Part shown: positions 1-64,000 of the stretch, one piece after another
Numbering within the stretch: position 1 is the first letter of the stretch
Layout of the letters: each line of letters begins with the position of its first letter
NCBI RefSeq assembly: GCF_900105725.1
Contig: NZ_FNLM01000034.1
Coordinates: forward strand, 3,968,001-4,032,000
DNA from: Gordonia westfalica
Lineage (GTDB): Bacteria; Actinomycetota; Actinomycetes; Mycobacteriales; Mycobacteriaceae
Length of the DNA stretch: 64,000 nucleotides
Direction of reading: 5' to 3'
Notes under the pieces: model-generated
Database searches by the model: none
What the model was told of the DNA's origin: nothing
The model's input: only the letters and a program-made list of their open reading frames with translations
Program-made: the position numbers and the translations under genes

Positions 1-34
1 CGGACTCTCGCCGTGGATCAGAGGATGATGCAGG

Positions 35-373
35 TCAGGCGGACTGACCGACCACCGAATCGAGTTCGCGGAGAAGGGCGGCCTTGCCCTTGGCGCCGAC
101 GATGGTCTTCACCGGCTGACCCTTGTCGAACAGGATCATGGTCGGGATCGACATGATCTGGAAGTCACGCGCGGTGGCCGGGCTCTCATCGACGTCCAGC
201 TTGGCGATGGTGAGCTTGTCGCCGTGGTCGCGGGCGATCTCCTCGAGAACCGGGGCGACCATGCGGCACGGACCGCACCAGGTGGCCCAGAAGTCGACCA
301 GAACCGGCTTGTCGGCGCCGAGAACGGTGTCCTTGAAGGTGGTGTCGTTCACGACGACGGTGTTTGCACCCAT
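35..373 (-). CDS. trxA: thioredoxin
   Basis: Cytosolic thiol-disulfide reductant, 112 aa, the usual length for a single-domain thioredoxin. The redox centre WCGPC is at residues 32-36, and a SIPT motif further on carries the cis-proline that faces the active site. The ATG is preceded by a strong GAGGAGG ribosome site about 8 nt upstream. It lies 59 bp downstream of trxB on the same strand, so the reductase and its substrate are probably co-transcribed, as in other Mycobacteriales next to the chromosome origin. No terminator is visible in the 34 bp left before the window edge. Confidence 0.97.
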   Translation of the reverse strand: MGANTVVVNDTTFKDTVLGADKPVLVDFWATWCGPCRMVAPVLEEIARDHGDKLTIAKLDVDESPATARDFQIMSIPTMILFDKGQPVKTIVGAKGKAALLRELDSVVGQSA

Positions 374-432
374 GGTGGTGTCCTCCTCAGATGGACTCAG
401 AAATGAAGTTCGGGAGTGGTGGAAGTAGGTGG

Positions 433-1440
433 TCAGGCAGGTGCCTGAACTGCCTCGACCTCGGCGACGGACTCGGCGTCGACGGTGTGCGCCGGCGCTT
501 CACCCTGCTCGGCCAGCCAGCGCTCGGCGTCGATGGCCGCGGCACAGCCGCTGCCTGCTGCCGTGATGGCCTGGCGGTATGTGTGGTCGACGAGGTCGCC
601 GGCGGCGAAGACCCCGGGCAGCGAGGTGTACGTGGTGCGCCCCTGCACGCGGACGTAGCCCTCGTCGTCGAGGTCGATCTGTCCGCGGACCAGCTCACTC
701 CGCGGGTCGTGACCGATCGCGACGAACATGCCGGTCACATCGAGCGTGCTGACCTCGCCGGTGCGGGTGTCCTCGATCTCGAGTCCGCTGACGGAACCGT
801 CACCGACGACCGAACGCACGGCGGCGTTGGTCACGAAGCGGATCTTGTCGTTGTTGCGCGCGCGGTCGAGCATGATCTTCGACGCGCGGAACTCGTCACG
901 TCGATGCACCAGCGTGACGGTGCGTGCGAACTTCGTGAGGAAGGTCGCCTCCTCCATCGCGGAGTCGCCACCGCCGATGACAGCGATGTCCTGGTCCTTG
1001 AAGAAGAATCCGTCGCAGGTCGCACATGCCGAGACGCCGCGCCCCAGGAGCTGCTGTTCGCCCTCGACGCCGAGGTAGCGCGCGGCGGCACCCATCGCGA
1101 GGATCACCGCGCGTGCGCGGAACACCTCGCCACCGACCTCGACCTCCTTGATCTCGCCTTCGAGGCGGACCGTGTCGACGTCTTCCATGCGCAGGTCAGC
1201 GCCGAATCGGATCGCCTGTTCGCGCATCTCGTCCATCAGGGCCGGGCCCTGGATGCCGGTCTGGAAACCGGGGAAGTTCTCGACCTCGGTGGTGGTCATG
1301 AGCGCGCCACCGAACTGGGTTCCCTCGAAGACGATCGGTGCTAGCTCGGCGCGCGCGGCGTAGATCGCCGCGGTGTACCCGGCAGGACCAGATCCGATGA
1401 TGATCACGTCGTGGATCTGCTGGGTCTCTGGCTGGCTCAT
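433..1440 (-). CDS. trxB: thioredoxin reductase (NADPH)
   Basis: FAD enzyme that reduces thioredoxin with NADPH; 335 aa. The N-terminal FAD motif [10 protein letters not shown] is at residues 16-25, the redox-active CATC lies in CATCDGFFF, and the second nucleotide-binding motif GGGDSAMEE follows directly. The reading frame stays open another 168 codons upstream, but the start at 1440 is chosen because GGAGG sits just before the ATG and MSQPETQ leads straight into the FAD fold. The longer reading has arginine- and proline-rich composition typical of a shadow frame and overlaps rsmA. It forms an operon with trxA and follows rsmA. Confidence 0.97.
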
Positions 1441-1588
1441 CCGTCCTCCGTGCTGTGGGGTATGCCGGATCCCGGAGTGTCTCGTCGGGATCACGGCTGC
1501 TTCAACACAAGGGTAAGCGCAGATGTTCCCGGTCAGGTCCATGCGTCCGGCGTGGTGACGGAGGTCTCGGTGCCGGCGCCTGGCGTGC

Positions 1589-2392
1589 TCAGCCGCCGAT
1601 CGTGCCCCGGGCCAGGAACGCCGGGTTGCCGGTGTCGCAGTCGAGGCCGACGATGAGCGCGTCGAAGCGGCCGGCGATCCCTGTCGACAGCAGGATGGCG
1701 GCGGCGGGGTCGCCGTGGAAGATGATCCGTCCGGATCCGACGACGGCGACGGTCGTGGGGATGAGATGTTCCGCGGTGCAGCGTCGGAGTGCTGCGACCG
1801 ACGCGAACGGTGCACCGTCGGTGCGGCCGAGGACCGACAGCGCCGACGCGAAGCCGGTCGGGTCCAGTGTCCGGGTGGACGCGGGTTGGGCCTGCATCGG
1901 TGGCGGAGTGTCATCGGATGACGCCGACACCAACCGCAGCACACCGATCGAGCCGAGGGCGACGACCACGACCGCCGCCGCGGCCAGCACCATCGGTAAG
2001 ACCGTGGACCGGCGGGACCTTGTCCGTCGTGAGGCGAGATTTACCGGCGCGTCCGGGCCGGAGGGTGCAGAAGTGGAGGGTGCAGAAGTGGAGGACGGAC
2101 CTGTGACCGCGGGCGAGCCTCCGCCGAGGGCGGCCAGTGTGGCCTGGACATCGGCTCGAACCTGATCCGGTACCCGATGCGGGGCCGGAGTCGACGCGCG
2201 CAGCTGACTCGTCGTCCGGTCCAGTGCCGCCAGGATCGCCTGCGCGGCAGCATCATCGACGATCCGGGCACGGATGTGGGCATCGGCGCGCTCGGACAGC
2301 ACTCCGGCATGGAAGTCGGCCAGGGTGTCCGCCGAATACGGCGGCTCGGGCAGATCGCCGTACTCGGTGTCGTCAGGTCCCCGCGGGGTCAT
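1589..2392 (-). CDS. rsmA: anti-sigma-M factor, membrane anchored
   Basis: 267 aa with one clear membrane segment in the middle ([19 protein letters not shown]), a cytoplasmic N-terminal half and an external C-terminal half. It sits between sigM and trxB, the position of the M. tuberculosis Rv3912 anti-SigM gene, and this context carries most of the call. The N-terminal helices ([17 protein letters not shown]) could be the sigma-binding region, but the CxxC of zinc-type anti-sigma domains is absent. The C-terminal half has one Cys after SVAALRR and one in GLDCDTG, possibly a disulfide outside the membrane. Its ATG overlaps the stop of a possible 51-codon ORF (ATGA). Confidence 0.8.
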
Positions 2393-2544
2393 GGTGTCAG
2401 TCTTCCATTCCGAAGGTCGGGCGTCGGTGTCTCGTGGGTGGCATCTCGTCGGTCGTCGTCGGCATCGATCGAATACTTGGACGCACGACGCGCGGTTCCG
2501 GTTCCGTTCCGGCCGATCCGATACGGGAAGAGATTGCCGGGCAT
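2389..2544 (-). CDS. possible small gene between sigM and rsmA (51 aa)
   Basis: An ATG lies 4 nt after the sigM TAA, with GATGAGG upstream as a possible ribosome site. The frame stays open for 51 codons and its TGA overlaps the rsmA ATG as ATGA. The product starts MPGNLFPYRIGRNGTG and is polar and basic/acidic mixed, without a membrane segment or known motif. The tight coupling on both sides suggests it could be translated to keep ribosomes running from sigM into rsmA. Against it, third-position GC looks lower than in the neighbours and I recognise no family. It may be only a fortuitous open stretch. Confidence 0.35.
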   Translation of the reverse strand: MPGNLFPYRIGRNGTGTARRASKYSIDADDDRRDATHETPTPDLRNGRLTP

Positions 2545-2548
2545 GGTC

Positions 2549-3124
2549 TTACGCCTCATCGGCAGTCCGGAGATGGCCGAGGACCTGAGCCAGTTTGAGG
2601 CGTCCCCGCGCGCATCGGCTCTTGATCGTGCCCTCGGCGACACCGAGCAGCGAGGCGGCCTCCGCGATCGAGTAGCCCTCGAGGTCGACGGCGACGATCG
2701 CCTGCCGCTGACCATCGGGCAGTGCATGCAGCGCCCGGCCGATCGAGACGGACAGATCCACCGCGGCGATGTCATCACTCGTGTCCGCGATCGACATCAC
2801 GTCCCATTCGGGCAGCGGGACGGTCCTGCGGGCGTTGTTGCGGCGGATCCGGTCGAGGCACGCGTTGACGACGATCCGGTGCAGCCAACTGGTCACCTTC
2901 GCGTCGGAGCGGAAATCCCGCGCGGTCCGGTGTGCGGCGAGCAATGCGTCCTGCAGTCCGTCGGCCGCATCCTCGGGGCTCTGGCTGGTCCGGATGGCGA
3001 CCGACCACAGGTAGTCGAGGTGGCGGTTGACGAGATCGGAGAACGCATCCGGATCGCCGGCGACGTGAGCGCGCAGCAATTGCTCATCGGTACGCAGGTC
3101 AACTGCGTCGTTCCCCCCGGCCAT
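2549..3124 (-). CDS. sigM: ECF RNA polymerase sigma factor SigM
   Basis: 191-aa extracytoplasmic-function sigma factor. Region 2 (about residues 25-95, DPDAFSDLVNRHLDYLWSV through SWLHRIVVNACLDRIRR) recognises the -10 element. Region 4 (about 125-180, with EGYSIAEAASLLGVAEGTIK as helix-turn-helix) recognises the -35. No long N-terminal or C-terminal extension is present, so it is the simple ECF form held by an anti-sigma factor, here the adjacent RsmA. In M. tuberculosis sigM directly follows murJ/mviN; here a 4-kb nitrile hydratase/desaturase block separates them. No convincing SigM-type autoregulated promoter was seen in the 96 bp upstream. Confidence 0.93.
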   Translation of the reverse strand: MAGGNDAVDLRTDEQLLRAHVAGDPDAFSDLVNRHLDYLWSVAIRTSQSPEDAADGLQDALLAAHRTARDFRSDAKVTSWLHRIVVNACLDRIRRNNARRTVPLPEWDVMSIADTSDDIAAVDLSVSIGRALHALPDGQRQAIVAVDLEGYSIAEAASLLGVAEGTIKSRCARGRLKLAQVLGHLRTADEA

Positions 3125-3220
3125 GCGCTGAGAGTAATGGAGAAGTCAACACACGAGGCGGCAGCGAGGCGATTGTCTACAGGACCGATTCGATTGTGGA
3201 CAGCCGGTTTGCGCGCGGCC

Positions 3221-3583
3221 TCACGCCTCCAGCCGCGCTCGGACCGCGGCCATCCTCTCCGCGAGCCCGCGCTCGTCGATCACCCCGCGGTCGAGAAGGG
3301 TATGGGCCAGGGCGACGAGCTGATTCTCGGGATACGGCAGCTCGGCGTAAAGGCTCGCCGCCAACCGGTCCTCCTCGTCCCGGCGTTCGACTGCCCCGGG
3401 TGCCGCACAACCGTTGTCGGCGGCGCGGTCGAGTGCATCGCAGAGGCCGTCGAGGCTGGTCTTCCAGGGTGGAACGAGGTTGGTGACACCGTATTCGGCG
3501 GCCATCCGCGGCCACACCTGATCGCGTTCAACGACCTCGGCGAGCGGCGGGTAGACATCATCGGGTCGGGCCTCCGTCGACAT
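3221..3583 (-). CDS. nitrile hydratase accessory (activator) protein
   Basis: 120 aa, third gene of the nitrile hydratase operon, starting 2 nt after the alpha-subunit stop, with AGGAGG inside the end of alpha. It resembles the small activators (NhlE/NhhG or P14K type) that are related to the N-terminal part of the beta subunit and load the metal into alpha. Its YPPLAEVVERDQVWPRMAAE and PPWKTSLDGLCDALD stretches fit that family. The frame remains open upstream into alpha, but that reading is arginine-rich and unlike a protein. Beta-alpha-activator order is typical of cobalt-type enzymes. Confidence 0.8.
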   Translation of the reverse strand: MSTEARPDDVYPPLAEVVERDQVWPRMAAEYGVTNLVPPWKTSLDGLCDALDRAADNGCAAPGAVERRDEEDRLAASLYAELPYPENQLVALAHTLLDRGVIDERGLAERMAAVRARLEA

Positions 3584-3585
3584 CG

Positions 3586-4308
3586 TCACCCTCCTGCCGG
3601 GTGAACGGCCGGTCGAATGGTCGTCACCGCGTTGGTGGTCACCCCCGGTTTCGGCAGCGCGACCCCGATCAAGGAATCCCGGGTGAGGATCTCGGCCAGC
3701 TGTTCCCGTGTCCAGTCCTCCGTACCCGCCGGGCGCTGCGGCATCACCATGAAGCGGTGCTTCTGGTTGGAATCCTGGACGCGCACCGACACGTCGTCGG
3801 GCAGCTGGAGACCGAACTCCGACAACACCTGTCGCGGCCATCTCACCATTCGGCGCCGGTAGTTCGGCGTGCGATACCACTCGGGAGAGTTGCCGAGGAT
3901 CGGGCGCGGATAGCAGGAGCACAATGCGCACACGATCACGTGGTGGAGCGTCGGGGTGTCGGCGAGGATCGAGAAAGCGGTGAAATCGCTGGGAGTCCCG
4001 AATCCGGTGGGTTCGAGCCAGTCGACCCCGACCTCCTTGCTCGCCGTCATGGGTTCGGCGAGCGCCAGCTCTCTGAAATCGGGTTCCAGCCAGGCCCGCG
4101 CGACCAGGGTGGCGGCCGGCGTCGGCCCTATCTGTTCGGCGAACTCGGTGAACCGGCGGTGTTCCTCCGCCGTGAAAAGTCCCTTCTCGATACACAATTC
4201 GCGCAGAGCGATCTCGAGGACCTCGAAATCGGTGACCTCCTCGACCATCGGCGCGACCGTGCGCGCATGGTCGTGATCGTGGCCGTGTGCACCGGGGGCG
4301 TCGCTCAT
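3586..4308 (-). CDS. nitrile hydratase alpha subunit
   Basis: Metal-binding catalytic subunit that hydrates nitriles to amides; 240 aa, slightly longer than usual because of a His/Asp-rich leader (GAHGHDHDHA). The metal site is C127-A-L-C130-S-C132, where the two later residues that become Cys-sulfinate and Cys-sulfenate are intact. The residue after the first Cys is normally Thr (cobalt type) or Ser (iron type); here it is Ala, which is unusual. The following YPRPILGNSPEWYRTPNYR is family-typical, though YPRP replaces the common YPWP. It is translated right after beta (TAG then ATG, 3-nt gap). Confidence 0.93.
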   Translation of the reverse strand: MSDAPGAHGHDHDHARTVAPMVEEVTDFEVLEIALRELCIEKGLFTAEEHRRFTEFAEQIGPTPAATLVARAWLEPDFRELALAEPMTASKEVGVDWLEPTGFGTPSDFTAFSILADTPTLHHVIVCALCSCYPRPILGNSPEWYRTPNYRRRMVRWPRQVLSEFGLQLPDDVSVRVQDSNQKHRFMVMPQRPAGTEDWTREQLAEILTRDSLIGVALPKPGVTTNAVTTIRPAVHPAGG

Positions 4309-4311
4309 CTC

Positions 4312-5163
4312 CTAGCTCTCCTCTCGACCGGCCGGCGCCAGCCACCTCTCCGGGATCTCGGTCCGTAGGGTGTCGCCGTCGGTTCCGGTGTAGCCGTGCC
4401 ACAGATCGCTCATCCGGAACTGCACGACGTAGAACCACTCGGACTGCGCGTCGGACAGCCCCCATGTCTCGTCCTCGGGTGCGGGACTCTCGTAGGCGAC
4501 AGCGGAGATCTCACCGGTCGCACCGCGGACGTATTCCGGTGTGCGCGTGTAGAACACGACCGGTAGTTCCCGAACGAGGACGCTGTCCCCGACGGCGAAA
4601 CGCGCGTCGCCGGCCTTTCCGGCGTAGATTTGCGGGTCCCCGACCCCCACCGCGTGGCGGTGATGGGTGTTGCGGGGAACGTCGGAGCCGTCTCCGACGT
4701 GGCGGGGTTGCGCTTCGAGTGTCTTGCCCGCGAGTCCCCCGGCATACCGTTGCTGTACCTCGAGCATGCGCTCGGAGAGTTCACCGAGCGCGATGTGGTG
4801 TTTCTCGACGAGGACCCGCGCCACCGCCAGCAACCAGCGGCCGTAGTACGGGAGCCCGAGATACTCCGCACGGCCGACGTCCACGTTGCCGATACGCCGA
4901 CGCTCCTCGGACAGCCAGATCCCACGCCACGCCAGTACTTCACACATGACGTAGGTCATGTGCTCCCACAGCTCGTATGCCTTCCCCTCGTAGAAGATCG
5001 GCGCATCCGGCTCACCGCCGACGTCGTGAACCGGCTTCAGGTAGGCGACCAGGCGCGCGTGATCCAGGAGATCGGGCGTCGGCGCATCCGGGAGCTCCGG
5101 ATAGGAAGATTTCAGGCGCGCAACAAGATCCAGCTGCCTGGCGCGATCTTCTGCTGAACTCAT
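4312..5163 (-). CDS. nitrile hydratase beta subunit
   Basis: 283-aa partner subunit of the alpha2-beta2 (or larger) nitrile hydratase. The usual N-terminal HDVGG is present but at about residue 46 (VHDVGGEPDAPIFYEGKAYE), so this protein has roughly 40 extra residues in front. The C-terminal SH3-like barrel starts near FAVGDSVLV and ends WFYVVQFRMSDLWHG, typical of the family. A GGGAGG ribosome site precedes the ATG. The beta gene leads the operon, as in cobalt-type clusters of Rhodococcus rhodochrous J1. No amidase gene, the usual next enzyme, is nearby. Confidence 0.93.
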   Translation of the reverse strand: MSSAEDRARQLDLVARLKSSYPELPDAPTPDLLDHARLVAYLKPVHDVGGEPDAPIFYEGKAYELWEHMTYVMCEVLAWRGIWLSEERRRIGNVDVGRAEYLGLPYYGRWLLAVARVLVEKHHIALGELSERMLEVQQRYAGGLAGKTLEAQPRHVGDGSDVPRNTHHRHAVGVGDPQIYAGKAGDARFAVGDSVLVRELPVVFYTRTPEYVRGATGEISAVAYESPAPEDETWGLSDAQSEWFYVVQFRMSDLWHGYTGTDGDTLRTEIPERWLAPAGREES

Positions 5164-5265
5164 CCGTCGCCTCCCGGGAGTAGCGGCCCCGCGGCTTGAA
5201 GCAGAATGACCCGAAATCTACTCCCCGGGTGTCTCCCATGAGGGCAATTCGGCGGATCGGGAGGG

Positions 5266-5982
5266 TCAGTTCAGCAGGCGATCGTGGGCGGCCACGAAGA
5301 GTTCGACGCACACGTCGAGGATGTCCTCGAGCGGTTCGCGCGGTACGTCGGTTTCGCCGGTACCTGCGACATACCAGTCGACCATCAGTTGGGTCACCGC
5401 TCCGACCAGACCCACCGAGGCCAGACGCTGACGCGCGCTGGCCGGCCGATTCCCCCGCGCCAGCATCAGGATCAGCTCGGCCCAGCCGTGAATCGCGCGC
5501 ATCCGCACGCGCTCGATCTCCGGAGTGACTCCGACGACCTCGACCAGCATCACCCGCGCGCGGCGGGCGTCGTCGGCGAGTGCCGAGACGAACGCCTGGA
5601 GGATGGCACGAGCCGCCTCGGAGATGAGCTCTCCCGCAATGCCTTCCGATGCGTCCGGCGTCGCGTCGCCGCCGGTGTCCAGGAAGCGTCCCGCGGCGGC
5701 CAGGGTCGAGGTGCGTGCGTAGTCGACGCAATCGTCGTAGACGGCGACGAGGAGGTCGGCGCGGTCGCTGAAGGATTCGTAGAAGTAGCGCTGGGTCAGG
5801 CCGGCCTGATCGCAGATGCTCTTGACGGAGGCCTTGGCGTACCCGTCGGTGCCGAAGACATCGAGACCGGCGCTGATCAGCGCGCTGCGGCGTCGAGCCT
5901 GTCGCTCGGTCGGATCCGCTCCCCCGTAGCGTCGGCCCCCGGCTCCGGTGGCGGAGGATCCGGCAGTCGCAGGCGTGGGCAC
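5266..5982 (-). CDS. TetR-family transcriptional regulator
   Basis: 238 aa. The N-terminal helix-turn-helix spans about residues 28-75 (ALISAGLDVFGTDGYAKASV then KSICDQAGLTQRYFYESFSD), followed by an all-helical ligand/dimer domain. It is divergent from the desaturase-family gene at 6117, and the 134-bp gap holds two copies of CTGACA-N8-TGTCAG, very probably its operators. It is upstream of and on the same strand as the nitrile hydratase genes (102-bp gap), so it may control them too, although a separate promoter for that operon cannot be excluded. The ligand is unknown. Confidence 0.88.
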   Translation of the reverse strand: MPTPATAGSSATGAGGRRYGGADPTERQARRRSALISAGLDVFGTDGYAKASVKSICDQAGLTQRYFYESFSDRADLLVAVYDDCVDYARTSTLAAAGRFLDTGGDATPDASEGIAGELISEAARAILQAFVSALADDARRARVMLVEVVGVTPEIERVRMRAIHGWAELILMLARGNRPASARQRLASVGLVGAVTQLMVDWYVAGTGETDVPREPLEDILDVCVELFVAAHDRLLN

Positions 5983-6043
5983 GGACCTTGGCTCCTCTCA
6001 TCGCGGACCCGGCGAATCGGCGACCGGGGGTCTTTACAGCTCA

Positions 6044-6094
6044 GCTTCTGACACGATACCTTGTCAGAAGCAAACTGACATGCCGACGTGTCAG
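6044..6094. promoter_or_regulatory. two tandem inverted-repeat operators for the adjacent TetR regulator
   Basis: Two copies of the same inverted repeat, CTGACA-N8-TGTCAG, lie in the divergent gap. The first extends to 10-bp perfect arms (GCTTCTGACA at 6044-6053, TGTCAGAAGC at 6062-6071). The second has 6-bp arms (6075-6080 and 6089-6094). Their centres are 27 bp apart, about 2.5 helical turns. Position between a tetR gene and a divergent target gene, with duplicate sites, is the usual arrangement for autoregulation plus repression of the neighbour. Binding is inferred. Confidence 0.75.
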
Positions 6095-6116
6095 ATGGTG
6101 AGCCAGGGAGTACACG

Positions 6117-7058
6117 GTGTTGGAGTTCTTGCCGGAACCGATGCGGGAGCCGACCGTGCTCGCGATCCCGTTCTTCGTGGGCATGCTGGCGATCGAATGG
6201 TTCGCCGCGGCCAAGCTCGAGCATGACCACGATGACGACGAGACCGGTCCCCTGCCGGGCGCATACGAAACCCGCGACGCACGCGCGAGTGTCCTGATGG
6301 GCCTGGTCTCGATCGCGACCAGCGCCTTCTGGAAGCTCCTCGGTTTGATCGCCTACACGGCCCTGTTCACCTACGTCGCGCCGTGGCAGCTACCGATGAA
6401 CCAGTGGTACTCGTGGGTCATCGCCTTCGTGGCGGTGGACTTCATCTACTACTGGGTCCACCGGGTGTCACACCGTGTGCGCATCGTCTGGGCCACCCAC
6501 CAGGCGCATCACTCGAGCGAGTACTTCAACTTCGCCACCGCGTTGCGTCAGAAGTGGAACATCAGCGCGGCGATCGTGATGTGGTTGCCGCTCCCGCTGC
6601 TCGGCGTGCCGCCGGCGCTCGTCTTCTTCGCGTACTCGCTGAATCTCATCTATCAGTTCTGGATCCACACCGAGCACATCGACAAGATGTGGCGACCGTT
6701 CGAGTACGTGTTCAACACTCCGTCGCATCACCGTGTGCATCACGGTCGCGATCCCGAGTACCTCGACCGGAACTACGGTGGCGTCTTCATCATCTGGGAC
6801 CGGATGTTCGGCTCCTTCACGCCGGAGGTGCGCCGCCCACGCTATGGACTCACCAAACCGGTTGACACCTACAACATCTGGACGCTCGAAACACACGAGT
6901 ATGCAGCGATCGCCCGGGACGTGAGATCGTCGACGAGTTGGCGTGCCCGCCTCGGCTACATCTTCGGACCACCCGGGTGGACGCCGAAAACTGCTGGACC
7001 GGCTACCGGGCCGGCGGTGCCGAAGCTCGCGAACGAGTCGGTCAGCCCGCCATCGTGA
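6117..7058 (+). CDS. sterol desaturase / fatty-acid hydroxylase family membrane protein
   Basis: 313-aa integral membrane di-iron oxygenase. The His clusters are visible: WVHRVSHR, THQAHHSS and HRVHHGRDPEYLDRNYGG, with four or five hydrophobic segments around them. The last cluster and IWDRMFGSFTPE resemble the alkylglycerol-monooxygenase-like branch, so the substrate may be a lipid rather than a sterol; this cannot be fixed from sequence. The GTG start at 6117 has CAGGGAG upstream. Control by the divergent TetR regulator is likely from the paired operators. Its 3' end overlaps the 3' end of murJ by 17 bp, tail to tail. Confidence 0.85.
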   Translation: MLEFLPEPMREPTVLAIPFFVGMLAIEWFAAAKLEHDHDDDETGPLPGAYETRDARASVLMGLVSIATSAFWKLLGLIAYTALFTYVAPWQLPMNQWYSWVIAFVAVDFIYYWVHRVSHRVRIVWATHQAHHSSEYFNFATALRQKWNISAAIVMWLPLPLLGVPPALVFFAYSLNLIYQFWIHTEHIDKMWRPFEYVFNTPSHHRVHHGRDPEYLDRNYGGVFIIWDRMFGSFTPEVRRPRYGLTKPVDTYNIWTLETHEYAAIARDVRSSTSWRARLGYIFGPPGWTPKTAGPATGPAVPKLANESVSPPS

Positions 7059-10000
7059 CGCGGCCGATCTCGGCCTGGTAGCCACCGGCCGCCGGCGGCA
7101 GCGTCGTGATCCACACCATCACGTAGCGGCTCGGCTGCGGGGAGGCGACCTCGATCGTCGTGGAGTTCTCGCCGACGCGGCCCGCCGCGACCGGCGTGGT
7201 CCGCGCGAAGGCGGGCTTCGCGTTCGGGGAGGTGCGGATCTCCACGTCGAATCCCGGGGTCGGCGACTCGATGGTCACCGACTTCACGGCCTGGTCGCTG
7301 CCGAGGTCGAACATCAGACCCAGACCCTGCTTCAGACCGCCGAAATCGGGCCGTCCCCGATAGTTGTCGGTCTCCCACGGCGGAGCGGCACCCGTGATCA
7401 CGTTGCCGACGTTGGCCGAGTTGTCCGGCGGCTGCGACGAGAAGTCGACGATGGACACCGACTGCAACGGGATGTTCTGTGCCGGCGCGGTCTCGGTCGG
7501 GGCCTTCGCAGCCGGTGCCTGTTCGCCCGGCGTGGCCGGCTCGGTGGTGGTCAGGATCGAGTCGATGTCGCTCGACCCGTCACCGCTTCCGAAGACATTG
7601 GTGGCCCCCACGATCAGCGCGATGACCACGAAGAGCGCGAGCAGTCCGGCGCCGATCAGCAGTGCGAGGTTCTTACGACCCGGCGTGTGCTCGACGCTGC
7701 CGACGCGCGGTGTGGCCGTGACCGGCGGCGGGGCGCCGGCATTGGTGATCGCGGGGAGCATGTCGGTGTTGAGGTCGACGACGGTCGCCTGGTCGAGGAC
7801 GTGCTGGACGGTCGCAGCCGTGCGGATCCCGCGGGAACCGTCGAGCGCACGGGCCGCGACCGCCGAGATCTCGAACGGGACGTCGGGCTTTGCCGCCCGC
7901 GGTTCGATGGGCTGACCGTTCTCACCCGGTGCGGCCACCGGGATACCGCCGATCGGTTCCTTGACGTCGTCGGTGGTGATCAGGCGTGACCCGGTTTCGG
8001 GATCGAGGGTCCACCGGTTCAGCAGCAGTGCGTAGAGCACCGCGCCGAGGCCGCGGACATCGGAGGCCTTGTCGTCACCTGCGAGCGTGCCGGGGAAGGC
8101 GAGAACGGCGTTGCCGTCGTGGCTGATGCGGATGCGATCGGGGTGGTCGATCGACAGGGCGCCACCGGAGCGATGCGCGATCTCGGCGGCCGCGGCCAGT
8201 GAGCGCACGGCGCGGGCCGCGCCGATCGGGGACGGCTGCGAGCGCGCGACGTCGGCCAGTGACGACCCGGGCACCCACTCGGCGACCACGATGCCGCCGG
8301 AGGAACCGCGCACCACGTCGAGCACCCGGGCGACGCCGTCGGAGGTGATCTGCCCGAGCCGCAGGGTGCGTGACAGGACGGCCTGAGGCCCTTGATCGGT
8401 GGTCTTGACCGCCTGCCCGCGTTCGAGCGGCGGCGCGAGCTGGTCGGCGTCGACGAAGGTCAGCGCGACCTCACGGTCGAGGTTGATGTCCTGGGCGCGC
8501 CAGAACTGCAGGCCGCGCGTGCCGCCGTGCTGTTCGAGGAGCCGGTAGCGGCCACCGGCGACCGCGGCGCCCGGGATCAGCCGCGGGCCGCGGGGACGTG
8601 GGGCGGGACTCTCCGGGACGACGGTCGTCGGCGCATCAGCGTTGTCTGCGCCGGGAGTCCGGGCGTGAGCGGGTGTCTGAGAACTCTGCGGTTCGCCGGA
8701 ACGGGATTCGCCGGGACCGGATTCGACGGGCGACCCGGTGGGCGCAGTCGTGTCGATCTCGCTGTCACTCACGCGACGGACTCCTTTCCTCCGGTATCTG
8801 ATGTCGCGCGGAACCGGTGCGCGCTCTGGGATGGGACGCACATCCCGGCCTGCGCCGATCGCGCCGCCGGTGTGTACGGAGTAGGACTGCCACGTCGCGG
8901 TACCCCTGTCGAAGCGGCGCAGCACCTGTACCTGACCAGAGTACGGGAGCGATTCGTCGGCGGAGACGCGCGGAAACTGAACTGTGATCGCCGGGGACTG
9001 TTCGCGTTCGGGCTCGGCCGGCGGGGCGAGCGCCGGGATGAACCGGCCGAGGAGACGGCGTACCGAGTTCCCGATCGCGACGACGTCGGGAACCCTCGCG
9101 GCGGCGAGCCCCGCGTAGGTCACCGCCAGCACGACGGTCGCCGTCAGGACAAGGTAGACCACCGACCCGACCTTGCCGAGCCAGCCGATCATGTGGTCGA
9201 GGCCGGACATCTTCGCGACGGCCCACACGGTGGCCGAGACGCCCAGCGAGACCGCCAGGGTGACCAGCGTGGTGCGGGTGACGTTCGTCAGGCGGGCGCC
9301 GCGCAGGCGGCTGCGGAGCAGGTAGTGGCCGACGATGGCGCCGACCAGGTAGCCGAGCCCGTTGGACAGGGCGAGCCAGCGCACGACGTTGGCCGGGTCA
9401 TCGAAGATCACCGGACCCATGTACGACGAGGTCACCTTCACGACGGTGATGCCGAGCGCGATGAAGGTCGGGGTCCACGCGTCCTCGCGGGCGTAGAACA
9501 CGCGCAGCTGGACCAGCGTCATCGAGTACGGGATCAGCGTGAACGCACCCCAGGCGAGGACCGACCCCAGCTGGGAGGCGTCGGATGCGTCGAACCGGCC
9601 GAAGTTGAACACCGCGATCGCGATCGCCGGTCCGAAGAAGGTCATGAACGACACGACGGGTACCAGCGCGACCATCGTCAGGCGGGTCGCCAGCGAGAGG
9701 TCTTCGACCACGGCCTTCGTGTCGTCGGCGGCTGCGTTGCGGGACAGGCGCGGCATGATCGCGGTCAGGATGGTCACGCCGAGCACGCCGTAGGGCAGCT
9801 GCAGCAACTGCCAGTGGGTGAAGTAGATGCTGACGCCGGATTCCTGGGCCGAGGCGGCGATCCGGTAGGTCGCGATCAGGCCGACCTGCAACAGCGCGAC
9901 GTAGGCGACGATCGCCAGCGCCATGTTGCCGAACTGGCGCAGCCGGGCGTCGATGCCCCATTCCAGCTTCAGACGCACCCCGGCCTTGCGCAGGAAGGGG

Positions 10001-10989
10001 ACCAGGACCATCGCCTGCAGGACGACGCCGAGCGTGCAGCCGATGCCCAGTACGAGCAGCTGCGGATCGCTCATCCGTACCGGGTTGAGCGTGATCTCAC
10101 CGGGCATCAGCGCGTACAGCACGAGTGTCGAGATCTGCACGACGTTGTTCAGGACGGGCGCCCAGGCACCGGGTTTGAACAGGCCCCGGAGGTTGAGGAC
10201 CGCGATGAACAACGCCGAGAGCCCGTAGAACAGGATCTCGGGCAACAGCAGATACGCGAGATGGGTCGACAGATCCCGGTTGACCTTCCCGTCACCGAGA
10301 TTGAGGTAGGTGAGCAGCGGCGCGGCGATGACGGCCAGGACCGTGGCCGTGCCGAGCACCACCACGGTGATCGTGAAGATGCGGTTGAGGAACCCCTGGC
10401 CACCGTCGTCGTCCTCGGCCTCGGCGCGTGCCAGCAGCGGGATGACGATGGCCGTCAGCACCGCGCCGAGCACGACCTCGGCGATCATGTTCGGCAGTAC
10501 GTCGGCGGCCTGGAACGCCGAGGCGATCCCCGATCCGAGCATCGCCAGGATGAGAACGGTCCGCAGGAAGCCGGTGATGCGGCTGAACAGGGTGGCGATC
10601 GCGATCGAGCCGCTGGTCCGCAGGATGCTGGAGTCGGAGTCGCGCGCCAGACCTGTCGACGACGCCTCGTCGCCTGCGGTCAGCTTCTTCGACGACCCGG
10701 TGTTGACCGCATCGGTCTCGCCGCTGTGCCGTTCGTGGTAGCCGGCCGCGTCGAGGCGGCCGGGACGAGCTGCCGGCGGGGCGTCGAGTCGGACGTTCCC
10801 GGGAACGGGCCCCGGGGTCTGCCTGGGACCGGGGGCGGTCGGCGGGAGCGGTCGGCCGGGACGGGGTGCGGGCGGTACAGGGCCGGATCCGGGCGGGATC
10901 CGGCGGGGAGCAGCGCGTCCCGGACGCTGGGGAGGCACCGCACCGGGTGTCCCCGGCCGCGGTTCGCGCGGCACATCGTTCCAGTTCAC
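7042..10989 (-). CDS. murJ: MurJ lipid II flippase fused to pseudokinase and extracellular domain
   Basis: 1315 aa. Residues 1-115 are a Pro/Arg/Gly-rich cytoplasmic leader. About 125-650 hold the many membrane helices of the MVF/MurJ family (SGSIAIATLFSRITGFLRTV onward) that flip lipid-linked peptidoglycan precursor. About 805-1060 is a protein-kinase-like domain (GGRYRLLEQHGG) lacking the HRD catalytic and DFG metal motifs, so a pseudokinase. A single membrane helix follows near 1105-1128 (LALLIGAGLLALFVVIALIV), then an external beta-rich, discoidin-like end. M. tuberculosis MviN (Rv3910) has this same plan; there PknB phosphorylates the pseudokinase, which recruits FhaA. GTG start. The DUF6049 gene lies 32 bp upstream. 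Confidence 0.93.
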   Translation of the reverse strand: MNWNDVPREPRPGTPGAVPPQRPGRAAPRRIPPGSGPVPPAPRPGRPLPPTAPGPRQTPGPVPGNVRLDAPPAARPGRLDAAGYHERHSGETDAVNTGSSKKLTAGDEASSTGLARDSDSSILRTSGSIAIATLFSRITGFLRTVLILAMLGSGIASAFQAADVLPNMIAEVVLGAVLTAIVIPLLARAEAEDDDGGQGFLNRIFTITVVVLGTATVLAVIAAPLLTYLNLGDGKVNRDLSTHLAYLLLPEILFYGLSALFIAVLNLRGLFKPGAWAPVLNNVVQISTLVLYALMPGEITLNPVRMSDPQLLVLGIGCTLGVVLQAMVLVPFLRKAGVRLKLEWGIDARLRQFGNMALAIVAYVALLQVGLIATYRIAASAQESGVSIYFTHWQLLQLPYGVLGVTILTAIMPRLSRNAAADDTKAVVEDLSLATRLTMVALVPVVSFMTFFGPAIAIAVFNFGRFDASDASQLGSVLAWGAFTLIPYSMTLVQLRVFYAREDAWTPTFIALGITVVKVTSSYMGPVIFDDPANVVRWLALSNGLGYLVGAIVGHYLLRSRLRGARLTNVTRTTLVTLAVSLGVSATVWAVAKMSGLDHMIGWLGKVGSVVYLVLTATVVLAVTYAGLAAARVPDVVAIGNSVRRLLGRFIPALAPPAEPEREQSPAITVQFPRVSADESLPYSGQVQVLRRFDRGTATWQSYSVHTGGAIGAGRDVRPIPERAPVPRDIRYRRKGVRRVSDSEIDTTAPTGSPVESGPGESRSGEPQSSQTPAHARTPGADNADAPTTVVPESPAPRPRGPRLIPGAAVAGGRYRLLEQHGGTRGLQFWRAQDINLDREVALTFVDADQLAPPLERGQAVKTTDQGPQAVLSRTLRLGQITSDGVARVLDVVRGSSGGIVVAEWVPGSSLADVARSQPSPIGAARAVRSLAAAAEIAHRSGGALSIDHPDRIRISHDGNAVLAFPGTLAGDDKASDVRGLGAVLYALLLNRWTLDPETGSRLITTDDVKEPIGGIPVAAPGENGQPIEPRAAKPDVPFEISAVAARALDGSRGIRTAATVQHVLDQATVVDLNTDMLPAITNAGAPPPVTATPRVGSVEHTPGRKNLALLIGAGLLALFVVIALIVGATNVFGSGDGSSDIDSILTTTEPATPGEQAPAAKAPTETAPAQNIPLQSVSIVDFSSQPPDNSANVGNVITGAAPPWETDNYRGRPDFGGLKQGLGLMFDLGSDQAVKSVTIESPTPGFDVEIRTSPNAKPAFARTTPVAAGRVGENSTTIEVASPQPSRYVMVWITTLPPAAGGYQAEIGRVTMAG

Positions 10990-11021
10990 GTACTGTTTCG
11001 CCGTCCTCGGATAGTGCTCGA

Positions 11022-13766
11022 TCAGGGGTCGTGTCGGGGGTCCTCCGGCTCTTCACCGGGTGGCCGACCTTCGCCTTGCAGGGTACGGCGTCGCTCCTGA
11101 TACCCGCTCCCCGCCAGCATCCGCTCGAGTTCGTCGGGTTCCGGACGGTCGGCGTCGGCGGGGTCCGGCTGGCCGCGGAAGCGGTGCCACAACCGGCGTG
11201 CGGTCAGCAGGACGAGGGCCACGCCCGCGACGATGGTGATGTAGAAGAGCGGCTTGCCGTAGGCGTTGGTGTGCACCTGCAGGGTGATCGGCTGGCCGAG
11301 GGGTACCCCCGTCACCGTGGCCAGCCGGATGTCGATGGTGATCGCCTCGGAGCTCTCACCGCGGGTGGGCAGCTGGATCTGGCGTGTTCCGCGGGCCGGG
11401 ATCTCGATCACCCCGAGATCGCCGATCTCGATCCCCTCGGGCGCCGACGTGGTGAGGCGGGCGCGGACCGGCAGCGCGAGGTCGTTGCGGACGGCCAGGA
11501 GGACCGGGCTGCGTTCGGAGGCCAGGGTGTACCGGCCGCCGGGGTCGAGGATCGTCACGGACTGACCAAGCCGATGCAGGGTCGACGCGACGGCGTCGAT
11601 GCGCTCCTCCTGGAGGCGGCGCAGGTGCGTGTGGACGGCAGATCCCTCGGCGTCGGGGGCCCTGATCGCGCGCAACTGGTCCTCACGCAGCGGCGACATG
11701 TATCGCTCGGGGGTGGCGGCGACGTCGGCCGACCGGACGAGCGCGCCTTCGAACTGCCAGCTGTCCTCGACATTGCGCCGGATCGCGGCGGTGGCCTCTG
11801 TCGTGAGAACGGATCCGACGCGGCCCACCGGACCCACTCCCGGCGGGTTCGTCAGGCGGCCGGTCGCGTCGGCCGTGGCGAGTTCCTGCACCAGGGACGG
11901 CAGGGGCGTCGGCGTCGCGGCGCCCGATTCGAGCAGCAGGCGTGCGGTCGCGAACAAGGCGTCGGAATCGGCGACCGTCGGCGACCAGTACGTCGGAGGG
12001 ACCAGGAACGCGGAGCGACCCGCAACGGGTCGCGGCGTCGTGGAGTCCCCTTCCGCCGAATCCGGTTGCGGCGCCGCGATCGCCGGATAGGCCAGTGCGG
12101 CGAGCGCGCTCTGGCGGCGACTGCCCATCGATTCGTCGGTGAGGTCGACCTGCTGTGACTCGGGTGTGAGGGCCGGTGTGCGAGGCGCGGTGCCGACCGC
12201 GGCGAGCGACGCCGTGATCGGGGGGTCGAAGGCCTGAGCGGTGAGACGTCCGACCCGGTACCGGCCCGAGTCGTCGCGGCGGCCGGTCGGCACGATCGAG
12301 TTCGACGCCAGCGCGGTCGAGGTGATCGCGGCGTCGGCCAGGGCATCGGCACCGGCGTCGTCGATCGCGCCGAGCGCAGGCACCGACAGTCCGCGCACGC
12401 TGCGCACGCCCAGGATCAGGTCGACGATGTCGGCCGGCGTGCGCAGTGCGGCCTCGGTGAGGCCGGAGTTGCCGATCCGGGCCAGTGAGGTGAGGTCGGC
12501 TTGCGCGAAGGGCAGCGCCACCACGCACATCCGGTTCGCCGTCCACCGCAACGAGTCGAGCCAGCGCCCGGCGATGTCGGAACCGTTGCCCGGGCGGGTG
12601 GCGGAGGTCGGGTCGGAGGGGTTCGTCGACACCTCGTACCCGAGCGACATCGCGCGCACGGTCACGATGAGGTCGGGGTCGATGGCCAGGCACATGCTCT
12701 CCGCGAGCTTCTCCGAGCCGGGCATCGCGACCGGCGTCGGTTCTGTCGAACTCTCGGCGGGGGGCTCGGACGAGGGCGGGCCGGACTGCTCCCTCGGTGG
12801 TTCCCCGACCACCTTCTGCAGTGCCTTGAGCAGTTCGTTCAGCCGCCCGCCGGTGTCGAGGGACCGGGCCATGTCCTCGTTGATGAGCCGGACGGGTTCG
12901 GTGTTGCCGCCGAGCACGCCGGGCGCGAGCTGCGGTGGCGCGGCCAGCGGCCAGAGCATCGTCATCCGGGCCGGGCTGGCGAGATCGGCGGAGACCGAGC
13001 CGTCGGGTCCCAGGCCGGGTACACCCGGGGAACCTGTCTCGTCGGTGGTCGGGTCGACGTAGTCGCGGGCGCGGACCTCGTCGGGCGGCAGCGACAGCAC
13101 CGGAAGCAACATCCGCGAGCCGGCGACCTGGGCGGCATTGCCGTAGTCGGGGGTGCCGTTCACGTTGACCTGCAGGGGGTAGACGCCGGTCGCGGAGATC
13201 CCGAGCCCCTGGCCGTCCGGACCGGAACCGGCGGAGAGCGCCATCGACATTCGGAAACCGACGCTCTCCCCCGGTTCGAGTGTCTCGCTGAGCGCTTCGA
13301 AGGGACCTGCCACGGCGACCGCGGGATCGTCGTCGGCGAGTTCGGTGCGCAGCCCTGACGCGGACGCGACCGCATCACCGCGCTCGAGGCGGATGGACAG
13401 GTTGCTGATCGAGCGGTCGCCGATGTTGTCGACACGACCGTTCACCGTGACCACCCCGCGGCTTGTCGTGGTGACGATCGACGGGGTCATCGAATCGATG
13501 ACGATGCGTGCGAAACGCGGTGACGACTGCTGGACAGGGCTCGCCTGCTCGTTGGAACCCGTCTCGGGCACGGCGACCGCCGGTGCGGCGAGGCCCGGCA
13601 GCAACAGCAGCGCGACGACTCCCAACACCGCTGTCACTGCGGTCGCGACCCGGACCCGCCGGGGATCGCGGATTCCGCCGCGACGGTCATGGCGTCGCGC
13701 GGATCGGCGGGGAGAAGGTCGAGACAACGAACCCGACCGGGCAGGCAACAGGCGCGGCTCAGCCAT
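11022..13766 (-). CDS. DUF6049 family membrane-anchored exported protein
   Basis: 914 aa, homologue by position and layout of M. tuberculosis Rv3909. A hydrophobic export segment ([20 protein letters not shown]) occurs near residue 50, a very long external part follows, and one C-terminal membrane helix ([20 protein letters not shown]) near residue 840 leaves a charged cytoplasmic tail of about 50 residues. The start at 13766 is chosen because its ATG overlaps the Nudix gene's TGA (ATGGCTGA), implying translational coupling; the frame is open 34 codons further up. Its place before murJ suggests a cell-envelope role. The molecular function is unknown. Confidence 0.82.
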
Positions 13767-14955
13767 CGCCGGCCGCGGGCCGTCGGGGACGGCGTCGGCG
13801 CCGGCGTGGACGAGCCGGGGGCGGGGGCTCGTTGCGGCGCTGATTGCGCGCGGCGGCGGCTTTCTCATAGGCGTTGGGTTCGGTGCGAATGCTGTCGGCC
13901 TCGGACTGGGCGAGTCGGGTCGGGTCGGCGGCGAGATCGGCGATCACGCCGCGGGCCATCCGGGCGAGTCGTCGCTCGTCAGAGTACGTGAGCCGACGCG
14001 GCAACTCGTGCAACGGCACCCACGCCACTTCGCTGACCTCGTAATCGGCGTCGGACAATTCACCACCGACGCAACGCAATAGGTAATGGTGCACGGTCTT
14101 GTGGATGCGACGACCCTCGCTCACGAACCAGTAGTCGATCTTGCCGAGGGGAGCGACGACCGTGCCCTGGATCCCGGTCTCCTCCTCGACTTCCCGGATC
14201 GCGGTCTGCTCGGCGGTCTCACCGGTCTCGATGTGCCCCTTGGGCAGCGACCACATCATCCGGCCGCGACGATCCACCCGGCCGATCAGTGCGGCGGACA
14301 GCTCGTCGACGGGTAGACCGAGGTCGGAGATGACGAGTCCGCCGGCCGAGGTCTCCCGCACGGTCCGGAGCTTGTCGGTGTTCGTGCGGTCGCCCGTCCG
14401 GTCGGCCGCGCGATCCGCCCGCGAGGCGCGGCGTCGACCCTTACCGGCCTTCCCTCCTGCCTGGGTCAGGCCCTTGGTGGTGATGGTGGCCGTCACCGTG
14501 GCCATGTCGGAGGGCTTCGGCGGCGTCACCTTGGGACGTGCGCGGTCGGGGTCGACGGGTAGCTTCTCCACCGATTCGGCCTCGACGGGGTCGGGGCACG
14601 CGGGATCGACGGTCCGGGCGCGCACGAGATCGTTCGGCGTGGGCCGGCCGGTGGACGGCGCGGGCGACGTCGCCGGATTGTGCTGCTTGTGCGGGCCGGG
14701 TTTGTGGCCGTTCGGTTTCTGCCCGTTCTGCTTGGCACCCGACTGTTTGTGGCCCGCGGTGGCGTGACCACCGCTGTTGTGCACCGACGCGGCTCCGCGA
14801 CCGTCGCCCTTGCGCCGGCCGCGACGCCGTCGGCCGCGACGGGTCCGACGCCCCTGGCCGGAGGGGTTCTGACCTGCTTGTCCGCCGCCGTCGCCACGCG
14901 AACCCGACGAGACGTCGCTGACGTCTGAAGGGTTGGTCGAGGAATCGGTGGACAC
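13759..14955 (-). CDS. mutT4: Nudix hydrolase with long basic disordered arms
   Basis: 398 aa. The Nudix box, [20 protein letters not shown] plus TGI, lies at about residues 240-262 and keeps the catalytic REVEEE glutamates. It corresponds in position to M. tuberculosis Rv3908 (MutT4, 248 aa) but is much longer. Residues 1-200 are low-complexity, with arginine runs ([18 protein letters not shown]) and a Lys/Gln/His/Asn-rich stretch, and the last 35 residues are again Pro/Arg-rich. Such arms could bind nucleic acid. Substrate unknown. It is first in the mutT-DUF6049-murJ operon and divergent from pcnA. Whether translation really begins at 14955 is uncertain. Confidence 0.85.
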
Positions 14956-15145
14956 TCCACGATGCTAGCGGCTGGTCACCTGCAGTTTGCCCGGACGCCT
15001 CGTAGTGTGTGGCGGATGTGGACACCGGCCGCGGAACGCGCGGACACGGTGTACGACGGATGAGACAGGTGGCCACGACTCGACCAGTGGTCCGGCCTCC
15101 GCCACGGCGTCGACGCCGCGGGTGACGACGGTAGGGTGGCAAGCC

Positions 15146-16624
15146 GTGAATGACTCTTCTCCGTCGGATGTACGGCCGACGGTGTCGGATCCGGACCGCA
15201 AGGTGCGGCTGCTGGCCGCGGCCGCGATTGCCCTCCGGGAGCTCGACGACGTCCTGGCTCCCCTCGGTGAGCTGTTCGCGACGGCGGGTCATGAGTTGTA
15301 CCTGGTGGGCGGCTCGGTACGCGACGCCGTGCTCGGCCGGCTCGGCAACGATCTGGACTTCACCACCGACGCGCGCCCGGAAGAGGTTTCCCGACTCCTG
15401 CGGGGGTGGGCCGACGCCTTCTGGGATGTCGGCATCGAGTTCGGCACCGTCGGCGTCCGCAAGGGCGAGCACCAGATCGAGATCACCACCTACCGTGCCG
15501 ACACCTACGACCAGGTCAGCCGCAATCCCGAGGTCACCTTCGGCGAGACACTCTCCGACGACCTCGTTCGCCGCGACTTCACCGTCAACGCGATGGCCGT
15601 CCGGATCGGCGCCAAGGGCGCGGAGGACTTCTGCGATCCGCTCGACGGGATGACCGCGTTGCTGGCCGGGGTCATCGACACCCCGGCGACGCCGGAACAG
15701 TCCTTCGGCGACGATCCGCTCCGGATGCTGCGCGCCGTCCGTTTCATCTCCCAGCTCGGCTTCAAGCTCGCGCCGCGCGTGTGGCAGGCCATCACCGAGA
15801 TGAACGGCGAGATCGAGCGCATCACGGCCGAACGCGTCCGCGCCGAACTGGACAAGCTCATCTGTGGTGAGTTCCCCCTGGAGGCGATCGACGCGATGGT
15901 CGAGACGGGCCTCGCCGAACGGGTGATGCCCGAGATCCCCGGGATGAAGCTCACGATCGACGAGCACCACCAGCACAAGGACGTCTACCAGCACTCGCTC
16001 ACCGTGCTCAAGCAGGCGATCGACCTCGAGGACGGCGATCCCGACCTGGTCCTGCGCTGGGCGGCACTGCTGCACGACATCGGCAAGCCGGCGACACGAC
16101 GCCACGAGCCCGGCGGCGGCGTGAGCTTCCACCACCACGAGGTGGTCGGGGCCAAGATGGTGCGCAAGCGGATGCGTGCGCTGAAGTATCCGAAGGCCGT
16201 CGTCTCCGATGTCGCGGATCTGGTGTTCCTGCACCTGCGCTTCCACGGGTACGGCGACGGCGCGTGGACCGACTCGGCGGTCCGCCGCTACGTCAACGAC
16301 GCCGGTCCGCTGCTGGACCGGCTCAACAAGCTGGTGCGGGCCGACTGCACGACGCGGAACAAGCGACGCGCACGCCGGCTGCAGCAGAACTACGACGATC
16401 TCGAACAGCGGATCGCGACGCTCAAGGCCGCGGAGGACCTCGAGAAGGTCCGTCCCGACCTCGACGGCAACGCGATCATGGAGCTGCTCGGCGTCCCGGC
16501 GGGCCCGGTCGTCGGGCAGGCCTGGCGGCATCTGAAGGAACTGCGGCTGGACCGCGGACCGCTGAGCCACGAGGAGGCCGAACAGGCGCTCCGGGAGTGG
16601 TGGGCGGCGCGGGGAGAGAAGTAG
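15146..16624 (+). CDS. pcnA: CCA tRNA nucleotidyltransferase
   Basis: 492-aa enzyme that adds or repairs the 3' CCA of tRNA. The class II nucleotidyltransferase core shows LVGGSVRDAVLG then NDLDFTTD near residues 53-75 (the DxD metal ligands). An HD domain follows (ALLHDIGKPATRRH near 307, SFHHHEVVGAK near 328), as in actinobacterial PcnA. The GTG at 15146 is chosen: a TAGGGT -10-like hexamer 8 nt upstream suggests a leaderless transcript, and homologues begin about here. The frame is open another 53 codons upstream without support. It is divergent from the mutT-murJ operon, as in M. tuberculosis (Rv3907c). Confidence 0.95.
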   Translation: MNDSSPSDVRPTVSDPDRKVRLLAAAAIALRELDDVLAPLGELFATAGHELYLVGGSVRDAVLGRLGNDLDFTTDARPEEVSRLLRGWADAFWDVGIEFGTVGVRKGEHQIEITTYRADTYDQVSRNPEVTFGETLSDDLVRRDFTVNAMAVRIGAKGAEDFCDPLDGMTALLAGVIDTPATPEQSFGDDPLRMLRAVRFISQLGFKLAPRVWQAITEMNGEIERITAERVRAELDKLICGEFPLEAIDAMVETGLAERVMPEIPGMKLTIDEHHQHKDVYQHSLTVLKQAIDLEDGDPDLVLRWAALLHDIGKPATRRHEPGGGVSFHHHEVVGAKMVRKRMRALKYPKAVVSDVADLVFLHLRFHGYGDGAWTDSAVRRYVNDAGPLLDRLNKLVRADCTTRNKRRARRLQQNYDDLEQRIATLKAAEDLEKVRPDLDGNAIMELLGVPAGPVVGQAWRHLKELRLDRGPLSHEEAEQALREWWAARGEK

Positions 16625-16631
16625 GTACCCG

Positions 16632-17558
16632 TCAGCTCGGCGTCGGTGCCTGCCGCGCCGGCGTGAACACCTCGATCGCGTGCGGGACCGCCTCGAACAC
16701 CGCGGGCAGTTCGCCGACGAGATCTCCGTCGACGGACACGAGCGCGGGCGGGTCGCAGTAGAGCTCGACCTCGGCGCCGCGCATCGTCTGTACCAGCGCA
16801 TGGTCGACGTGCCTACCGGTGAACACCTTCGGGAAGACGCGGGCGAGCGTCGGCCGGGCGAAACGCGGCGGGTTCTTCGCGAGTGTCACGTCGAGAAGCC
16901 CGTCGGACACCGACGCCTTCGGAGTGATCTTCATGCCGCCGCCGTAGGAGGTGGTGTTCCCGATCGCGGCGAAGACGAGGTCGGCCTCGACGGTGTCGTC
17001 GTCGACGCGGACCTGGTAGTGCCGTGAGCGCAGCGCGATGAGTTCGAGTAGTGCCGCGATCGTGTACCGCGCCTGGCCGCGGGGCCAGCGCATGTCGATG
17101 GCGCGTGCGGTGACGGCGGCGTCGAAGCCGGTGGCCGCGACCGTGCCGAACAGGGCGCTGCGCCCGTCGGGGAAACTGACGCGGCCCAGGTCCACGGGTC
17201 GGCGATGGCCGTCGAGGATCACCTGGACGGCCTCGGCGGTACCGAGCGGGATGCCGAGATTGCGGGCGAAGTCGTTCCCGCTGCCCGCGGGGATGACGGC
17301 AAGCGGCTTACCCGAGCCGATGCTGGCCTCGACCGCCAGGCGGATGGTGCCGTCGCCGCCGGCGATCGCCAGCACATCGGTGTCGCCCCGGGCGGCCTTG
17401 CCGGCGAGGTCGGCGGCGTCGGCCATGTCCTCGCCGACGATGATGTCCACCTCGACGTTCTGGGCCTTCAGGAGGTCCGCGGCGTCGTGGGCGACGCGTA
17501 GGCCGGCTCCATGGCGCGCGTATGGACTGGCCACGATGGTGGCGTGTTCGATGGTCAT
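16632..17558 (-). CDS. diacylglycerol/lipid kinase family protein
   Basis: 308 aa, of the DagK/YegS/BmrU lipid-kinase family that uses ATP to phosphorylate lipid alcohols. The nucleotide-binding GGDGT is at residues 67-71, followed by VIPAGSGNDFARNLGIP, both diagnostic, and a C-terminal beta-sandwich. Its nearest comparison by context is M. tuberculosis Rv2252, which also lies beside a tetR-glpD pair. It is divergent from that TetR gene, with 48 bp between starts, and converges on pcnA with a 7-bp gap. Phosphatidate or mannoside precursor synthesis is a plausible role; the substrate is not visible. Confidence 0.85.
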   Translation of the reverse strand: MTIEHATIVASPYARHGAGLRVAHDAADLLKAQNVEVDIIVGEDMADAADLAGKAARGDTDVLAIAGGDGTIRLAVEASIGSGKPLAVIPAGSGNDFARNLGIPLGTAEAVQVILDGHRRPVDLGRVSFPDGRSALFGTVAATGFDAAVTARAIDMRWPRGQARYTIAALLELIALRSRHYQVRVDDDTVEADLVFAAIGNTTSYGGGMKITPKASVSDGLLDVTLAKNPPRFARPTLARVFPKVFTGRHVDHALVQTMRGAEVELYCDPPALVSVDGDLVGELPAVFEAVPHAIEVFTPARQAPTPS

Positions 17559-17587
17559 CTGGTCGGCCCCCCGCCGATTGAGTGATC

Positions 17588-17622
17588 CGTTACAGTGTTA
17601 CACATCATGTCAATCCGTAACG
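17588..17622. promoter_or_regulatory. candidate operator for the glpD-linked TetR regulator
   Basis: The gap between the divergent lipid kinase and tetR genes carries GTTACA repeated as GTTACAGTGTTACAC; the part GTGTTACAC (17595-17603) is itself a palindrome. CGTTAC at 17588-17593 is mirrored by GTAACG at 17617-17622 just inside the tetR gene. Such TTAC/GTAA half-sites are common for TetR regulators. It would place repressor over both start regions. Inference only. Confidence 0.45.
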
Positions 17623-18188
17623 AGGAGATCGGGGATCTCGTTCTGGACGCAGCCAGGGTCTGCCTGCTGCGAAATGGCGGTCGCAAGGTGACCGTCTCAG
17701 AGGTCGCCCGCCAGGCAGGGGTGAGTCGTCCCACCGTCTACCGACGCTGGACCGACATCACCGAGATCATCCGCGATCTGCTCACCCGCGAGGTTCTCAC
17801 CATCGTCGACGCCGTGCTCGGTGAGCGCGGTGAACCCCAGGATCTCGACGCGTTGGCCGACCAGGTCGTGACCGTGGTCGGGGCGTTGCGCGACAGCGAA
17901 TTGATGTCCTCACTGTGGCGTGAGCAGCGGGAATTCATGGCGCCGTATGTGTTCGAGCGTCTCGGCACGAGTCAGCAGGGTGTCCTCGCGCTGCTGGCGG
18001 ACCTGCTGGCGCACGGACAGGGACGCAAGCAGGTACGTGCCGGCGACGCCAAGCGGATGGCGTCGATGGTGCTGTTGATCGCGCAGAGTTTCCTGCAGTC
18101 GGGCGCCCTGGTCTCGGACATCCTGGCCGAGGGATGGGGCACCGAACTCCACAGCGTGATCGTCGGCTACCTGCGACCGGTGACATGA
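17607..18188 (+). CDS. TetR-family regulator upstream of glpD
   Basis: 193 aa. The helix-turn-helix region is near residues 25-55 (KVTVSEVARQAGVSRPTVYR), unusually well matched to the consensus; the rest is a helical ligand domain. An in-frame GTG at 17595 would add four residues, but the ATG at 17607 is preferred because it gives a conventional MSIRNEE start. It is 13 bp upstream of glpD on the same strand and very likely co-transcribed. The triad lipid kinase, tetR, glpD matches M. tuberculosis Rv2252-Rv2250c-Rv2249c, so glycerol-3-phosphate or a lipid derivative may be the signal. Confidence 0.87.
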   Translation: MSIRNEEIGDLVLDAARVCLLRNGGRKVTVSEVARQAGVSRPTVYRRWTDITEIIRDLLTREVLTIVDAVLGERGEPQDLDALADQVVTVVGALRDSELMSSLWREQREFMAPYVFERLGTSQQGVLALLADLLAHGQGRKQVRAGDAKRMASMVLLIAQSFLQSGALVSDILAEGWGTELHSVIVGYLRPVT

Positions 18189-18201
18189 GGAGGTCCTGCT
18201 G

Positions 18202-19743
18202 ATGGCCACCTTGTCGGTCCGGACCCGCCGGCGTGCCCTCGAGTCGATGGCGTCGAGCACCGAACCCCTCGACCTGCTCGTCGTGGGCGGCGGTATCACC
18301 GGTGTCGGTGTCGCGCTCGACGCCGCGACGCGTGGCCTGCGTGTCGCCCTAGTCGAGCAGGGTGACCTCGCCTCCGGCACCTCGCGGTGGAGCAGCAAAC
18401 TCGTGCACGGCGGACTCCGGTACCTCGCGAAGGGCGATGTCCGGATCGCCCGCGAGAGTGCCGTCGAGCGGCATCATCTGATGACATCTATTGCGCCGCA
18501 CCTGATCTCGCCGCTCCGGCAGATACTCCCCGATCGTGGTGAACGGCAGAAATCGGTCCTTCGCGTCGGTATGCGTGCCGGAGATCTCCTGCGCCGCAAC
18601 GCCGGTACGCCGAGCTCGTTGTTGCCGCCGCCCTCGCGCCTGTCGGTGATGGAGACACTCGGGCGCTTCCCGACCCTCTCGCCGGAGGGACTGTGTGGAG
18701 GGATCTCGACGACCGACGGGCAACTGATCGACGACGCCCGGCTCGTCGTCGCGGTGGCACGCACCGCGGCCGCGTTCGGCGCGCTGATCTGCACTCATAC
18801 CCGCGCCGACCGGGTCGACGGTCGGGGGGCCGCGGTCACCGATCTGCTCTCGGGCGAGTCCTTCGACGTCGGCGCGCGGATGGTCGTGAACGCCACCGGC
18901 GTCTGGTCCGGGGCCGTCGACGACTCGATCGCGGTACAGCCGAGTCGCGGAACGCATCTCGTCGTGGACGCGGCCACACTGGGCAATCCGACCGCGTCGC
19001 TGACCGTGCCGGTGGGAAAGTCGTTGTCCCGGTATGTCTTCGCGTTACCAGCGCAGTTGGGTCGGGTCTACATCGGCGTCACCGATGTCGCAGCCCCGGG
19101 CCCGATCCCGGATGTCCCCACACCCGCTGACTCCGAGATCGACTTCCTGCTCGACGCGATCAACCCGGCGCTGACCCGGACACTCGGCCGGTCCGACATC
19201 GTCGGGGTGTTCGCCGGTCTGCGACCACTTGTCTACGAGCGTGGAAACGCCGGGGACGGCGGGTCGGATGGCCTCGCGGATGTCAGTCGCCGGCACCGTG
19301 TCCGGGTCCGCGGCGACGGTCTGGTGACCGTACTCGGCGGCAAACTCACCACCTACCGGCGGATGGCCGAGGATGCGGTCGATGCCGCCCTGGCGACCAC
19401 CGAAATGACCGCGGGTGAGTGTGTCACCACCACAACAGCACTGGTCGGCGCGTTGCGGGACCCGCGTGAGGAGGGCCTTCCGGCGTCGCTGGTGGCGCGG
19501 TTCGGCGGAGAGGCTCCGACGGTCGTCGAGACCGCAACCGTCGATCGGCCGCTGGAGCCGATCGCGCCCGGCATCGACGTCACCCGCGCCGAGATCGAGT
19601 TCGCGGTCACGCACGAGGGTGCCCTCGACGTCGACGACGTCCTGCACCGGCGCACGCGTATCGGCCTGGTTCAGCGCGACGCGGACCTCGCCCGACCGGA
19701 GATCGAGAAAATCGTCGCGCAGGTGCTCCCCACCGCCGGCTGA
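18202..19743 (+). CDS. glpD: glycerol-3-phosphate dehydrogenase, FAD-dependent
   Basis: 513-aa flavoenzyme oxidising glycerol-3-phosphate to dihydroxyacetone phosphate at the membrane, passing electrons to quinone. The FAD-binding VVGGGITGVGVALDAATRG is at residues 27-45, followed by the family signature GTSRWSSKLVHGGLRYL. A second signature, FAGLRPL, comes before LGGKLTTYRRMAEDAV, and the C-terminal GlpD cap domain is present. Length and composition match M. tuberculosis GlpD1. AGGAGG precedes the ATG. It converges on the PLP-enzyme gene with only 6 bp between stops; no terminator hairpin was recognised there. Confidence 0.94.
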   Translation: MATLSVRTRRRALESMASSTEPLDLLVVGGGITGVGVALDAATRGLRVALVEQGDLASGTSRWSSKLVHGGLRYLAKGDVRIARESAVERHHLMTSIAPHLISPLRQILPDRGERQKSVLRVGMRAGDLLRRNAGTPSSLLPPPSRLSVMETLGRFPTLSPEGLCGGISTTDGQLIDDARLVVAVARTAAAFGALICTHTRADRVDGRGAAVTDLLSGESFDVGARMVVNATGVWSGAVDDSIAVQPSRGTHLVVDAATLGNPTASLTVPVGKSLSRYVFALPAQLGRVYIGVTDVAAPGPIPDVPTPADSEIDFLLDAINPALTRTLGRSDIVGVFAGLRPLVYERGNAGDGGSDGLADVSRRHRVRVRGDGLVTVLGGKLTTYRRMAEDAVDAALATTEMTAGECVTTTTALVGALRDPREEGLPASLVARFGGEAPTVVETATVDRPLEPIAPGIDVTRAEIEFAVTHEGALDVDDVLHRRTRIGLVQRDADLARPEIEKIVAQVLPTAG

Positions 19744-19749
19744 AACCCC

Positions 19750-20841
19750 TCAATACCCCATGGTGCGCAACGCATCTGCGAGACGGTCGAGGTCCTCCCG
19801 CTGCACGTCGAGGTGCGGGCTGAGCCGCAGGACGGGCGTCTCGGTTGCCAGCGGTGCCCGCCAAGCGTCGGCCGCGGTGATCAGGATGCCCAGCGCGAGC
19901 AGTTTGTCGCGGGCCGCGGCGAGGTCCTCGAACTGCCATCCGGGCGGCGGCGCGAGGGTCACGATCGCCGATGGCTCGTCGAGCGGCTCGAGGACCTCCC
20001 AGCTGGCGATGCCGTGCAGTCGCTCGCGGGTGGCCCTGCCGATCATCGCCAGCTCACGGAACACCCGCTGCTGTCCGATGTCGAGGAGTTCGCGGACCGC
20101 GATCCCGAGCCCGAGTCGGCCGGCGATGAACGCGTCGGAGCCGTCGATCTCGACCGGCCGCAACGAATCTCGGCGTACCGCGACGAACCCGACACCACGT
20201 GGGCCGGTGAGCCACTTGCGGCTGGTGCCGTAGACGACATCGGCGCCGGTGACGGTGGGGACGTGCCCGACGGACTGGGCCATGTCGACCACCACGGGCA
20301 CGCCGACGCGGTGCGCGAGTTCGACGATCCGCGCAACCGGCTGCACTGCACCGGACATCGAACCGATGTGGCAGACGTGGATGAAGTCGGGCTGCTCGAA
20401 CTGCAGCATGTTCTCGAGCGCATCGGTGTCGACGTGGCCGTACACGTCGCCGTCGGGCATGGTGCGCACGGCGTAGCCGCGGCGCTCGAACTCCTCGAGG
20501 TTGGGGCCGAACTCGTTCTTGGCCACCCAGACCGTCGAGGTGACGGGCAGACTCCAGTTGGTCAGCAGGGCCCGCAGAGCTGCGCGGGCACTCTCACGGA
20601 AGATGATCTCATCGGGCGTGTGTCCGATGAGGGCCGCGAGATTGCGTGTGTCGCGGGCGATTTCCTCGGCACGGTCGTCAGCGGCGACGTAGGAGCCGCG
20701 TTCGGTCTCGCGCCACAGGTGTGCGGTCATCGCACCGATCACGGCATACGACGATCGTCCGGCGGACGCGGAGTCGAGATGCGCGAGGGCCGGTTTCAGC
20801 CGGGCCGCATGCCATTGCTCGCCGAGGTCGCTGACGTACAT
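19750..20841 (-). CDS. class V aminotransferase-fold PLP enzyme, EgtE-like
   Basis: 363 aa with the fold of class V aminotransferases and cysteine desulfurases. The PLP lysine is expected in YGTSRKWLTGPRGVGF, with the Asp/His of VVVDMAQSVGH upstream. Opening residues (VSDLGEQWHAAR then HLDSASAGRSSYAVIGA) resemble EgtE, the lyase that ends ergothioneine synthesis in mycobacteria, where HLDS also occurs. The rest of the egt genes are not adjacent, so an ergothioneine role is only a hypothesis. Alternatives are a generic desulfurase-like lyase or a kynureninase-like enzyme. Confidence 0.68.
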   Translation of the reverse strand: MYVSDLGEQWHAARLKPALAHLDSASAGRSSYAVIGAMTAHLWRETERGSYVAADDRAEEIARDTRNLAALIGHTPDEIIFRESARAALRALLTNWSLPVTSTVWVAKNEFGPNLEEFERRGYAVRTMPDGDVYGHVDTDALENMLQFEQPDFIHVCHIGSMSGAVQPVARIVELAHRVGVPVVVDMAQSVGHVPTVTGADVVYGTSRKWLTGPRGVGFVAVRRDSLRPVEIDGSDAFIAGRLGLGIAVRELLDIGQQRVFRELAMIGRATRERLHGIASWEVLEPLDEPSAIVTLAPPPGWQFEDLAAARDKLLALGILITAADAWRAPLATETPVLRLSPHLDVQREDLDRLADALRTMGY

Positions 20842-20945
20842 AGGGCCTCAACCTACCGGGTACCGGCGAGCTCGGTCACACGCCGGGGGTGATGTGGCAT
20901 GCGATCGATGGAACCGGCCGGGGTGGTGCATGCGTCCAAGAACGC

Positions 20946-21497
20946 ATGGACCCGGTGATCGAGTACTTCTTCGGGCCCGGCGACGGTTCGACGACCCGCT
21001 GGTCCACTCCTGCCGACGCCACATTCGGCGACTCCGGACCCGACGCCGTCCGACTCGACTTCGACGGCGACGGCCGACTCGATGACGCCATGTGGGACAC
21101 CGATGCCGACGGCGTCGCCGATGTCGCCGCTCTGGACACCGATGACGACGACCTGCCGGACGCGTTCTACCGCGACTCGGGTGCGGGATTGTGGGACCGG
21201 CCCGTCGATCGGGACGAACCGGGCGCCGGTCTTGCTCCCGACCCGGCGGCCGAAGACGCCGAGTCGGGTGAAGGCGACGGGCCGGGGGTCCTGCGACTCG
21301 ACCTCGACGCCGACGGAGACACCGAAGCCGAGCTCGTCGGATCGGAGAAGGGCGGCCGGATCCTGGCCGAGCGCCTGTACATCGACTCCGACGGTGACGG
21401 TGACACCGACGTCGTCCTGGTGGATCTGAACGGGGACGGCGTCGCCGACGCGGCCTACGACAAGCGCGATCCGCGGTTCACGCGGCGGGGTCGGTGA
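20946..21497 (+). CDS. Asp-rich protein with DxDxDG-type repeats, function unknown
   Basis: 183 aa, strongly acidic. It is built from short repeats such as DFDGDGRLDDAMWD, DTDADGVADVAALD, DLDADGDTEAEL and DSDGDGDTDVVLVDLNGDG, which look like EF-hand or thrombospondin-type-3 calcium loops. No signal peptide or membrane segment is seen, so if real it is cytosolic. The ATG at 20946 is chosen over an upstream start because MDPVIEYFFGPGDG matches the repeat-protein style. Its last 20 bp overlap the 3' end of the MFS gene on the other strand. Calcium binding is inferred from the motif pattern alone. Confidence 0.7.
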   Translation: MDPVIEYFFGPGDGSTTRWSTPADATFGDSGPDAVRLDFDGDGRLDDAMWDTDADGVADVAALDTDDDDLPDAFYRDSGAGLWDRPVDRDEPGAGLAPDPAAEDAESGEGDGPGVLRLDLDADGDTEAELVGSEKGGRILAERLYIDSDGDGDTDVVLVDLNGDGVADAAYDKRDPRFTRRGR

Positions 21498-22827
21498 CGG
21501 CCTGTCGGCTCGCCGCGGGTTCGCCGGCTGCTTCGGCGCGGTTGTAGAGGGCGCGTACCGCCACCATGCCCAGCAGGTAGAGCGCCACCCCCAGGACGAC
21601 GAGCACGGTCGCGTGACCGTCCGCGGGGATCGCCAGCGCGGCCACGGTGACGGCGCCGACATAGGCGATGTTGAACACCGCGTCCTGCACGGAGAACACC
21701 TGACCGCGTACCGCGTCGCCGACGTCGACCTGCATGGCGACGTCGCCGCACAACTTGGCGACCTGCCCGATCAGACCCAACACGAAGGCCGACCCGCAGA
21801 TCACGGCGAAGTGGAACCCCAGGACCGTGACCTCGGCGATCGCTCCGACAGCCAACGCACACATCAGCGTCGTGAATCTCCCGACGCGGCCCACCGCGAT
21901 CGGGGTGATCACCGCGGCGAGGAGGGCACCGGCGCCGGTGAACCCGATGACCAGGCTGACCCGATCGAGTCCGTCGCCGGGTCCCATCTGCCGCGTCAGC
22001 ACCAGGATCATGAGCGTGTTCATCCCGAACACGAGTCGGTGGGCGCCGATGGCCGACAACGCTGCCGCCACCGTCTTGTGGGTCGCCACCGCACGGGCGC
22101 CGTGCCACAGACCGACCGAGACCGCATGGAACGCCGACCTGCCCGGATCGTCGGGTTCGTCGGGACCCAGTTGCAGCGGCCGGAAGCCGTGGGCCAGACC
22201 GCCGGACACGACGGCCAGCACGATCCCGGCCAGCATCGTGAGTGCACTTCCCGAGTTGTCGTCGCCGAAGATCGCGCGCAGACCCAGTGTGATCCCGAGT
22301 CCCACGCTCAGCATCGCGCCGCCGAGCGTGGTGAACAATGCGTTGGTCGCCACGATCACCTCGCGTCTGGCGACGTGCGGAAGTCCGGCAGACAGGCCGG
22401 CCGCGACGAACCGACTCGCGCCGGTGGCGGCGAGCGCCGAGATCAGCACCACCACGTCCGGTGCGCCGGATGCGACCGCGATCGCGACGAGTCCGATGAT
22501 CGCGCCGCGTAACAGGTTCGCGTACAGCAGCACATTGCGCCGATCCCAGTGATCGAGCAGCGCGCCGGCGAACGGACCGATGAGTGAATACGGCAGCAGC
22601 AACACCGCGAGACCGCCGGCGACGGCGAGCGGATCCGCGTGCCGTTCGGGGTTGAAGAGGATGCTTCCGACAAGTGCGGCCTGGAAGATCCCGTCGGTGA
22701 CTTGGCTCGATAGACGAACGAACAGCAACCGTCCCAGACCTGGTGAGTGACGGAGCGAATCGATGAACCCCGACCACCCTCGGCGGTGGCTCACCTCGGT
22801 GCTGTTCACCTGTTCAAGCGTACTCAC
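21478..22827 (-). CDS. MFS transporter
   Basis: 449 aa, about 12 hydrophobic segments, drug/solute transporter of the major facilitator superfamily. LLLPYSLIGPFAGALLDHWDRRNVLLY carries the loop between helices 2 and 3 in the usual GPFAGALLDHWDRR form. By position opposite yqgE it corresponds to M. tuberculosis Rv0037c. The frame is open far upstream to 23736, but that part lies antisense to yqgE. The GTG at 22827 is chosen, although GTG at 22809 is also possible. It is divergent from yqgE with 63 bp between the starts. Substrate unknown. Confidence 0.85.
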   Translation of the reverse strand: MSTLEQVNSTEVSHRRGWSGFIDSLRHSPGLGRLLFVRLSSQVTDGIFQAALVGSILFNPERHADPLAVAGGLAVLLLPYSLIGPFAGALLDHWDRRNVLLYANLLRGAIIGLVAIAVASGAPDVVVLISALAATGASRFVAAGLSAGLPHVARREVIVATNALFTTLGGAMLSVGLGITLGLRAIFGDDNSGSALTMLAGIVLAVVSGGLAHGFRPLQLGPDEPDDPGRSAFHAVSVGLWHGARAVATHKTVAAALSAIGAHRLVFGMNTLMILVLTRQMGPGDGLDRVSLVIGFTGAGALLAAVITPIAVGRVGRFTTLMCALAVGAIAEVTVLGFHFAVICGSAFVLGLIGQVAKLCGDVAMQVDVGDAVRGQVFSVQDAVFNIAYVGAVTVAALAIPADGHATVLVVLGVALYLLGMVAVRALYNRAEAAGEPAASRQAVTDPAA

Positions 22828-22890
22828 CGACGGGTTGTCGACCGCGGACTGTGTCGACCCGGGACTCGACGAACGTGCGATGATGACTGA

Positions 22891-23568
22891 GTGGCGGGCG
22901 GTGACGACGCAGACGATCCCACACCGGAATTCCGCTCCGGGGATCCTTCGGCGGGAAGCGGTGACACTGGACGCATGCCAGGTGTCCCGTGGGATGCGGA
23001 CCCCACCCATCGCGTCCGCCCCGGAACCGCGCTGATCGCGTCGACCGATCTCATCGAGCCGACCTTCGCGCGCACGGTCATCTACGTCATCGAGCACAAC
23101 GAGGCGGGCAGTCTCGGCGTCATCCTCAACCGCATGAGCCAGACCGCGGTGCACAACCTGCTGCCCCAGTGGACGGACATCGCGGCCTCCCCCCGGGCGC
23201 TCTACATCGGCGGTCCGGTCAAGCAGGACGCGGCGCTGTGCCTCGGCGTGATGAAGCACGGCCACGACGTCGAGGATCATCCCGCTCTGCGCCCGGTCGA
23301 CGGTCGTGTCGTCCTCGTCGACCTCGACGCCGATCCGGAACCGCTCGCCGAGGTGCTCGTGGGCGTGCGCATCTTCGCGGGGTACAGCGGATGGGGAATC
23401 GGACAGCTCGATGATGAACTGGACCAGTTCAGCTGGATGCTCGCCTCCGCACTCCCCCGCGACCTGCTGGCCCCACCCGCAACCGACGTCTGGTTCGACA
23501 TTCTCCGCCGGCAGCCCTGGCCGATGCCGCTGCTCGCAACGCATCCGATCGACCTCAGCCTGAACTGA
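22891..23568 (+). CDS. YqgE/AlgH family protein (UPF0301)
   Basis: 225 aa. The YqgE core begins near residue 40 (VRPGTALIASTDL) and contains the typical HNEAGSLGVILNR, YIGGPVKQDAALCL and FAGYSGWGIGQLDDEL. About 35 residues before it are acidic and disordered. The family has a known fold but no agreed biochemical function. It occupies the place of M. tuberculosis Rv0038, divergent from the MFS gene, with leuS following further on; here four extra genes lie between yqgE and leuS. GTG start. Confidence 0.9.
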   Translation: MAGGDDADDPTPEFRSGDPSAGSGDTGRMPGVPWDADPTHRVRPGTALIASTDLIEPTFARTVIYVIEHNEAGSLGVILNRMSQTAVHNLLPQWTDIAASPRALYIGGPVKQDAALCLGVMKHGHDVEDHPALRPVDGRVVLVDLDADPEPLAEVLVGVRIFAGYSGWGIGQLDDELDQFSWMLASALPRDLLAPPATDVWFDILRRQPWPMPLLATHPIDLSLN

Positions 23569-23634
23569 CCGTGCCCGTTGCTCCGCGGGAGCGCACCCCT
23601 TGTCGTGCTGTTCCGCGGGGCGCACCCCTGCTGC

Positions 23635-23674
23635 CTGAGGTGCGAGGAGCGAAAGCGACGAGCCACGAAGGCCC
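23635..23674 (+). repeat. single copy of the GAGGTGCGAGGAGCG intergenic repeat
   Basis: One 40-bp unit beginning TGAGGTGCGAGGAGCG and ending GACGAGCCACGAAGGC, the same sequence found as tandem arrays after leuS and before the FMN glutamate-synthase gene. It lies in the 252-bp gap after yqgE. Just before it (about 23580-23634) are two imperfect copies of a stretch containing CCGCGGGxGCGCACCCCT. No promoter was recognised in the rest of this gap. Confidence 0.8.
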
Positions 23675-23820
23675 GGTGAGCCGGACGCCAAAACCCAGCG
23701 AGCACCCGGCCGACCGCTGGTGACCCACATCACCACCGATGCTAAGTTGTGATCGCTTGATCAGGTATCGCCGCGACGACGCTCGACCGTCGGCGCGGCG
23801 CATCACACGCGGGGGTGTGT

Positions 23821-25863
23821 ATGGGCGGGTCGTCGAAGAGTGTTCGTCTGCTGGCGGGGGTGATCGCACTCGTCGCGGTGCTGGTCGCGCCGACCGTGGT
23901 CGCGGGTGCCGCGCCGAGTGGACCGACGGGAGGGGCTCCTGCCGCCCGTTGGGCGGCGAGCCATGACGGCCCGCAACCCTACGCCGGCGTGAACGTCTCC
24001 TGGGACGTCCCGATCCGGATGAGTGACGGCACCGTCCTGCGCGCGAACGTCTACCGGCCCGCCGATGCACGCGAGCGCCCGACGTCGACGAGGACGCCGG
24101 TCATCGTGAACATGACCCCGTACACCAAGCTGATCACCACGGTCGGTTCGGCGGTCACGCAGCACCCGGTGCTCGAGCCGTTCCTGCTGCAGATCGCCCG
24201 ATCCATCAACCTGTCGGGCACGCCGATCGACGGCATCAACGACATCGCACACACGCTGCGCGACGGTGGCGCCAAGACCTTCCTCGTCGACTTCGACCTC
24301 GTCCGCAGCGGCTACACCCAGGTGGTCGTCGACGTGCGCGGCACGGGCTTCTCGCAGGGCAAGTGGGATGTCTTCCAGGACCGCGAGCAGCGCGACACCG
24401 TCGAGGTCATCGACTGGGCGTCGAAGCAGCGGTGGTCCAACGGCAAGGTCGGCATGTCGGGTGTGTCCTACTCCGCGATCAACCAGATCCAGGCCGCCAA
24501 CAAGAACCCGAAGGCGCTGAAGGCGATCTTCCCGGTCGAGCCGGGCGGCGATCTGATCCGCGACATCGTCGCTCCGGGCGGCGCATTGGGTGTCGGCTTC
24601 CTGCCGATGTGGTTGACGCTGGTCAACACCACCAAGATGATCCCGAACGTGGCGTCGATGCTGAACGGCACCTTCGACTGGAAGTGGCTCGCCGACCGGA
24701 TCTCCGATCCCCTGACGTTCTATCCGCAGCTGTTCTCGGCGCTGCTCACCCCCGACGTCGCGTCGGTACCCCCGGAGCTGAAGGAGTTGCTGGAGAACAA
24801 CTCCGAACCCCGTTCGGCCTGGCTGGACCGTGCCGAGAAGATCACCACGCCGACGTTCATCTACGGCGGCTGGTTCGACCTGTTCACCAACTCCGAAGTC
24901 CGCATGTACAACAAGATCCCGCTGCCGCCGGGCCGCAAGCAGCTGATCATGGGCGACGGTTATCACCTCACCATCGGCGGCGGACAGCAGGGACGGGCCG
25001 GCACGCCGCCGCGCCTCGACGTGCTGCAGAAGGCGTGGTTCGACAAGTGGCTCAAGGGAATCGACAATGGCATCGACTCCTACGGTCCGGTGCAGCTCAA
25101 GCAGGTCGGTGACTCCTGGATCACCGCACAGCAGTTCCCGCGCGCCGGGATGGAGCGCCAGCGCCTCTATCTGAGCGACCGTCGTAGCGGAACCGCCGCC
25201 CACGCGGTCCGCGACGGCAGCCTGACCACGAAGGCCCCGCAGTCGCGTGCACGTATGACCATCGCGCCCGGGCTCGCACCCATGTGTTCACGCGACGCCG
25301 CACAACAGTTGGCCGGCGCGCTGGCGATCTTCCCGTTCTGCGCCGACGACGCCCGGATCTCCGAACGCGCCGCACTCTCGTTCACCACTCCCCCGCTCAC
25401 GACGACGCGCAGCGTGTCCGGCTACTCGAACGTCCGGCTGAACACCGTCCTCGACGCCACCGACGGGTACTGGACGGCCACCCTCAACGACGTCGCACCC
25501 GACGGCACGTCGAAGGTGATCTCCTCCGGACAGGTGATGGCGTCGCTGCGCGGATATGACCGCGGGGCATCACAATTCGCGCCCAACGGAGACGTGATCG
25601 ACCCGTTCTACGACCTCACGCTGTCCACCCGCCAGCCGGTGGCGCCGGGACGACCGGTCAGCATCGACATCGGGCTGCTGCCCACCGAGGCGATCGTGAA
25701 GCCTGGTCACCGCCTGCGCGTCGACGTGTTCGCTATGAACTTCCCTCGCGGTCTTCCGTTGCGGCCGTTGCTCAACGAGTCCGGGCTGAAGCCGCAGCAC
25801 ATCCAGCTCGACCCGAGTCGCCCGAGCTTCGTGAATCTGCCGCTGTCGACGCCGCTGGGCTGA
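23821..25863 (+). CDS. secreted CocE/NonD-family alpha/beta hydrolase
   Basis: 680 aa. An N-terminal signal peptide (VRLLAGVIALVAVLVAPTVV then AGAAPSG) indicates export. The X-Pro dipeptidyl-peptidase-like hydrolase domain follows: VVVDVRGTGFSQGKWD, nucleophile Ser in GMSGVSYSAINQ, Asp in YGGWFDLFTN, and a His in GDGYHLTIGG as probable third triad member. The C-terminal third is the jelly-roll domain of the family (GHRLRVDVFAMNFPR). Members cleave esters, amides or glutaryl-type beta-lactam side chains; the substrate here is unknown. ATG 23821 is preferred to GTG 23815 from spacing to the GGGGG upstream. Confidence 0.87.
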   Translation: MGGSSKSVRLLAGVIALVAVLVAPTVVAGAAPSGPTGGAPAARWAASHDGPQPYAGVNVSWDVPIRMSDGTVLRANVYRPADARERPTSTRTPVIVNMTPYTKLITTVGSAVTQHPVLEPFLLQIARSINLSGTPIDGINDIAHTLRDGGAKTFLVDFDLVRSGYTQVVVDVRGTGFSQGKWDVFQDREQRDTVEVIDWASKQRWSNGKVGMSGVSYSAINQIQAANKNPKALKAIFPVEPGGDLIRDIVAPGGALGVGFLPMWLTLVNTTKMIPNVASMLNGTFDWKWLADRISDPLTFYPQLFSALLTPDVASVPPELKELLENNSEPRSAWLDRAEKITTPTFIYGGWFDLFTNSEVRMYNKIPLPPGRKQLIMGDGYHLTIGGGQQGRAGTPPRLDVLQKAWFDKWLKGIDNGIDSYGPVQLKQVGDSWITAQQFPRAGMERQRLYLSDRRSGTAAHAVRDGSLTTKAPQSRARMTIAPGLAPMCSRDAAQQLAGALAIFPFCADDARISERAALSFTTPPLTTTRSVSGYSNVRLNTVLDATDGYWTATLNDVAPDGTSKVISSGQVMASLRGYDRGASQFAPNGDVIDPFYDLTLSTRQPVAPGRPVSIDIGLLPTEAIVKPGHRLRVDVFAMNFPRGLPLRPLLNESGLKPQHIQLDPSRPSFVNLPLSTPLG

Positions 25864-25983
25864 GCGAACGTCCTCCACCTTCATCATTTTGGACGATTGT
25901 TGCCCGGTTGGTCGGCTGTCTAACGTGCATTTTCCAGACGCCGAGAATCGGGTCGAACTGAGGTGTAAACGGAGGTCTCGCAG

Positions 25984-26454
25984 GTGGATCAAGACAAGTT
26001 CGGATATCTCACCAAGTCGGTGTTCAGTCGATCCGCGACCGGCGCAGGCGAGTTCGTGTCCACTCTCCAGTACACGAACGACGGTGTCCTCGCGATCGCC
26101 GGGGAGTCGACCGGCAAGCTCGGCTTCGGGATCGCCTCAAACCTCACCCCCTCTCCCGAGCTCCTGATGGTCGTCGACGAGTGCAACAAACTGATGGACT
26201 TCGGGCATTACTGGCTTGCCGAGGGGTCTGACAACCGCCATTGGTGTCTGATCTGCGGCTTCAAGCTTCCCTACGCCACAACGGCGCCCGAGCACGTAGT
26301 CGACCTGGCCGCGGGTGTTGCAATCAACGGTGGACGTGCCGCGCTGGTGAACGTCATCCGGGCCAAACTCGCCAACATTCGCCACCAGGAGTACTGGCTA
26401 GATGGAGAGGATCCCGGCGCTCAGGCACTTGTGCTCACCAGCCACCTGGGCTAG
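25984..26454 (+). CDS. hypothetical protein, possibly YbjN-like
   Basis: 156 aa, GTG start, 121 bp after the hydrolase gene. There is no signal peptide or membrane segment. The pattern of an alpha/beta protein with VDECNKLMDFGHYWLAEG and later NGGRALV-like helices faintly recalls the YbjN/type-III-chaperone fold, but I would not assign it. Two cysteines in WCLICGF form a CxxC. Base composition is visibly less GC-rich than its neighbours, which suggests later acquisition. Confidence 0.7.
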   Translation: MDQDKFGYLTKSVFSRSATGAGEFVSTLQYTNDGVLAIAGESTGKLGFGIASNLTPSPELLMVVDECNKLMDFGHYWLAEGSDNRHWCLICGFKLPYATTAPEHVVDLAAGVAINGGRAALVNVIRAKLANIRHQEYWLDGEDPGAQALVLTSHLG

Positions 26455-26482
26455 CGGCGACGGCGGTCGGTTGGCCGCGTCC

Positions 26483-27481
26483 CTACGCTTCCGCCTCGAC
26501 CGCCTCCGCCTCACGCCCGTACCGCGTCGCCAGCCATGAGCAGATGATGAGCTGGATCTGATGGAAGATCATCAGCGGTAGGACGATGAGCCCGACGGTC
26601 GAGCCGGCGAAGAGCACGGTCGCCATCGGCAGTCCGGTGGCGAGGCTCTTCTTGGTGCCGCAGAACTGGATGGCGATGGTGTCGGCGCGATCGAAGCCGA
26701 GTTTCTTCGGCACCCATCCGGTGACCACCAGCATGATCAAGACGAGCAACAGCGAGATCACCGACACGGCGATCACCTGCGCGGCGTCGACCGACGACCA
26801 GATGCCGTCGACGACGCCCTCGCTGAAGGCGACGTAGACGACGAGGACGATGGTGCTGCGGTCGGCGAGCTTGGTGATCTTGGCGTGCCGGGCAAAGAAC
26901 GGCCCGACCCACGGCCGAGCCAGTTGACCGATGACGAATGGCACGAGGATCTGCGCCACGATCTTCAGGATCGACGACGCGTCGATGCTCGCGCCGCCGG
27001 TGTTGTGCATCAGCGCGACCACGAGCAGCGGGGTGAGGAACACGCCCAGGATGTTCGACGCCGAGGCGCTGACGATCGCACCGGCGATGTTGCCCCTGGC
27101 GATGGACGTGAACGCGATCGACGACTGAACCGTCGAGGGCACCAGGCACAGGAACAACAGCCCGGCGTAGAGATCGGCACCGATCAGCGGCTCGACGACC
27201 GGTTTGAGGGCGAGGCCGACAATCGGGAACGCCACGAAGGTGAACGTCAGGATCGTCAGGTGCAGGCGCCAGTGCTTGAGGCCCTCGAGTGCCTCACGCG
27301 GATGCAGCCGCGTGCCGTAGAGGAAGAACAGGGCGCCGATCGCGACGATGACGACCCACTCGAACACATCCCCGGCCGCCCCGCGGACGGGCAGGAAAGC
27401 GGCGACGACCACCGCGGCCACGATCGCGAGGATGAATCCGTCGATCGGTGAGCGGTCGAGGAGGTTCTTGAGCGCGCGCAT
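26483..27481 (-). CDS. bile acid:sodium symporter family (SBF-like) transporter
   Basis: 332 aa with about ten hydrophobic segments covering nearly the whole protein (FILAIVAAVVVAAFLPVRG, WVVIVAIGALFFLYGTRL and so on). LFLCLVPSTVQSSIAFTSIARGN and the ASASNILGVFLTPLLV segment are typical of the YfeH/SBF-like branch, which moves organic anions with sodium. The physiological substrate is unknown. It is downstream of and on the same strand as the SdpI-like gene (27-bp gap), so the two form a probable operon divergent from leuS. Confidence 0.85.
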   Translation of the reverse strand: MRALKNLLDRSPIDGFILAIVAAVVVAAFLPVRGAAGDVFEWVVIVAIGALFFLYGTRLHPREALEGLKHWRLHLTILTFTFVAFPIVGLALKPVVEPLIGADLYAGLLFLCLVPSTVQSSIAFTSIARGNIAGAIVSASASNILGVFLTPLLVVALMHNTGGASIDASSILKIVAQILVPFVIGQLARPWVGPFFARHAKITKLADRSTIVLVVYVAFSEGVVDGIWSSVDAAQVIAVSVISLLLVLIMLVVTGWVPKKLGFDRADTIAIQFCGTKKSLATGLPMATVLFAGSTVGLIVLPLMIFHQIQLIICSWLATRYGREAEAVEAEA

Positions 27482-27508
27482 ACGTCAGAGCTGCCGGAGC
27501 AGACCCGG

Positions 27509-28039
27509 TCAGGCCTGGGCGGAGTCGCTTGCGCAGACGCCGCGCAGCGAGCACGCACCGCAGCTGCTGGTGCCGCAGTCGGCGGCGGGATCGGATGATC
27601 CGCTGTTCTCCCCCGCCGGCGCGGTGTGGCCGTGGCCTTCGTCGCGACCCGAGCAGCAGGAGCAACCCGCGTCCTCGGCCTCGGCCGGCACGGTGGCGGC
27701 GGCGCGGACGCCGATGGCGCTGACCAGCCCGATGATGACCAGGGCGGCGACCAGGGCGACGACGCCGAACAGGATGGACCAGTCGCCGTCGACGGCGAGG
27801 GTGGCCACAGCGCCGAGGACGAGGATCAGGCTTGCGCCGAGAGTTCCGGGTCCGGCGACGCGGTTGGCGACGCGGAAGGCCTCGTCGGAGCGCATGGTCT
27901 CGTCGGTACGGACACCGAGACGTCGATTGCGCGGGAGTGAGCCGCGGAGCCCGCGGACCCCGACCGTGGCCCAGAGCCCGGCCAGCGCGAAGAGCAGCAC
28001 GGCAACGGCGACGGACAGGGCATTCACGACCCACAGCAT
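27509..28039 (-). CDS. SdpI-like membrane protein with cysteine-rich tail
   Basis: 176 aa. An N-terminal membrane helix (VVNALSVAVAVLLFALAGLW), then a cytoplasmic-looking stretch RGLRGSLPRNRRLGVRTDETMRSDEAFR in SdpI/YhfL style, then two further helices. The last 50 residues are hydrophilic with seven cysteines, including CSCC, a His-rich GHGH, and CxxxxCxxC spacing, which looks like a metal-binding tail. The ATG at 28039 is chosen because GGGGAG lies 7 nt upstream; an upstream ATG at 28093 has no ribosome site. It is divergent from leuS. Confidence 0.75.
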   Translation of the reverse strand: MLWVVNALSVAVAVLLFALAGLWATVGVRGLRGSLPRNRRLGVRTDETMRSDEAFRVANRVAGPGTLGASLILVLGAVATLAVDGDWSILFGVVALVAALVIIGLVSAIGVRAAATVPAEAEDAGCSCCSGRDEGHGHTAPAGENSGSSDPAADCGTSSCGACSLRGVCASDSAQA

Positions 28040-28156
28040 ACGACCGCTCCCCGGTGCGACCGAATCGAGCATCGTCGGTGAGCGGTACGTCATAGCCGGA
28101 CGTCGCCGAGCTGACCGGATTTCAGGCCGCTCGGGGACAGGATTTACCCTGGTCGG

Positions 28157-31042
28157 GTGACTTCAGTCGACACCACCAGCACCAACGGCGCCTCCGGGGC
28201 CACCGCTCATCGGTACACCGCCGAGGTTGCGGGTGAGCTCGAGCAGCGCTGGCAGCAGACCTGGTCCGACGAGCATGCCTACGAGGCACCCAACCCCGTC
28301 GGTCCGCTGGCCGGTGACCTGAGCCCCTTCGGTGGCGGCTCCGCCGATGCCCCCGACAAGCTCTTCGTCCAGGACATGTTCCCCTACCCCTCGGGCGCGG
28401 GTCTGCACGTCGGCCACCCGCTGGGCTTCATCGCCAGCGACGTCTTCGCGCGCTATCAGCGGATGACGGGCAAGAACGTCCTGCACACGATGGGCTTCGA
28501 CTCCTTCGGTCTGCCGGCCGAGCAGTACGCGGTCCAGACCGGCACCCACCCGCGGACGACGACCGAGCAGAACATCGAGCGCTACCTCGGCCAGATCCGG
28601 CGCCTCGGCCTCGGCCACGACGAGCGTCGACGCGTCGCCACCACCGACGTCGACTTCTACCGCTGGACGCAGTGGATCTTCCTGCAGATCTACAACGCCT
28701 GGTTCGACGCCGATCAGGGCAAGGCCCGACGCATCTCCGAGCTGGTCGACGAGTTCGTCTCGGGCGCACGCGAACTCACCGGCGAGCACGCCGGTAAGTC
28801 CTGGGCCGACCTCTCCCCCGCGGAGCGCACCGCGGTGATCGACGACCACCGCCTCGTATACCTCTCTGACTCGCTGGTCAACTGGTGTCCCGGTCTCGGC
28901 ACGGTGCTGGCCAACGAGGAGGTCACCGCCGACGGCCGCAGCGATCGCGGGAACTTCCCGGTCTTCCGGAAGCACCTACGCCAGTGGATGATGCGGATCA
29001 CCGCCTACTCCGACCGCCTGCTCGACGACCTTGACCTGCTGGACTGGCCGGAGAAGGTCAAGACCATGCAGCGCAACTGGATCGGCCGTTCGCGCGGTGC
29101 CCAGGTCGAGTTCAGCGCACCCGGCGTCGGAGACATCGAGGTCTTCACCACCCGTCCCGACACCCTCTTCGGCGCCACCTACATGGTGCTGTCACCCGAG
29201 CACCCGCTGGTCGATGCGCTGACCGCCGACGCCTGGCCGGAGGGCACCGATGAGCGGTGGACCGGCGGCGCGGGCGATCCCGCGTCGGCGATCGCCGCTT
29301 ATCGTGCGTCGATCGCGGCGAAGTCGGATCTCGAGCGCCAGGAGAACAAGGAGAAGACCGGCGTCTTCACCGGCTCCTTCGCGATCAATCCCGTGAACGG
29401 ACACCAGGTTCCGGTCTTCATCGCCGACTACGTCCTCATGGGTTACGGCACCGGCGCCATCATGGCCGTCCCCGCACACGACGGCCGCGACCACGAGTTC
29501 GCGACCGTGTTCGGCCTGCCGATCATCGAGGTCATCGGCTCCGACACCGACGTGCAGGTCGAGGCGTATGTGGGCGACGGCCCGCTGGTCAACTCCGACT
29601 TCCTGAACGGCAAGAACGTCGAGGACGCCAAGGCGGCCATCGTCGAGCGTCTCGAGGCCGACGGGGTCGGCACCGGCAAGATCCAGTACAAGCTGCGCGA
29701 CTGGCTGTTCGCCCGCCAGCGGTACTGGGGCGAGCCGTTCCCGATCGTCTACGACGCCGACGGTCAGCCGCACGCTCTGCCGGAATCGATGCTGCCGGTG
29801 GAACTCCCGGAGGTCGAGGACTACGCCCCGGTCTCCTTCGATCCTGACGACGCCGACAGCGAGCCGTCGCCGCCGCTCGCCAAGGCCGCCGACTGGATGA
29901 CCGTCGAACTCGATCTCGGTGATGGTCCGAAGACCTACACCCGCGACGCCAACGTCATGCCGCAGTGGGCGGGCAGCTCGTGGTACCAGCTGCGCTACAT
30001 CGATCCCACAAATCAGGAAACGCTGTGCGCCAAGGACAACGAGGCCTATTGGATGGGCCCGCGTCCGGAACTCCACGGCCCGAACGATCCTGGTGGCCTC
30101 GACCTCTACATCGGTGGCGTCGAGCACGCGGTGCTGCACCTGCTGTACTCGCGGTTCTGGCACAAGGTCCTGTTCGACCTCGGCTACGTCACGAGCCGTG
30201 AGCCGTACCGAAAGCTGTTCAACCAGGGCATGATCCAGGCGTACGCCTACACCGACTCGCGCGGCATCTACGTGCCGGCCGAGGAGGTCACCGAGGAGAA
30301 CGGCAAGTTCTTCTATAACGGTGAAGAGGTGAACCAGGAGTACGGCAAGATGGGCAAGTCGCTGAAGAACTCGGTGACGCCCGACGACATCTGCCGTGAC
30401 TACGGTGCCGACACCCTGCGCGTCTACGAGATGTTCATGGGCCCGCTCGACCAGTCGCGGCCCTGGGCGACCAAGGATGTCGTCGGCTCGCAGCGGTTCC
30501 TGCAGCGCATTTGGCGCCTCGTCGTCGACGAGGAGTCCGGCGCGTCCCGCGTTGCCGACGCCGAGTCCGACGACGACACGAAGCGCGTGCTGCACAAGAC
30601 GATCGCCGGCGTCCGCGAGGACTACGACGCGCTGCGCAACAACACCGCCGTCGCCAAGCTGACCGTGTTGACCAACCACCTCACGAAGAACTTCGAGAAG
30701 ACCGGTGCCCCACGGGATGCCGTCGAAGCTCTGGTGATCATGCTCGCGCCGCTGGCACCGCACATCGCCGAGGAACTGTGGCACCGTCTGGGCCACGACA
30801 CCCTCGTCGTCCGCGCGCCGTTCCCGGTCGCCGATGAGTCGTGGCTGGTCGAGGACACCATCGAGATCCCGGTCCAGGTCAAGGGCAAGGTCCGCAGCCG
30901 CATCACCGTCGCCGCCGATGCCGATGAGGACACCCTGCGCTCCACCGCCCTCGCCGACGAGAAGGTCGCCGCTCTCCTCGACGGTGCCGAGCCGCGCAAG
31001 GTGATCGTGGTGCCCGGCCGGATGGTCAACGTCGTCCCCTGA
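28157..31042 (+). CDS. leuS: leucyl-tRNA synthetase
   Basis: 961-aa class I aminoacyl-tRNA synthetase charging tRNA-Leu, full length for the family. The HIGH-type signature [15 protein letters not shown] is near residue 77, the CP1 editing domain follows ([15 protein letters not shown]), and the KMSKS-type loop is KMGKSLKN near residue 731. The Cterminal anticodon-binding and leucine-specific domains end at [14 protein letters not shown] start with no clear ribosome site but TTTACCCT about 10 nt upstream suggests a leaderless transcript. The stop TGA is also the first TGA of a tandem intergenic repeat. Confidence 0.97.
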
Positions 31043-31240
31043 GGTGCGAGGAGCGCCAGCGACGGTCCGTTTTGCTCCCTGAGGTGCGAGGAGCGTCAGC
31101 GACGGCCCGCTTGCTCCCTGAGGTGCGAGGAGCGCCAGCGACGGCCCGCTTGCTCCCTGAGGTGCGAGGAGCGTTAGCGACGGCCCGCTTGCTCCCTGAG
31201 GTGCGAGGAGCGTTAGCGACGAGCCACGAAGGGCCCGCGA
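31038..31240 (+). repeat. tandem array of five 39-40-bp intergenic repeats after leuS
   Basis: Five contiguous units, each TGAGGTGCGAGGAGCG, then an AGCGACG core, then GCTCCC, start at 31040, 31080, 31119, 31158 and 31197. The last unit ends with the GACGAGCCACGAAGGG form seen in single copies. The leuS stop codon is the first TGA of unit one. Units differ at a few bases (GCC, GTC or GTT before AGCG). There are no unrelated spacers, so it is not a CRISPR array. It fills most of the 228-bp gap between leuS and the alkylsulfatase; no promoter or clear terminator was seen otherwise. Confidence 0.9.
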
Positions 31241-31270
31241 CCGAACAGTGTTGCCGCCCAACTGCTTCGA

Positions 31271-33070
31271 TCACGGTGTGACGATCGGGAATCCCGGGTC
31301 GGGGTTGTCGATCAGCCCGATCACGGTTGCGATCACCGACGTGTCGCCGTCGAGAACGGCACCGTCGGGCGCCGCGCCGGTGAGAAGTCCGAGTAGATCG
31401 CGTTTGGTGAGTGTCACGACGAGATCGGCGGAATCCTGCCGCCGCGTGGGGAAGTGGATCAGGACGCCGTTCGACAGTTCCATCCGGTAGGTCTCGTCCA
31501 GATCGGTGATATGCCAACGGATCGAGGCCGAGAGGTCCCAGGCCCGCGGACCGTCGATGCGGATGGCGAGACTGTCGAAGAGTTGGGTGACGGTGAGCGC
31601 CGACGCCACTCCGGCGGCGTTGATCGGGGCGGCGTGGACCCGCCCGCCGAGTTCGTCGGCGCCGACGAGGAAGTTGTTGCGCCAGGTGGCGCATTCGGCG
31701 CCGTAACCCAGCGTTGTGAAGACCTGTGCGAGTAGCTCTTTCGCACCGGCATGGTCCGGATCGGCGAACACCGCATGACCGGCCAGTTCCGCGGCGAATC
31801 GGAGATCCCCGTCGTCGGCGAACTCTCGCGCTTTGGCGACCGTGGCCTCGATACCGCCGAGTGCCTGTACGTACCGAGCGGCGGCCGCTTCCGGTGGATG
31901 CTGCCACAGATGCGCCGGGTTGCCGTCGTACCAGCCGAGATAGCGCTGATAGATGGCCTTGACGTTGTGGCTGACCGAGCCGTAGTAACCGCGGGCGTGC
32001 CAGGCCGCGTCGAGCACCGGTGGCATCGGGAAGTCCTCGGCGATCTCGCTGCCGAGGTAGCCCTGGTTGAGTCGACGCAGCGTCTGATCGTGCAGGTAGG
32101 CGTACAGGTCGCGCTGCTGGGTCAGATAGACGAGGATCTCCTCGGTTCCCCACGTCGGCCAATGATGCGACGCGAAAGCGACATCGGAGTCGTAGGCGAA
32201 CATCTCGATGGCCTCGCTGAGGTACCGGGACCAGATCCGGGCGTCGCGAACCTGTGCACCGCGGAGGGTCAGGAGGTTGTGAAGGTTGTGAGTTGCGTTC
32301 TCCGCCAGGCACAGTGCTCGATGGTCGGGGAACCAGAAGTTCATCTCCGACGGCGCTTCCGTCCCCGGCGTGACCTGGAAGACCATCCGGACACCGTCGA
32401 AGGTCTCCTCCTGCCCGGTGTGGGTCATGTCGAGCGTCGGCGCGATCAGACCCACCGTGCCGGTGGATGTACTGGGGCCGAGGCCGGCGCCGAGGGTTCC
32501 GGTCGCACCGACCGGCAGGACGATCCCCGTGTGGTACATGCTGCGCCGCAGCATCGCGGTGCCGGCGTAGACGTTCTCGGAGACGGCATGTTGGAGAAAG
32601 TGTTCGGGCGCGACGATCGGCACCGTCGTGTCGGCGTCGACGACGCCGAGCCCACCGCCGAAGTGGTCGACGTGGGAGTGGGTGTAGATGACCGCGCTCA
32701 CCGGACGGTCACCACGATGCTCGCGATAGAGGGCGAGGGCGGCCGCCGCACACTCCGACGAGACCAGCGGATCGATGACCACCACACCGGTGTCGCCCTC
32801 GACCAGCGTCATGTTCGACAGGTCGTACCCGCGGATCTGGTAGATGCCGTCGGTCACCTCGAACAAACCATGCACGGACGTCAGCTGCGCCTGACGCCAG
32901 AGACTGGGGTTCACGGTGTCGGGACAGTCACCGGCGGTCGCCTCGGCGAAACCAGCGGCGTCGTAGACGACCCGGCCGTCCCCACCGTGAATGACAGCCG
33001 GTTCGAGTACCCCGATCAGACCGCGGTTGGCATTGTCGAAGTCTGTTCGGTCGGAGAAATCGGAAGACAT
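31271..33070 (-). CDS. linear alkylsulfatase, metallo-beta-lactamase fold
   Basis: 599 aa. The zinc-binding THSHVDHFGG is near residues 127-136, with later ligands in CLAENATHNLHNLL and ASHHWPTWGTE, a layout typical of SdsA1/BDS1-type alkylsulfatases. The middle dimerisation helices (SHNVKAIYQRYLGWYDGNPA) and a C-terminal SCP2-like lipid-binding domain complete the family plan. It hydrolyses sulfate esters such as dodecyl sulfate with C-O cleavage in known members. No signal peptide is seen. It converges towards leuS, with the repeat array between. Confidence 0.9.
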   Translation of the reverse strand: MSSDFSDRTDFDNANRGLIGVLEPAVIHGGDGRVVYDAAGFAEATAGDCPDTVNPSLWRQAQLTSVHGLFEVTDGIYQIRGYDLSNMTLVEGDTGVVVIDPLVSSECAAAALALYREHRGDRPVSAVIYTHSHVDHFGGGLGVVDADTTVPIVAPEHFLQHAVSENVYAGTAMLRRSMYHTGIVLPVGATGTLGAGLGPSTSTGTVGLIAPTLDMTHTGQEETFDGVRMVFQVTPGTEAPSEMNFWFPDHRALCLAENATHNLHNLLTLRGAQVRDARIWSRYLSEAIEMFAYDSDVAFASHHWPTWGTEEILVYLTQQRDLYAYLHDQTLRRLNQGYLGSEIAEDFPMPPVLDAAWHARGYYGSVSHNVKAIYQRYLGWYDGNPAHLWQHPPEAAAARYVQALGGIEATVAKAREFADDGDLRFAAELAGHAVFADPDHAGAKELLAQVFTTLGYGAECATWRNNFLVGADELGGRVHAAPINAAGVASALTVTQLFDSLAIRIDGPRAWDLSASIRWHITDLDETYRMELSNGVLIHFPTRRQDSADLVVTLTKRDLLGLLTGAAPDGAVLDGDTSVIATVIGLIDNPDPGFPIVTP

Positions 33071-33206
33071 CGGAACTCCCCCACCGGCAGACGCTTCGGT
33101 CTGCGTGGCTCAGATCGATGTTCGGTTCCCGACACCTTCACGTTGGATACGCAGTCAGGAGTATCGCGCACCGGGCGTCCTGACCGTCGGTGTTTGAGGC
33201 GGGCGA

Positions 33207-33623
33207 CTACGCCTTGCGACGCAGCCACCATCTCTTGACGTAGACGCTCCCGACTCCGACGCCGGTGGCGATCAACCCGAGAACGACGATGACCCGGTTG
33301 TTCTGTGCATCCCGGGCGCGTTGCTCGTCGCGGGACCGGCCGGCCCACTCCGGTATCGACGCGATGTCGGCGTACAACTCGGTGAACTGCGGGGACAACT
33401 CGACGCCCCTGGGCGCTGTCGGTAGAGCCGCCAGCTGCTCGGGCGTCAGAAGCGACTCCCCGTCGTCGTTGGCGTGCTGGACACACCGGTCGTCCGCGGA
33501 CATCGGCTCGCCGCCACAGGTGACCTCCGCACCGAGCAGCCCGTACAGACCGAAGAGGACGAAGAACAGGCCGAACGGGACCAGGATGACCGTCCGCGGC
33601 CACTCGTCGAGCTTCCGCCTCAC
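33207..33623 (-). CDS. hypothetical membrane protein
   Basis: 138 aa with two membrane helices: near the N-terminus (VILVPFGLFFVLFGLYGLLG) and near the C-terminus (VIVVLGLIATGVGVGSVYV), so the middle 60 residues face one side, probably outside. That loop holds two cysteines (VTCGGEP and DDRCVQ) that could pair. The ATG overlaps the stop of the TfoX-like gene (33620-33623), indicating co-translation. I recognise no family. The 136 bp downstream to the alkylsulfatase start shows nothing definite. Confidence 0.7.
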   Translation of the reverse strand: MRRKLDEWPRTVILVPFGLFFVLFGLYGLLGAEVTCGGEPMSADDRCVQHANDDGESLLTPEQLAALPTAPRGVELSPQFTELYADIASIPEWAGRSRDEQRARDAQNNRVIVVLGLIATGVGVGSVYVKRWWLRRKA

Positions 33624-33952
33624 TTCGGCGGGAGTCTCCGGGCGTAGTCGGCGCCGATGGTGACCCAGCGGGTCAATTGCCGATCCGACGCGATCCCCTC
33701 TTCGAAGACGCGCAGCCAGCCGAGCGTCTCGCGCGCCGACATGTGCATGGGGGCGGTGTGCGGGTACTCGAGCAGGGTGTGGGTCTCCTCGGGCGGCACG
33801 CGCACCATGATCCCGCCCTTGCCGCTGACGGTCACGGCCATGTTGCCGTTGATCAGGAAGGCCAGGCCGCCGAACATGGGCACCTCGTCCACGCCCACTT
33901 CCGTCGCGAGAAGCGCGCGGATGCGGAAGGCGAGTTCCTCGTCGTAGGCCAC
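33620..33952 (-). CDS. TfoX N-terminal domain protein
   Basis: 110 aa, a single TfoX_N domain: AYDEELAFRIRALL, PMFGGLAFLINGNMAVTV, then GGIMVRVPPEE and WVTIGADYARRLPPK. The C-terminal TfoX domain of the proteobacterial competence regulator is missing, as is usual for the stand-alone actinobacterial versions, whose function is unknown. It overlaps the next gene by ATGA and is divergent from the acyl-CoA dehydrogenase gene with 72 bp between starts. Confidence 0.85.
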   Translation of the reverse strand: MAYDEELAFRIRALLATEVGVDEVPMFGGLAFLINGNMAVTVSGKGGIMVRVPPEETHTLLEYPHTAPMHMSARETLGWLRVFEEGIASDRQLTRWVTIGADYARRLPPK

Positions 33953-33989
33953 GGTTCCAGGCTATTCGGCGGGTGTGACGGCGAAGGAC

Positions 33990-34018
33990 TTGGCAACGAA
34001 CTTACCGAGCAGTAAGGT
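33990..34018 (+). promoter_or_regulatory. promoter with internal palindrome for the acyl-CoA dehydrogenase gene
   Basis: TTGGCA (33990-33995), a 17-bp spacer and TAAGGT (34013-34018) form a good sigma-A-type promoter whose expected start falls on the ATG at 34025, so the mRNA would be leaderless. An inverted repeat CTTAC-N6-GTAAG (34001-34016) lies across the spacer and -10, where a repressor would block transcription. Confidence 0.55.
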
Positions 34019-34024
34019 ATCGCC

Positions 34025-35215
34025 ATGGCGATCAACCTGGAGCTCCCGAAGAAGTTCGATTCGACGGTCGAGCGCACCCACCTCGCTGCCGAGCACATCT
34101 TCCGGCCGATCTCGCGCAAGTACGACAAAGCCGAGCACGAGTACCCCGTCGAACTCGACGACCTCGCGAAACTGGCGAAGCAGGGGCGCGGGTCGGAGAA
34201 GTCGGCCGACTCGTCGAGCGACGACGAGGGCCCGTCGGTGAACGGCGCGAACATGCGGGGTCTGATCTCGGCGCTCGAGATGAGCTGGGGCGACGTGGGC
34301 TTGCTGCTCTCCATCCCCGGTCAGGGCCTCGGCAACGCCGCCATCGCGGCGGTCGCCAACCCCGAACAGCTGGAGAAGTTCTCCGACGTCTGGGCGGCCA
34401 TGGCCATCACCGAACCCAGCTTCGGATCGGACTCCGCGGCTGTCTCGACGACGGCCACCCGCGACGGTGACGACTACCTCATCAACGGCGAGAAGATCTT
34501 CGTGACCGCGGGCTCGCGCGCCGATCACGTCGTCGTGTGGGCGACCATCGACAAGAGCGTCGGACGCGCGGCCATCAAGAGTTTCGTCGTCCCGATGACC
34601 ACCGAGGGCGTGAGCGTCGCCCGCCTCGAGCACAAGCTCGGCATCAAGGCCTCCGACACCGCCGTCATCCGCTTCGAGAACGCCCGGGTCCCCGCCGACA
34701 ACCTGCTCGGGTCGCCGGAGATCGACACCAAGAAGGCATTCGGCGGGGTCATGCAGACCTTCGACAACACCCGCCCGGTCGTCGCGGCGATGGCGATCGG
34801 CCTGGGCCGCGCCGCCCTGGAGGAACTCCGCCGGATGCTCGAAGAGGCCGGTCACGAGATCGACTATGACCGTACGGCCGCGTCTCAGCATGCGACGGTG
34901 GCCGAGTTCATCCGCCTCGAATCCGACTGGGAGGCTTCGTGGTTGCACACGCTGCGGGCCGCCTGGATGGCGGACAACAAGCAGCCGAACTCCACCGAGG
35001 CCTCGATGTCGAAGGCCAAGGCGGGCCGTGCGGTCACCGAGATCACCAACAAAGCGGTGGAAATCGGTGCGACAGCGGGCTTCTCGGAGACCTCTCTGCT
35101 GGAGAAGTGGGCCCGCGACTCCAAGATCCTCGACATCTTCGAGGGCACTCAGCAGATTCAGCAGCTGATCATCGCGCGCCGCGTCCTCGGGAAGTCCAGC
35201 GCCGACCTGAAGTGA
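34025..35215 (+). CDS. acyl-CoA dehydrogenase
   Basis: 396-aa FAD enzyme of the acyl-CoA dehydrogenase superfamily, normal length. The central signature AITEPSFGSDSAAVSTTATR and INGEKIFVTAGSRADH bind FAD and substrate. The C-terminal LDIFEGTQQIQQLIIARRVLG has the Glu (FEGT) that is catalytic base in many short/medium-chain members. The N-terminus MAINLELPKKF resembles mycobacterial FadE proteins used in fatty-acid degradation. Chain-length preference is not visible. It appears to be transcribed alone from a leaderless promoter. Confidence 0.93.
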   Translation: MAINLELPKKFDSTVERTHLAAEHIFRPISRKYDKAEHEYPVELDDLAKLAKQGRGSEKSADSSSDDEGPSVNGANMRGLISALEMSWGDVGLLLSIPGQGLGNAAIAAVANPEQLEKFSDVWAAMAITEPSFGSDSAAVSTTATRDGDDYLINGEKIFVTAGSRADHVVVWATIDKSVGRAAIKSFVVPMTTEGVSVARLEHKLGIKASDTAVIRFENARVPADNLLGSPEIDTKKAFGGVMQTFDNTRPVVAAMAIGLGRAALEELRRMLEEAGHEIDYDRTAASQHATVAEFIRLESDWEASWLHTLRAAWMADNKQPNSTEASMSKAKAGRAVTEITNKAVEIGATAGFSETSLLEKWARDSKILDIFEGTQQIQQLIIARRVLGKSSADLK

Positions 35216-35333
35216 GGCGCACCTGGGTCTCCATCCGGGAACGCTGAAACCGGCATACGCGGTCCCTCCCCCGTGTGACGATGGAGCCGGGCCGGAGACC
35301 CGGTTCCGGACGCCCGCCATTGGAGGTCGTGGC

Positions 35334-36572
35334 ATGACCACTCCTGTAGACATCCCGATCGACCCTTCGCTCGTCGACCTCTACAAAGACCTCCACAGAC
35401 ACCCGGAACTCGGCTTCCAGGAACAACGGACCGTCGGCGTGGTTGTCGAGAGGCTCGAGTCGGCGGGCTTCGACGTGACGACCGGCGTCGGCAGGACCGG
35501 GGTGGTCGGCATCCTGCGAAACGGGGATGGTCCGACGATCGCGCTGCGCGCCGACATGGACGCCCTACCTGTTTGCGAGGACACCGGACTCGACTACGCG
35601 AGCACCGTCACCGCGACCGACGAGAACGGTAAGACGGTCCCGGTCGCCCATGCGTGTGGTCATGACCTGCACACCACATGTCTCCTGGGTGCGGCGGCCA
35701 TCCTCGCATCCGATACATCGGGATGGTCGGGCACCGTCGTCGTCATCTTCCAACCCGCCGAAGAACTCGGTGCCGGCGCGCAGGCGATGGTCGACGACGG
35801 CCTGTGGGACCGTTTTCCCAAACCCGACGTCGTGCTCGGTCAGCATGTCTCGCCGCTGCCCGCCGGCAAGATCGCCGGGCACCCCGGAGCATCGTATGCC
35901 GGGTCGGATTCACTCCGGGTACGGCTGGTGGGTCGTGGTGCACACGGCTCGATGCCCGAGGCTTCGGTCGACCCCATCGTGCTGGCGGCAGCGACGGTGA
36001 TGAGGCTGCAGACCGTCATCTCGCGGGAGATCCCGAGTACCGCAACGGCCGTGCTCACCGTCGGATCGATCCACGCCGGTGACGCCGCGAATGTAATTCC
36101 GGGAGAAGCCGAGATCCAGTTGAACATCCGCAGCTACAACGAGACCGTTCGCGGCAAGATCCTCGACAGCGTCGAGCGAATCGTGCGCGGTGAGGCGGCC
36201 GCCGCGGGAGCGCCGGAAGATCCGACCATCACCGAGATCGAACGGTTCCCGGTGGTCACCAATGATCCGGACGCGCTGGGCAAGACGCTGAGCGCCTTCG
36301 CGGACTGGTTGGGCGCGGCCAACATCCTCGATCCGGGGGCCGGCGCGGGCAGCGAGGATGTCGGCATCCTGGCCACCAGCTGTGACGCACCGTTGTCGTA
36401 CTGGTTGCTCGGCGGAGCGGATCCGTCGCTGTTCACCACCGGCGACATGACGGACCCGGCGTTGCTGAAGGTGCCGTCGAACCACTCTCCGCACTACGCG
36501 CCGGTGATCGATCCGACGCTGGACATCGGTGTGCGGGCCCTGGTCCTCGCTGCCCGCGCCTGGTTGGGGTAG
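35334..36572 (+). CDS. M20-family amidohydrolase (peptidase M20D-type)
   Basis: 412 aa. The metal-binding motif HACGHDLHT is near residue 105, preceded by ALRADMDALPV and followed by the EE pair in FQPAEELGAGAQ, all standard for the M20D group (aminoacylase/hippurate hydrolase type). The lid domain begins near GSDSLRVRLVGRGAHGSMP and the protein ends NHSPHYAPVIDPTLDIG with the last metal His. It hydrolyses an N-acyl amino acid or a similar amide; the actual substrate is unknown. A GGAGG ribosome site precedes the ATG. The 118 bp after the acyl-CoA dehydrogenase gene hold a short GC-rich hairpin but no clear promoter. Confidence 0.9.
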   Translation: MTTPVDIPIDPSLVDLYKDLHRHPELGFQEQRTVGVVVERLESAGFDVTTGVGRTGVVGILRNGDGPTIALRADMDALPVCEDTGLDYASTVTATDENGKTVPVAHACGHDLHTTCLLGAAAILASDTSGWSGTVVVIFQPAEELGAGAQAMVDDGLWDRFPKPDVVLGQHVSPLPAGKIAGHPGASYAGSDSLRVRLVGRGAHGSMPEASVDPIVLAAATVMRLQTVISREIPSTATAVLTVGSIHAGDAANVIPGEAEIQLNIRSYNETVRGKILDSVERIVRGEAAAAGAPEDPTITEIERFPVVTNDPDALGKTLSAFADWLGAANILDPGAGAGSEDVGILATSCDAPLSYWLLGGADPSLFTTGDMTDPALLKVPSNHSPHYAPVIDPTLDIGVRALVLAARAWLG

Positions 36573-36598
36573 CCCGATCCCAGAAGGCCAGGCCGGTC

Positions 36599-37483
36599 TC
36601 ACCGCAACAATCTCTCCCGCAGGCGTGCTTCGCGTTCGAGTCGTTCGGCGTCGCGGCGTCGACGTTCGGCCATGATCGCCGACAGCACATCCTCGAACGA
36701 CGCGCTCTGCGGCGGCGCGGGCGCCACGAAGGGCGCCGCGTCGAAGACCAGCCGACGCGCTGCGGCGGCCCGGGGTTCGGGCTTCATGCCGTGGCAGCCG
36801 TTGAGGAACTGGCGGATGATCACGGCGAGGCCGTCGGGCAGGGCCGCCATGTCGGCCGCCACCGCCCACGAGACGAGTCCGGCGGGCATCTCGATGGGAT
36901 GCTGTTCTTCGATCCTGTGCCGGTCTCGGATCACGTAGGTGCCGGCGAGGAGATCGCCGAGCCGCTTGTTCTTCCGCGAGATCGCGGCGCAGATCAGCGC
37001 GGGCAGGCCCAGGCAGGCGTACATCTCGATGAACCCGACGAGCGCACGGGTCAGCGACTGCCGAAAACCGGTGGGCCCGGCATCGTCTCGCAGGGTCCGC
37101 AGTCCGACGATCAGATGGCCGGCGGTCTTGCCGCCGGTGAGTGTCTCCGTGACGGTCGGTAGGGCGACGACGCTGATGATGGGCAGCAACGTGTTGACGG
37201 TGCCCCGCCACGCGTCGTTGAGGTCGCCGGTCACCTTGTACGACAACCACCAGAGGAACAACCACAGGGCGATCCCCAGTGCGACGTCGATCATCCCCGA
37301 CAGAATCCGGTAGCCGAGACCGCCCGGTGGTAGCGCGAGTGCGACCGCCTCACCGGAGACCAGGTCGTCTCGGCCCACCCCGACGGTGGCCGACGCTCCG
37401 GCGCCCCAGACGGTCGGCGGCGGCCCGATCGGGATCGGCGCACCCGCCATCACCGGTCGTGGCGGCAACGATCCGGATGGCAC
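36599..37483 (-). CDS. RDD-family membrane protein
   Basis: 294 aa. The RDD domain (about residues 50-190) has three hydrophobic segments: YRILSGMIDVALGIALWLFL, LLPIISVVALPTVTETLTGG and FIEMYACLGLPALICAAI. TGGKTAGHLIVGLRT and KRLGDLLAGTYVIRD are characteristic. The C-terminal 100 residues are cytoplasmic and end in charged helix (ERRRRDAERLEREARLRERL). It is divergent from the SpoIIM-like gene; the RDD-SpoIIM-DUF58-MoxR grouping matches M. tuberculosis Rv3695-Rv3692. Function unknown, likely in membrane or envelope upkeep. Confidence 0.85.
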   Translation of the reverse strand: MPSGSLPPRPVMAGAPIPIGPPPTVWGAGASATVGVGRDDLVSGEAVALALPPGGLGYRILSGMIDVALGIALWLFLWWLSYKVTGDLNDAWRGTVNTLLPIISVVALPTVTETLTGGKTAGHLIVGLRTLRDDAGPTGFRQSLTRALVGFIEMYACLGLPALICAAISRKNKRLGDLLAGTYVIRDRHRIEEQHPIEMPAGLVSWAVAADMAALPDGLAVIIRQFLNGCHGMKPEPRAAAARRLVFDAAPFVAPAPPQSASFEDVLSAIMAERRRRDAERLEREARLRERLLR

Positions 37484-37591
37484 GCCTCACCATACGACGC
37501 GGAACGCCGATAGCGCGGTGCGAGTGCACAGCCACGACGCCCCTCGAATGACACGCTCCGCAGCGGCCGGGATGGCGGTTAATCTGGCCGG

Positions 37592-38584
37592 GTGGATCTC
37601 GACGCCTATGTGTCCGCGCACCGCGCGACGTGGGAGCGGCTCGATGAGTTGTCGCGCCGGCGTCGTCTGACCGGAGCCGAGGCCGACGAGATCATCGACA
37701 CCTATCAGCGGGTGGCGACGCACCTGTCGGTGATCCGCTCGACGGCGCCCGACGCCTCGCTCGTCGCGTACCTGTCGGCGTTGCTGGCGCGGGCCCGGGG
37801 GCGGGCGTCGGGCACGCGGGTGAGTACCTGGTCGACGTTCGTCGACTTCTTTGCCGTCACGTTCCCCGCCGCGTTGTACCGCATTCGGTGGTGGTGGCTG
37901 ACCGTGACGGGCGTCTGCCTGCTCGCGGCCGCCGTCATGACCTGGTGGGTTCTGGAGCACCCCCGCATCGAGAGTTCCTTCGCCTCGCCGCAGGAGATCG
38001 AGCGTCTCGTCACCAACGACTTCGAGAACTACTACAGCGAATACGAGGCGACCTCGTTCGCGGCGCGGGTGTGGACCAACAACTTCTGGCTGGCCGCGAT
38101 GTGCATCGTGGTCGGTGTCTTCGGCCTGCCGGTGATCTGGATGCTGTACTCCAACATCCTGAACCTGGTGGTGATCGGTTCGATCATGATCCGGCACGGC
38201 CGCGGCGATCTGTTCTTCGGGCTTCTCCTGCCGCACGGCATGCTCGAACTGACCTGCCTGTTCGTCGCCGCGGGGGTCGGCCTGCGGATCTTCTGGTCCT
38301 GGGTGTCACCCGGGAACCGAACGCGCGCTGCCGCTCTCGGTGAGGAGGGTCGGGCCGCGATCGGTGTGGCGCTGGGCCTCGTCGTCGTGCTCCTGCTCTG
38401 CGGGGTGATCGAGGCCTTCGTGACGCCCTCGCCGCTGCCGACCTGGGCGCGCATCGGGATCGGCGTGACCGCCTGGTTGCTGTTCATGGTGTACGTGTTC
38501 GTCGCCGGACGACGCGCGCACGAGGCGGGCGAGACCGGGGACCTCGCCGAGCTGGATCGTGGCCTCACCGCGCCCACCGTGTAG
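37592..38584 (+). CDS. SpoIIM/DUF95 family membrane protein
   Basis: 330 aa with about six membrane segments, including WWLTVTGVCLLAAAVMTWWV and AAMCIVVGVFGLPVIWMLYS. The first 100 residues are cytoplasmic and helical (DLDAYVSAHRATWERLDELS). FGLLLPHGMLELTCLFVAAGVG is the conserved DUF95 stretch. The name comes from a sporulation protein, but this lineage does not sporulate; homologues such as Rv3694c sit with MoxR/DUF58 genes as here. GTG start at 37592. Function unknown. Confidence 0.88.
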   Translation: MDLDAYVSAHRATWERLDELSRRRRLTGAEADEIIDTYQRVATHLSVIRSTAPDASLVAYLSALLARARGRASGTRVSTWSTFVDFFAVTFPAALYRIRWWWLTVTGVCLLAAAVMTWWVLEHPRIESSFASPQEIERLVTNDFENYYSEYEATSFAARVWTNNFWLAAMCIVVGVFGLPVIWMLYSNILNLVVIGSIMIRHGRGDLFFGLLLPHGMLELTCLFVAAGVGLRIFWSWVSPGNRTRAAALGEEGRAAIGVALGLVVVLLLCGVIEAFVTPSPLPTWARIGIGVTAWLLFMVYVFVAGRRAHEAGETGDLAELDRGLTAPTV

Positions 38585-38622
38585 GAATGAACGGAGCATT
38601 CCCACCCGAGAGGAACACCCGA

Positions 38623-38898
38623 ATGGCCAAGAACGACAAGTCCCTGGACGCGGTCTCGCTGATCGGCGGAGGTCTGGCCGCGGTCGGTCTGACGCACTTC
38701 GTCAAGCCGGAGTTGTTCGCGCCGATCACCGCACCCGTATTCCCCGACGACACCACCACCTGGACCTACCGCAACGGTGCCTGCGAGACCGCGATCGGTG
38801 TTGCGCTGGTGTCCCCCCGCACCCGACGACTCGGCCTGGTTGGCCTGGCCGGCTACCTGGGCTTCCTCGGCTACCGGGCCGTGCAGGCCAAGGCCTGA
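38623..38898 (+). CDS. small membrane protein, DoxX-like
   Basis: 91 aa with about three hydrophobic stretches (LIGGGLAAVGLTHFV, ETAIGVALVS, LGLVGLAGYLGFLGYR). The pattern of short helices around HFVKPELF recalls DoxX-like proteins. ATG 38623 is preferred to 38587 because GAGAGG lies 9 nt upstream of it. It follows the SpoIIM-like gene by 38 bp and converges on the DUF58 gene with 18 bp between stops. It seems an addition to the conserved MoxR cassette. Confidence 0.7.
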   Translation: MAKNDKSLDAVSLIGGGLAAVGLTHFVKPELFAPITAPVFPDDTTTWTYRNGACETAIGVALVSPRTRRLGLVGLAGYLGFLGYRAVQAKA

Positions 38899-38916
38899 CC
38901 GACTCCGGGACAACGG

Positions 38917-40208
38917 CTACAGCAACCCGCGCGACTTCAGCAGCAGATAGTGATCGGCCAGTCGTCCGGGCAGCTTGTCCGGCGGAGCATCCACGACGTC
39001 AACGCCGAGGCGTCCGACGGCGGTGGCCGTCCGGTTGCGCAGGGTGACGGTCCTGGCCGCGGCCGCCGCGTCGTAGACGGCTTCCGGGTCCTCCCGGGCG
39101 TCGAGCATCTCCTGGAGCGCCGGGTCGGCGACGGATCCGATGACGATCTTGTAGCGCTGCGCGAGAACCGACAGCGGCGGCAGCAGTGACTCCTCGACGG
39201 CGGCAGGTTCCAGCGGGGTGAGCAATACCAGCAGGGCGCGCTGACGGCTGATCTTCGCGACCTCGGCGCCGAGCATCGGCCAATCAGCTTCCAGCAGAGC
39301 TGGTTCGAGGTTGGCCATCGCGGTGACCAGGCTGTTGAGCAGCGTCGTCTGGCCCACTCCGACGACTCGTCGGTGGACGCGCCGGTCACCGGCGATCAGG
39401 TCGACGCGGTCGCCGGCATGCGATGCCAGGGCGGCGAGCAGCAGGGCGGCGTCCATCGCGGCGTCGAGGCGCGGGACATCGCCGACGCGACCCGCCGAGG
39501 TGCGCGACGTGTCCAGCACGATGACGATGTGCCGGTCCTTCTCCGGCTGCCACGTCCGCACGACCGTCGACCGGCGTCGTGCTGTCGCCCGCCAGTCGAT
39601 GCTGCGTACGTCGTCGCCTTCGACGTAGTCGCGGAGCGAGTCGAATTCGGTTCCCTGACCGCGGATCCGGACCGCGGAGCGACCGTCGAGCTGCCGAAGA
39701 TGAGCGAGCCGGGAGGGCAGCAGTCGGCGTGACCCGAACGGCGGCAATGCGCGGACCCGGCCCGGGAGCGGTACGCCGCGTTGCCGGCCGGCGAGTCCCA
39801 GAGGACCGAGTCGGCGGACCGTGACCCGGACGGCGGGCCGGTCGCCGCGACGTGTCGGCGTGAGAGTGGTCGTGACGGTGCGTGTTTCGCCGCGCGGCAC
39901 GGTCAGGCGATGGATCGAGTCGGTGGCCCCGGCCGACGGTTGCCAGCTGTCACGGAGGACACCGCGAAATGTACCGGTTCCGGTGTTGGTGACCGCGATC
40001 GAGCACGAGGTGCTCTCCCCCAGCCGGACCGGCCCGGGCACCGACCGTGCCATCGCGATGGTCTTCGTCGACCCGGCGAGCGCGAGGTCGAGGCACATCA
40101 GCAGCACGCAGAACAGCACCCACAGAACAGGCACGGCGTAGTTCGGCCACACCAGGATCGGCACCGCGCCGAGCAGCACCAGGAGCAGGAACCGGCCGGT
40201 GAGGAACA

Positions 40209-40209
<1 letters not shown>
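38917..40209 (-). CDS. DUF58 domain protein with vWA-like fold
   Basis: 430 aa. Two N-terminal membrane helices (FLLLVLLGAVPILVWPNYAV and VLWVLFCVLLMCLDLALAG) are followed by a beta-sandwich region and the DUF58 signature FDSLRDYVEGDDVRSIDWRA near residue 210. HIVIVLDTSRTS then looks like the start of a von Willebrand A-type domain with a partial metal site. Its start overlaps the moxR stop (TGATG). DUF58 proteins are usually partners of MoxR ATPases, which may remodel or load metal into them. Role in the envelope is inferred. Confidence 0.88.
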
Positions 40210-41242
<1,033 letters not shown>

Positions 41243-41246
<4 letters not shown>

Positions 41247-42511
41247 GGCGTGTGTCGGACTTCCTTCTCGAGGGCGGTCAGTTCGCTGATGAAGATGACG
41301 AGGCCGGTGTCGGTGGTGGGGAGCGGTCCGGCGAGCAGGGCACGCACCCGTGCGAGGTCGCGTCCGGTGACGGACACGACGGTGGTGATGATGGCGTGGA
41401 CCGCAGGGTCGGTGCTCTCACCTTGTGCCGCAACCGTTTCCCATTCGGGAATGGCCAACTCGTCGGTGGCCCGTCCGGCGTCGTAGGGCAGGCCGAGATA
41501 CGAGGCGAGCGCGGTCAGGGTGTGGATGCGCAGTGCGGCGGCGGAGCGGGTGTCGGCGCGGGCCTTGTGGTACATCCGACCCCGCGCCTGGGTGGTCTCG
41601 ACCGCCTTGACCACCGCGGGCAGCGGTTCGGTGACCAGCGCGCCGAAACGGCGTCCCCGCCACAGCATCAGGGCCAGTACGGCGAACACGGCGAGCACGA
41701 TCAGCGGTCCGATCGCCCGGGGGATGTCGGAGTCCTCTTCCTCTGTCGCGACTTCGTCGGTGAAGAAGGGGACGTACCAGAGCACGTCGTCGGCGTTGCC
41801 GAGGAGCCGTATGGCGACCCCGGCATTGTCTCGGAGCGCGAGGTTGTCGTTGATGAGCATGTCGCCGCTGACGACCACGATCTCCGGGCGGGTGGACGAG
41901 GCCGGCAGGATCAGCACATTCGATGAGCTACCGGTGGTGAAGCACGCCGTCGCGCCCGGTTCGGACGTGCTGTAGCCGAGCGCTCCGCCGGTGATGGTGT
42001 CGTCGGCGTCGATCTCGGTGGTCGTGCAACCGGCGAGAACCCCGGTCGGGGCGCCGCCGTACTCGAGCCGGACAGGCAGTCCGAGGAGCGACAGTGCGCT
42101 GTCCTGCGGGGCGATCAGGATCACCCGGTGTGCGTCGGAGACCCGATCCAGGAATTGTTGTGCGGTACCGGAGTTCAGCGCGCCCACCGACGACACGACG
42201 ACCGTCGTGTTGCTCCCGGGACGCGGGGCGCCGGTGAACTCGTCCAGCCCACGAACCTGCCGCAGGTCGCCGCCCTGTTCGTCGATGACCTGGGCCAGGG
42301 CTCGGGTGCCCTGGGGCCGCGGGTTGTCGGGGTCGTAGCTGACACCGGGCCCGGGCTCCGCGCCGAACACGGTCAGTGCGGACACACCGAGCAGGCCGAT
42401 CCCGCCCACCACCGCGACCACGAGGAGCACCACGAGAACCCATATCCAGCCGGGTGTGCCGCGCTTCGGCGGGGCGGGTGCGATCGACGGTGCGCGCAGT
42501 GTCGTGGTCAT
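41243..42511 (-). CDS. DUF4350 domain membrane protein
   Basis: 422 aa. One membrane helix near the N-terminus (WIWVLVVLLVVAVVGGIGLL) and one near residue 270 (PLIVLAVFAVLALMLWRG) flank an external DUF4350 domain (FTGAPRPGSNTTVVVSSVGA), which has a flavodoxin- or GATase-like fold in predictions for the family. A cytoplasmic C-terminal part follows (TQARGRMYHKARADTRSAAA). Coupled by ATGA overlaps to DUF4129 upstream and moxR downstream. Function unknown; the cassette is conserved in actinobacteria. Confidence 0.87.
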
Positions 42512-43188
42512 CGTGGCACCGCCAGGCGCCGCGGACCCGACGCGTCTTCCGCGGCGGGCTGAGCGGAGGACACGGTGCGCTCGAGGTCGAGCACTGCACG
42601 GGCCGAACCGGCCGACGCATGGCGGTCGCCGTACGCGATGGCGTCGAACAGGTCGGCGGCGCTCCGGAGTTCGACGCCGTGGTCGGTGAACAGGGACGCC
42701 AGGTCGGTCGCCACCTCATGTGCGGTGAGGGACGGCTCGTCGGCGAGCAGATCCCGTTCGATGGCCCGTCGGGCGAGCGCACGGATCGCGGAGATCACGC
42801 TGCCGTCGTAATCGCCGGCGGCGTGTAGCGTCTCGGCCTCCGCGCGGAGTTCCTTCGCGGAGCGCGGACCTCCGGGCAGCACGACCTTCGCTGCGGTGGT
42901 GTCGGTGATCTTCGGGAGTCGCGGGATGCGCCGGACGCGCCGGATCACGAGCACGGCGAGTCCCACGATCAGGACGATGGCGATCACGATCACGATCGCC
43001 CGGATCGTGTCCGAGCCGCCGAACAGATCCAGGACGTTGTCGGCGATCCATCCCCACACGCGGTCGCTGAACTCGTCCCACCACGACGGTTCCGGCGGTT
43101 GGTAGACCTCTTCGGAGAGCTCGTCCTCGGCCCACCGTCGGGCCTGCTCGTTCCCGGGGTCCAGGGGTGCGGCCAGGATCGGGGTCAC
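42508..43188 (-). CDS. DUF4129 domain membrane protein
   Basis: 226 aa. A short external N-terminus, one membrane helix near residue 68 (IVIVIAIVLIVGLAVLVIRR), and the C-terminal DUF4129 domain (AETLHAAGDYDGSVISAIRA, then LTAHEVATDLASLF). The GTG at 43188 is the first usable start, but codons upstream still read like a signal peptide end, so the true start could be an unusual codon further up. It heads the DUF4129-DUF4350-MoxR-DUF58 operon. The 220-bp gap upstream holds the KSI promoter region on its far side; no promoter for this operon was recognised. Confidence 0.82.
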   Translation of the reverse strand: MTPILAAPLDPGNEQARRWAEDELSEEVYQPPEPSWWDEFSDRVWGWIADNVLDLFGGSDTIRAIVIVIAIVLIVGLAVLVIRRVRRIPRLPKITDTTAAKVVLPGGPRSAKELRAEAETLHAAGDYDGSVISAIRALARRAIERDLLADEPSLTAHEVATDLASLFTDHGVELRSAADLFDAIAYGDRHASAGSARAVLDLERTVSSAQPAAEDASGPRRLAVPR

Positions 43189-43379
43189 CGCGCACCCGAC
43201 CGCGGGCCGTGCGGTGCGTCGGACATCGTCACGGATACCGGCCTTTCCGCACTGCTGGACCTCGTCGATCTCGACGGACTCGATGCCCGAGGGACTCTTG
43301 CGGCGAACGTATCAAACAACCGCCTGCATGCACCGGAAACATCCACCGGTCGACGGACGCGCGTGCTACGGTGCGGAAC

Positions 43380-43393
43380 TAGAACACGTTCTA
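43380..43393. promoter_or_regulatory. KstR-type operator
   Basis: TAGAACACGTTCTA matches the mycobacterial KstR consensus TNNAACNNGTTNNA at every fixed position and lies 15 bp upstream of the ATG of the ketosteroid-isomerase-like gene. KstR is the TetR-family repressor of cholesterol catabolism. A regulator gene is not in the window, so control is inferred from the site alone. Confidence 0.65.
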
Positions 43394-43408
43394 ATTTCTG
43401 GAGGATTC

Positions 43409-43798
43409 ATGACCGTGGAGCAAGCCGGACTCGCCGACCAGATCGACGCGGCGGTGGACGCCTATGTCGAGCTGCTGAACTCCGGCACCGCCGAACAGAT
43501 CGCCGACCTCTACGCGCCCGACGCGACGGTCGAGGACCCGATCGGCGCCGACATCCGCAACACCCGCGAACAGCTCGTCGAGTTCTACTCGGTGATCACC
43601 GGCATGGACGAGCGCACCGCCACCCTCAAGTGGAAGAAGGTCGCGGGCGACACCGCCGTCTTCGAGTTCACCCTCGTGACCAAGACCGCCGGTCTCGCCT
43701 TCGAGATCACCCCGGTCGACATCATGGTCTTCAACGCCGACGGCAAGGTCTCGTCGATGCGCGCGGTCTGGCGTCCCGAGGATCTGACGCAGCTCTGA
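43409..43798 (+). CDS. ketosteroid-isomerase-like NTF2-fold protein
   Basis: 129 aa. The SnoaL/KSI cone fold is visible: helix AAVDAYVELLNSGTAEQIADLY, then APDATVEDPIGADI, where the Asp/Tyr positions expected for a steroid delta-isomerase active site occur (LYAPDATVEDP, EFYSVI). Length and layout resemble M. tuberculosis Rv0760c. ATG 43409 is chosen because of the GGAGGATTC ribosome site; the open frame upstream is not supported. The KstR-type box directly upstream supports a role in sterol or steroid breakdown. It is followed by strong hairpins. Confidence 0.88.
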   Translation: MTVEQAGLADQIDAAVDAYVELLNSGTAEQIADLYAPDATVEDPIGADIRNTREQLVEFYSVITGMDERTATLKWKKVAGDTAVFEFTLVTKTAGLAFEITPVDIMVFNADGKVSSMRAVWRPEDLTQL

Positions 43799-43808
43799 GC
43801 CGGCTCCC

Positions 43809-43899
43809 CAGGTTGAAGGCTTGGTGAGACACCGTCTCTCACCCAACCACCGGTCGACTTCAACCCGACCGGCAGACTTCGATCGACGTCTGCCGGTCG
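43809..43899. terminator. two hairpins between convergent KSI and SDR genes
   Basis: In the 149-bp gap, TTGGTGAGA pairs with TCTCACCCAA after a short loop (about 43824-43852). Further on, CGACCGGCAGAC (43866-43877) pairs perfectly with GTCTGCCGGTCG (43888-43899) over 12 bp with a 10-nt loop. No long T-run follows, but stable hairpins without one are common terminators in high-GC actinobacteria. Serves both strands. Confidence 0.6.
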
Positions 43900-43947
43900 A
43901 GTTGAGGTTTGGCAGTCGGGGCTCCGAAGTCGACGAGCCTCGAAGGG

Positions 43948-44628
43948 TCAACCCCGCCCCGTCGGCCGCAGCACGATGTCCTGCGGATGTGCGTCGACGG
44001 GCGTCTGGATGGCGTGCACGACGGCGGCTGCGACCGACTCCGGGCGCAGGAACTGCGAGGCGTCGTAGTCCCGCCCTTCGATCGCAACCAGTTCGCGCTG
44101 CATGTCGGTGTCGATGCGCCCGGGATAGACCGAGGTGACCCGAAGCGTCGGCTCTTCGGCACGCAGAGAATCGGCGAGTGCCCGCAGGCCGAACTTGCTC
44201 GCGGCGTAGGGCGCCCAGCGGGGTTTGGCCTTGCGGCCTGCCCCGGAGTTCACGAAGACGACGTGTCCTTCCGCCTGTCGGAGAGCAGGCAGAAGGAGCC
44301 GGGTCAGCTCGGCGACGGCGATGAGGTTCACCTCGAGTACGTGATGCCATTCCTCGACGGGGGTGTCCGAGACGTGTTCGAGGCTGCTGCCGACGCCGGC
44401 GTTGTGGACCAGGACGTCGAGTTCGTTGATGGCCTCCACCGCGGCGGCGACCTCGTCGTAGTCGGTCAGCTCGACGGCGAAGGTGCTCGCACCGTCGAGT
44501 TCGGTGGCGAGGTGGTCGAGCTCGGGTGAGGGCCGTCCGCCCAACAACAGGTCATGGGTGGGGGCGAGCTGTCGGGCGATCTGGGCGCCGACGCCACGAC
44601 TGGCCCCGGTGATCAATGCGGTGGGCAC
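43948..44628 (-). CDS. short-chain dehydrogenase/reductase
   Basis: 226 aa classical SDR. The cofactor motif TALITGASRGVG is at residues 3-14, LDVLVHNAGVG is the NAG motif, and catalytic Ser (FVNSGAG) and YAASK (Tyr and Lys) follow in the correct order. The short loop after the first strand (LLLGGRPSP) with an Arg suggests NADP preference. Substrate unknown. It is divergent from the GH63-like gene, with 41 bp between the chosen starts. The nearby KSI-like gene could hint at steroid chemistry but lies beyond a terminator. Confidence 0.9.
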   Translation of the reverse strand: MPTALITGASRGVGAQIARQLAPTHDLLLGGRPSPELDHLATELDGASTFAVELTDYDEVAAAVEAINELDVLVHNAGVGSSLEHVSDTPVEEWHHVLEVNLIAVAELTRLLLPALRQAEGHVVFVNSGAGRKAKPRWAPYAASKFGLRALADSLRAEEPTLRVTSVYPGRIDTDMQRELVAIEGRDYDASQFLRPESVAAAVVHAIQTPVDAHPQDIVLRPTGRG

Positions 44629-44669
44629 TCTGCCAACCCTACTTCGACGACCCGGATGCCGAAATCGTC

Positions 44670-46073
44670 ATGTCGACCACCCTCCGCCACCTCGGTGAGC
44701 ACTCGGGGGCGGCCCGAGGCAGAATCTTCGAGGTGGCCAGGTACGGATTCACCCCAACGCAGTTGTCGGCACGAGCCGCTTATCTTCTGCGCGGCAACGA
44801 CCTGGGCACGATGACGAGTGCGGCACCCAAGCTGTACCCGCACATGTGGAGCTGGGACGCCGCGTTCGTGACCGTCGGTCTCGCGCCGCTGTCCGTCGAG
44901 CGTGCGGTGATCGAGATGGACACCCTGCTCTCGGCGCAGTGGCGTAACGGAATGATCCCGCACATCGTGTTCGCCAACGGTCGTGACGGGTACTTCCCCG
45001 GCCCTTCTCGTTGGGAGTGCGCGCGATTGGCCGAGTGCGCCCCCGACTTTCCCGACACCTCCGGAATCACCCAACCTCCGGTGCACGCGATCGCGGTGCA
45101 GCGCATCCTCGACCATTCCAGACGCCACGGTCGCACGACGCGGGCGGTGGCCAACGAGTTCATCGACCGCCGATGGAGTTCGCTGGTGCGCTGGCATCGC
45201 TGGCTCGCTCACGCCCGGGATCCCATGGGGCGCGGCCGGATCACCATCTTCCACGGCTGGGAATCCGGCATGGACAACTCGCCGCGCTGGGATTCCGCAT
45301 ACGCGAATGTCGTTCCCGGGCTCGACCTTCCGCCGTACATCCGAGCCGACCTCGATCATGTGTCCGACCTGTCGATGCGGCCGACCGACCTCGAGTACGA
45401 CCGCTACATCTGGCTCGTCGAGCAGATGAAGCGCGCCAACTATGACGACGATCTGCTGCCGAAGGTCATGAGTTTCGCCGTCGAGGACGTCTTCGTCAGT
45501 GCGATCTTCGCCGTGGCCTGCGACGTGCTCGCCACGATCGGTGAGGACTATTCGAAGCCGCTGGCCGACGTCCGCGACCTGCGCGCGTGGGCCGACCGTT
45601 TCCGCGCCGGCGTCGTCGCCGCGGCCAACGACCGAAACGGTGCCGCAAGGGATTTCGACCTGCGCGCGAATTCGTGGATCACCACCGAGACCATCGCGGC
45701 GTTCGCGCCGCTCATCTGTGGTGGTCTCCCCCGCGACCGGGAACGCGCACTGCTCCGGCTGTTCGACGGTCCGCGTTTCTGCGGGCACCCCGACCTCCGG
45801 TACGCCGTTCCGCCGTCGACGTCGCCGATCTCGGCCGACTTCCGGCCGCGCGAGTACTGGCGTGGTCCGGTGTGGCCGGTCATGACGTGGCTGTTCAGTT
45901 GGGCTTTTGCGCGTCGCGGCTGGACCGAGCGCTCCGCGCGTCTCCGGGAGGAGGGTCTGCGGCAGGCCACGGACGGTTCCTTCGCCGAGTACTACGAGCC
46001 CTTCACCGGGGAGCCGCTGGGCAGTATGCAGCAGAGTTGGACCGCGGCATCGGTGCTGGACTGGCTCGACTGA
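44670..46073 (+). CDS. GH63 hydrolase, glucosylglycerate hydrolase-like
   Basis: 468 aa (alpha/alpha)6-barrel glycosidase. APKLYPHMWSWDAAFVTVGL, AQWRNGMIPHIVFANG, FHGWESGMDNSPRWD and REYWRGPVWPVMTWLF match the bacterial GH63 group that includes mannosylglycerate/glucosylglycerate hydrolases. In Mycobacterium hassiacum this enzyme degrades glucosylglycerate, a compatible solute that builds up under nitrogen starvation. The Asp in WSWDAAF region and Glu near the C-terminal EYYEP are likely catalytic acid and base. ATG 44670 is chosen to avoid overlap with the SDR; an upstream ATG at 44616 exists. No signal peptide. Confidence 0.75.
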   Translation: MSTTLRHLGEHSGAARGRIFEVARYGFTPTQLSARAAYLLRGNDLGTMTSAAPKLYPHMWSWDAAFVTVGLAPLSVERAVIEMDTLLSAQWRNGMIPHIVFANGRDGYFPGPSRWECARLAECAPDFPDTSGITQPPVHAIAVQRILDHSRRHGRTTRAVANEFIDRRWSSLVRWHRWLAHARDPMGRGRITIFHGWESGMDNSPRWDSAYANVVPGLDLPPYIRADLDHVSDLSMRPTDLEYDRYIWLVEQMKRANYDDDLLPKVMSFAVEDVFVSAIFAVACDVLATIGEDYSKPLADVRDLRAWADRFRAGVVAAANDRNGAARDFDLRANSWITTETIAAFAPLICGGLPRDRERALLRLFDGPRFCGHPDLRYAVPPSTSPISADFRPREYWRGPVWPVMTWLFSWAFARRGWTERSARLREEGLRQATDGSFAEYYEPFTGEPLGSMQQSWTAASVLDWLD

Positions 46074-46101
46074 CACCCCGGATCGACTACCTGCGACTTT
46101 C

Positions 46102-46159
46102 GCTCACCGATTCCGTTCGCGCTCACCTTTATCGTGTGAGCGGAAACGGAAGGGTGAGC
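46102..46159. repeat. long imperfect palindrome, copy 1
   Basis: Arms of about 25 nt (46102-46126 and 46136-46159) contain GCTCAC, TTCCGTT and GCTCAC on the left, mirrored by GTGAGC, AACGGAA and GTGAGC on the right, around a 9-nt loop. It is preceded by GACTTTC. A second member of the same family is at 46598-46688, so this is a dispersed repeat, possibly acting as a terminator after the GH63 gene. The remainder of the 181-bp gap shows no clear promoter. Confidence 0.75.
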
Positions 46160-46254
46160 GCTTCTGAAGCCCTCGGGCCGATTACCTGCTAGGTAGTGGC
46201 TTTCGAGACGTACGAAGCGGAGTCTGAAGTCACGATCCTCACGGGAGGTGTCCG

Positions 46255-46590
46255 ATGACCACGGACTCGACGACTCACCGCAATCGAAAGCCTCCGCTGG
46301 GTGTGACACCCACCGACTCGACCCCGCGGTGGCTCGTCGCCGTGGCGCGATGCGACCGCGCGCTGTCGTCGTGGTTCATCGGGGCGGGCTTCTTCTTCGC
46401 GCCGATCCTGCTGATCCTCGACCCCTGGCCGTCCGCGGTCGCCGTCGCATGGATCGCGATCTCGCTGTCTGGATTGTGGCTGGGACTGCTCGGCGCGTTC
46501 ATGGCCGCGGGTCTCGCGCGCGTGTTGCGCGCCGGCGAGGTGATACCCGACGAGTTCTGGATCGGGCTTCTCGATTACCGCCAGCCGTAG
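46255..46590 (+). CDS. small two-helix membrane protein
   Basis: 111 aa. The first 45 residues are polar, then two membrane helices (WFIGAGFFFAPILLILDPW and AWIAISLSGLWLGLLGAFMA) with a short tail. The ATG has GGAGGTGTCCG upstream, a strong ribosome site. I recognise no family. It is bracketed by two related long palindromes (46102-46159 and 46598-46688), which isolates it as a single transcription unit. Confidence 0.75.
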   Translation: MTTDSTTHRNRKPPLGVTPTDSTPRWLVAVARCDRALSSWFIGAGFFFAPILLILDPWPSAVAVAWIAISLSGLWLGLLGAFMAAGLARVLRAGEVIPDEFWIGLLDYRQP

Positions 46591-46597
46591 CCGTCAC

Positions 46598-46688
46598 GAC
46601 TTTCGCTCACGTCATCCGTCTCCGCTCACCCGATGGCCCTGGCTGCCAACCTGGTCGTGAGCGGCAACGGAGCACGTGAGCGAAAGTC
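46598..46688. repeat. long palindrome, copy 2, with perfect 15-bp outer arms
   Basis: GACTTTCGCTCACGT (46598-46612) is mirrored exactly by ACGTGAGCGAAAGTC (46674-46688). Inside, CCGT and GCTCAC pair with GTGAGC and ACGG, giving a stem of over 25 bp with a long loop. It shares GACTTTCGCTCAC, GCTCAC and GTGAGCGG/AACGGA elements with copy 1. It starts 7 bp after the stop of the small membrane gene and could act as its terminator. Confidence 0.8.
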
Positions 46689-46780
46689 AGCTCGCCCGGG
46701 CAGGTTGCGGGTGCGGGTCCGGGGTCTCGGGCAACCGCATGGTCACATGCGCGAAGGAACCGAACCGCGCGTAGCACACC

Positions 46781-46807
46781 ATTACAAAGCCGTCACATCG
46801 CTGAAAC
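46781..46807 (+). promoter_or_regulatory. GlnR-like nitrogen-control box upstream of the demethylase operon
   Basis: ATTAC-N6-GTCAC-N6-GAAAC: three 5-bp boxes at 11-bp spacing. The last two match the actinobacterial GlnR consensus gTnAC-N6-GaAAC exactly. It is 136 bp upstream of the cupin GTG. This lies in a 352-bp gap (46591-46942) whose first part is palindrome copy 2; after the box there is a TTGTTTC stretch and no well-spaced -10 that I can fix. The implied control is activation under nitrogen limitation. Confidence 0.6.
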
Positions 46808-46942
46808 ACGCCACTTGTTTCATAACAGGGGACGACGTCCACTCTGAAGAGTCGCCCCGAAACCCGAGGTGACAGCAGTGGACGCCGCGAACAGGTACCC
46901 CGACGAGCGCGTACGCGCCCGAGTGAGACATGGAGGAGCATC

Positions 46943-47326
46943 GTGACGATCGAGAGTGTCAAGGCGTTGGAGTTCCGCGTGACCAGCGATGGTTTCAAGG
47001 ACCTGCCGAAGATGCCGGAAGCCGAGTACCCGGGCACCGAGGGCTTCATCGGCGACGTCTATGAGAACCCCGACGGCAGCCCGATGTGCAGCGGATACTT
47101 CGAACTCCGCCACACCGACGAACCGCTGTACTACGAGTACGAATACGACGAGATGAAGGTCGTTCTCGAGGGCGAGTTCCTCTTGGAGAACAAGGAAACC
47201 GGGCAGAAGACCGTGGCCAAGGCCAAGGACGCGATCTTCTTCCCCAAGGGATCGAAGATCTACTTCAGCACCCCGGACTATGCGCTCGCCTTCTACACCG
47301 GCCTGCGCGACGCCACTCTCCTCTGA
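46943..47326 (+). CDS. small cupin protein, first gene of the amine-demethylase cluster
   Basis: 127 aa, a single cupin barrel resembling the EutQ-like group: GYFELRHTDEPLYYEYEYDE, then KVVLEGEFLLENKETGQK, KAKDAIFFPKGSKIYFSTPD. The usual two-His metal site is largely replaced by Glu and Tyr, so metal binding is uncertain. The GTG has GGAGGAGC upstream. It lies 9 bp before the DmmA-like gene and must be co-transcribed with the demethylase genes. A role as substrate-binding or chaperone protein for the complex is a guess from context. Confidence 0.8.
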   Translation: MTIESVKALEFRVTSDGFKDLPKMPEAEYPGTEGFIGDVYENPDGSPMCSGYFELRHTDEPLYYEYEYDEMKVVLEGEFLLENKETGQKTVAKAKDAIFFPKGSKIYFSTPDYALAFYTGLRDATLL

Positions 47327-47335
47327 TCGGTCGTC

Positions 47336-47893
47336 ATGTCGCAGATCGCGTACTCCAGCGTGCCGGCGTGGGCGCGACCTGGTGACCTGGTCGAGACGAC
47401 GACACCCACACCGACCGGCAGTTCCTACCTGCTGGTCGGTGTCGGGGACGTCGCCGACGCACTGGGTCGCTGGGAGGCCGACCTCCCGCCATTGGTCACC
47501 ACACGAATCCACGGCAGCGCCGACACGGCCGCCGAACTGCTTGCCGCGGCGCTCGCCGAGGCCACCGTCGGGATCCGGGTCTGGATCGTCGCCGACGCCG
47601 GATCGGCGCTACGGCTGCGCGGCGTCGCAGTGAGCGCAGGCCTCGAAGACGACGAGATCGAGGTCATGACAACGGTTTCCGCCGAACAGGCAGAGGTAGA
47701 TGTGTTCTGCTCGCACTGCCGGACGGTGACCCGCGCCCGAGCGGCGATCGACGACGTCACCCCCTGCGTGGGTTGCCGACGCGACCTGCTCGTCTACTAC
47801 CACGTATCCCGACGAACGGGCCAGTATCTGGGCTTCATGGTCGACGCCGAGACCGCCCGACCCCAGTCCACCGGTGAGGAGGTAGTTCTGTGA
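47336..47893 (+). CDS. DmmA-like protein of the dimethylamine monooxygenase type
   Basis: 185 aa. The N-terminal two thirds form an alpha/beta domain beginning PTGSSYLLVGVGDVADALGR. The C-terminus has a zinc ribbon, VFCSHCRTV near residue 123 and PCVGCRRDL, followed by VYYHVSRRTGQYLGFMVDAE. The ribbon and the HxSRRxGxYxG tail are what I know from DmmA-family subunits of bacterial dimethylamine monooxygenases. Its stop overlaps the reductase GTG (GTGA). It is the stand-alone version of the module that is fused to the catalytic subunit two genes downstream. Confidence 0.75.
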   Translation: MSQIAYSSVPAWARPGDLVETTTPTPTGSSYLLVGVGDVADALGRWEADLPPLVTTRIHGSADTAAELLAAALAEATVGIRVWIVADAGSALRLRGVAVSAGLEDDEIEVMTTVSAEQAEVDVFCSHCRTVTRARAAIDDVTPCVGCRRDLLVYYHVSRRTGQYLGFMVDAETARPQSTGEEVVL

Positions 47894-48900
47894 GCATCAC
47901 CGTCGCAGAGGCGGATTCGGCCGCAAACGGATCTCCGTCGGCAACCCGCGCCGACCGTGCCGCCACGATGCAACTCGTGGTGTCCGCGATCGACACGAGC
48001 GTCACCGGCATCCGCAGCATCACGCTCGCCGACCCGGACGGACGAGCCCTTCCCGGCTTCGTCCCCGGAAGCCATCTGGTGGTGCACGCCGGAGAGTGCA
48101 CCAACGCGTACAGCCTGACCGGCGACGGCAGACATCCCACGCACTATTCGATCTCGGTCCTCAAAGTCGACGACGGCAATGGCGGATCCCGCTGGCTGCA
48201 CGAACAACTCGCCGTCGGAGACCTGCTGACCGTCGGACTTCCCCGCAACGCCTTCGCGCCGGTCGCGCGCGCTCGCAAGCACCTGCTGGTTGCCGGCGGC
48301 ATCGGCATCACGCCCATGGTGTCGCACTTGCGAGCGGCTGTCCGCTGGCGCCGAGACACCCAACTGCTCTATGTCTTCCGTGAAGACGCCGCGGCCCACC
48401 TGGCCGACGTGACCGCTCTCGGACGTGGCCGCGCCGAATTGTTCACCGACCGGGTCTCGTTCACCGCGCGTCTCTTCGAAACCCTGCGCGCTCAACCGAT
48501 CGGCACCCACCTGTACGTGTGCGGGCCGTCGGCCATGATCGACGCGGTCGTCGACGCGGCAGTCGCGGCCGGGTGGCCCGACTCGCGAATCCACTTCGAA
48601 CGGTTCGGCATCGACGCGCTCGACGCAGGCGACCCGTTCCGCGTCGACCTCACCGAATCGGGGCGGAGCATCGACGTCCCCCCGGGGACGAGCATGCTCG
48701 AAGCCCTCGAAGAGGCCGGCGTCGAGGTCCCCAATCTGTGCCGTCAGGGTGTGTGCGGCGAATGCCGCATCCCCCTGGCAACCGGATCACCCATCCACCG
48801 CGACCTCTACCTCAGCGCCGAGGAGAAGGATGCCGGTGACGCCGTCATGCCGTGCGTCTCGCGCGCCGCCGAAGGCTGCATCCTGGAGGTTCCCCTGTGA
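47890..48900 (+). CDS. PDR/VanB-type FMN-NAD(P)H-[2Fe-2S] reductase, first copy
   Basis: 336 aa electron-transfer protein. A flavin-binding domain (PGSHLVVHAGECTNAYSL) is followed by the NAD(P)H domain (VAGGIGITPMVSHL, YVCGPSAMIDAV) and a C-terminal plant-type ferredoxin domain with CRQGVCGEC and a last Cys in VMPCVSRA. This order is typical of phthalate-dioxygenase-reductase relatives that feed oxygenases, including dimethylamine monooxygenase. It overlaps both neighbours by GTGA and should pass electrons to the adjacent heme-type catalytic subunit. Confidence 0.9.
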   Translation: MSITVAEADSAANGSPSATRADRAATMQLVVSAIDTSVTGIRSITLADPDGRALPGFVPGSHLVVHAGECTNAYSLTGDGRHPTHYSISVLKVDDGNGGSRWLHEQLAVGDLLTVGLPRNAFAPVARARKHLLVAGGIGITPMVSHLRAAVRWRRDTQLLYVFREDAAAHLADVTALGRGRAELFTDRVSFTARLFETLRAQPIGTHLYVCGPSAMIDAVVDAAVAAGWPDSRIHFERFGIDALDAGDPFRVDLTESGRSIDVPPGTSMLEALEEAGVEVPNLCRQGVCGECRIPLATGSPIHRDLYLSAEEKDAGDAVMPCVSRAAEGCILEVPL

Positions 48901-50432
48901 CCAGCACCATCCACAACACCACCGCCGCAGCGCAGATCGAGGCCGATCTGGTCGCAGGCTTCCCGTTCCCGTTCCCCGAGGACCGGTATCGCTACAGCAC
49001 CAACGTCGAACCCGCGGAGCAACTCGTCACGACGCCCGCCGGGCAGTGGGGCACCGCAGTCGTCGACATCGACGCCGAGTACCGAGCCGAACTCGATCAG
49101 CGTGCGGCGATCCTCGCCGCCGATCCGACCCGCCACGCGGTCCTCCCGCACATGGTGCCCGCCGCGTGGGACGCGATGTTCACCCTCATGCGCGAACTCG
49201 ACGCCGCCTACCCCGACCAGATGCACCTGAGCTCGACCGGACCAGACGAATGGTTGTGGCGCAACGACATCCTTGGCATCGAGCAGCACTTCCGTTACGG
49301 TGACCCCGACACCCTCCCCGATGAACCACTGCGGTACATCACTTCTCAGGTCCAAGAGGACATCGCTCTCCTCGACCAGCGCAACGATCAGCTCTTCGTC
49401 GACGCCGGTGTCGTCACCTTCGCCGCCGACTGGAGCTTCGGCTTCGATGTCGGCATGAGTTTCCTGGAGATCCACGGGCCGGTGCCGCGGGTGCGCAAGG
49501 AAGGTGTCATCACCCGGGCCCACGAGTTCCTCAAGCGGCTGCAGCCGCACCAGCCGTACCGGCGGACCAACTGGACCCTGACCATCGACCGCCGCCTCGA
49601 CGTCTCGACCGAGATATACCCCGAGTGGGGGCCCGACCGGGAAACCATCCAGCTCGTCGACGACGCCGAGTTCGGACGCCGGGTCCACCTCCGCGTCGAG
49701 GTGCAACACCTCATCCGGCTCCCCGACTCGGGAGCGGTCATGTTCTTGATCCGCACCTACATGCTCCCCCTGGAGCAGCTGGCCACCGTCGATCCGTGGC
49801 GTCGTCGTGCCGCCGAGGTGCTGGCCGAACTGCCCGAGGACATGGCGGATTACAAGGGCATCATCAAGTTCCGGGACCGGGCCGCGCAGTGGCTACGGGC
49901 CGCCGCACCCACACCTCCGGCACCTACCGGTCCGGGTATGCCGGTCTGGCCGGCCACTCCCCCGGCGGTCGACACCACCGGGGCGGCCTTCCTCGTCATC
50001 GCGGTCGGCGACGACGCCGAGACCGCCCACGTGTCGCGGAACTGGGTCGCGGCCGCCGAGGCGGTCGGTGAAACCCGGCTGCTGGTCGTCGACAGCCTCT
50101 CCGACGATCAGGACAGGTCGTCCCTGAACGACGCCCTCGATGCCGCGATCACCGGCACACGGATTCTCGTCACCGGCGGTCAGTACGACGTGATGACCGC
50201 GTTGGCCATGGCACGCGAGGCCGGTGCGGTGCCGGCCGAACTGTTGTCGTACGTCGTCCACACCCGTGACCTACCGCTCTACTGTGCCCACTGCCGCAAC
50301 ACCTTCCGCGTCGAAGGACGCGCCGGCGGGGTCGTCTCGTGCCCCGGTTGCGCTCGGGATCTGGCGATCCACGAGCACCATTCGCCGACGATGGGTAGCT
50401 TCCTCGCATCAGCGGCCGGAGGTGATGCATGA
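48897..50432 (+). CDS. fused heme-dependent oxidative N-demethylase subunit (DUF3445) and DmmA-like module
   Basis: 511 aa in two parts. Residues 1-340 are a DUF3445/HODM-alpha domain: FPFPFPEDRYRYSTNVEPAE, WRNDILGIEQHF, AGVVTFAADWSFGFDVGMSF, EIHGPVPRVR and YRRTNWTLTI. After a Pro-rich linker (about 341-360), residues 361-511 repeat the DmmA-like protein: FLVIAVGDDAETAHVSRNW and a zinc ribbon YCAHCRNTF/CPGCARDL. In known dimethylamine monooxygenases these are, to my knowledge, separate polypeptides, so the fusion is unusual. It would bind heme and oxidatively demethylate a secondary or tertiary amine. The GTG overlaps the reductase stop; the end overlaps the second reductase. Confidence 0.82.
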   Translation: MTSTIHNTTAAAQIEADLVAGFPFPFPEDRYRYSTNVEPAEQLVTTPAGQWGTAVVDIDAEYRAELDQRAAILAADPTRHAVLPHMVPAAWDAMFTLMRELDAAYPDQMHLSSTGPDEWLWRNDILGIEQHFRYGDPDTLPDEPLRYITSQVQEDIALLDQRNDQLFVDAGVVTFAADWSFGFDVGMSFLEIHGPVPRVRKEGVITRAHEFLKRLQPHQPYRRTNWTLTIDRRLDVSTEIYPEWGPDRETIQLVDDAEFGRRVHLRVEVQHLIRLPDSGAVMFLIRTYMLPLEQLATVDPWRRRAAEVLAELPEDMADYKGIIKFRDRAAQWLRAAAPTPPAPTGPGMPVWPATPPAVDTTGAAFLVIAVGDDAETAHVSRNWVAAAEAVGETRLLVVDSLSDDQDRSSLNDALDAAITGTRILVTGGQYDVMTALAMAREAGAVPAELLSYVVHTRDLPLYCAHCRNTFRVEGRAGGVVSCPGCARDLAIHEHHSPTMGSFLASAAGGDA

Positions 50433-51418
50433 CCGCAGCAGCCATCCCCGCGCATCTGCACCCGGGCTATGCGACCGCGCCGCGCCCGATGCGCGTCGTC
50501 ACCGTTCGACGGCTGACCGAGGACATCACCCATTTCCGGTTCGCGCCGCTCAACGACGCCCCGCAGGTCCTGACGCCTTATCAGCCGGGCAGCCATCTCA
50601 TCATCACGGCCGGTGAGCATCGCAACGCCTACTCGCTCGTCGACGACGGCATGTTCCCCGACACCTACGGCATCTCGGTGCTGCGACGCGGCGCCGGTGG
50701 CGGCTCGGACTGGTTGCACGACAACCTCTCCGAGGACAGCGTGATCGAGGTGGAGGGTCCGCGATCGATGTTCGCGCCGATCCTCGACCAGCGCGGCGCT
50801 CTGCTCGTCGCAGGCGGAATCGGTGTCACCCCGGTCCTGTCCCACGCACGGGCTCTGGCGCGCGAGGGGCGTCGTGCTGACATCGTGTACTCGTACCGTC
50901 CCGGCTGCGAAGCCCATCTCGACGATCTCCGTGCGCTCGCCCAGCAGCCGAACATCACCCTGCACGAGGTGTCCGGGGTCGAGGCCACGGCGGAGTTGCT
51001 CGCCGAGAGATTCCGCTCCCAGCCGCTCGGAACGCATGCCTATGCCTGCGGGCCGGCCGCCCTGCTCGAGACCTATACAGAACTCGCGGTCCAGGCCGGG
51101 TGGCCTACGGCGCGAGTACATCTCGAACGATTCTCCGCGCCCGAGCAGGAGCCCGGCGACCCGTTCACCGTGACGCTGTCCTCCACCGGCAGCCAGATCG
51201 ACGTGCCGGCCGGTGTGTCCCTGCTGCAGCGCCTCCTCGACAGCGGCGTCGAAGTGGCCAACCTCTGCCGCCAGGGCGTATGTGGCGAGTGCCGAATCCC
51301 CGTGCGCGGCGGCACCATCGAACATCGAGACCTCGTCCTGTCCGACGAGGAGAAGGCGCTCGGCGACGCGATGCTCTGCTGCGTGTCCCGGGGCGAGGAC
51401 ATCGAGGTGGATCTGTGA
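50429..51418 (+). CDS. PDR/VanB-type reductase, second copy
   Basis: 329 aa with the same domain order as the reductase at 47890: flavin domain (PGSHLIITAGEHRNAYSLVD), NAD(P)H domain (VAGGIGVTPVLSHARALA, YACGPAALLETY) and a C-terminal [2Fe-2S] domain (CRQGVCGECRIPVRGG, last Cys in MLCCVSRG). The two copies are clearly paralogous but diverged, so each may serve a different catalytic subunit. Overlaps on both sides (ATGA, GTGA) keep it in the same translational chain. Confidence 0.9.
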   Translation: MTAAAIPAHLHPGYATAPRPMRVVTVRRLTEDITHFRFAPLNDAPQVLTPYQPGSHLIITAGEHRNAYSLVDDGMFPDTYGISVLRRGAGGGSDWLHDNLSEDSVIEVEGPRSMFAPILDQRGALLVAGGIGVTPVLSHARALAREGRRADIVYSYRPGCEAHLDDLRALAQQPNITLHEVSGVEATAELLAERFRSQPLGTHAYACGPAALLETYTELAVQAGWPTARVHLERFSAPEQEPGDPFTVTLSSTGSQIDVPAGVSLLQRLLDSGVEVANLCRQGVCGECRIPVRGGTIEHRDLVLSDEEKALGDAMLCCVSRGEDIEVDL

Positions 51419-52440
51419 CCACAGAAGCGATCCCGACCGCAGCGACCCAGAACTACCTCACCCAACCGGTGGACCGTCTGTCCAGCCTGCCGTGGCCGTT
51501 CCCGGACGACCTCGAGGAGTTCTCCTACAGCGTCAACGTCGAACCCGCTCGCATCCCCCGTCGCACGCGGGGCGGTGAATGGGGAAGGCACCTGGTCGAT
51601 CTCGGTGGTGCCGAGTACCCCGCGATCATGGCCGACCGCCGCCGAATCCTCGACAACGACCCGTCGCGGGTGCGTGTCCGGGCAGGGATGGAGATCGCCT
51701 GCTGGGACCTGTTGCTCTACTACCTGCGCGACCTGAGCGCCTCCTACCCCGGCCTCATGCACCTCGACGAGCACGGCGACGGCCGTTTCCACTGGCGCAA
51801 CGAGATCCTCGGCACGGACCAGCAATTCGTGCTCGGTGACCCGAGTTCCCTTCCCTACGGGCCCATGGAGTTCCTGGCCCGAGAAGTGCCCGACGATCTC
51901 CTCCTCGTCACCGAACGCGACGGACACCTGTACTTCGACGCCGGTGTCGTCACCTTCGCCGCGGCGTGGTCGGTTTCCTTCGACGTGGGCATGGACATGT
52001 ACGAGATCCACGCGCCGGTTCCGCGCATGCTTCGCGAGGGCATCGTCGCCCGCGCCGAACAGTTCCTGCGCAGGCTACCGGCAGATCAGGTGTACCGCAG
52101 GGTGAACTGGACTCTGTCGGCATCGGATTCAGACAAACTCGACGTGAGTCTGGAGGAGCTGCCGGCGTGGGCGGCCGACGTTCCAGCCATGGTCACCGAC
52201 GGCGATTTCGCCAGGGCACGCCTGCGAATCGAACTGGAACACTTCGTCCGGTTGCCGATGTCGGGTGCCGTGACGTTCAATATCCGGACATTCATGGCCT
52301 CGCTGGAGGACGTGAAGCGAATACCCGAGTGGGCCGATCAGTTGGCCACCGTCATCGAGACACTCGGTGAGGACATCGCCGCCTACAAGGGATTCCTCGA
52401 CTATCGCGACAGAGTCGTCGCATACCTACGCGGTCAATGA
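51415..52440 (+). CDS. heme-dependent oxidative N-demethylase subunit (DUF3445), stand-alone copy
   Basis: 341 aa, a single DUF3445/HODM-alpha domain: LPWPFPDDLEEFSYSVNVEP, WRNEILGTDQQF, AGVVTFAAAWSVSFDVGMDM, EIHAPVPRMLREG and YRRVNWTLSASDS. It aligns along its whole length with the first half of the fused protein at 48897 but has no DmmA-like extension. The GTG overlaps the second reductase stop. It would be the catalytic subunit of a second demethylase, sharing or competing for the DmmA-like protein. The product is formaldehyde plus the demethylated amine, if it follows the family chemistry. Confidence 0.85.
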   Translation: MTTEAIPTAATQNYLTQPVDRLSSLPWPFPDDLEEFSYSVNVEPARIPRRTRGGEWGRHLVDLGGAEYPAIMADRRRILDNDPSRVRVRAGMEIACWDLLLYYLRDLSASYPGLMHLDEHGDGRFHWRNEILGTDQQFVLGDPSSLPYGPMEFLAREVPDDLLLVTERDGHLYFDAGVVTFAAAWSVSFDVGMDMYEIHAPVPRMLREGIVARAEQFLRRLPADQVYRRVNWTLSASDSDKLDVSLEELPAWAADVPAMVTDGDFARARLRIELEHFVRLPMSGAVTFNIRTFMASLEDVKRIPEWADQLATVIETLGEDIAAYKGFLDYRDRVVAYLRGQ

Positions 52441-52502
52441 CGCCCGTGAGCTGATGGTGTAAGTAACCCCCGACCTCAAGCCTCCGAACCGAAAGATCGC
52501 CC

Positions 52503-53864
52503 ATGGAACCGATACTCGCGGCTAACGCCGACCTGGCCTGGATGCTGGCGGCCTTCGTCTTCGTCCTCCTCATGTTCCCCGGCCTCGCCTTCTTCTACGG
52601 CGGCATGGTCGGCTCGAAGAACGTGCTGAACATCATGTCGATGGTCATCTCGACCCTCGGTATCACCGCCGTGCTCTATGTCGTCATCGGCTATGGACTC
52701 GTGTCCGGGCCGTCGGTGGGCGGGTGGGGCCTCATCGGCAACCCGACCGACTTCATCGGCCTGACCAACTGGCTGACCGACGACGCTTCCGGTGCGACCC
52801 AGACGCTGTACTTCGCGGCGTGGTTCATCTTGTTCGCGGCCATCACCATCGCCATCGTGGCCAGCGGCGCAGCCGGCCGCATGAAGTTCTCCGGGTGGCT
52901 CGTCTTCGCACCGATCTGGCTGCTCGTGGTGTACTTCCCCGTGGCCCACTGGGTGTTCTCGGCCGATGTCGACGACGACTACAAGGGCGGCTTCCTGCTC
53001 AACAAGGTCGAGATCGTCGACTACGCAGGCGGAACCGCGGTCCACATGAACTCCGGTGTCGCAGCGCTCGCGCTGGCCGTCGTGCTCGGTGCCCGGAAGC
53101 GTCGCATGGAGCGACCGCACAACGTCCCGATGACCATGCTGGGCGGCGGCATCCTGTTCTTCGGCTGGTTCGGCTTCAACGGCAGCTGCGCGCTCGGCGC
53201 GAACTTCCTGGCCCAGTCGGTCATCCTCAACACGCTTCTCGCCGGTTCCGCGGGCATGATCGGCTTCGCGATCATCGAGAAGTGGCGTGAAGGCCATGTC
53301 ACCTCGCTGGGCATCATCACCGGTGTGGTCGCAGGTCTGGTCGGCATCACCCCGGCAGCCAGCAGCATGGCCCCGCTCGGTGCACTCCTCGTCGGCATCT
53401 TCGCCGCGGCGGTCGTCGCCTTCCTGCTGAGCTTCAAGAGCAGGCTGAAGATCGACGAGACGCTCGACGCCTTCGCCGTGCACGGCGTCGGCGGCATCGT
53501 CGGTACCCTCTGCATCGTCCTGTTCGCCAGTGAGGTCGCCCCGGCCGGTGTCCAGGGTGTCCTGTTCGGCGGTGACCCCGACATCATCTGGCGTGAGCTC
53601 GCCGGTATCGCGATCACCTGCACGTACTCGTTCGTGATGACCTGGCTCATCGCGAAGGGCCTCGACAAGCTGATCGGCCTGCGCGTCGACGAGGAGACCG
53701 AGATGGTCGGCCTCGACACCGTGCTGCACGCCGAGACCGCATACGAGATCCCCAGCGCCAGTGTCGGTCACCCGGGTGGCGGCCTCGCCTCCCTGTCGCC
53801 GGCGGCAGCTGCCGAATCGGTGGAGAAGTCGATGCCCGCATCGACCCCACCGGCGCAGGTCTGA
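52503..53864 (+). CDS. amt: ammonium transporter
   Basis: 453 aa, 11 predicted membrane helices of the Amt/MEP/Rh family. FPGLAFFYGGMVGSKNVLNI near the N-terminus, VDYAGGTAVHMNSGVAAL in the middle and AFAVHGVGGIVGTL with the second pore His are conserved; the Amt signature usually reads DFAGG, here DYAGG. A cytoplasmic C-terminal tail of about 60 residues follows. It lies 62 bp after the demethylase genes on the same strand. Placement between demethylase and glutamine-synthetase-like genes suggests recovery of ammonium, or possibly methylammonium, which Amt proteins also carry. Confidence 0.95.
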   Translation: MEPILAANADLAWMLAAFVFVLLMFPGLAFFYGGMVGSKNVLNIMSMVISTLGITAVLYVVIGYGLVSGPSVGGWGLIGNPTDFIGLTNWLTDDASGATQTLYFAAWFILFAAITIAIVASGAAGRMKFSGWLVFAPIWLLVVYFPVAHWVFSADVDDDYKGGFLLNKVEIVDYAGGTAVHMNSGVAALALAVVLGARKRRMERPHNVPMTMLGGGILFFGWFGFNGSCALGANFLAQSVILNTLLAGSAGMIGFAIIEKWREGHVTSLGIITGVVAGLVGITPAASSMAPLGALLVGIFAAAVVAFLLSFKSRLKIDETLDAFAVHGVGGIVGTLCIVLFASEVAPAGVQGVLFGGDPDIIWRELAGIAITCTYSFVMTWLIAKGLDKLIGLRVDEETEMVGLDTVLHAETAYEIPSASVGHPGGGLASLSPAAAAESVEKSMPASTPPAQV

Positions 53865-53888
53865 TCGCGCGGAGAAAGTGAACAACGG

Positions 53889-53922
53889 CCCGGAGCCCAC
53901 CGTGAAACCGGTGGGCTCCGGG
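53889..53922 (+). terminator. strong rho-independent-type terminator after amt
   Basis: CCCGGAGCCCACCG (53889-53902) pairs perfectly with CGGTGGGCTCCGGG (53909-53922), a 14-bp stem with a TGAAAC loop, followed by TCTTTCTC. It starts 25 bp after the amt stop and separates the amt transcript from the downstream glutamylmethylamide/glutamate-synthase operon. Confidence 0.92.
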
Positions 53923-53966
53923 TCTTTCTCGTCCCGTCACATCGGGCGTCGAAACGACACCGACCG

Positions 53967-53993
53967 CTCACGAACCCGAAACAGGGACGAAAC
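53967..53993 (+). promoter_or_regulatory. GlnR-like nitrogen-control box upstream of the gmaS-like gene
   Basis: CTCAC-N6-GAAAC-N6-GAAAC, three boxes with the 11-bp periodicity of GlnR sites (consensus gTnAC-N6-GaAAC). Its centre is about 90 bp upstream of the predicted transcription start, a usual distance for GlnR activation. A similar box precedes the demethylase operon, implying common nitrogen control of both transcripts. Confidence 0.6.
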
Positions 53994-54001
53994 ATTCGGC
54001 C

Positions 54002-54063
54002 TGTCTACTAACGGTAGACATTGATTCACGCGAGTGGACAATCCGACAGGCAACACCTAGAGT
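54002..54063 (+). promoter_or_regulatory. promoter and inverted repeat upstream of the gmaS-like gene
   Basis: TGGACA (54035-54040), a 17-bp spacer and TAGAGT (54058-54063) make a good sigma-A-type promoter with a start near 54070; GGAG at 54070-54073 would then lie at the very 5' end as ribosome site. Just upstream is TGTCTAC-N5-GTAGACA (54002-54020), a 7-bp inverted repeat that could bind the XRE-cupin regulator of this cluster or another factor. Confidence 0.6.
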
Positions 54064-54079
54064 CGACCCGGAGCGCATC

Positions 54080-55441
54080 ATGACCACGACCAACGAAACC
54101 ACCGACACCAGCACCCTCGCCGAACTCTGCGCGGCGAACGACATCAAGTTCATCCTCGCCATGTTCGTCGACCTTCGCGGCAAGCCCTGCGCCAAGCTGG
54201 TGCCGGTCGAGGCTGTCGACGAACTCGCGACGGACGGAGTCGGTTTCGCCGGCTACGCGGTCGGTGCCATCGGCCAGGAGCCCAAGGATCCCGACCTCAT
54301 CGCGGTACCCGACGTCAGTTCCTTCCTCCCCATCCCGTTCATCAAGAAGGGCCTCGCCGTCGTCCAGTGCGATCCGCACGTCGAGGGCAAGCCGTGGCCG
54401 TTCGCTCCGCGCAACATCCTCAAGACCCTGGTCGCGCAGGCCGCCGACGCCGGCTTCGAGCCGTGGGTGGGTGCCGAGGTCGAATACTTCCTGCTCAGGC
54501 GCGCCGAGGACGGTTCGCTCGTCACTGCCGACGCGGCCGACGACTCCGACCAGCCGTGCTACGACGTCCGCGGGCTCACCCGGATGTACGAGCACCTCAC
54601 CACGGTGTCCACTGCCATGAACGAGTTGGGGTGGGGCAACTACGCCAACGACCACGAGGACGGCAATGGACAGTTCGAGCAGAACTTCAAGTACGCCGGC
54701 GCGCTGACCACCGCCGACCGCGTCGTCACCCTGCGCTACCTCCTCTCGGCGCTGGCCGCCGAGAAGGGCATGATCGCCACCTTCATGCCGAAGCCCTTCG
54801 CCGACCGCACCGGATCGGGACTGCACTTCCACCTCTCCCTCACCAAAGGCGGCGAGCCGGTCTTCCCGCAGGTCAGCGACGACGATCGCGGGCTCGGCCT
54901 CTCGGACACCGCCTACGGTTTCATCGGCGGCATCCTCGAACACGCGCCGGCGCTGCAGGCAGTCATCGCGCCGACCGTCAACTCCTACAAGCGAACCGGC
55001 GCCACCGCCACCCGCTCGGGTGCGTCCTGGGCACCGCGCAAAGCCACCTACGGCGGCAACGACCGGACTCATTACATCCGGGTTCCCGACGACCAGCGCG
55101 TGGAACTGCGCGGTGGCGACGGATCGGCCAACCCGTACCTGGCTGCGGCCGCGCTGCTCGGTGCCGGCCTCGACGGCATCAAGCGAAGCCTCGACCCCGG
55201 AGCCGTCGGCGGCGCCCCCAGCCACATCGCGGATCTGCCTCTCACCCTGCTGCATGCAGTCGAGGCGTTGGAGTCCGACGCGGTCGTGATGGGCACCCTC
55301 GACGCCGCTCTCCCCCAGGACTGGCCTGCCGACCAGGGCAAGGTGTCGACCTACTTCTCGAACCTCAAGCGCGAGGAGTTCTTCAACTGGCACGCCGCGG
55401 TCTCCCCCTGGGAAGTCGACCAGTACCTCACAGCCTTCTGA
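54080..55441 (+). CDS. gmaS: glutamine-synthetase-family enzyme, gamma-glutamylmethylamide synthetase-like
   Basis: 453 aa. It has the glutamine synthetase fold (EVEYFLL, GSGLHFHLSL, RSGASWAPRKATYGGNDRTH) but the GlnT/GmaS-type features NDHEDGNGQFEQNF near residue 190 and FNWHAAVSPWEVDQYL at the C-terminus rather than the GlnA adenylylation loop. GmaS joins methylamine to glutamate with ATP; GlnT-like relatives may use ammonia. The demethylase genes upstream make methylamine the better guess, but amt next to it would also fit ammonium assimilation. A similar amt-GS-GATase-GXGXG-FMN gene order occurs in M. smegmatis as nitrogen-stress genes. Confidence 0.82.
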   Translation: MTTTNETTDTSTLAELCAANDIKFILAMFVDLRGKPCAKLVPVEAVDELATDGVGFAGYAVGAIGQEPKDPDLIAVPDVSSFLPIPFIKKGLAVVQCDPHVEGKPWPFAPRNILKTLVAQAADAGFEPWVGAEVEYFLLRRAEDGSLVTADAADDSDQPCYDVRGLTRMYEHLTTVSTAMNELGWGNYANDHEDGNGQFEQNFKYAGALTTADRVVTLRYLLSALAAEKGMIATFMPKPFADRTGSGLHFHLSLTKGGEPVFPQVSDDDRGLGLSDTAYGFIGGILEHAPALQAVIAPTVNSYKRTGATATRSGASWAPRKATYGGNDRTHYIRVPDDQRVELRGGDGSANPYLAAAALLGAGLDGIKRSLDPGAVGGAPSHIADLPLTLLHAVEALESDAVVMGTLDAALPQDWPADQGKVSTYFSNLKREEFFNWHAAVSPWEVDQYLTAF

Positions 55442-55509
55442 CGCGCGCCGCCTTCGGCCGCGAAAGCTGACCCACACCCCAACTCCCCTACGACGTAAAG
55501 GATTCGACA

Positions 55510-56405
55510 ATGTGCGGAATCGTCGGGTTGCACCTGCGTAATCCGGAACTCCATCCCCGACTCGGTGCGATGCTCGCCGAGATGCTCGGTGAGATGCAGG
55601 ATCGTGGCGCCGACTCGGCCGGCATCGCCGTATACGGAAACCCGAGTGGGCTCCTCCCGGCCACGGTTGTGTCTCGCTGCTCGAGCTCGAGGTTCTGCCG
55701 GACGAGGTCTCGGCGACGCTCGGTGCGGCGCTCGGCGTTTCAGTTGCGGCAAAGCTCATCGACGACACGCTGGTCGCGTCCGCACCGGTGCCCGCGGAGG
55801 ATCTCCTCGGTGCCGCCCGGGCCGCCTACCCCGAGGCGCTGGTCGCCGGATTCGGCGCCGACCTCACCGTCCTCAAGGGCGTCGGCGCTCCCCGCGATCT
55901 CGCGGAATCCTGGGGCCTGGCAAACGCCTCCGGCTGGCAGGGCGTCGGCCACACCCGCATGGCCACCGAGTCGGCCGTGACTCCGTCGGGTGCGCATCCG
56001 TACGCGGTGGGACCTGAGCAGTGTCTGGTGCACAACGGATCGTTCTCGAACCACGCCACGATCCGTCGCGAACTCCGTGCCGAGGGAGTCGAATTCGACA
56101 GCGAGAACGACACCGAGGTCGGTGCCCGCTTCGTCGCCCACCAGCTCGCCGCAGGTAAGGATGTCGAAACTGCACTCAAAGAGGTGTGCGCCACCTTCGA
56201 CGGTTTCTACACCCTGGTGGTCTCCAACCACGACTCCTTCGCCGTCGTCCGCGACGCCATCGCCTGCAAGCCCGCGGTGATCGCCGAGACCGACGACTGG
56301 GTCGCGATCGCCAGCGAGTACCGCGCCCTGGCCAAGCTTCCCGGCGTCGAGAACGCCCGCATCTGGGAGCCCGAGCCCGAGGTGGTCTACGCATGGACGC
56401 GGTGA
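55510..56405 (+). pseudogene. class II glutamine amidotransferase (MgsA/GlxB-like), frameshifted
   Basis: The N-terminal nucleophile starts MCGIVGLHLRNPELHPRLGA and continues to DSAGIAVYGNP in one frame. From about 55644 the protein continues in the -1 frame with EWAPPGHGCVSLLELE and on to HTRMATESAVTP and VHNGSFSNHATIRREL, ending at 56405. Joined, it would be a normal length of about 298 aa. The switch falls at AAACCCG (55638-55644): one missing C in a short C run explains it, and the same heptamer also has the form X XXY YYZ of a -1 slippery site. So this is a real mutation, a sequence error or, less likely, programmed frameshifting. It would supply ammonia to the synthase complex. Confidence 0.85.
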
Positions 56406-57157
56406 CACTCGAACAACCTGGGACTCCCGATCCCACCACCCAATACCCCACCGACACGGCGAAAGCTGAGACGATGAGCCCGAACAACCACTTCGATCTC
56501 GCGAATACTCCACTGCGAGAGATCAACTCGGCCCTCCACGGCGACATCTCCGGCGAGGTCGTCATCGACAACCCGGCCGGCGCGCACAGCGTCGCGGCGG
56601 GTGTCAACGCCCCGGTGAAGATCACCGTCAACGGACACGTCGGCTACTACGCCGCCGGCATGAACCAGCAGGCCGAGGTCACCATCAACGGCAACGCCGG
56701 CACCGGTGTCGCCGAGAACATGATGAGCGGCAGCGTCATCGTCAAGGGCAATGCCTCGCAGTCGGCCGGCGCGACCGCGCACGGGGGACTCCTCGTCGTC
56801 GAAGGTGATGCGGCCGCGCGCTGCGGCATCTCGATGAAGGGCGTCGACATCGTCGTCGGCGGAAGCGTCGGACACAACAGCGCATTCATGGCCCAGGCGG
56901 GACGTCTGGTCATCCGCGGCAACGCGGGCGACGGCCTCGGCGACTCCATCTACGAGACCCGCATCTACGTCCGCGGCGAGGTCGCCTCCCTCGGTGCCGA
57001 CTGCATCGCCAAGCCGATGAAGGAAGAACACCTGGAGGAGCTCGCCGGCCTGCTGAAGGCCGCAGGCTACGGCGACGACGACCTGAACGCCTACACCCGT
57101 TACGGATCGGCCCGCGAGCTCTACCACTTCAAGGTGGACAACGCTTCCGCCTACTGA
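56393..57157 (+). CDS. GXGXG-domain glutamate-synthase-like protein (MgsB/GlxC-like)
   Basis: 254 aa. The C-terminal right-handed beta-helix of glutamate synthase large subunits is recognisable from repeated glycines: GHVGYYAAGMNQQAEVTING, GSVIVKGNASQSAG, GGSVGHNSAFMAQAG and IRGNAGDGLGDSIYE. The ATG at 56393 overlaps the preceding gene by 13 bp; an ATG at 56474 (MSPNNHFDLAN) would give 227 aa, closer to the family length, and may be the true start. In N-methylglutamate synthase this is the second of three polypeptides that together resemble one GltB chain. Confidence 0.88.
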   Translation: MDAVTLEQPGTPDPTTQYPTDTAKAETMSPNNHFDLANTPLREINSALHGDISGEVVIDNPAGAHSVAAGVNAPVKITVNGHVGYYAAGMNQQAEVTINGNAGTGVAENMMSGSVIVKGNASQSAGATAHGGLLVVEGDAAARCGISMKGVDIVVGGSVGHNSAFMAQAGRLVIRGNAGDGLGDSIYETRIYVRGEVASLGADCIAKPMKEEHLEELAGLLKAAGYGDDDLNAYTRYGSARELYHFKVDNASAY

Positions 57158-57171
57158 GTCGACCCTCGCTC

Positions 57172-57330
57172 CCTGAGGCGCGAGGAGCGTCAGCGAAGCC
57201 ACCTCGCTCCCTGAGGCGCGAGGAGCGTCAGCGAAGCCACCCCGCTCCCTGAGGTGCGAGGAGCGTCAGCGAAGCCCACCCCGCTCCCTGAGGCGCGAGG
57301 AGCGTCAGCGACGAGCCACGAAGGGCCCCA
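57172..57330 (+). repeat. tandem array of four 38-39-bp intergenic repeats inside the synthase operon
   Basis: Four contiguous units starting TGAGGYGCGAGGAGCG at 57174, 57212, 57250 and 57289, the same family as after leuS, with AGCGAAGCCACC in the first three and the terminal GACGAGCCACGAAGGG in the last. It fills most of the 209-bp gap between the GXGXG gene and the FMN-domain gene, and would be transcribed with them. After it, a GAAAGAGACATCACC stretch provides the ribosome site of the next gene. Confidence 0.88.
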
Positions 57331-57366
57331 ACACCCCTCGCGCCCATCATCGAAAGAGACATCACC

Positions 57367-58704
57367 ATGACCGAGAACCTCAGCGTCGAGCAGCGCGGAC
57401 TCCGCGAATCCGCCACCTTCGACCGCACCACCATCGCCGCCATCCAGCGGGCGGCCGAGACCGGCATCTACGACATCCGCGGCTGGGGTGCCAAGCGCAA
57501 GCTCCCCCACTTCGACGATCTGCTGTTCCTCGGCGCCTCGATGTCGCGCTACCCGCTCGAGGGATACCGCGAGCGTTGTGACACCGACGTCGTGCTCGGC
57601 TCCCGCAACGCGAAGTACCCGCTGCACCTGTCGACCCCGGTCACCATCGCGGGCATGAGCTTCGGTGCACTGTCGGCCGGCGCCAAGGAGGCGTTGGGAC
57701 GCGGTGCATCCGAGGTCGGGACGTCGACGACCACCGGCGACGGCGGCATGACGCCGGAGGAACGCGGCCAGTCCAAGAACCTGGTCTACCAGTACCTCCC
57801 CTCGCGCTACGGCATGAATCCCGACGACCTGCGCAAGGCCGACGCCATCGAGGTCGTCCTCGGTCAGGGTGCCAAGCCGGGCGGTGGCGGAATGCTGTTG
57901 GGCCAGAAGATCTCCGAGCGTGTCGCCGGTATGCGGACGCTCCCCCAGGGCATCGACCAGCGCAGTGCCTGCCGGCACCCGGACTGGACCGGTCCCGACG
58001 ACCTCGCCATCAAGATCAACGAGCTTCGCGAGATCACCGACTGGGAGAAGCCGATCTACGTCAAGGTCGGTGCCACCCGCACCTACTACGACGTCAAACT
58101 CGCCGTGCACTCCGGTGCGGACGTCGTCGTGGTCGACGGCATGCAGGGCGGCACCGCCGCCACCCAGGACGTCTTCATCGAGCATGTCGGCATCCCGACG
58201 CTCGCGGCCATCCCGCAGGCCGTCCAAGCACTGCAGGAGCTCGGGGTCCACCGCGAGGTCCAGCTCATCGTTTCCGGCGGTATCCGCAACGGTGCCGACG
58301 TCGCCAAGGCGATGGCGCTCGGGGCAGACGCGGTCGCCATCGGTACCGCGGCTCTGATCGCGTTGGGCGACAACGATCCCCGCTATGCCAAGGAGTACGA
58401 GGCCCTCGGTTCGGCCGCCGGCTACTACGACGACTTCCAGGACGGGCGTGACCCGGCGGGCATCAGCACCCAGGACCCGGAACTGTCGGCACGCTTCGAC
58501 CCGGTGCTCGGCGGCAAGCGTCTGGCCAACTTCCTCCGGGTGATGACCATGGAGGCCCAGACCATCGCTCGCGCCTGCGGCAAGGCACACCTCCAGCACC
58601 TGGAGCCCGAGGACCTCGTCGCGATCTCGATCGAGGCATCCGCTATGGCGCGCGTGCCCCTCGCCGGTACGAGCTGGATCCCGGGAGCCGCCCAGTCCTT
58701 CTGA
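57367..58704 (+). CDS. FMN-binding glutamate-synthase domain protein (MgsC/GlxD-like)
   Basis: 445 aa, corresponding to the central FMN/Fe-S part of glutamate synthase. The TIM-barrel signatures PVTIAGMSFGALSAGAKEAL, KPGGGGMLLGQKI, VVDGMQGGTAATQDVFIEHV and VSGGIRNGADVAKAMALGAD match GltB. With the GATase and GXGXG polypeptides it would form a three-subunit enzyme transferring an amino or methylamino group to 2-oxoglutarate: N-methylglutamate synthase if the substrate is gamma-glutamylmethylamide, otherwise a glutamate synthase. The frameshift in the first gene may affect complex activity. Confidence 0.9.
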   Translation: MTENLSVEQRGLRESATFDRTTIAAIQRAAETGIYDIRGWGAKRKLPHFDDLLFLGASMSRYPLEGYRERCDTDVVLGSRNAKYPLHLSTPVTIAGMSFGALSAGAKEALGRGASEVGTSTTTGDGGMTPEERGQSKNLVYQYLPSRYGMNPDDLRKADAIEVVLGQGAKPGGGGMLLGQKISERVAGMRTLPQGIDQRSACRHPDWTGPDDLAIKINELREITDWEKPIYVKVGATRTYYDVKLAVHSGADVVVVDGMQGGTAATQDVFIEHVGIPTLAAIPQAVQALQELGVHREVQLIVSGGIRNGADVAKAMALGADAVAIGTAALIALGDNDPRYAKEYEALGSAAGYYDDFQDGRDPAGISTQDPELSARFDPVLGGKRLANFLRVMTMEAQTIARACGKAHLQHLEPEDLVAISIEASAMARVPLAGTSWIPGAAQSF

Positions 58705-58753
58705 GTGGTGAAGTTGGTCGACGGGGTAACCCAGGAGAGGGCGCTGAATCGTG

Positions 58754-58789
58754 TGTCAACTGACAGTGAACGACCTTGCTCACTATGCT
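58754..58789 (+). promoter_or_regulatory. promoter with palindrome for the XRE-cupin regulator
   Basis: CTGACA (58760-58765), an 18-bp spacer and TATGCT (58784-58789) place the transcript start near the GTG at 58796, so the mRNA is probably leaderless. TGTCAACTGACA (58754-58765), an inverted repeat with 5-bp arms, covers the -35 and could be an autoregulatory site. Confidence 0.55.
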
Positions 58790-58795
58790 GGCCAG

Positions 58796-59443
58796 GTGAC
58801 CGATGATCCCCTGATCCGGAACCAGTCCGGTATTGCACGGGAACGCCCCGTCGACCAGTCGGTCGAGGAACTCGAGCTCGAGACCGCGATCGCGCACAAC
58901 GTGCGGCGGTTGCGTCGTCAGCAGGGACTGTCGGTGGGCGACATGGCGACCCGCGTCGGCATCTCCAAGGCGATGCTGTCGAAGATCGAGAACGCACAGA
59001 CCTCGTGCAGCCTCAGTACCCTCGCCCGCCTGGCCAACGGTTTCGACGTCTCGGTGACGTCGTTGTTCCGCGGAGCGGAGATGGAGCGGTCAGCTGTCTT
59101 CGTGAAGGCGGGGGAGGGCAACGAGATCGTCCGTGAGGGCTCCCGCGAAGGACACGAGTATGAGCTTCTCGGATCGCTTCGCGGCGAACACAAACGGCTC
59201 GAATGTCTGCTCGTGACCCTCACCGAGAAGTCGGTGACCCAGCCGCTGTTCCAGCACGCCGGTACCGAATTCCTGTATGTGCTCGAGGGCGTGATGGACT
59301 ACGCGCACAGCCGCTCGGTGTACCGGATGCACCCGGGCGACGCTCTTCAGCTCGACGGTGAAGGAGCGCACGGGCCGGTCGAGCTGGTCGAACTACCCGT
59401 GCGATTCCTGTCGGTCATCGCGTTCCCCGATTCCGCGGTCTGA
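58796..59443 (+). CDS. XRE-family regulator with C-terminal cupin domain
   Basis: 215 aa. The helix-turn-helix is at about residues 28-85 (NVRRLRRQQGLSVGDMATRV, GISKAMLSKIENAQTSCSLS), and a cupin sensor domain fills the C-terminal half (FQHAGTEFLYVLEGVMDY, HPGDALQLDGEGAHGPVEL). The GTG at 58796 is preferred to GTG 58751, because the promoter elements lie between them. Regulators of this type follow the matching amt/GS/synthase genes in M. smegmatis. It probably senses an amine or a nitrogen metabolite and controls this cluster. Confidence 0.88.
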   Translation: MTDDPLIRNQSGIARERPVDQSVEELELETAIAHNVRRLRRQQGLSVGDMATRVGISKAMLSKIENAQTSCSLSTLARLANGFDVSVTSLFRGAEMERSAVFVKAGEGNEIVREGSREGHEYELLGSLRGEHKRLECLLVTLTEKSVTQPLFQHAGTEFLYVLEGVMDYAHSRSVYRMHPGDALQLDGEGAHGPVELVELPVRFLSVIAFPDSAV

Positions 59444-59480
59444 CCCCCGCGGTCGTGTCCACCGGCCGGCTGAATCGAGG

Positions 59481-60164
59481 TCAGCTCCGCCCGCCGAGAT
59501 CGAAGTCGTAGCGGGACGTCGGTACGACGTCGAGATCACGGTCCGCCCCGAAACGCGCAATGCTGTTGAGCATCAACGTCATACGACGATCCAGCTCGGC
59601 TTGGTCGCCGGCGCTGCCGTAGAACGCATGGATGTCGGAGACGGCAGTCATCGGAAACAGTTCTTCGACGATCCCGTCGACGAGGGGAGTGCCGTCGGTG
59701 AGTGGACGTTCGACGACGTTCTGGACATAGCCGAACGTGGATTGGGTGTCGATCGCCACCTGGGTGTGATCGTCGAGCCAGCGGCTCAACCATTCGTCGC
59801 GGTCGAGGTCGGCCGGGCGGCGGAGGAAGGCGATGTTCGACAGTGCGTCGACCCGCGTGCCGTCGGCCGGTATCGGCGGGTTCAGGGGAGTCCGTTCGGT
59901 GACCTCCCAGGCCGCGATGGCCCCGTCGAGGTGGCTTTCGAGCGCGGTGACCACCGCGCCCGGGTCAGCCGCCCAGACGGTCACCACGGCGACGATCGGT
60001 GGATCGAGTTGGTCGATGCGCATGGCAGGTGACACCGGTTCGTCGCTGATGTTGACCTGAACACGCACCGAACCCGCCGCTGCACAGACCTCCACCAGGG
60101 CGGCGGCGTTGTCCCGGGAGAGCTCGGAGCTTCTGACCGCCGCGATCACCTTCGAATGCGTCAC
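59481..60164 (-). CDS. EthD-domain-like protein
   Basis: 227 aa. IAFLRRPADLDRDEWLSRWL and DDHTQVAIDTQSTFGYVQNV have the look of an EthD domain (ferredoxin-like dimer fold), found in proteins linked to monooxygenase or aromatic catabolism systems. The N-terminal half is weakly similar to a second such fold. GTG 60164 is chosen, although the frame opens at 60206. It converges on the XRE-cupin gene with 37 bp between stops. No function is assigned. The 94 bp upstream to the MFS gene show nothing definite. Confidence 0.68.
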   Translation of the reverse strand: MTHSKVIAAVRSSELSRDNAAALVEVCAAAGSVRVQVNISDEPVSPAMRIDQLDPPIVAVVTVWAADPGAVVTALESHLDGAIAAWEVTERTPLNPPIPADGTRVDALSNIAFLRRPADLDRDEWLSRWLDDHTQVAIDTQSTFGYVQNVVERPLTDGTPLVDGIVEELFPMTAVSDIHAFYGSAGDQAELDRRMTLMLNSIARFGADRDLDVVPTSRYDFDLGGRS

Positions 60165-60258
60165 GGCGGGTGACGGTACCCGTCCGGTGGGGCAGTGGGC
60201 GGCCACTTCGCGAAAGCGCTCGTAACCGGTTGCCGCGATCCGTTGTTGGGCCGTGGGA

Positions 60259-61539
60259 TCAGTACTCCTCGGCTCCGATGAGCGCGGCGTCGGGATCGAC
60301 GGTGTGCTTGGGTGCGGTCTTCACCAGCGACACTGCGACCAGCGCGACGACGCAATAGCCGGTGGCGAACCACCAGGGTGCGCCGTCGCCGAACCACTCG
60401 GCGAGGTAGGCGACGAGCACCGCGGCGACGGCCGCGCCTGCCCAGCGCAGGAAGCTGAAGCCGGCACTGGAGACCGACCGCGGGGTGTCTTTGCCGCCCG
60501 ACGACATGGCGAGGTCGGTGAACAGGGTGTTCAGGATGCCCGAGGGGAGTCCGGACAGGACGACGGCCAGTCCGATGAGCCAGACCTGATCGCTGAGGGT
60601 TCCGACGCCGGCAAGGGCCATCACTATGCCGTAGCCGGTGATCGCCACCAGCACGCCGCCCTTGTCGCCGATGACGCGTGCCAGCGGACCGGCCAGGAAG
60701 ACACCGGCGATCGCGGTGAGCAGGCCCCAGCCGAAGAAGACGAGACCGGCGTGGATCGGGCGGAGCCCCATGGCGATCGGCGCCCAGGCGATGACGGTGA
60801 ACAGTGCGCCGGTGTAGAAGGCGGAGCCGAAACCGGCGATCAGGAGCGTGCGATTACGGAGTGCCTTGAGCGGGTCGATGATCCGCACATGGGCGCGGGT
60901 GTTCCGCGGGCCGTCGGCGGGGAGCATCACCGCGCACAGCACCGCGCCGATGAACATGAGAACTGCGGTGCCGCCGAAGGGGGCGCGCCAGGTCCATTCG
61001 CCGAGCGTCGCACCGATCAGAGGTCCGACGGCGAGTCCGATGCCGAGCGCCGCCTCGTACATCATGATCGCGCCCTGCCGGCTGCCCTTCGCCGAGGAGA
61101 CGATGAACGCCAGTGCGGTGGCCAGGAACAATGCGTTACCCAGGCCCCAGATGACGCGGAAGGCGATCAGCTGATCGATGTTGCCGGCGAAGGCCGAGAT
61201 GCCCGCCGCGATGACGATCAGCACGAGGCCGACGGTCAGGGTCCGCTTGGGTCCGAAACGTGATGCGGCCCAACCGGTCAGGAGCATGGCGACGCACTGG
61301 ACGCCGACGTACACACCGAAGAGCAGGGTGAGCTTGTTCGGGGGAGCGTTCAGCGCCTGGGCGATGCTGTGCAGGATCGGGTCGACGAGGCCGATGCCCA
61401 TGAAGGCGATGGTGGCCGCGAAGGCGGTGATCCACACGGCCCTCGGCTGCTCGCGGAAGAACGACATCAGCGATGTCGGTTCCTCGGTGTCAGGGGTGGT
61501 GGCGGAGTTCGACGCGAGTTTGTCGTCGGTGACGGTCAT
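60259..61539 (-). CDS. MFS transporter, drug-exporter-like
   Basis: 426 aa with 12 hydrophobic segments. The loop motif GWAASRFGPKRTLTVGL between helices 2 and 3 and GLGNALFLATALAFI are typical of DHA-type drug/H+ antiporters; MGIGLVDPILHSIAQALNAP is a common start for this group. ATG with AGAGGA upstream. It is preceded by a MarR-family gene on the same strand (62 bp), which probably represses it. The substrate is unknown. Confidence 0.87.
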   Translation of the reverse strand: MTVTDDKLASNSATTPDTEEPTSLMSFFREQPRAVWITAFAATIAFMGIGLVDPILHSIAQALNAPPNKLTLLFGVYVGVQCVAMLLTGWAASRFGPKRTLTVGLVLIVIAAGISAFAGNIDQLIAFRVIWGLGNALFLATALAFIVSSAKGSRQGAIMMYEAALGIGLAVGPLIGATLGEWTWRAPFGGTAVLMFIGAVLCAVMLPADGPRNTRAHVRIIDPLKALRNRTLLIAGFGSAFYTGALFTVIAWAPIAMGLRPIHAGLVFFGWGLLTAIAGVFLAGPLARVIGDKGGVLVAITGYGIVMALAGVGTLSDQVWLIGLAVVLSGLPSGILNTLFTDLAMSSGGKDTPRSVSSAGFSFLRWAGAAVAAVLVAYLAEWFGDGAPWWFATGYCVVALVAVSLVKTAPKHTVDPDAALIGAEEY

Positions 61540-61601
61540 GAAGATCCTCTGAGCTGATGCTGTCGATATGGGACGAGATGGGCCGGATACGCCTCGACAG
61601 G

Positions 61602-62084
61602 TCAGGTCTTGGCCGCTGCGGATTGCGCGGCCGTGCGTTGCGCGGGGTGCTGGTCCAGCTCGTCGCGAAGTGCTCGCAGTGCGGGGGCCGCCGCGGCAAG
61701 CGCTTCGCGGTGTTCGACGCTGAGGTTGGCCAGTGCATTCGTGAGCGCGACATCGCGCCCGAGGCGTATCCGTTCGACCAGTTCCCGTCCGTGCTCGGTC
61801 AGGCCGACCAGAACTGCACGACGATCGGCCGGGTCGGGCCGGCGTTCGACGAGGCCGTGCTTGGTCATCCCGTCGACCACCGACGTCGCGGTGGGCATCC
61901 GGACGGACTCACGCTCGGCGAGCTCGCCCATGCGCATCCACCCGTGATCGGCGAGGACGTTCAGTGCCGAGGTCTGGGCGGCGGTCAGCTGGACCAGCGG
62001 CGCTCGGCGTCGCAGAGCCAGGTAGAGCCGCGTGATGGTCGGCCGGAGGGCCGAGGCGAGCTGTGCGGGATCTGGTGCGGACAC
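61602..62084 (-). CDS. MarR-family transcriptional regulator
   Basis: 160 aa winged-helix regulator. LVQLTAAQTSALNVLADHGW, then MRMGELAERESVRMPTATSV and the wing GLVERRPDPADRRAVLVGL are textbook MarR. The tail is Ala/Gln-rich. It precedes the MFS gene and probably controls it together with itself. GTG start at 62084; there is almost no leader between the palindromic operator and the start, and a TAGAAT -10-like hexamer on the minus strand ends 7 nt upstream, so the mRNA is likely leaderless. Confidence 0.9.
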   Translation of the reverse strand: MSAPDPAQLASALRPTITRLYLALRRRAPLVQLTAAQTSALNVLADHGWMRMGELAERESVRMPTATSVVDGMTKHGLVERRPDPADRRAVLVGLTEHGRELVERIRLGRDVALTNALANLSVEHREALAAAAPALRALRDELDQHPAQRTAAQSAAAKT

Positions 62085-62086
62085 AT

Positions 62087-62117
62087 TTAGAAATTCTAAT
62101 ACTTAGAACTTCGAAGT
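62087..62117. promoter_or_regulatory. two palindromes at the MarR promoter
   Basis: TTAGAAATTCTAA (62087-62099) is a perfect palindrome around a central A, and ACTTCGAAGT (62108-62117) is a second perfect one. They cover the likely -10 and start region of the marR gene, as expected for MarR autoregulation. The stretch is distinctly AT-rich compared with its surroundings. Confidence 0.65.
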
Positions 62118-62167
62118 AATACCCGACGGCGCTGTGAGGTCTCCGACACTTGGCCGGATGTCCCGCT

Positions 62168-62286
62168 GGTTGACAAGCTTGCGACGAGTGGGAGTCCTGC
62201 TGGTTGAGTAGGCGAGGAGCTTGCGACGAGTGGGAGTCCTGCTGGTTGAGTAGGCGAGGAGCTTGCGACGAGCCGTATCGAAACCA
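62168..62286 (+). repeat. tandem copies of the GGTTGAGTAGGCGAGGAGC intergenic repeat
   Basis: Units begin GGTTGA at 62168 (internally shortened), 62202 and 62244, period 42 bp. Each carries GAGCTTGCGACGAG; the last ends CCGTATCGAAACC, making GGTT...AACC inverted ends. It occupies most of the 228-bp gap between the marR start and the PhoX-like stop. Similar GGTTGAGTAG/TATCGAAACC repeats occur widely between genes in actinobacterial genomes; their role is not settled. Confidence 0.85.
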
Positions 62287-62312
62287 CCACGCGACCGACG
62301 CTCGGAATAAGG

Positions 62313-64000
62313 TCAGACGCCGATCGGGGTCCCACCATCGCGCCAGACCGCGACGACGGACGGCCGCGGCTGGGTGTTGCCGCCGTCGGGCCAGTGCGAT
62401 GCAGGGTTGTCCGCAGAGTGGTCGTCGAGTTCTCCGGGATGCTGCACGGCGATCAGGATGCGGTTGCTGTCGATGACCGGACCGCACGTCTCGGCGCCCT
62501 TGGGGACGGTCAGGAACTGCTTTGTCTCGCCGCGGCGGTCACCGTCGAGAGCGACGGCGAACAGGCCGTCGTTGGAGTCGAGGGCGTTGCCGTCGGTGGA
62601 GATCCACAGGTTGCCGTGGGGGTCGAAAGCGACGTTGTCGGGACACGAGATCGGGCTGACCTTGGTCTTGTCGAAGCCGCCGTAGTAGGTGTCGGCGGCG
62701 GCAGGGTCGCCGCAGACGAGCAGGAGTTCCCAGGTGAACTCCGTGCCGGTGTGGTTGTCGGTCATCTCCAGGATCTGACCGTTCTTGTTCTCGTTGCGGG
62801 GGTTCACGAGATCGGCGGCGGCCTTGCCGTCGGTGCCGCGGTCGCTGTTGTTGGTCAGTGCGCAGTACACCTTGCCGGTCTTCGGGTTCGGCTCGATGTC
62901 CTCGGGACGGTCCATCTTGGTGGCACCGACGGCGTCGGCGGCCTCGCGGGTGAACACCGCGACCGCGGCCGGCGACATGCCGGCGATGTACGACCGGGCC
63001 GTACCGTCGGCGTTGACGGTGAGCAGGGGCTTCCACGACCCTTTGCCCGCGAACTTGCCTGCCGCGGGCAGGGCGCCGGAACCGTCGACGGGTTCGGCGG
63101 TGAACGTCGCGACGTACAAGGTCCCCTCGTCGAGGATGCGCATGTTGTGTTCGCGCGCGGTCTTCGACAGTCCGCTCTTGATCTTTCGGCTCGACACGAA
63201 CTTGTAGATGTACTCGAACTTCTCGTCGTCACCGCTGTAGGCGACCACCGTGCCCTTGTCGGGCCCGCTGTCGACGACGTAGATGTTGGCCGATTCGTGT
63301 TTGAACCGGCCCATCGAACTGTGTTTGACGGGAACGGCTTTCGGGTCGTGCGGGTCGACTTCGACGATGTAGCCGAAGCGATTGGCCTCGTTGGGCTCGA
63401 CGGCCAGGTCGAAGCGTTTGTCGAAGCGGCCCCAGTGGTGTTCGTCGTCATCGTCGGCGAAGGAGTAGCGCTCGAGGCGTTCGGCGGCCGTCTTGTCGGT
63501 GACCTTGCCGGCGTTGGCGAAGTAGTTGTTGAAGTTCTCCTCACCGGAGAGCATCGTGCCCCACGGCGTCAGACCGCCCGAGCAGTTGGCGAAGGTGCCG
63601 AGAATGGTGGTGCCGGCGGGGTCGGCGGTGGTCCGGACGAACTCGCTGCCGGCGACAGGGCCGGTCAGCCGGAACGGACTCGCCGCGGTGAGGCGCTGAT
63701 TCCTGGGTCCGACAACGGTTTTCAGGGCGCCGGAACCGTTCTGCGCGACGACTTCGACAACGGCGATACCCACTGCGGCCATCGCGATCCGCGCCTGTTG
63801 CTCGGTCGGTTCACCGTCTTTGTAGCCGGTGAACATGAAGGGCTCGGTGGGGTATTCGAGGTTGGCGACGAGGTAGAAGTGTCCGGGTGCACCGTCGACG
63901 GGGATGAGTCCGGCGAAGTCGTTGTTGAAGCCGAACTGGCCGGCCTGGGCCTCGGGGGTCTGGTTGGCGAAGTCGAACTCCGGGGCGCCGGGCAGTACGG
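62313..64000 (-). CDS. PhoX-family (DUF839) phosphatase, 5' end outside the window
   Basis: 561 codons are visible; the start lies beyond position 64000, as the frame stays coding to the edge (GQFGFNNDFAG, FYLVANLEYPTEPFMFTGY). GTFANCSGGLTPWGTMLSGEENF, GYIVEVDPHDPKAVPVKHS, DRPEDIEPNPKTGKVYCALT and PDNVAFDPHGNLWISTDG are typical of PhoX beta-propeller alkaline phosphatases, which need calcium and iron and are exported by the Tat system. The signal peptide cannot be seen here. It would release phosphate from organic esters outside the membrane. Confidence 0.9.
   Translation of the reverse strand, partial: VLPGAPEFDFANQTPEAQAGQFGFNNDFAGLIPVDGAPGHFYLVANLEYPTEPFMFTGYKDGEPTEQQARIAMAAVGIAVVEVVAQNGSGALKTVVGPRNQRLTAASPFRLTGPVAGSEFVRTTADPAGTTILGTFANCSGGLTPWGTMLSGEENFNNYFANAGKVTDKTAAERLERYSFADDDDEHHWGRFDKRFDLAVEPNEANRFGYIVEVDPHDPKAVPVKHSSMGRFKHESANIYVVDSGPDKGTVVAYSGDDEKFEYIYKFVSSRKIKSGLSKTAREHNMRILDEGTLYVATFTAEPVDGSGALPAAGKFAGKGSWKPLLTVNADGTARSYIAGMSPAAVAVFTREAADAVGATKMDRPEDIEPNPKTGKVYCALTNNSDRGTDGKAAADLVNPRNENKNGQILEMTDNHTGTEFTWELLLVCGDPAAADTYYGGFDKTKVSPISCPDNVAFDPHGNLWISTDGNALDSNDGLFAVALDGDRRGETKQFLTVPKGAETCGPVIDSNRILIAVQHPGELDDHSADNPASHWPDGGNTQPRPSVVAVWRDGGTPIGV

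Follow-up and report, generated by a model that had tools for sequence, protein, structure and literature searches.

The window, a 64,000-nucleotide stretch of Gordonia westfalica DNA (contig NZ_FNLM01000034.1), contains two paralogous dmmABC sets in tandem, in the gene order A1-B1-C1::A2-B2-C2. Each set encodes a DmmA-family protein, a reductase and a haem subunit together, as in DmmABC, and C1 and A2 form one frame in place of two of the separate polypeptides. The labels dmmA, dmmB and dmmC are used here according to gene order and the NCBIfam name, dmmC presumably being the haem subunit in Ruegeria. The cluster comprises the following features:

46943..47326, + strand: EutQ/cupin-like protein that opens the cluster (Pfam EutQ, 49.8 bits)
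47336..47893, + strand: DmmA1 (gamma1), a free DmmA-family protein with a predicted NAD-domain-like fold and a zinc ribbon (NF041259, 110.9 bits)
47890..48900, + strand: DmmB1 (beta1), a flavin/NAD/2Fe-2S reductase (Fer2 and PF22290 above cut-off)
48897..50432, + strand: DmmC1::DmmA2 fusion of 511 residues, with haem N-demethylase at about 1-338, linker at about 339-350 and DmmA2 at about 351-511
50429..51418, + strand: DmmB2 (beta2), a second reductase (Fer2 and PF22290 above cut-off)
51415..52440, + strand: DmmC2 (alpha2), a second, diverged HODM-alpha (HODM_asu-like, 200.5 bits, scanned from 51409)
52503..53864, + strand: ammonium transporter (TIGR00836, 393.7 bits)
54080..55441, + strand: type III glutamate-ammonia ligase (TIGR03105, 602.8 bits, cut-off 469.6)

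Along the run from DmmA1 to DmmC2, four junctions are 4-base overlaps (GTGA or ATGA) and the fifth, C1/A2, is fused. The overlap reads GTGA at both DmmA1/DmmB1 and DmmB1/fusion and ATGA at fusion/DmmB2, and at DmmB2/DmmC2 the GTG at 51415 overlaps the DmmB2 stop. No promoter-like site was found in a promoter and terminator scan, and terminator-like sites numbered 2 compared with 1.6 in shuffled sequences. A cupin homologue lies upstream of the dmm genes in most of the relatives displayed. The ligase, which is the sole above-cut-off TIGR03105 match in the genome, is from its context probably a gamma-glutamylmethylamide synthetase (gmaS), and glutamate-synthase-like genes come after it. The glutamine-amidotransferase-like gene at 55510-56405 (+), mgsA-like by context, occupies two frames in the window and a single frame in four Gordonia relatives (L032-L035), indicating either a sequencing error or a real loss in the window. 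Directly after the glutamate-synthase-like genes, 58751-59443 (+) encodes an HTH and cupin regulator (PuuR-like, below cut-off), which is a candidate regulator of the cluster. The GcvT-domain subunit of these demethylases is the folate subunit; a GcvT/DmmD gene is absent from the window, the two GCV_T (PF01571) matches in the genome both lying outside it. Likewise, neither DmmD nor the GcvT-bearing subunit of N-methylglutamate dehydrogenase has a fold-alike beside gmaS/mgs in this genome (G000).

The fusion is a single unbroken frame with a GTG start. Its N-terminal half matches Pfam HODM_asu-like (PF11927) at residues 54-328 with 231.2 bits (cut-off 25), and PDB 5lte, whose fold it shares, is the best PDB match of this part; judged from its sequence, the C1 half is a haem N-demethylase alpha subunit of the DmmC/HODM-alpha type. 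The C-terminal half matches the DmmA family NF041259 at residues 410-508 (98.7 bits, cut-off 60), and its end matches Pfam DmmA-like_C at residues 461-503 (35 bits, cut-off 27.4). With both sets of matches above their cut-offs, the domain content proposed in the first-pass annotation, an HODM-alpha domain followed by a DmmA-like one, is borne out, as is its report of a free DmmA-like gene two genes upstream, namely 47336-47893. The zinc ribbon of the DmmA2 part appears intact (CxHC-x15-CxxC), and the putative ribbon spacing of 15 recurs in all 20 fused proteins, i.e. the window and 19 further loci. The linkers are short and often Pro/Ala-rich, with 9 to 32 residues of unfixed sequence between the end of the alpha part and a (M/L/V)PxWP motif. 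In the window the linker ends with a Met (GPGMPVWP), a position that holds M, L or V across the 20 fused proteins. The predicted structure has a pTM of 0.65, a low-confidence linker and no confident relative placement of the two domains.

A mismatch in fold or ribbon spacing between the C-terminal part and the free protein had been named beforehand as a refutation, and the two agree: profile-profile comparison of gamma1 (free) with gamma2 (fused-type) gave a probability of 99.9 (E 9.5e-34, 143 columns), both carry CxHC-15-CxxC, and both have the same predicted element order, b-a-b-a-b-a-b and then ribbon strands. At the sequence level there is one strong pairwise match (16/47 identical). Across the wider gamma set C.HC(13-17)C..C is found in 120 of 125 proteins, the remaining five still having two CxxC. 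Homology of DmmA to the NAD domain of the reductases would rest on the predicted fold, the profile comparison giving a probability of 68 for gamma1 (E 4.8e-5, 59 columns) and of 5 for gamma2; Foldseek alone returned no match for DmmA1 at E ≤ 0.001. Matches of the DmmA profile to eS27 cover the ribbon only and were discarded.

A search with the fusion gave 420 pattern-matching stretches, of which 368 were confirmed, and locus counts refer to the best 80 of these 368. Among them the order 1-2 is fused in 19, all Gordonia, and unfused in nine, the order 2-1 is unfused in nine, and set 1 only is found in 43. The last class is a property of the locus and not of the genome, 8 of the 43 loci being shorter than 14 kb: L055 is separated from a set 2 by about 23 kb, and the genomes of L076 and L093 also carry the tandems L057 and L054. 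In Nocardioides and relatives (L072, L074, L079, L087, L090, L091, L094, L095, L069) the sets are adjacent and unfused in the order 2-1. Trees were computed without duplicates and rows of more than 35% gaps (alpha 131 to 129, gamma 125 to 123, beta 127 to 125 rows). Type 2 stands apart from type 1 in 42/42 labelled alpha rows (support 1.0), 42/43 gamma rows (0.998) and 40/40 beta rows (0.987). The one gamma row out of place belongs to L107, a single-set DmmA that is divergent and has gamma2 as its best, weak match.

Gene content in three natural cases points to C2 as the partner of DmmA2. Genome G768 combines a gamma2-type DmmA with an alpha2-type haem gene, its sole alpha match genome-wide, and also has a cupin and a reductase there; because this reductase resembles B1 slightly more than B2 (49% vs 47%), the sets do not always travel whole. 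On plasmid NZ_CP097321.1, A2-B2-C2 lies about 23 kb from A1-B1-C1. In Gordonia 'Campus' (L051), A1-B1-C1 is followed by a stretch whose alignment with the window's C2, at its 3' end, scores 41 (maximum 18 in 500 shuffles), and since this remnant lies behind C1, A2-B2-C2 has most likely been deleted there and set 1 retained. A further arrangement is found in G697, which has A1-B1-C1-A2-C2 without B2, as if a single reductase could serve both sets.

Since A2, B2 and C2 separate from A1, B1 and C1 in the trees, A2 and C2 occur without C1 or 23 kb from it, and set 1 stands alone in 'Campus', the free and the fused DmmA are paralogues of different sets with one fold. The idea that the cell makes one subunit in two forms, fused and free, therefore fails, the two lying on opposite sides of the gamma tree. 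By the same sequence comparisons the fusion is an inter-set chimera, in which C1 of set 1 is joined to A2 of the next set and not to its own-set partner. Fusion of a subunit to the partner of its own set was considered and is disfavoured by trees and gene content.

The match to the second reductase on plasmid NZ_CP097321.1 is split over two frames (L184, about 7468-8461), the second haem gene is missing from the listed annotation, and IS elements and a group II intron are nearby. In L178 and L179, from another family of the order, HODM-alpha stands alone, 11-12 kb showing neither a DmmA nor a reductase match.

The fusion is real and common in Gordonia carrying two neighbouring sets. In a genus sample of 59 genomes, 33 have DmmA-family genes and 26 have none. 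Two DmmA genes score above cut-off in 31 of the 33, the second of them occupying, in each of the 31, a frame of at least 529 residues that equals in length the one holding the first HODM-alpha match; these genomes are partly the same assemblies as the 19 named Gordonia loci. The other two, G012 and G032, have one DmmA gene each, the set of G032 being divergent (59% to C1). Among the best 80 of 368 loci the fusion is present in the 19 named Gordonia loci and in 0/59 non-Gordonia loci; the other two of the 61 unfused loci are 'Campus' and G. jinhuaensis (L058). Of 394 genomes sampled from the class, 23 are above the DmmA cut-off, two of them of the same genus, and among the matches listed the other 21 show no above-cut-off DmmA in a frame longer than 332 residues. 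The fusion matches 149 plasmid records, one of which has a joined place covering at least 80%; this is presumably the A2...C2 stretch of NZ_CP097321.1, which on inspection was unfused. Two further plasmid records have a DmmA2 match, and no match to the fusion was found in phages. A literature search found no published description of the C1::A2 join, its spread in Gordonia or the two-set context, and in the two papers naming the enzyme together with both 'fused' and 'fusion' these words concern methods. The parts belong to known families. A fusion both common and already described had been named beforehand as a refutation: the former applies within Gordonia, and for the latter the literature search gave no instance.

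In 9/9 unfused tandems with the order 1-2, the DmmA2 frame has an ATG or GTG (starts inferred) that overlaps, out of frame, the TGA ending C1. The fusion is thus an in-frame merger of neighbours, and the merger needed a frame change. The (M/L/V)PxWP motif is kept in all 20 fused proteins and in most of the unfused DmmA2 compared, being missing in L053 and L058. The tandem of G. jinhuaensis (L058) is present and unfused. A concatenated tree of 40 two-set loci requires two changes between fused and free, and in the best tree the long-branched G. jinhuaensis falls inside the fused rows. Holding the fused rows together in a single clade gives a tree that the AU test does not reject (p 0.0914), so that both a reversal and a misplaced G. 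jinhuaensis branch are possible.

The window's C1 has the 5lte letter at all 17 tracked positions. C2-type proteins keep H193, R222, R223, N225, W226, R266, E268 and R274 in 42/42 and R286 in 41, and carry F31, P153 and E270 in 42/42. Position 161 is E or D in 42, and 38 have G85 and E151, the remaining four, with H85 and Q151, being the distant copies of G697, G768, G782 and G794. Of the six subunits, C2 diverges least among the fused operons (mean distance 0.224). C2 thereby looks, from its sequence conservation, like a changed but useful enzyme and not like a relic. Distance covariation, computed over the two-set loci with a full complement of subunits (39 of 40), was strongest for alpha1-alpha2; its partial r was 0.53 over these 39 and only 0.13 over the 20 fused loci, and it is taken as descriptive and not as proof.

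In reductases of this kind electrons pass through the flavin and then the 2Fe-2S centre, and in the haem-PAS subunit the haem N-demethylates the substrate. The reading we prefer, with a probability of about 0.5, is that the inter-set chimera tethers a canonical dimethylamine monooxygenase to a diverged sister enzyme. An ancestral operon would have held two dmmABC-type sets in tandem, with the end of C1 and the start of A2 overlapping out of frame by a few bases, and these would have become one frame in the Gordonia line by a merger that kept both domains plus a short linker. The C1 half would be the catalytic PAS-haem domain of the canonical enzyme; electrons from NAD(P)H would reach its haem via B1, and N-demethylation of dimethylamine would yield methylamine for the neighbouring gmaS/N-methylglutamate-type genes. 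The A2 half, an NAD-domain-like module with a zinc ribbon, would have B2 and C2 as its own partners, so that its attachment to C1 may hold two sister enzymes in one assembly with C1 and A2 at 1:1. Against such a tether stand the absence of a confident placement of the two domains in the model (pTM 0.65), the life of G. jinhuaensis without the fusion and the loss of set 2 in 'Campus', the plasmid with its sets 23 kb apart, the alpha1-alpha2 covariation of only 0.13 among fused loci, the G768 reductase being nearer B1, and the lack of DmmD/GcvT in the window.

The main rival, tentative yet quite conceivable, is that overlapping and probably co-translated neighbours were fused once by an indel, leaving two independent domains kept by descent. 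It gains from the out-of-frame overlap in 9/9 unfused same-order tandems, from a linker that varies in sequence, ranges from 9 to 32 residues and is modelled with low confidence, from the pTM of 0.65, and from the existence of unfused G. jinhuaensis and set-1-only 'Campus'. Fusion in 31/31 two-set genus genomes and the intact ribbon spacing in 20/20 fused proteins speak against it, although plain descent would give the same, and for the function of the fusion both a tether and such a merger are possible. The first-pass annotation had instead made A2 the working DmmA of C1, the fusion fixing the pair's ratio. Covalent joining favours this, as does a dmmA mutant of Paracoccus aminophilus which, in the accessible part of the source, establishes that DmmA is required for growth on dimethylamine (PMC4543880); but C1 has its own DmmA1 in every named locus listed with a complete upstream part, C1 occurs without A2 in 'Campus' and single-set relatives, and A2-type occurs with C2-type without C1 (G768) or far from C1 (NZ_CP097321.1), which makes it quite improbable. 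The inference that the fusion shows its two parts acting together is accordingly weakened, because the fused DmmA belongs with the following reductase and haem subunit, and of the fixed stoichiometry there remains 1:1 for C1 and A2, free DmmA1 being fixed to nothing. A sequencing join, or an internal start also making free DmmA2, is scarcely credible: the Met at the end of the window's linker would suit such a start, but the same frame recurs in 19 named Gordonia loci and 31 genus genomes (partly the same assemblies), and M, L or V at the linker position among 20 proteins disfavours the start.

Returning to the tether, an extended version of it, which we regard as unlikely, is a Gordonia supercomplex in which C1-A2 bridges two PAS-haem N-demethylases, the C2 substitutions adapting it to another N-methylated substrate, and successive demethylations (e.g. 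of a bulkier amine and then dimethylamine) proceeding in one assembly. A covalent bridge of sister sets across much of a genus offers a panel for testing the role of DmmA and complex formation, with natural variants in which set 1 or a set-2-type pair stands by itself, the tandem is unfused in either order, or it has one reductase. The predicted NAD-domain-like part with its zinc ribbon suggests that DmmA may act in docking or control of electron entry; no explanation of its role was found in the accessible parts of the literature examined.

As the first-pass annotation had held, the two parts normally occur as separate subunits: Ruegeria (PMC5520151) and Paracoccus (PMC4543880) each have individual dmmA, dmmB and dmmC genes, according to the accessible parts of both sources, the former source also giving DmmABC activity in E. 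coli as independent of DmmD. As portrayed there, DmmABC(D) of Ruegeria pomeroyi and Paracoccus aminophilus likewise has a DmmA-family protein, a reductase and a haem subunit (probably dmmC) in the same order, with methylamine-pathway genes adjoining as in the window. In contrast, the window has two tandem sets, a fused C1/A2 and no GcvT/DmmD gene, and it differs in the latter respect also from the four-subunit HODM (DmmDABC), where a GcvT subunit lies beside dmmABC. Compared with the HODM alpha of Pseudomonas mendocina (PDB 5lte/5lth), the fusion has an extra DmmA2 domain, and the second copy C2 differs from 5lte at several tracked positions. FNR-type reductases (7c3b, 2pia, NqrF) resemble DmmA in its predicted NAD-domain-like fold; unlike them, DmmA would have no flavin domain and would carry a zinc ribbon after the NAD-domain-like part.
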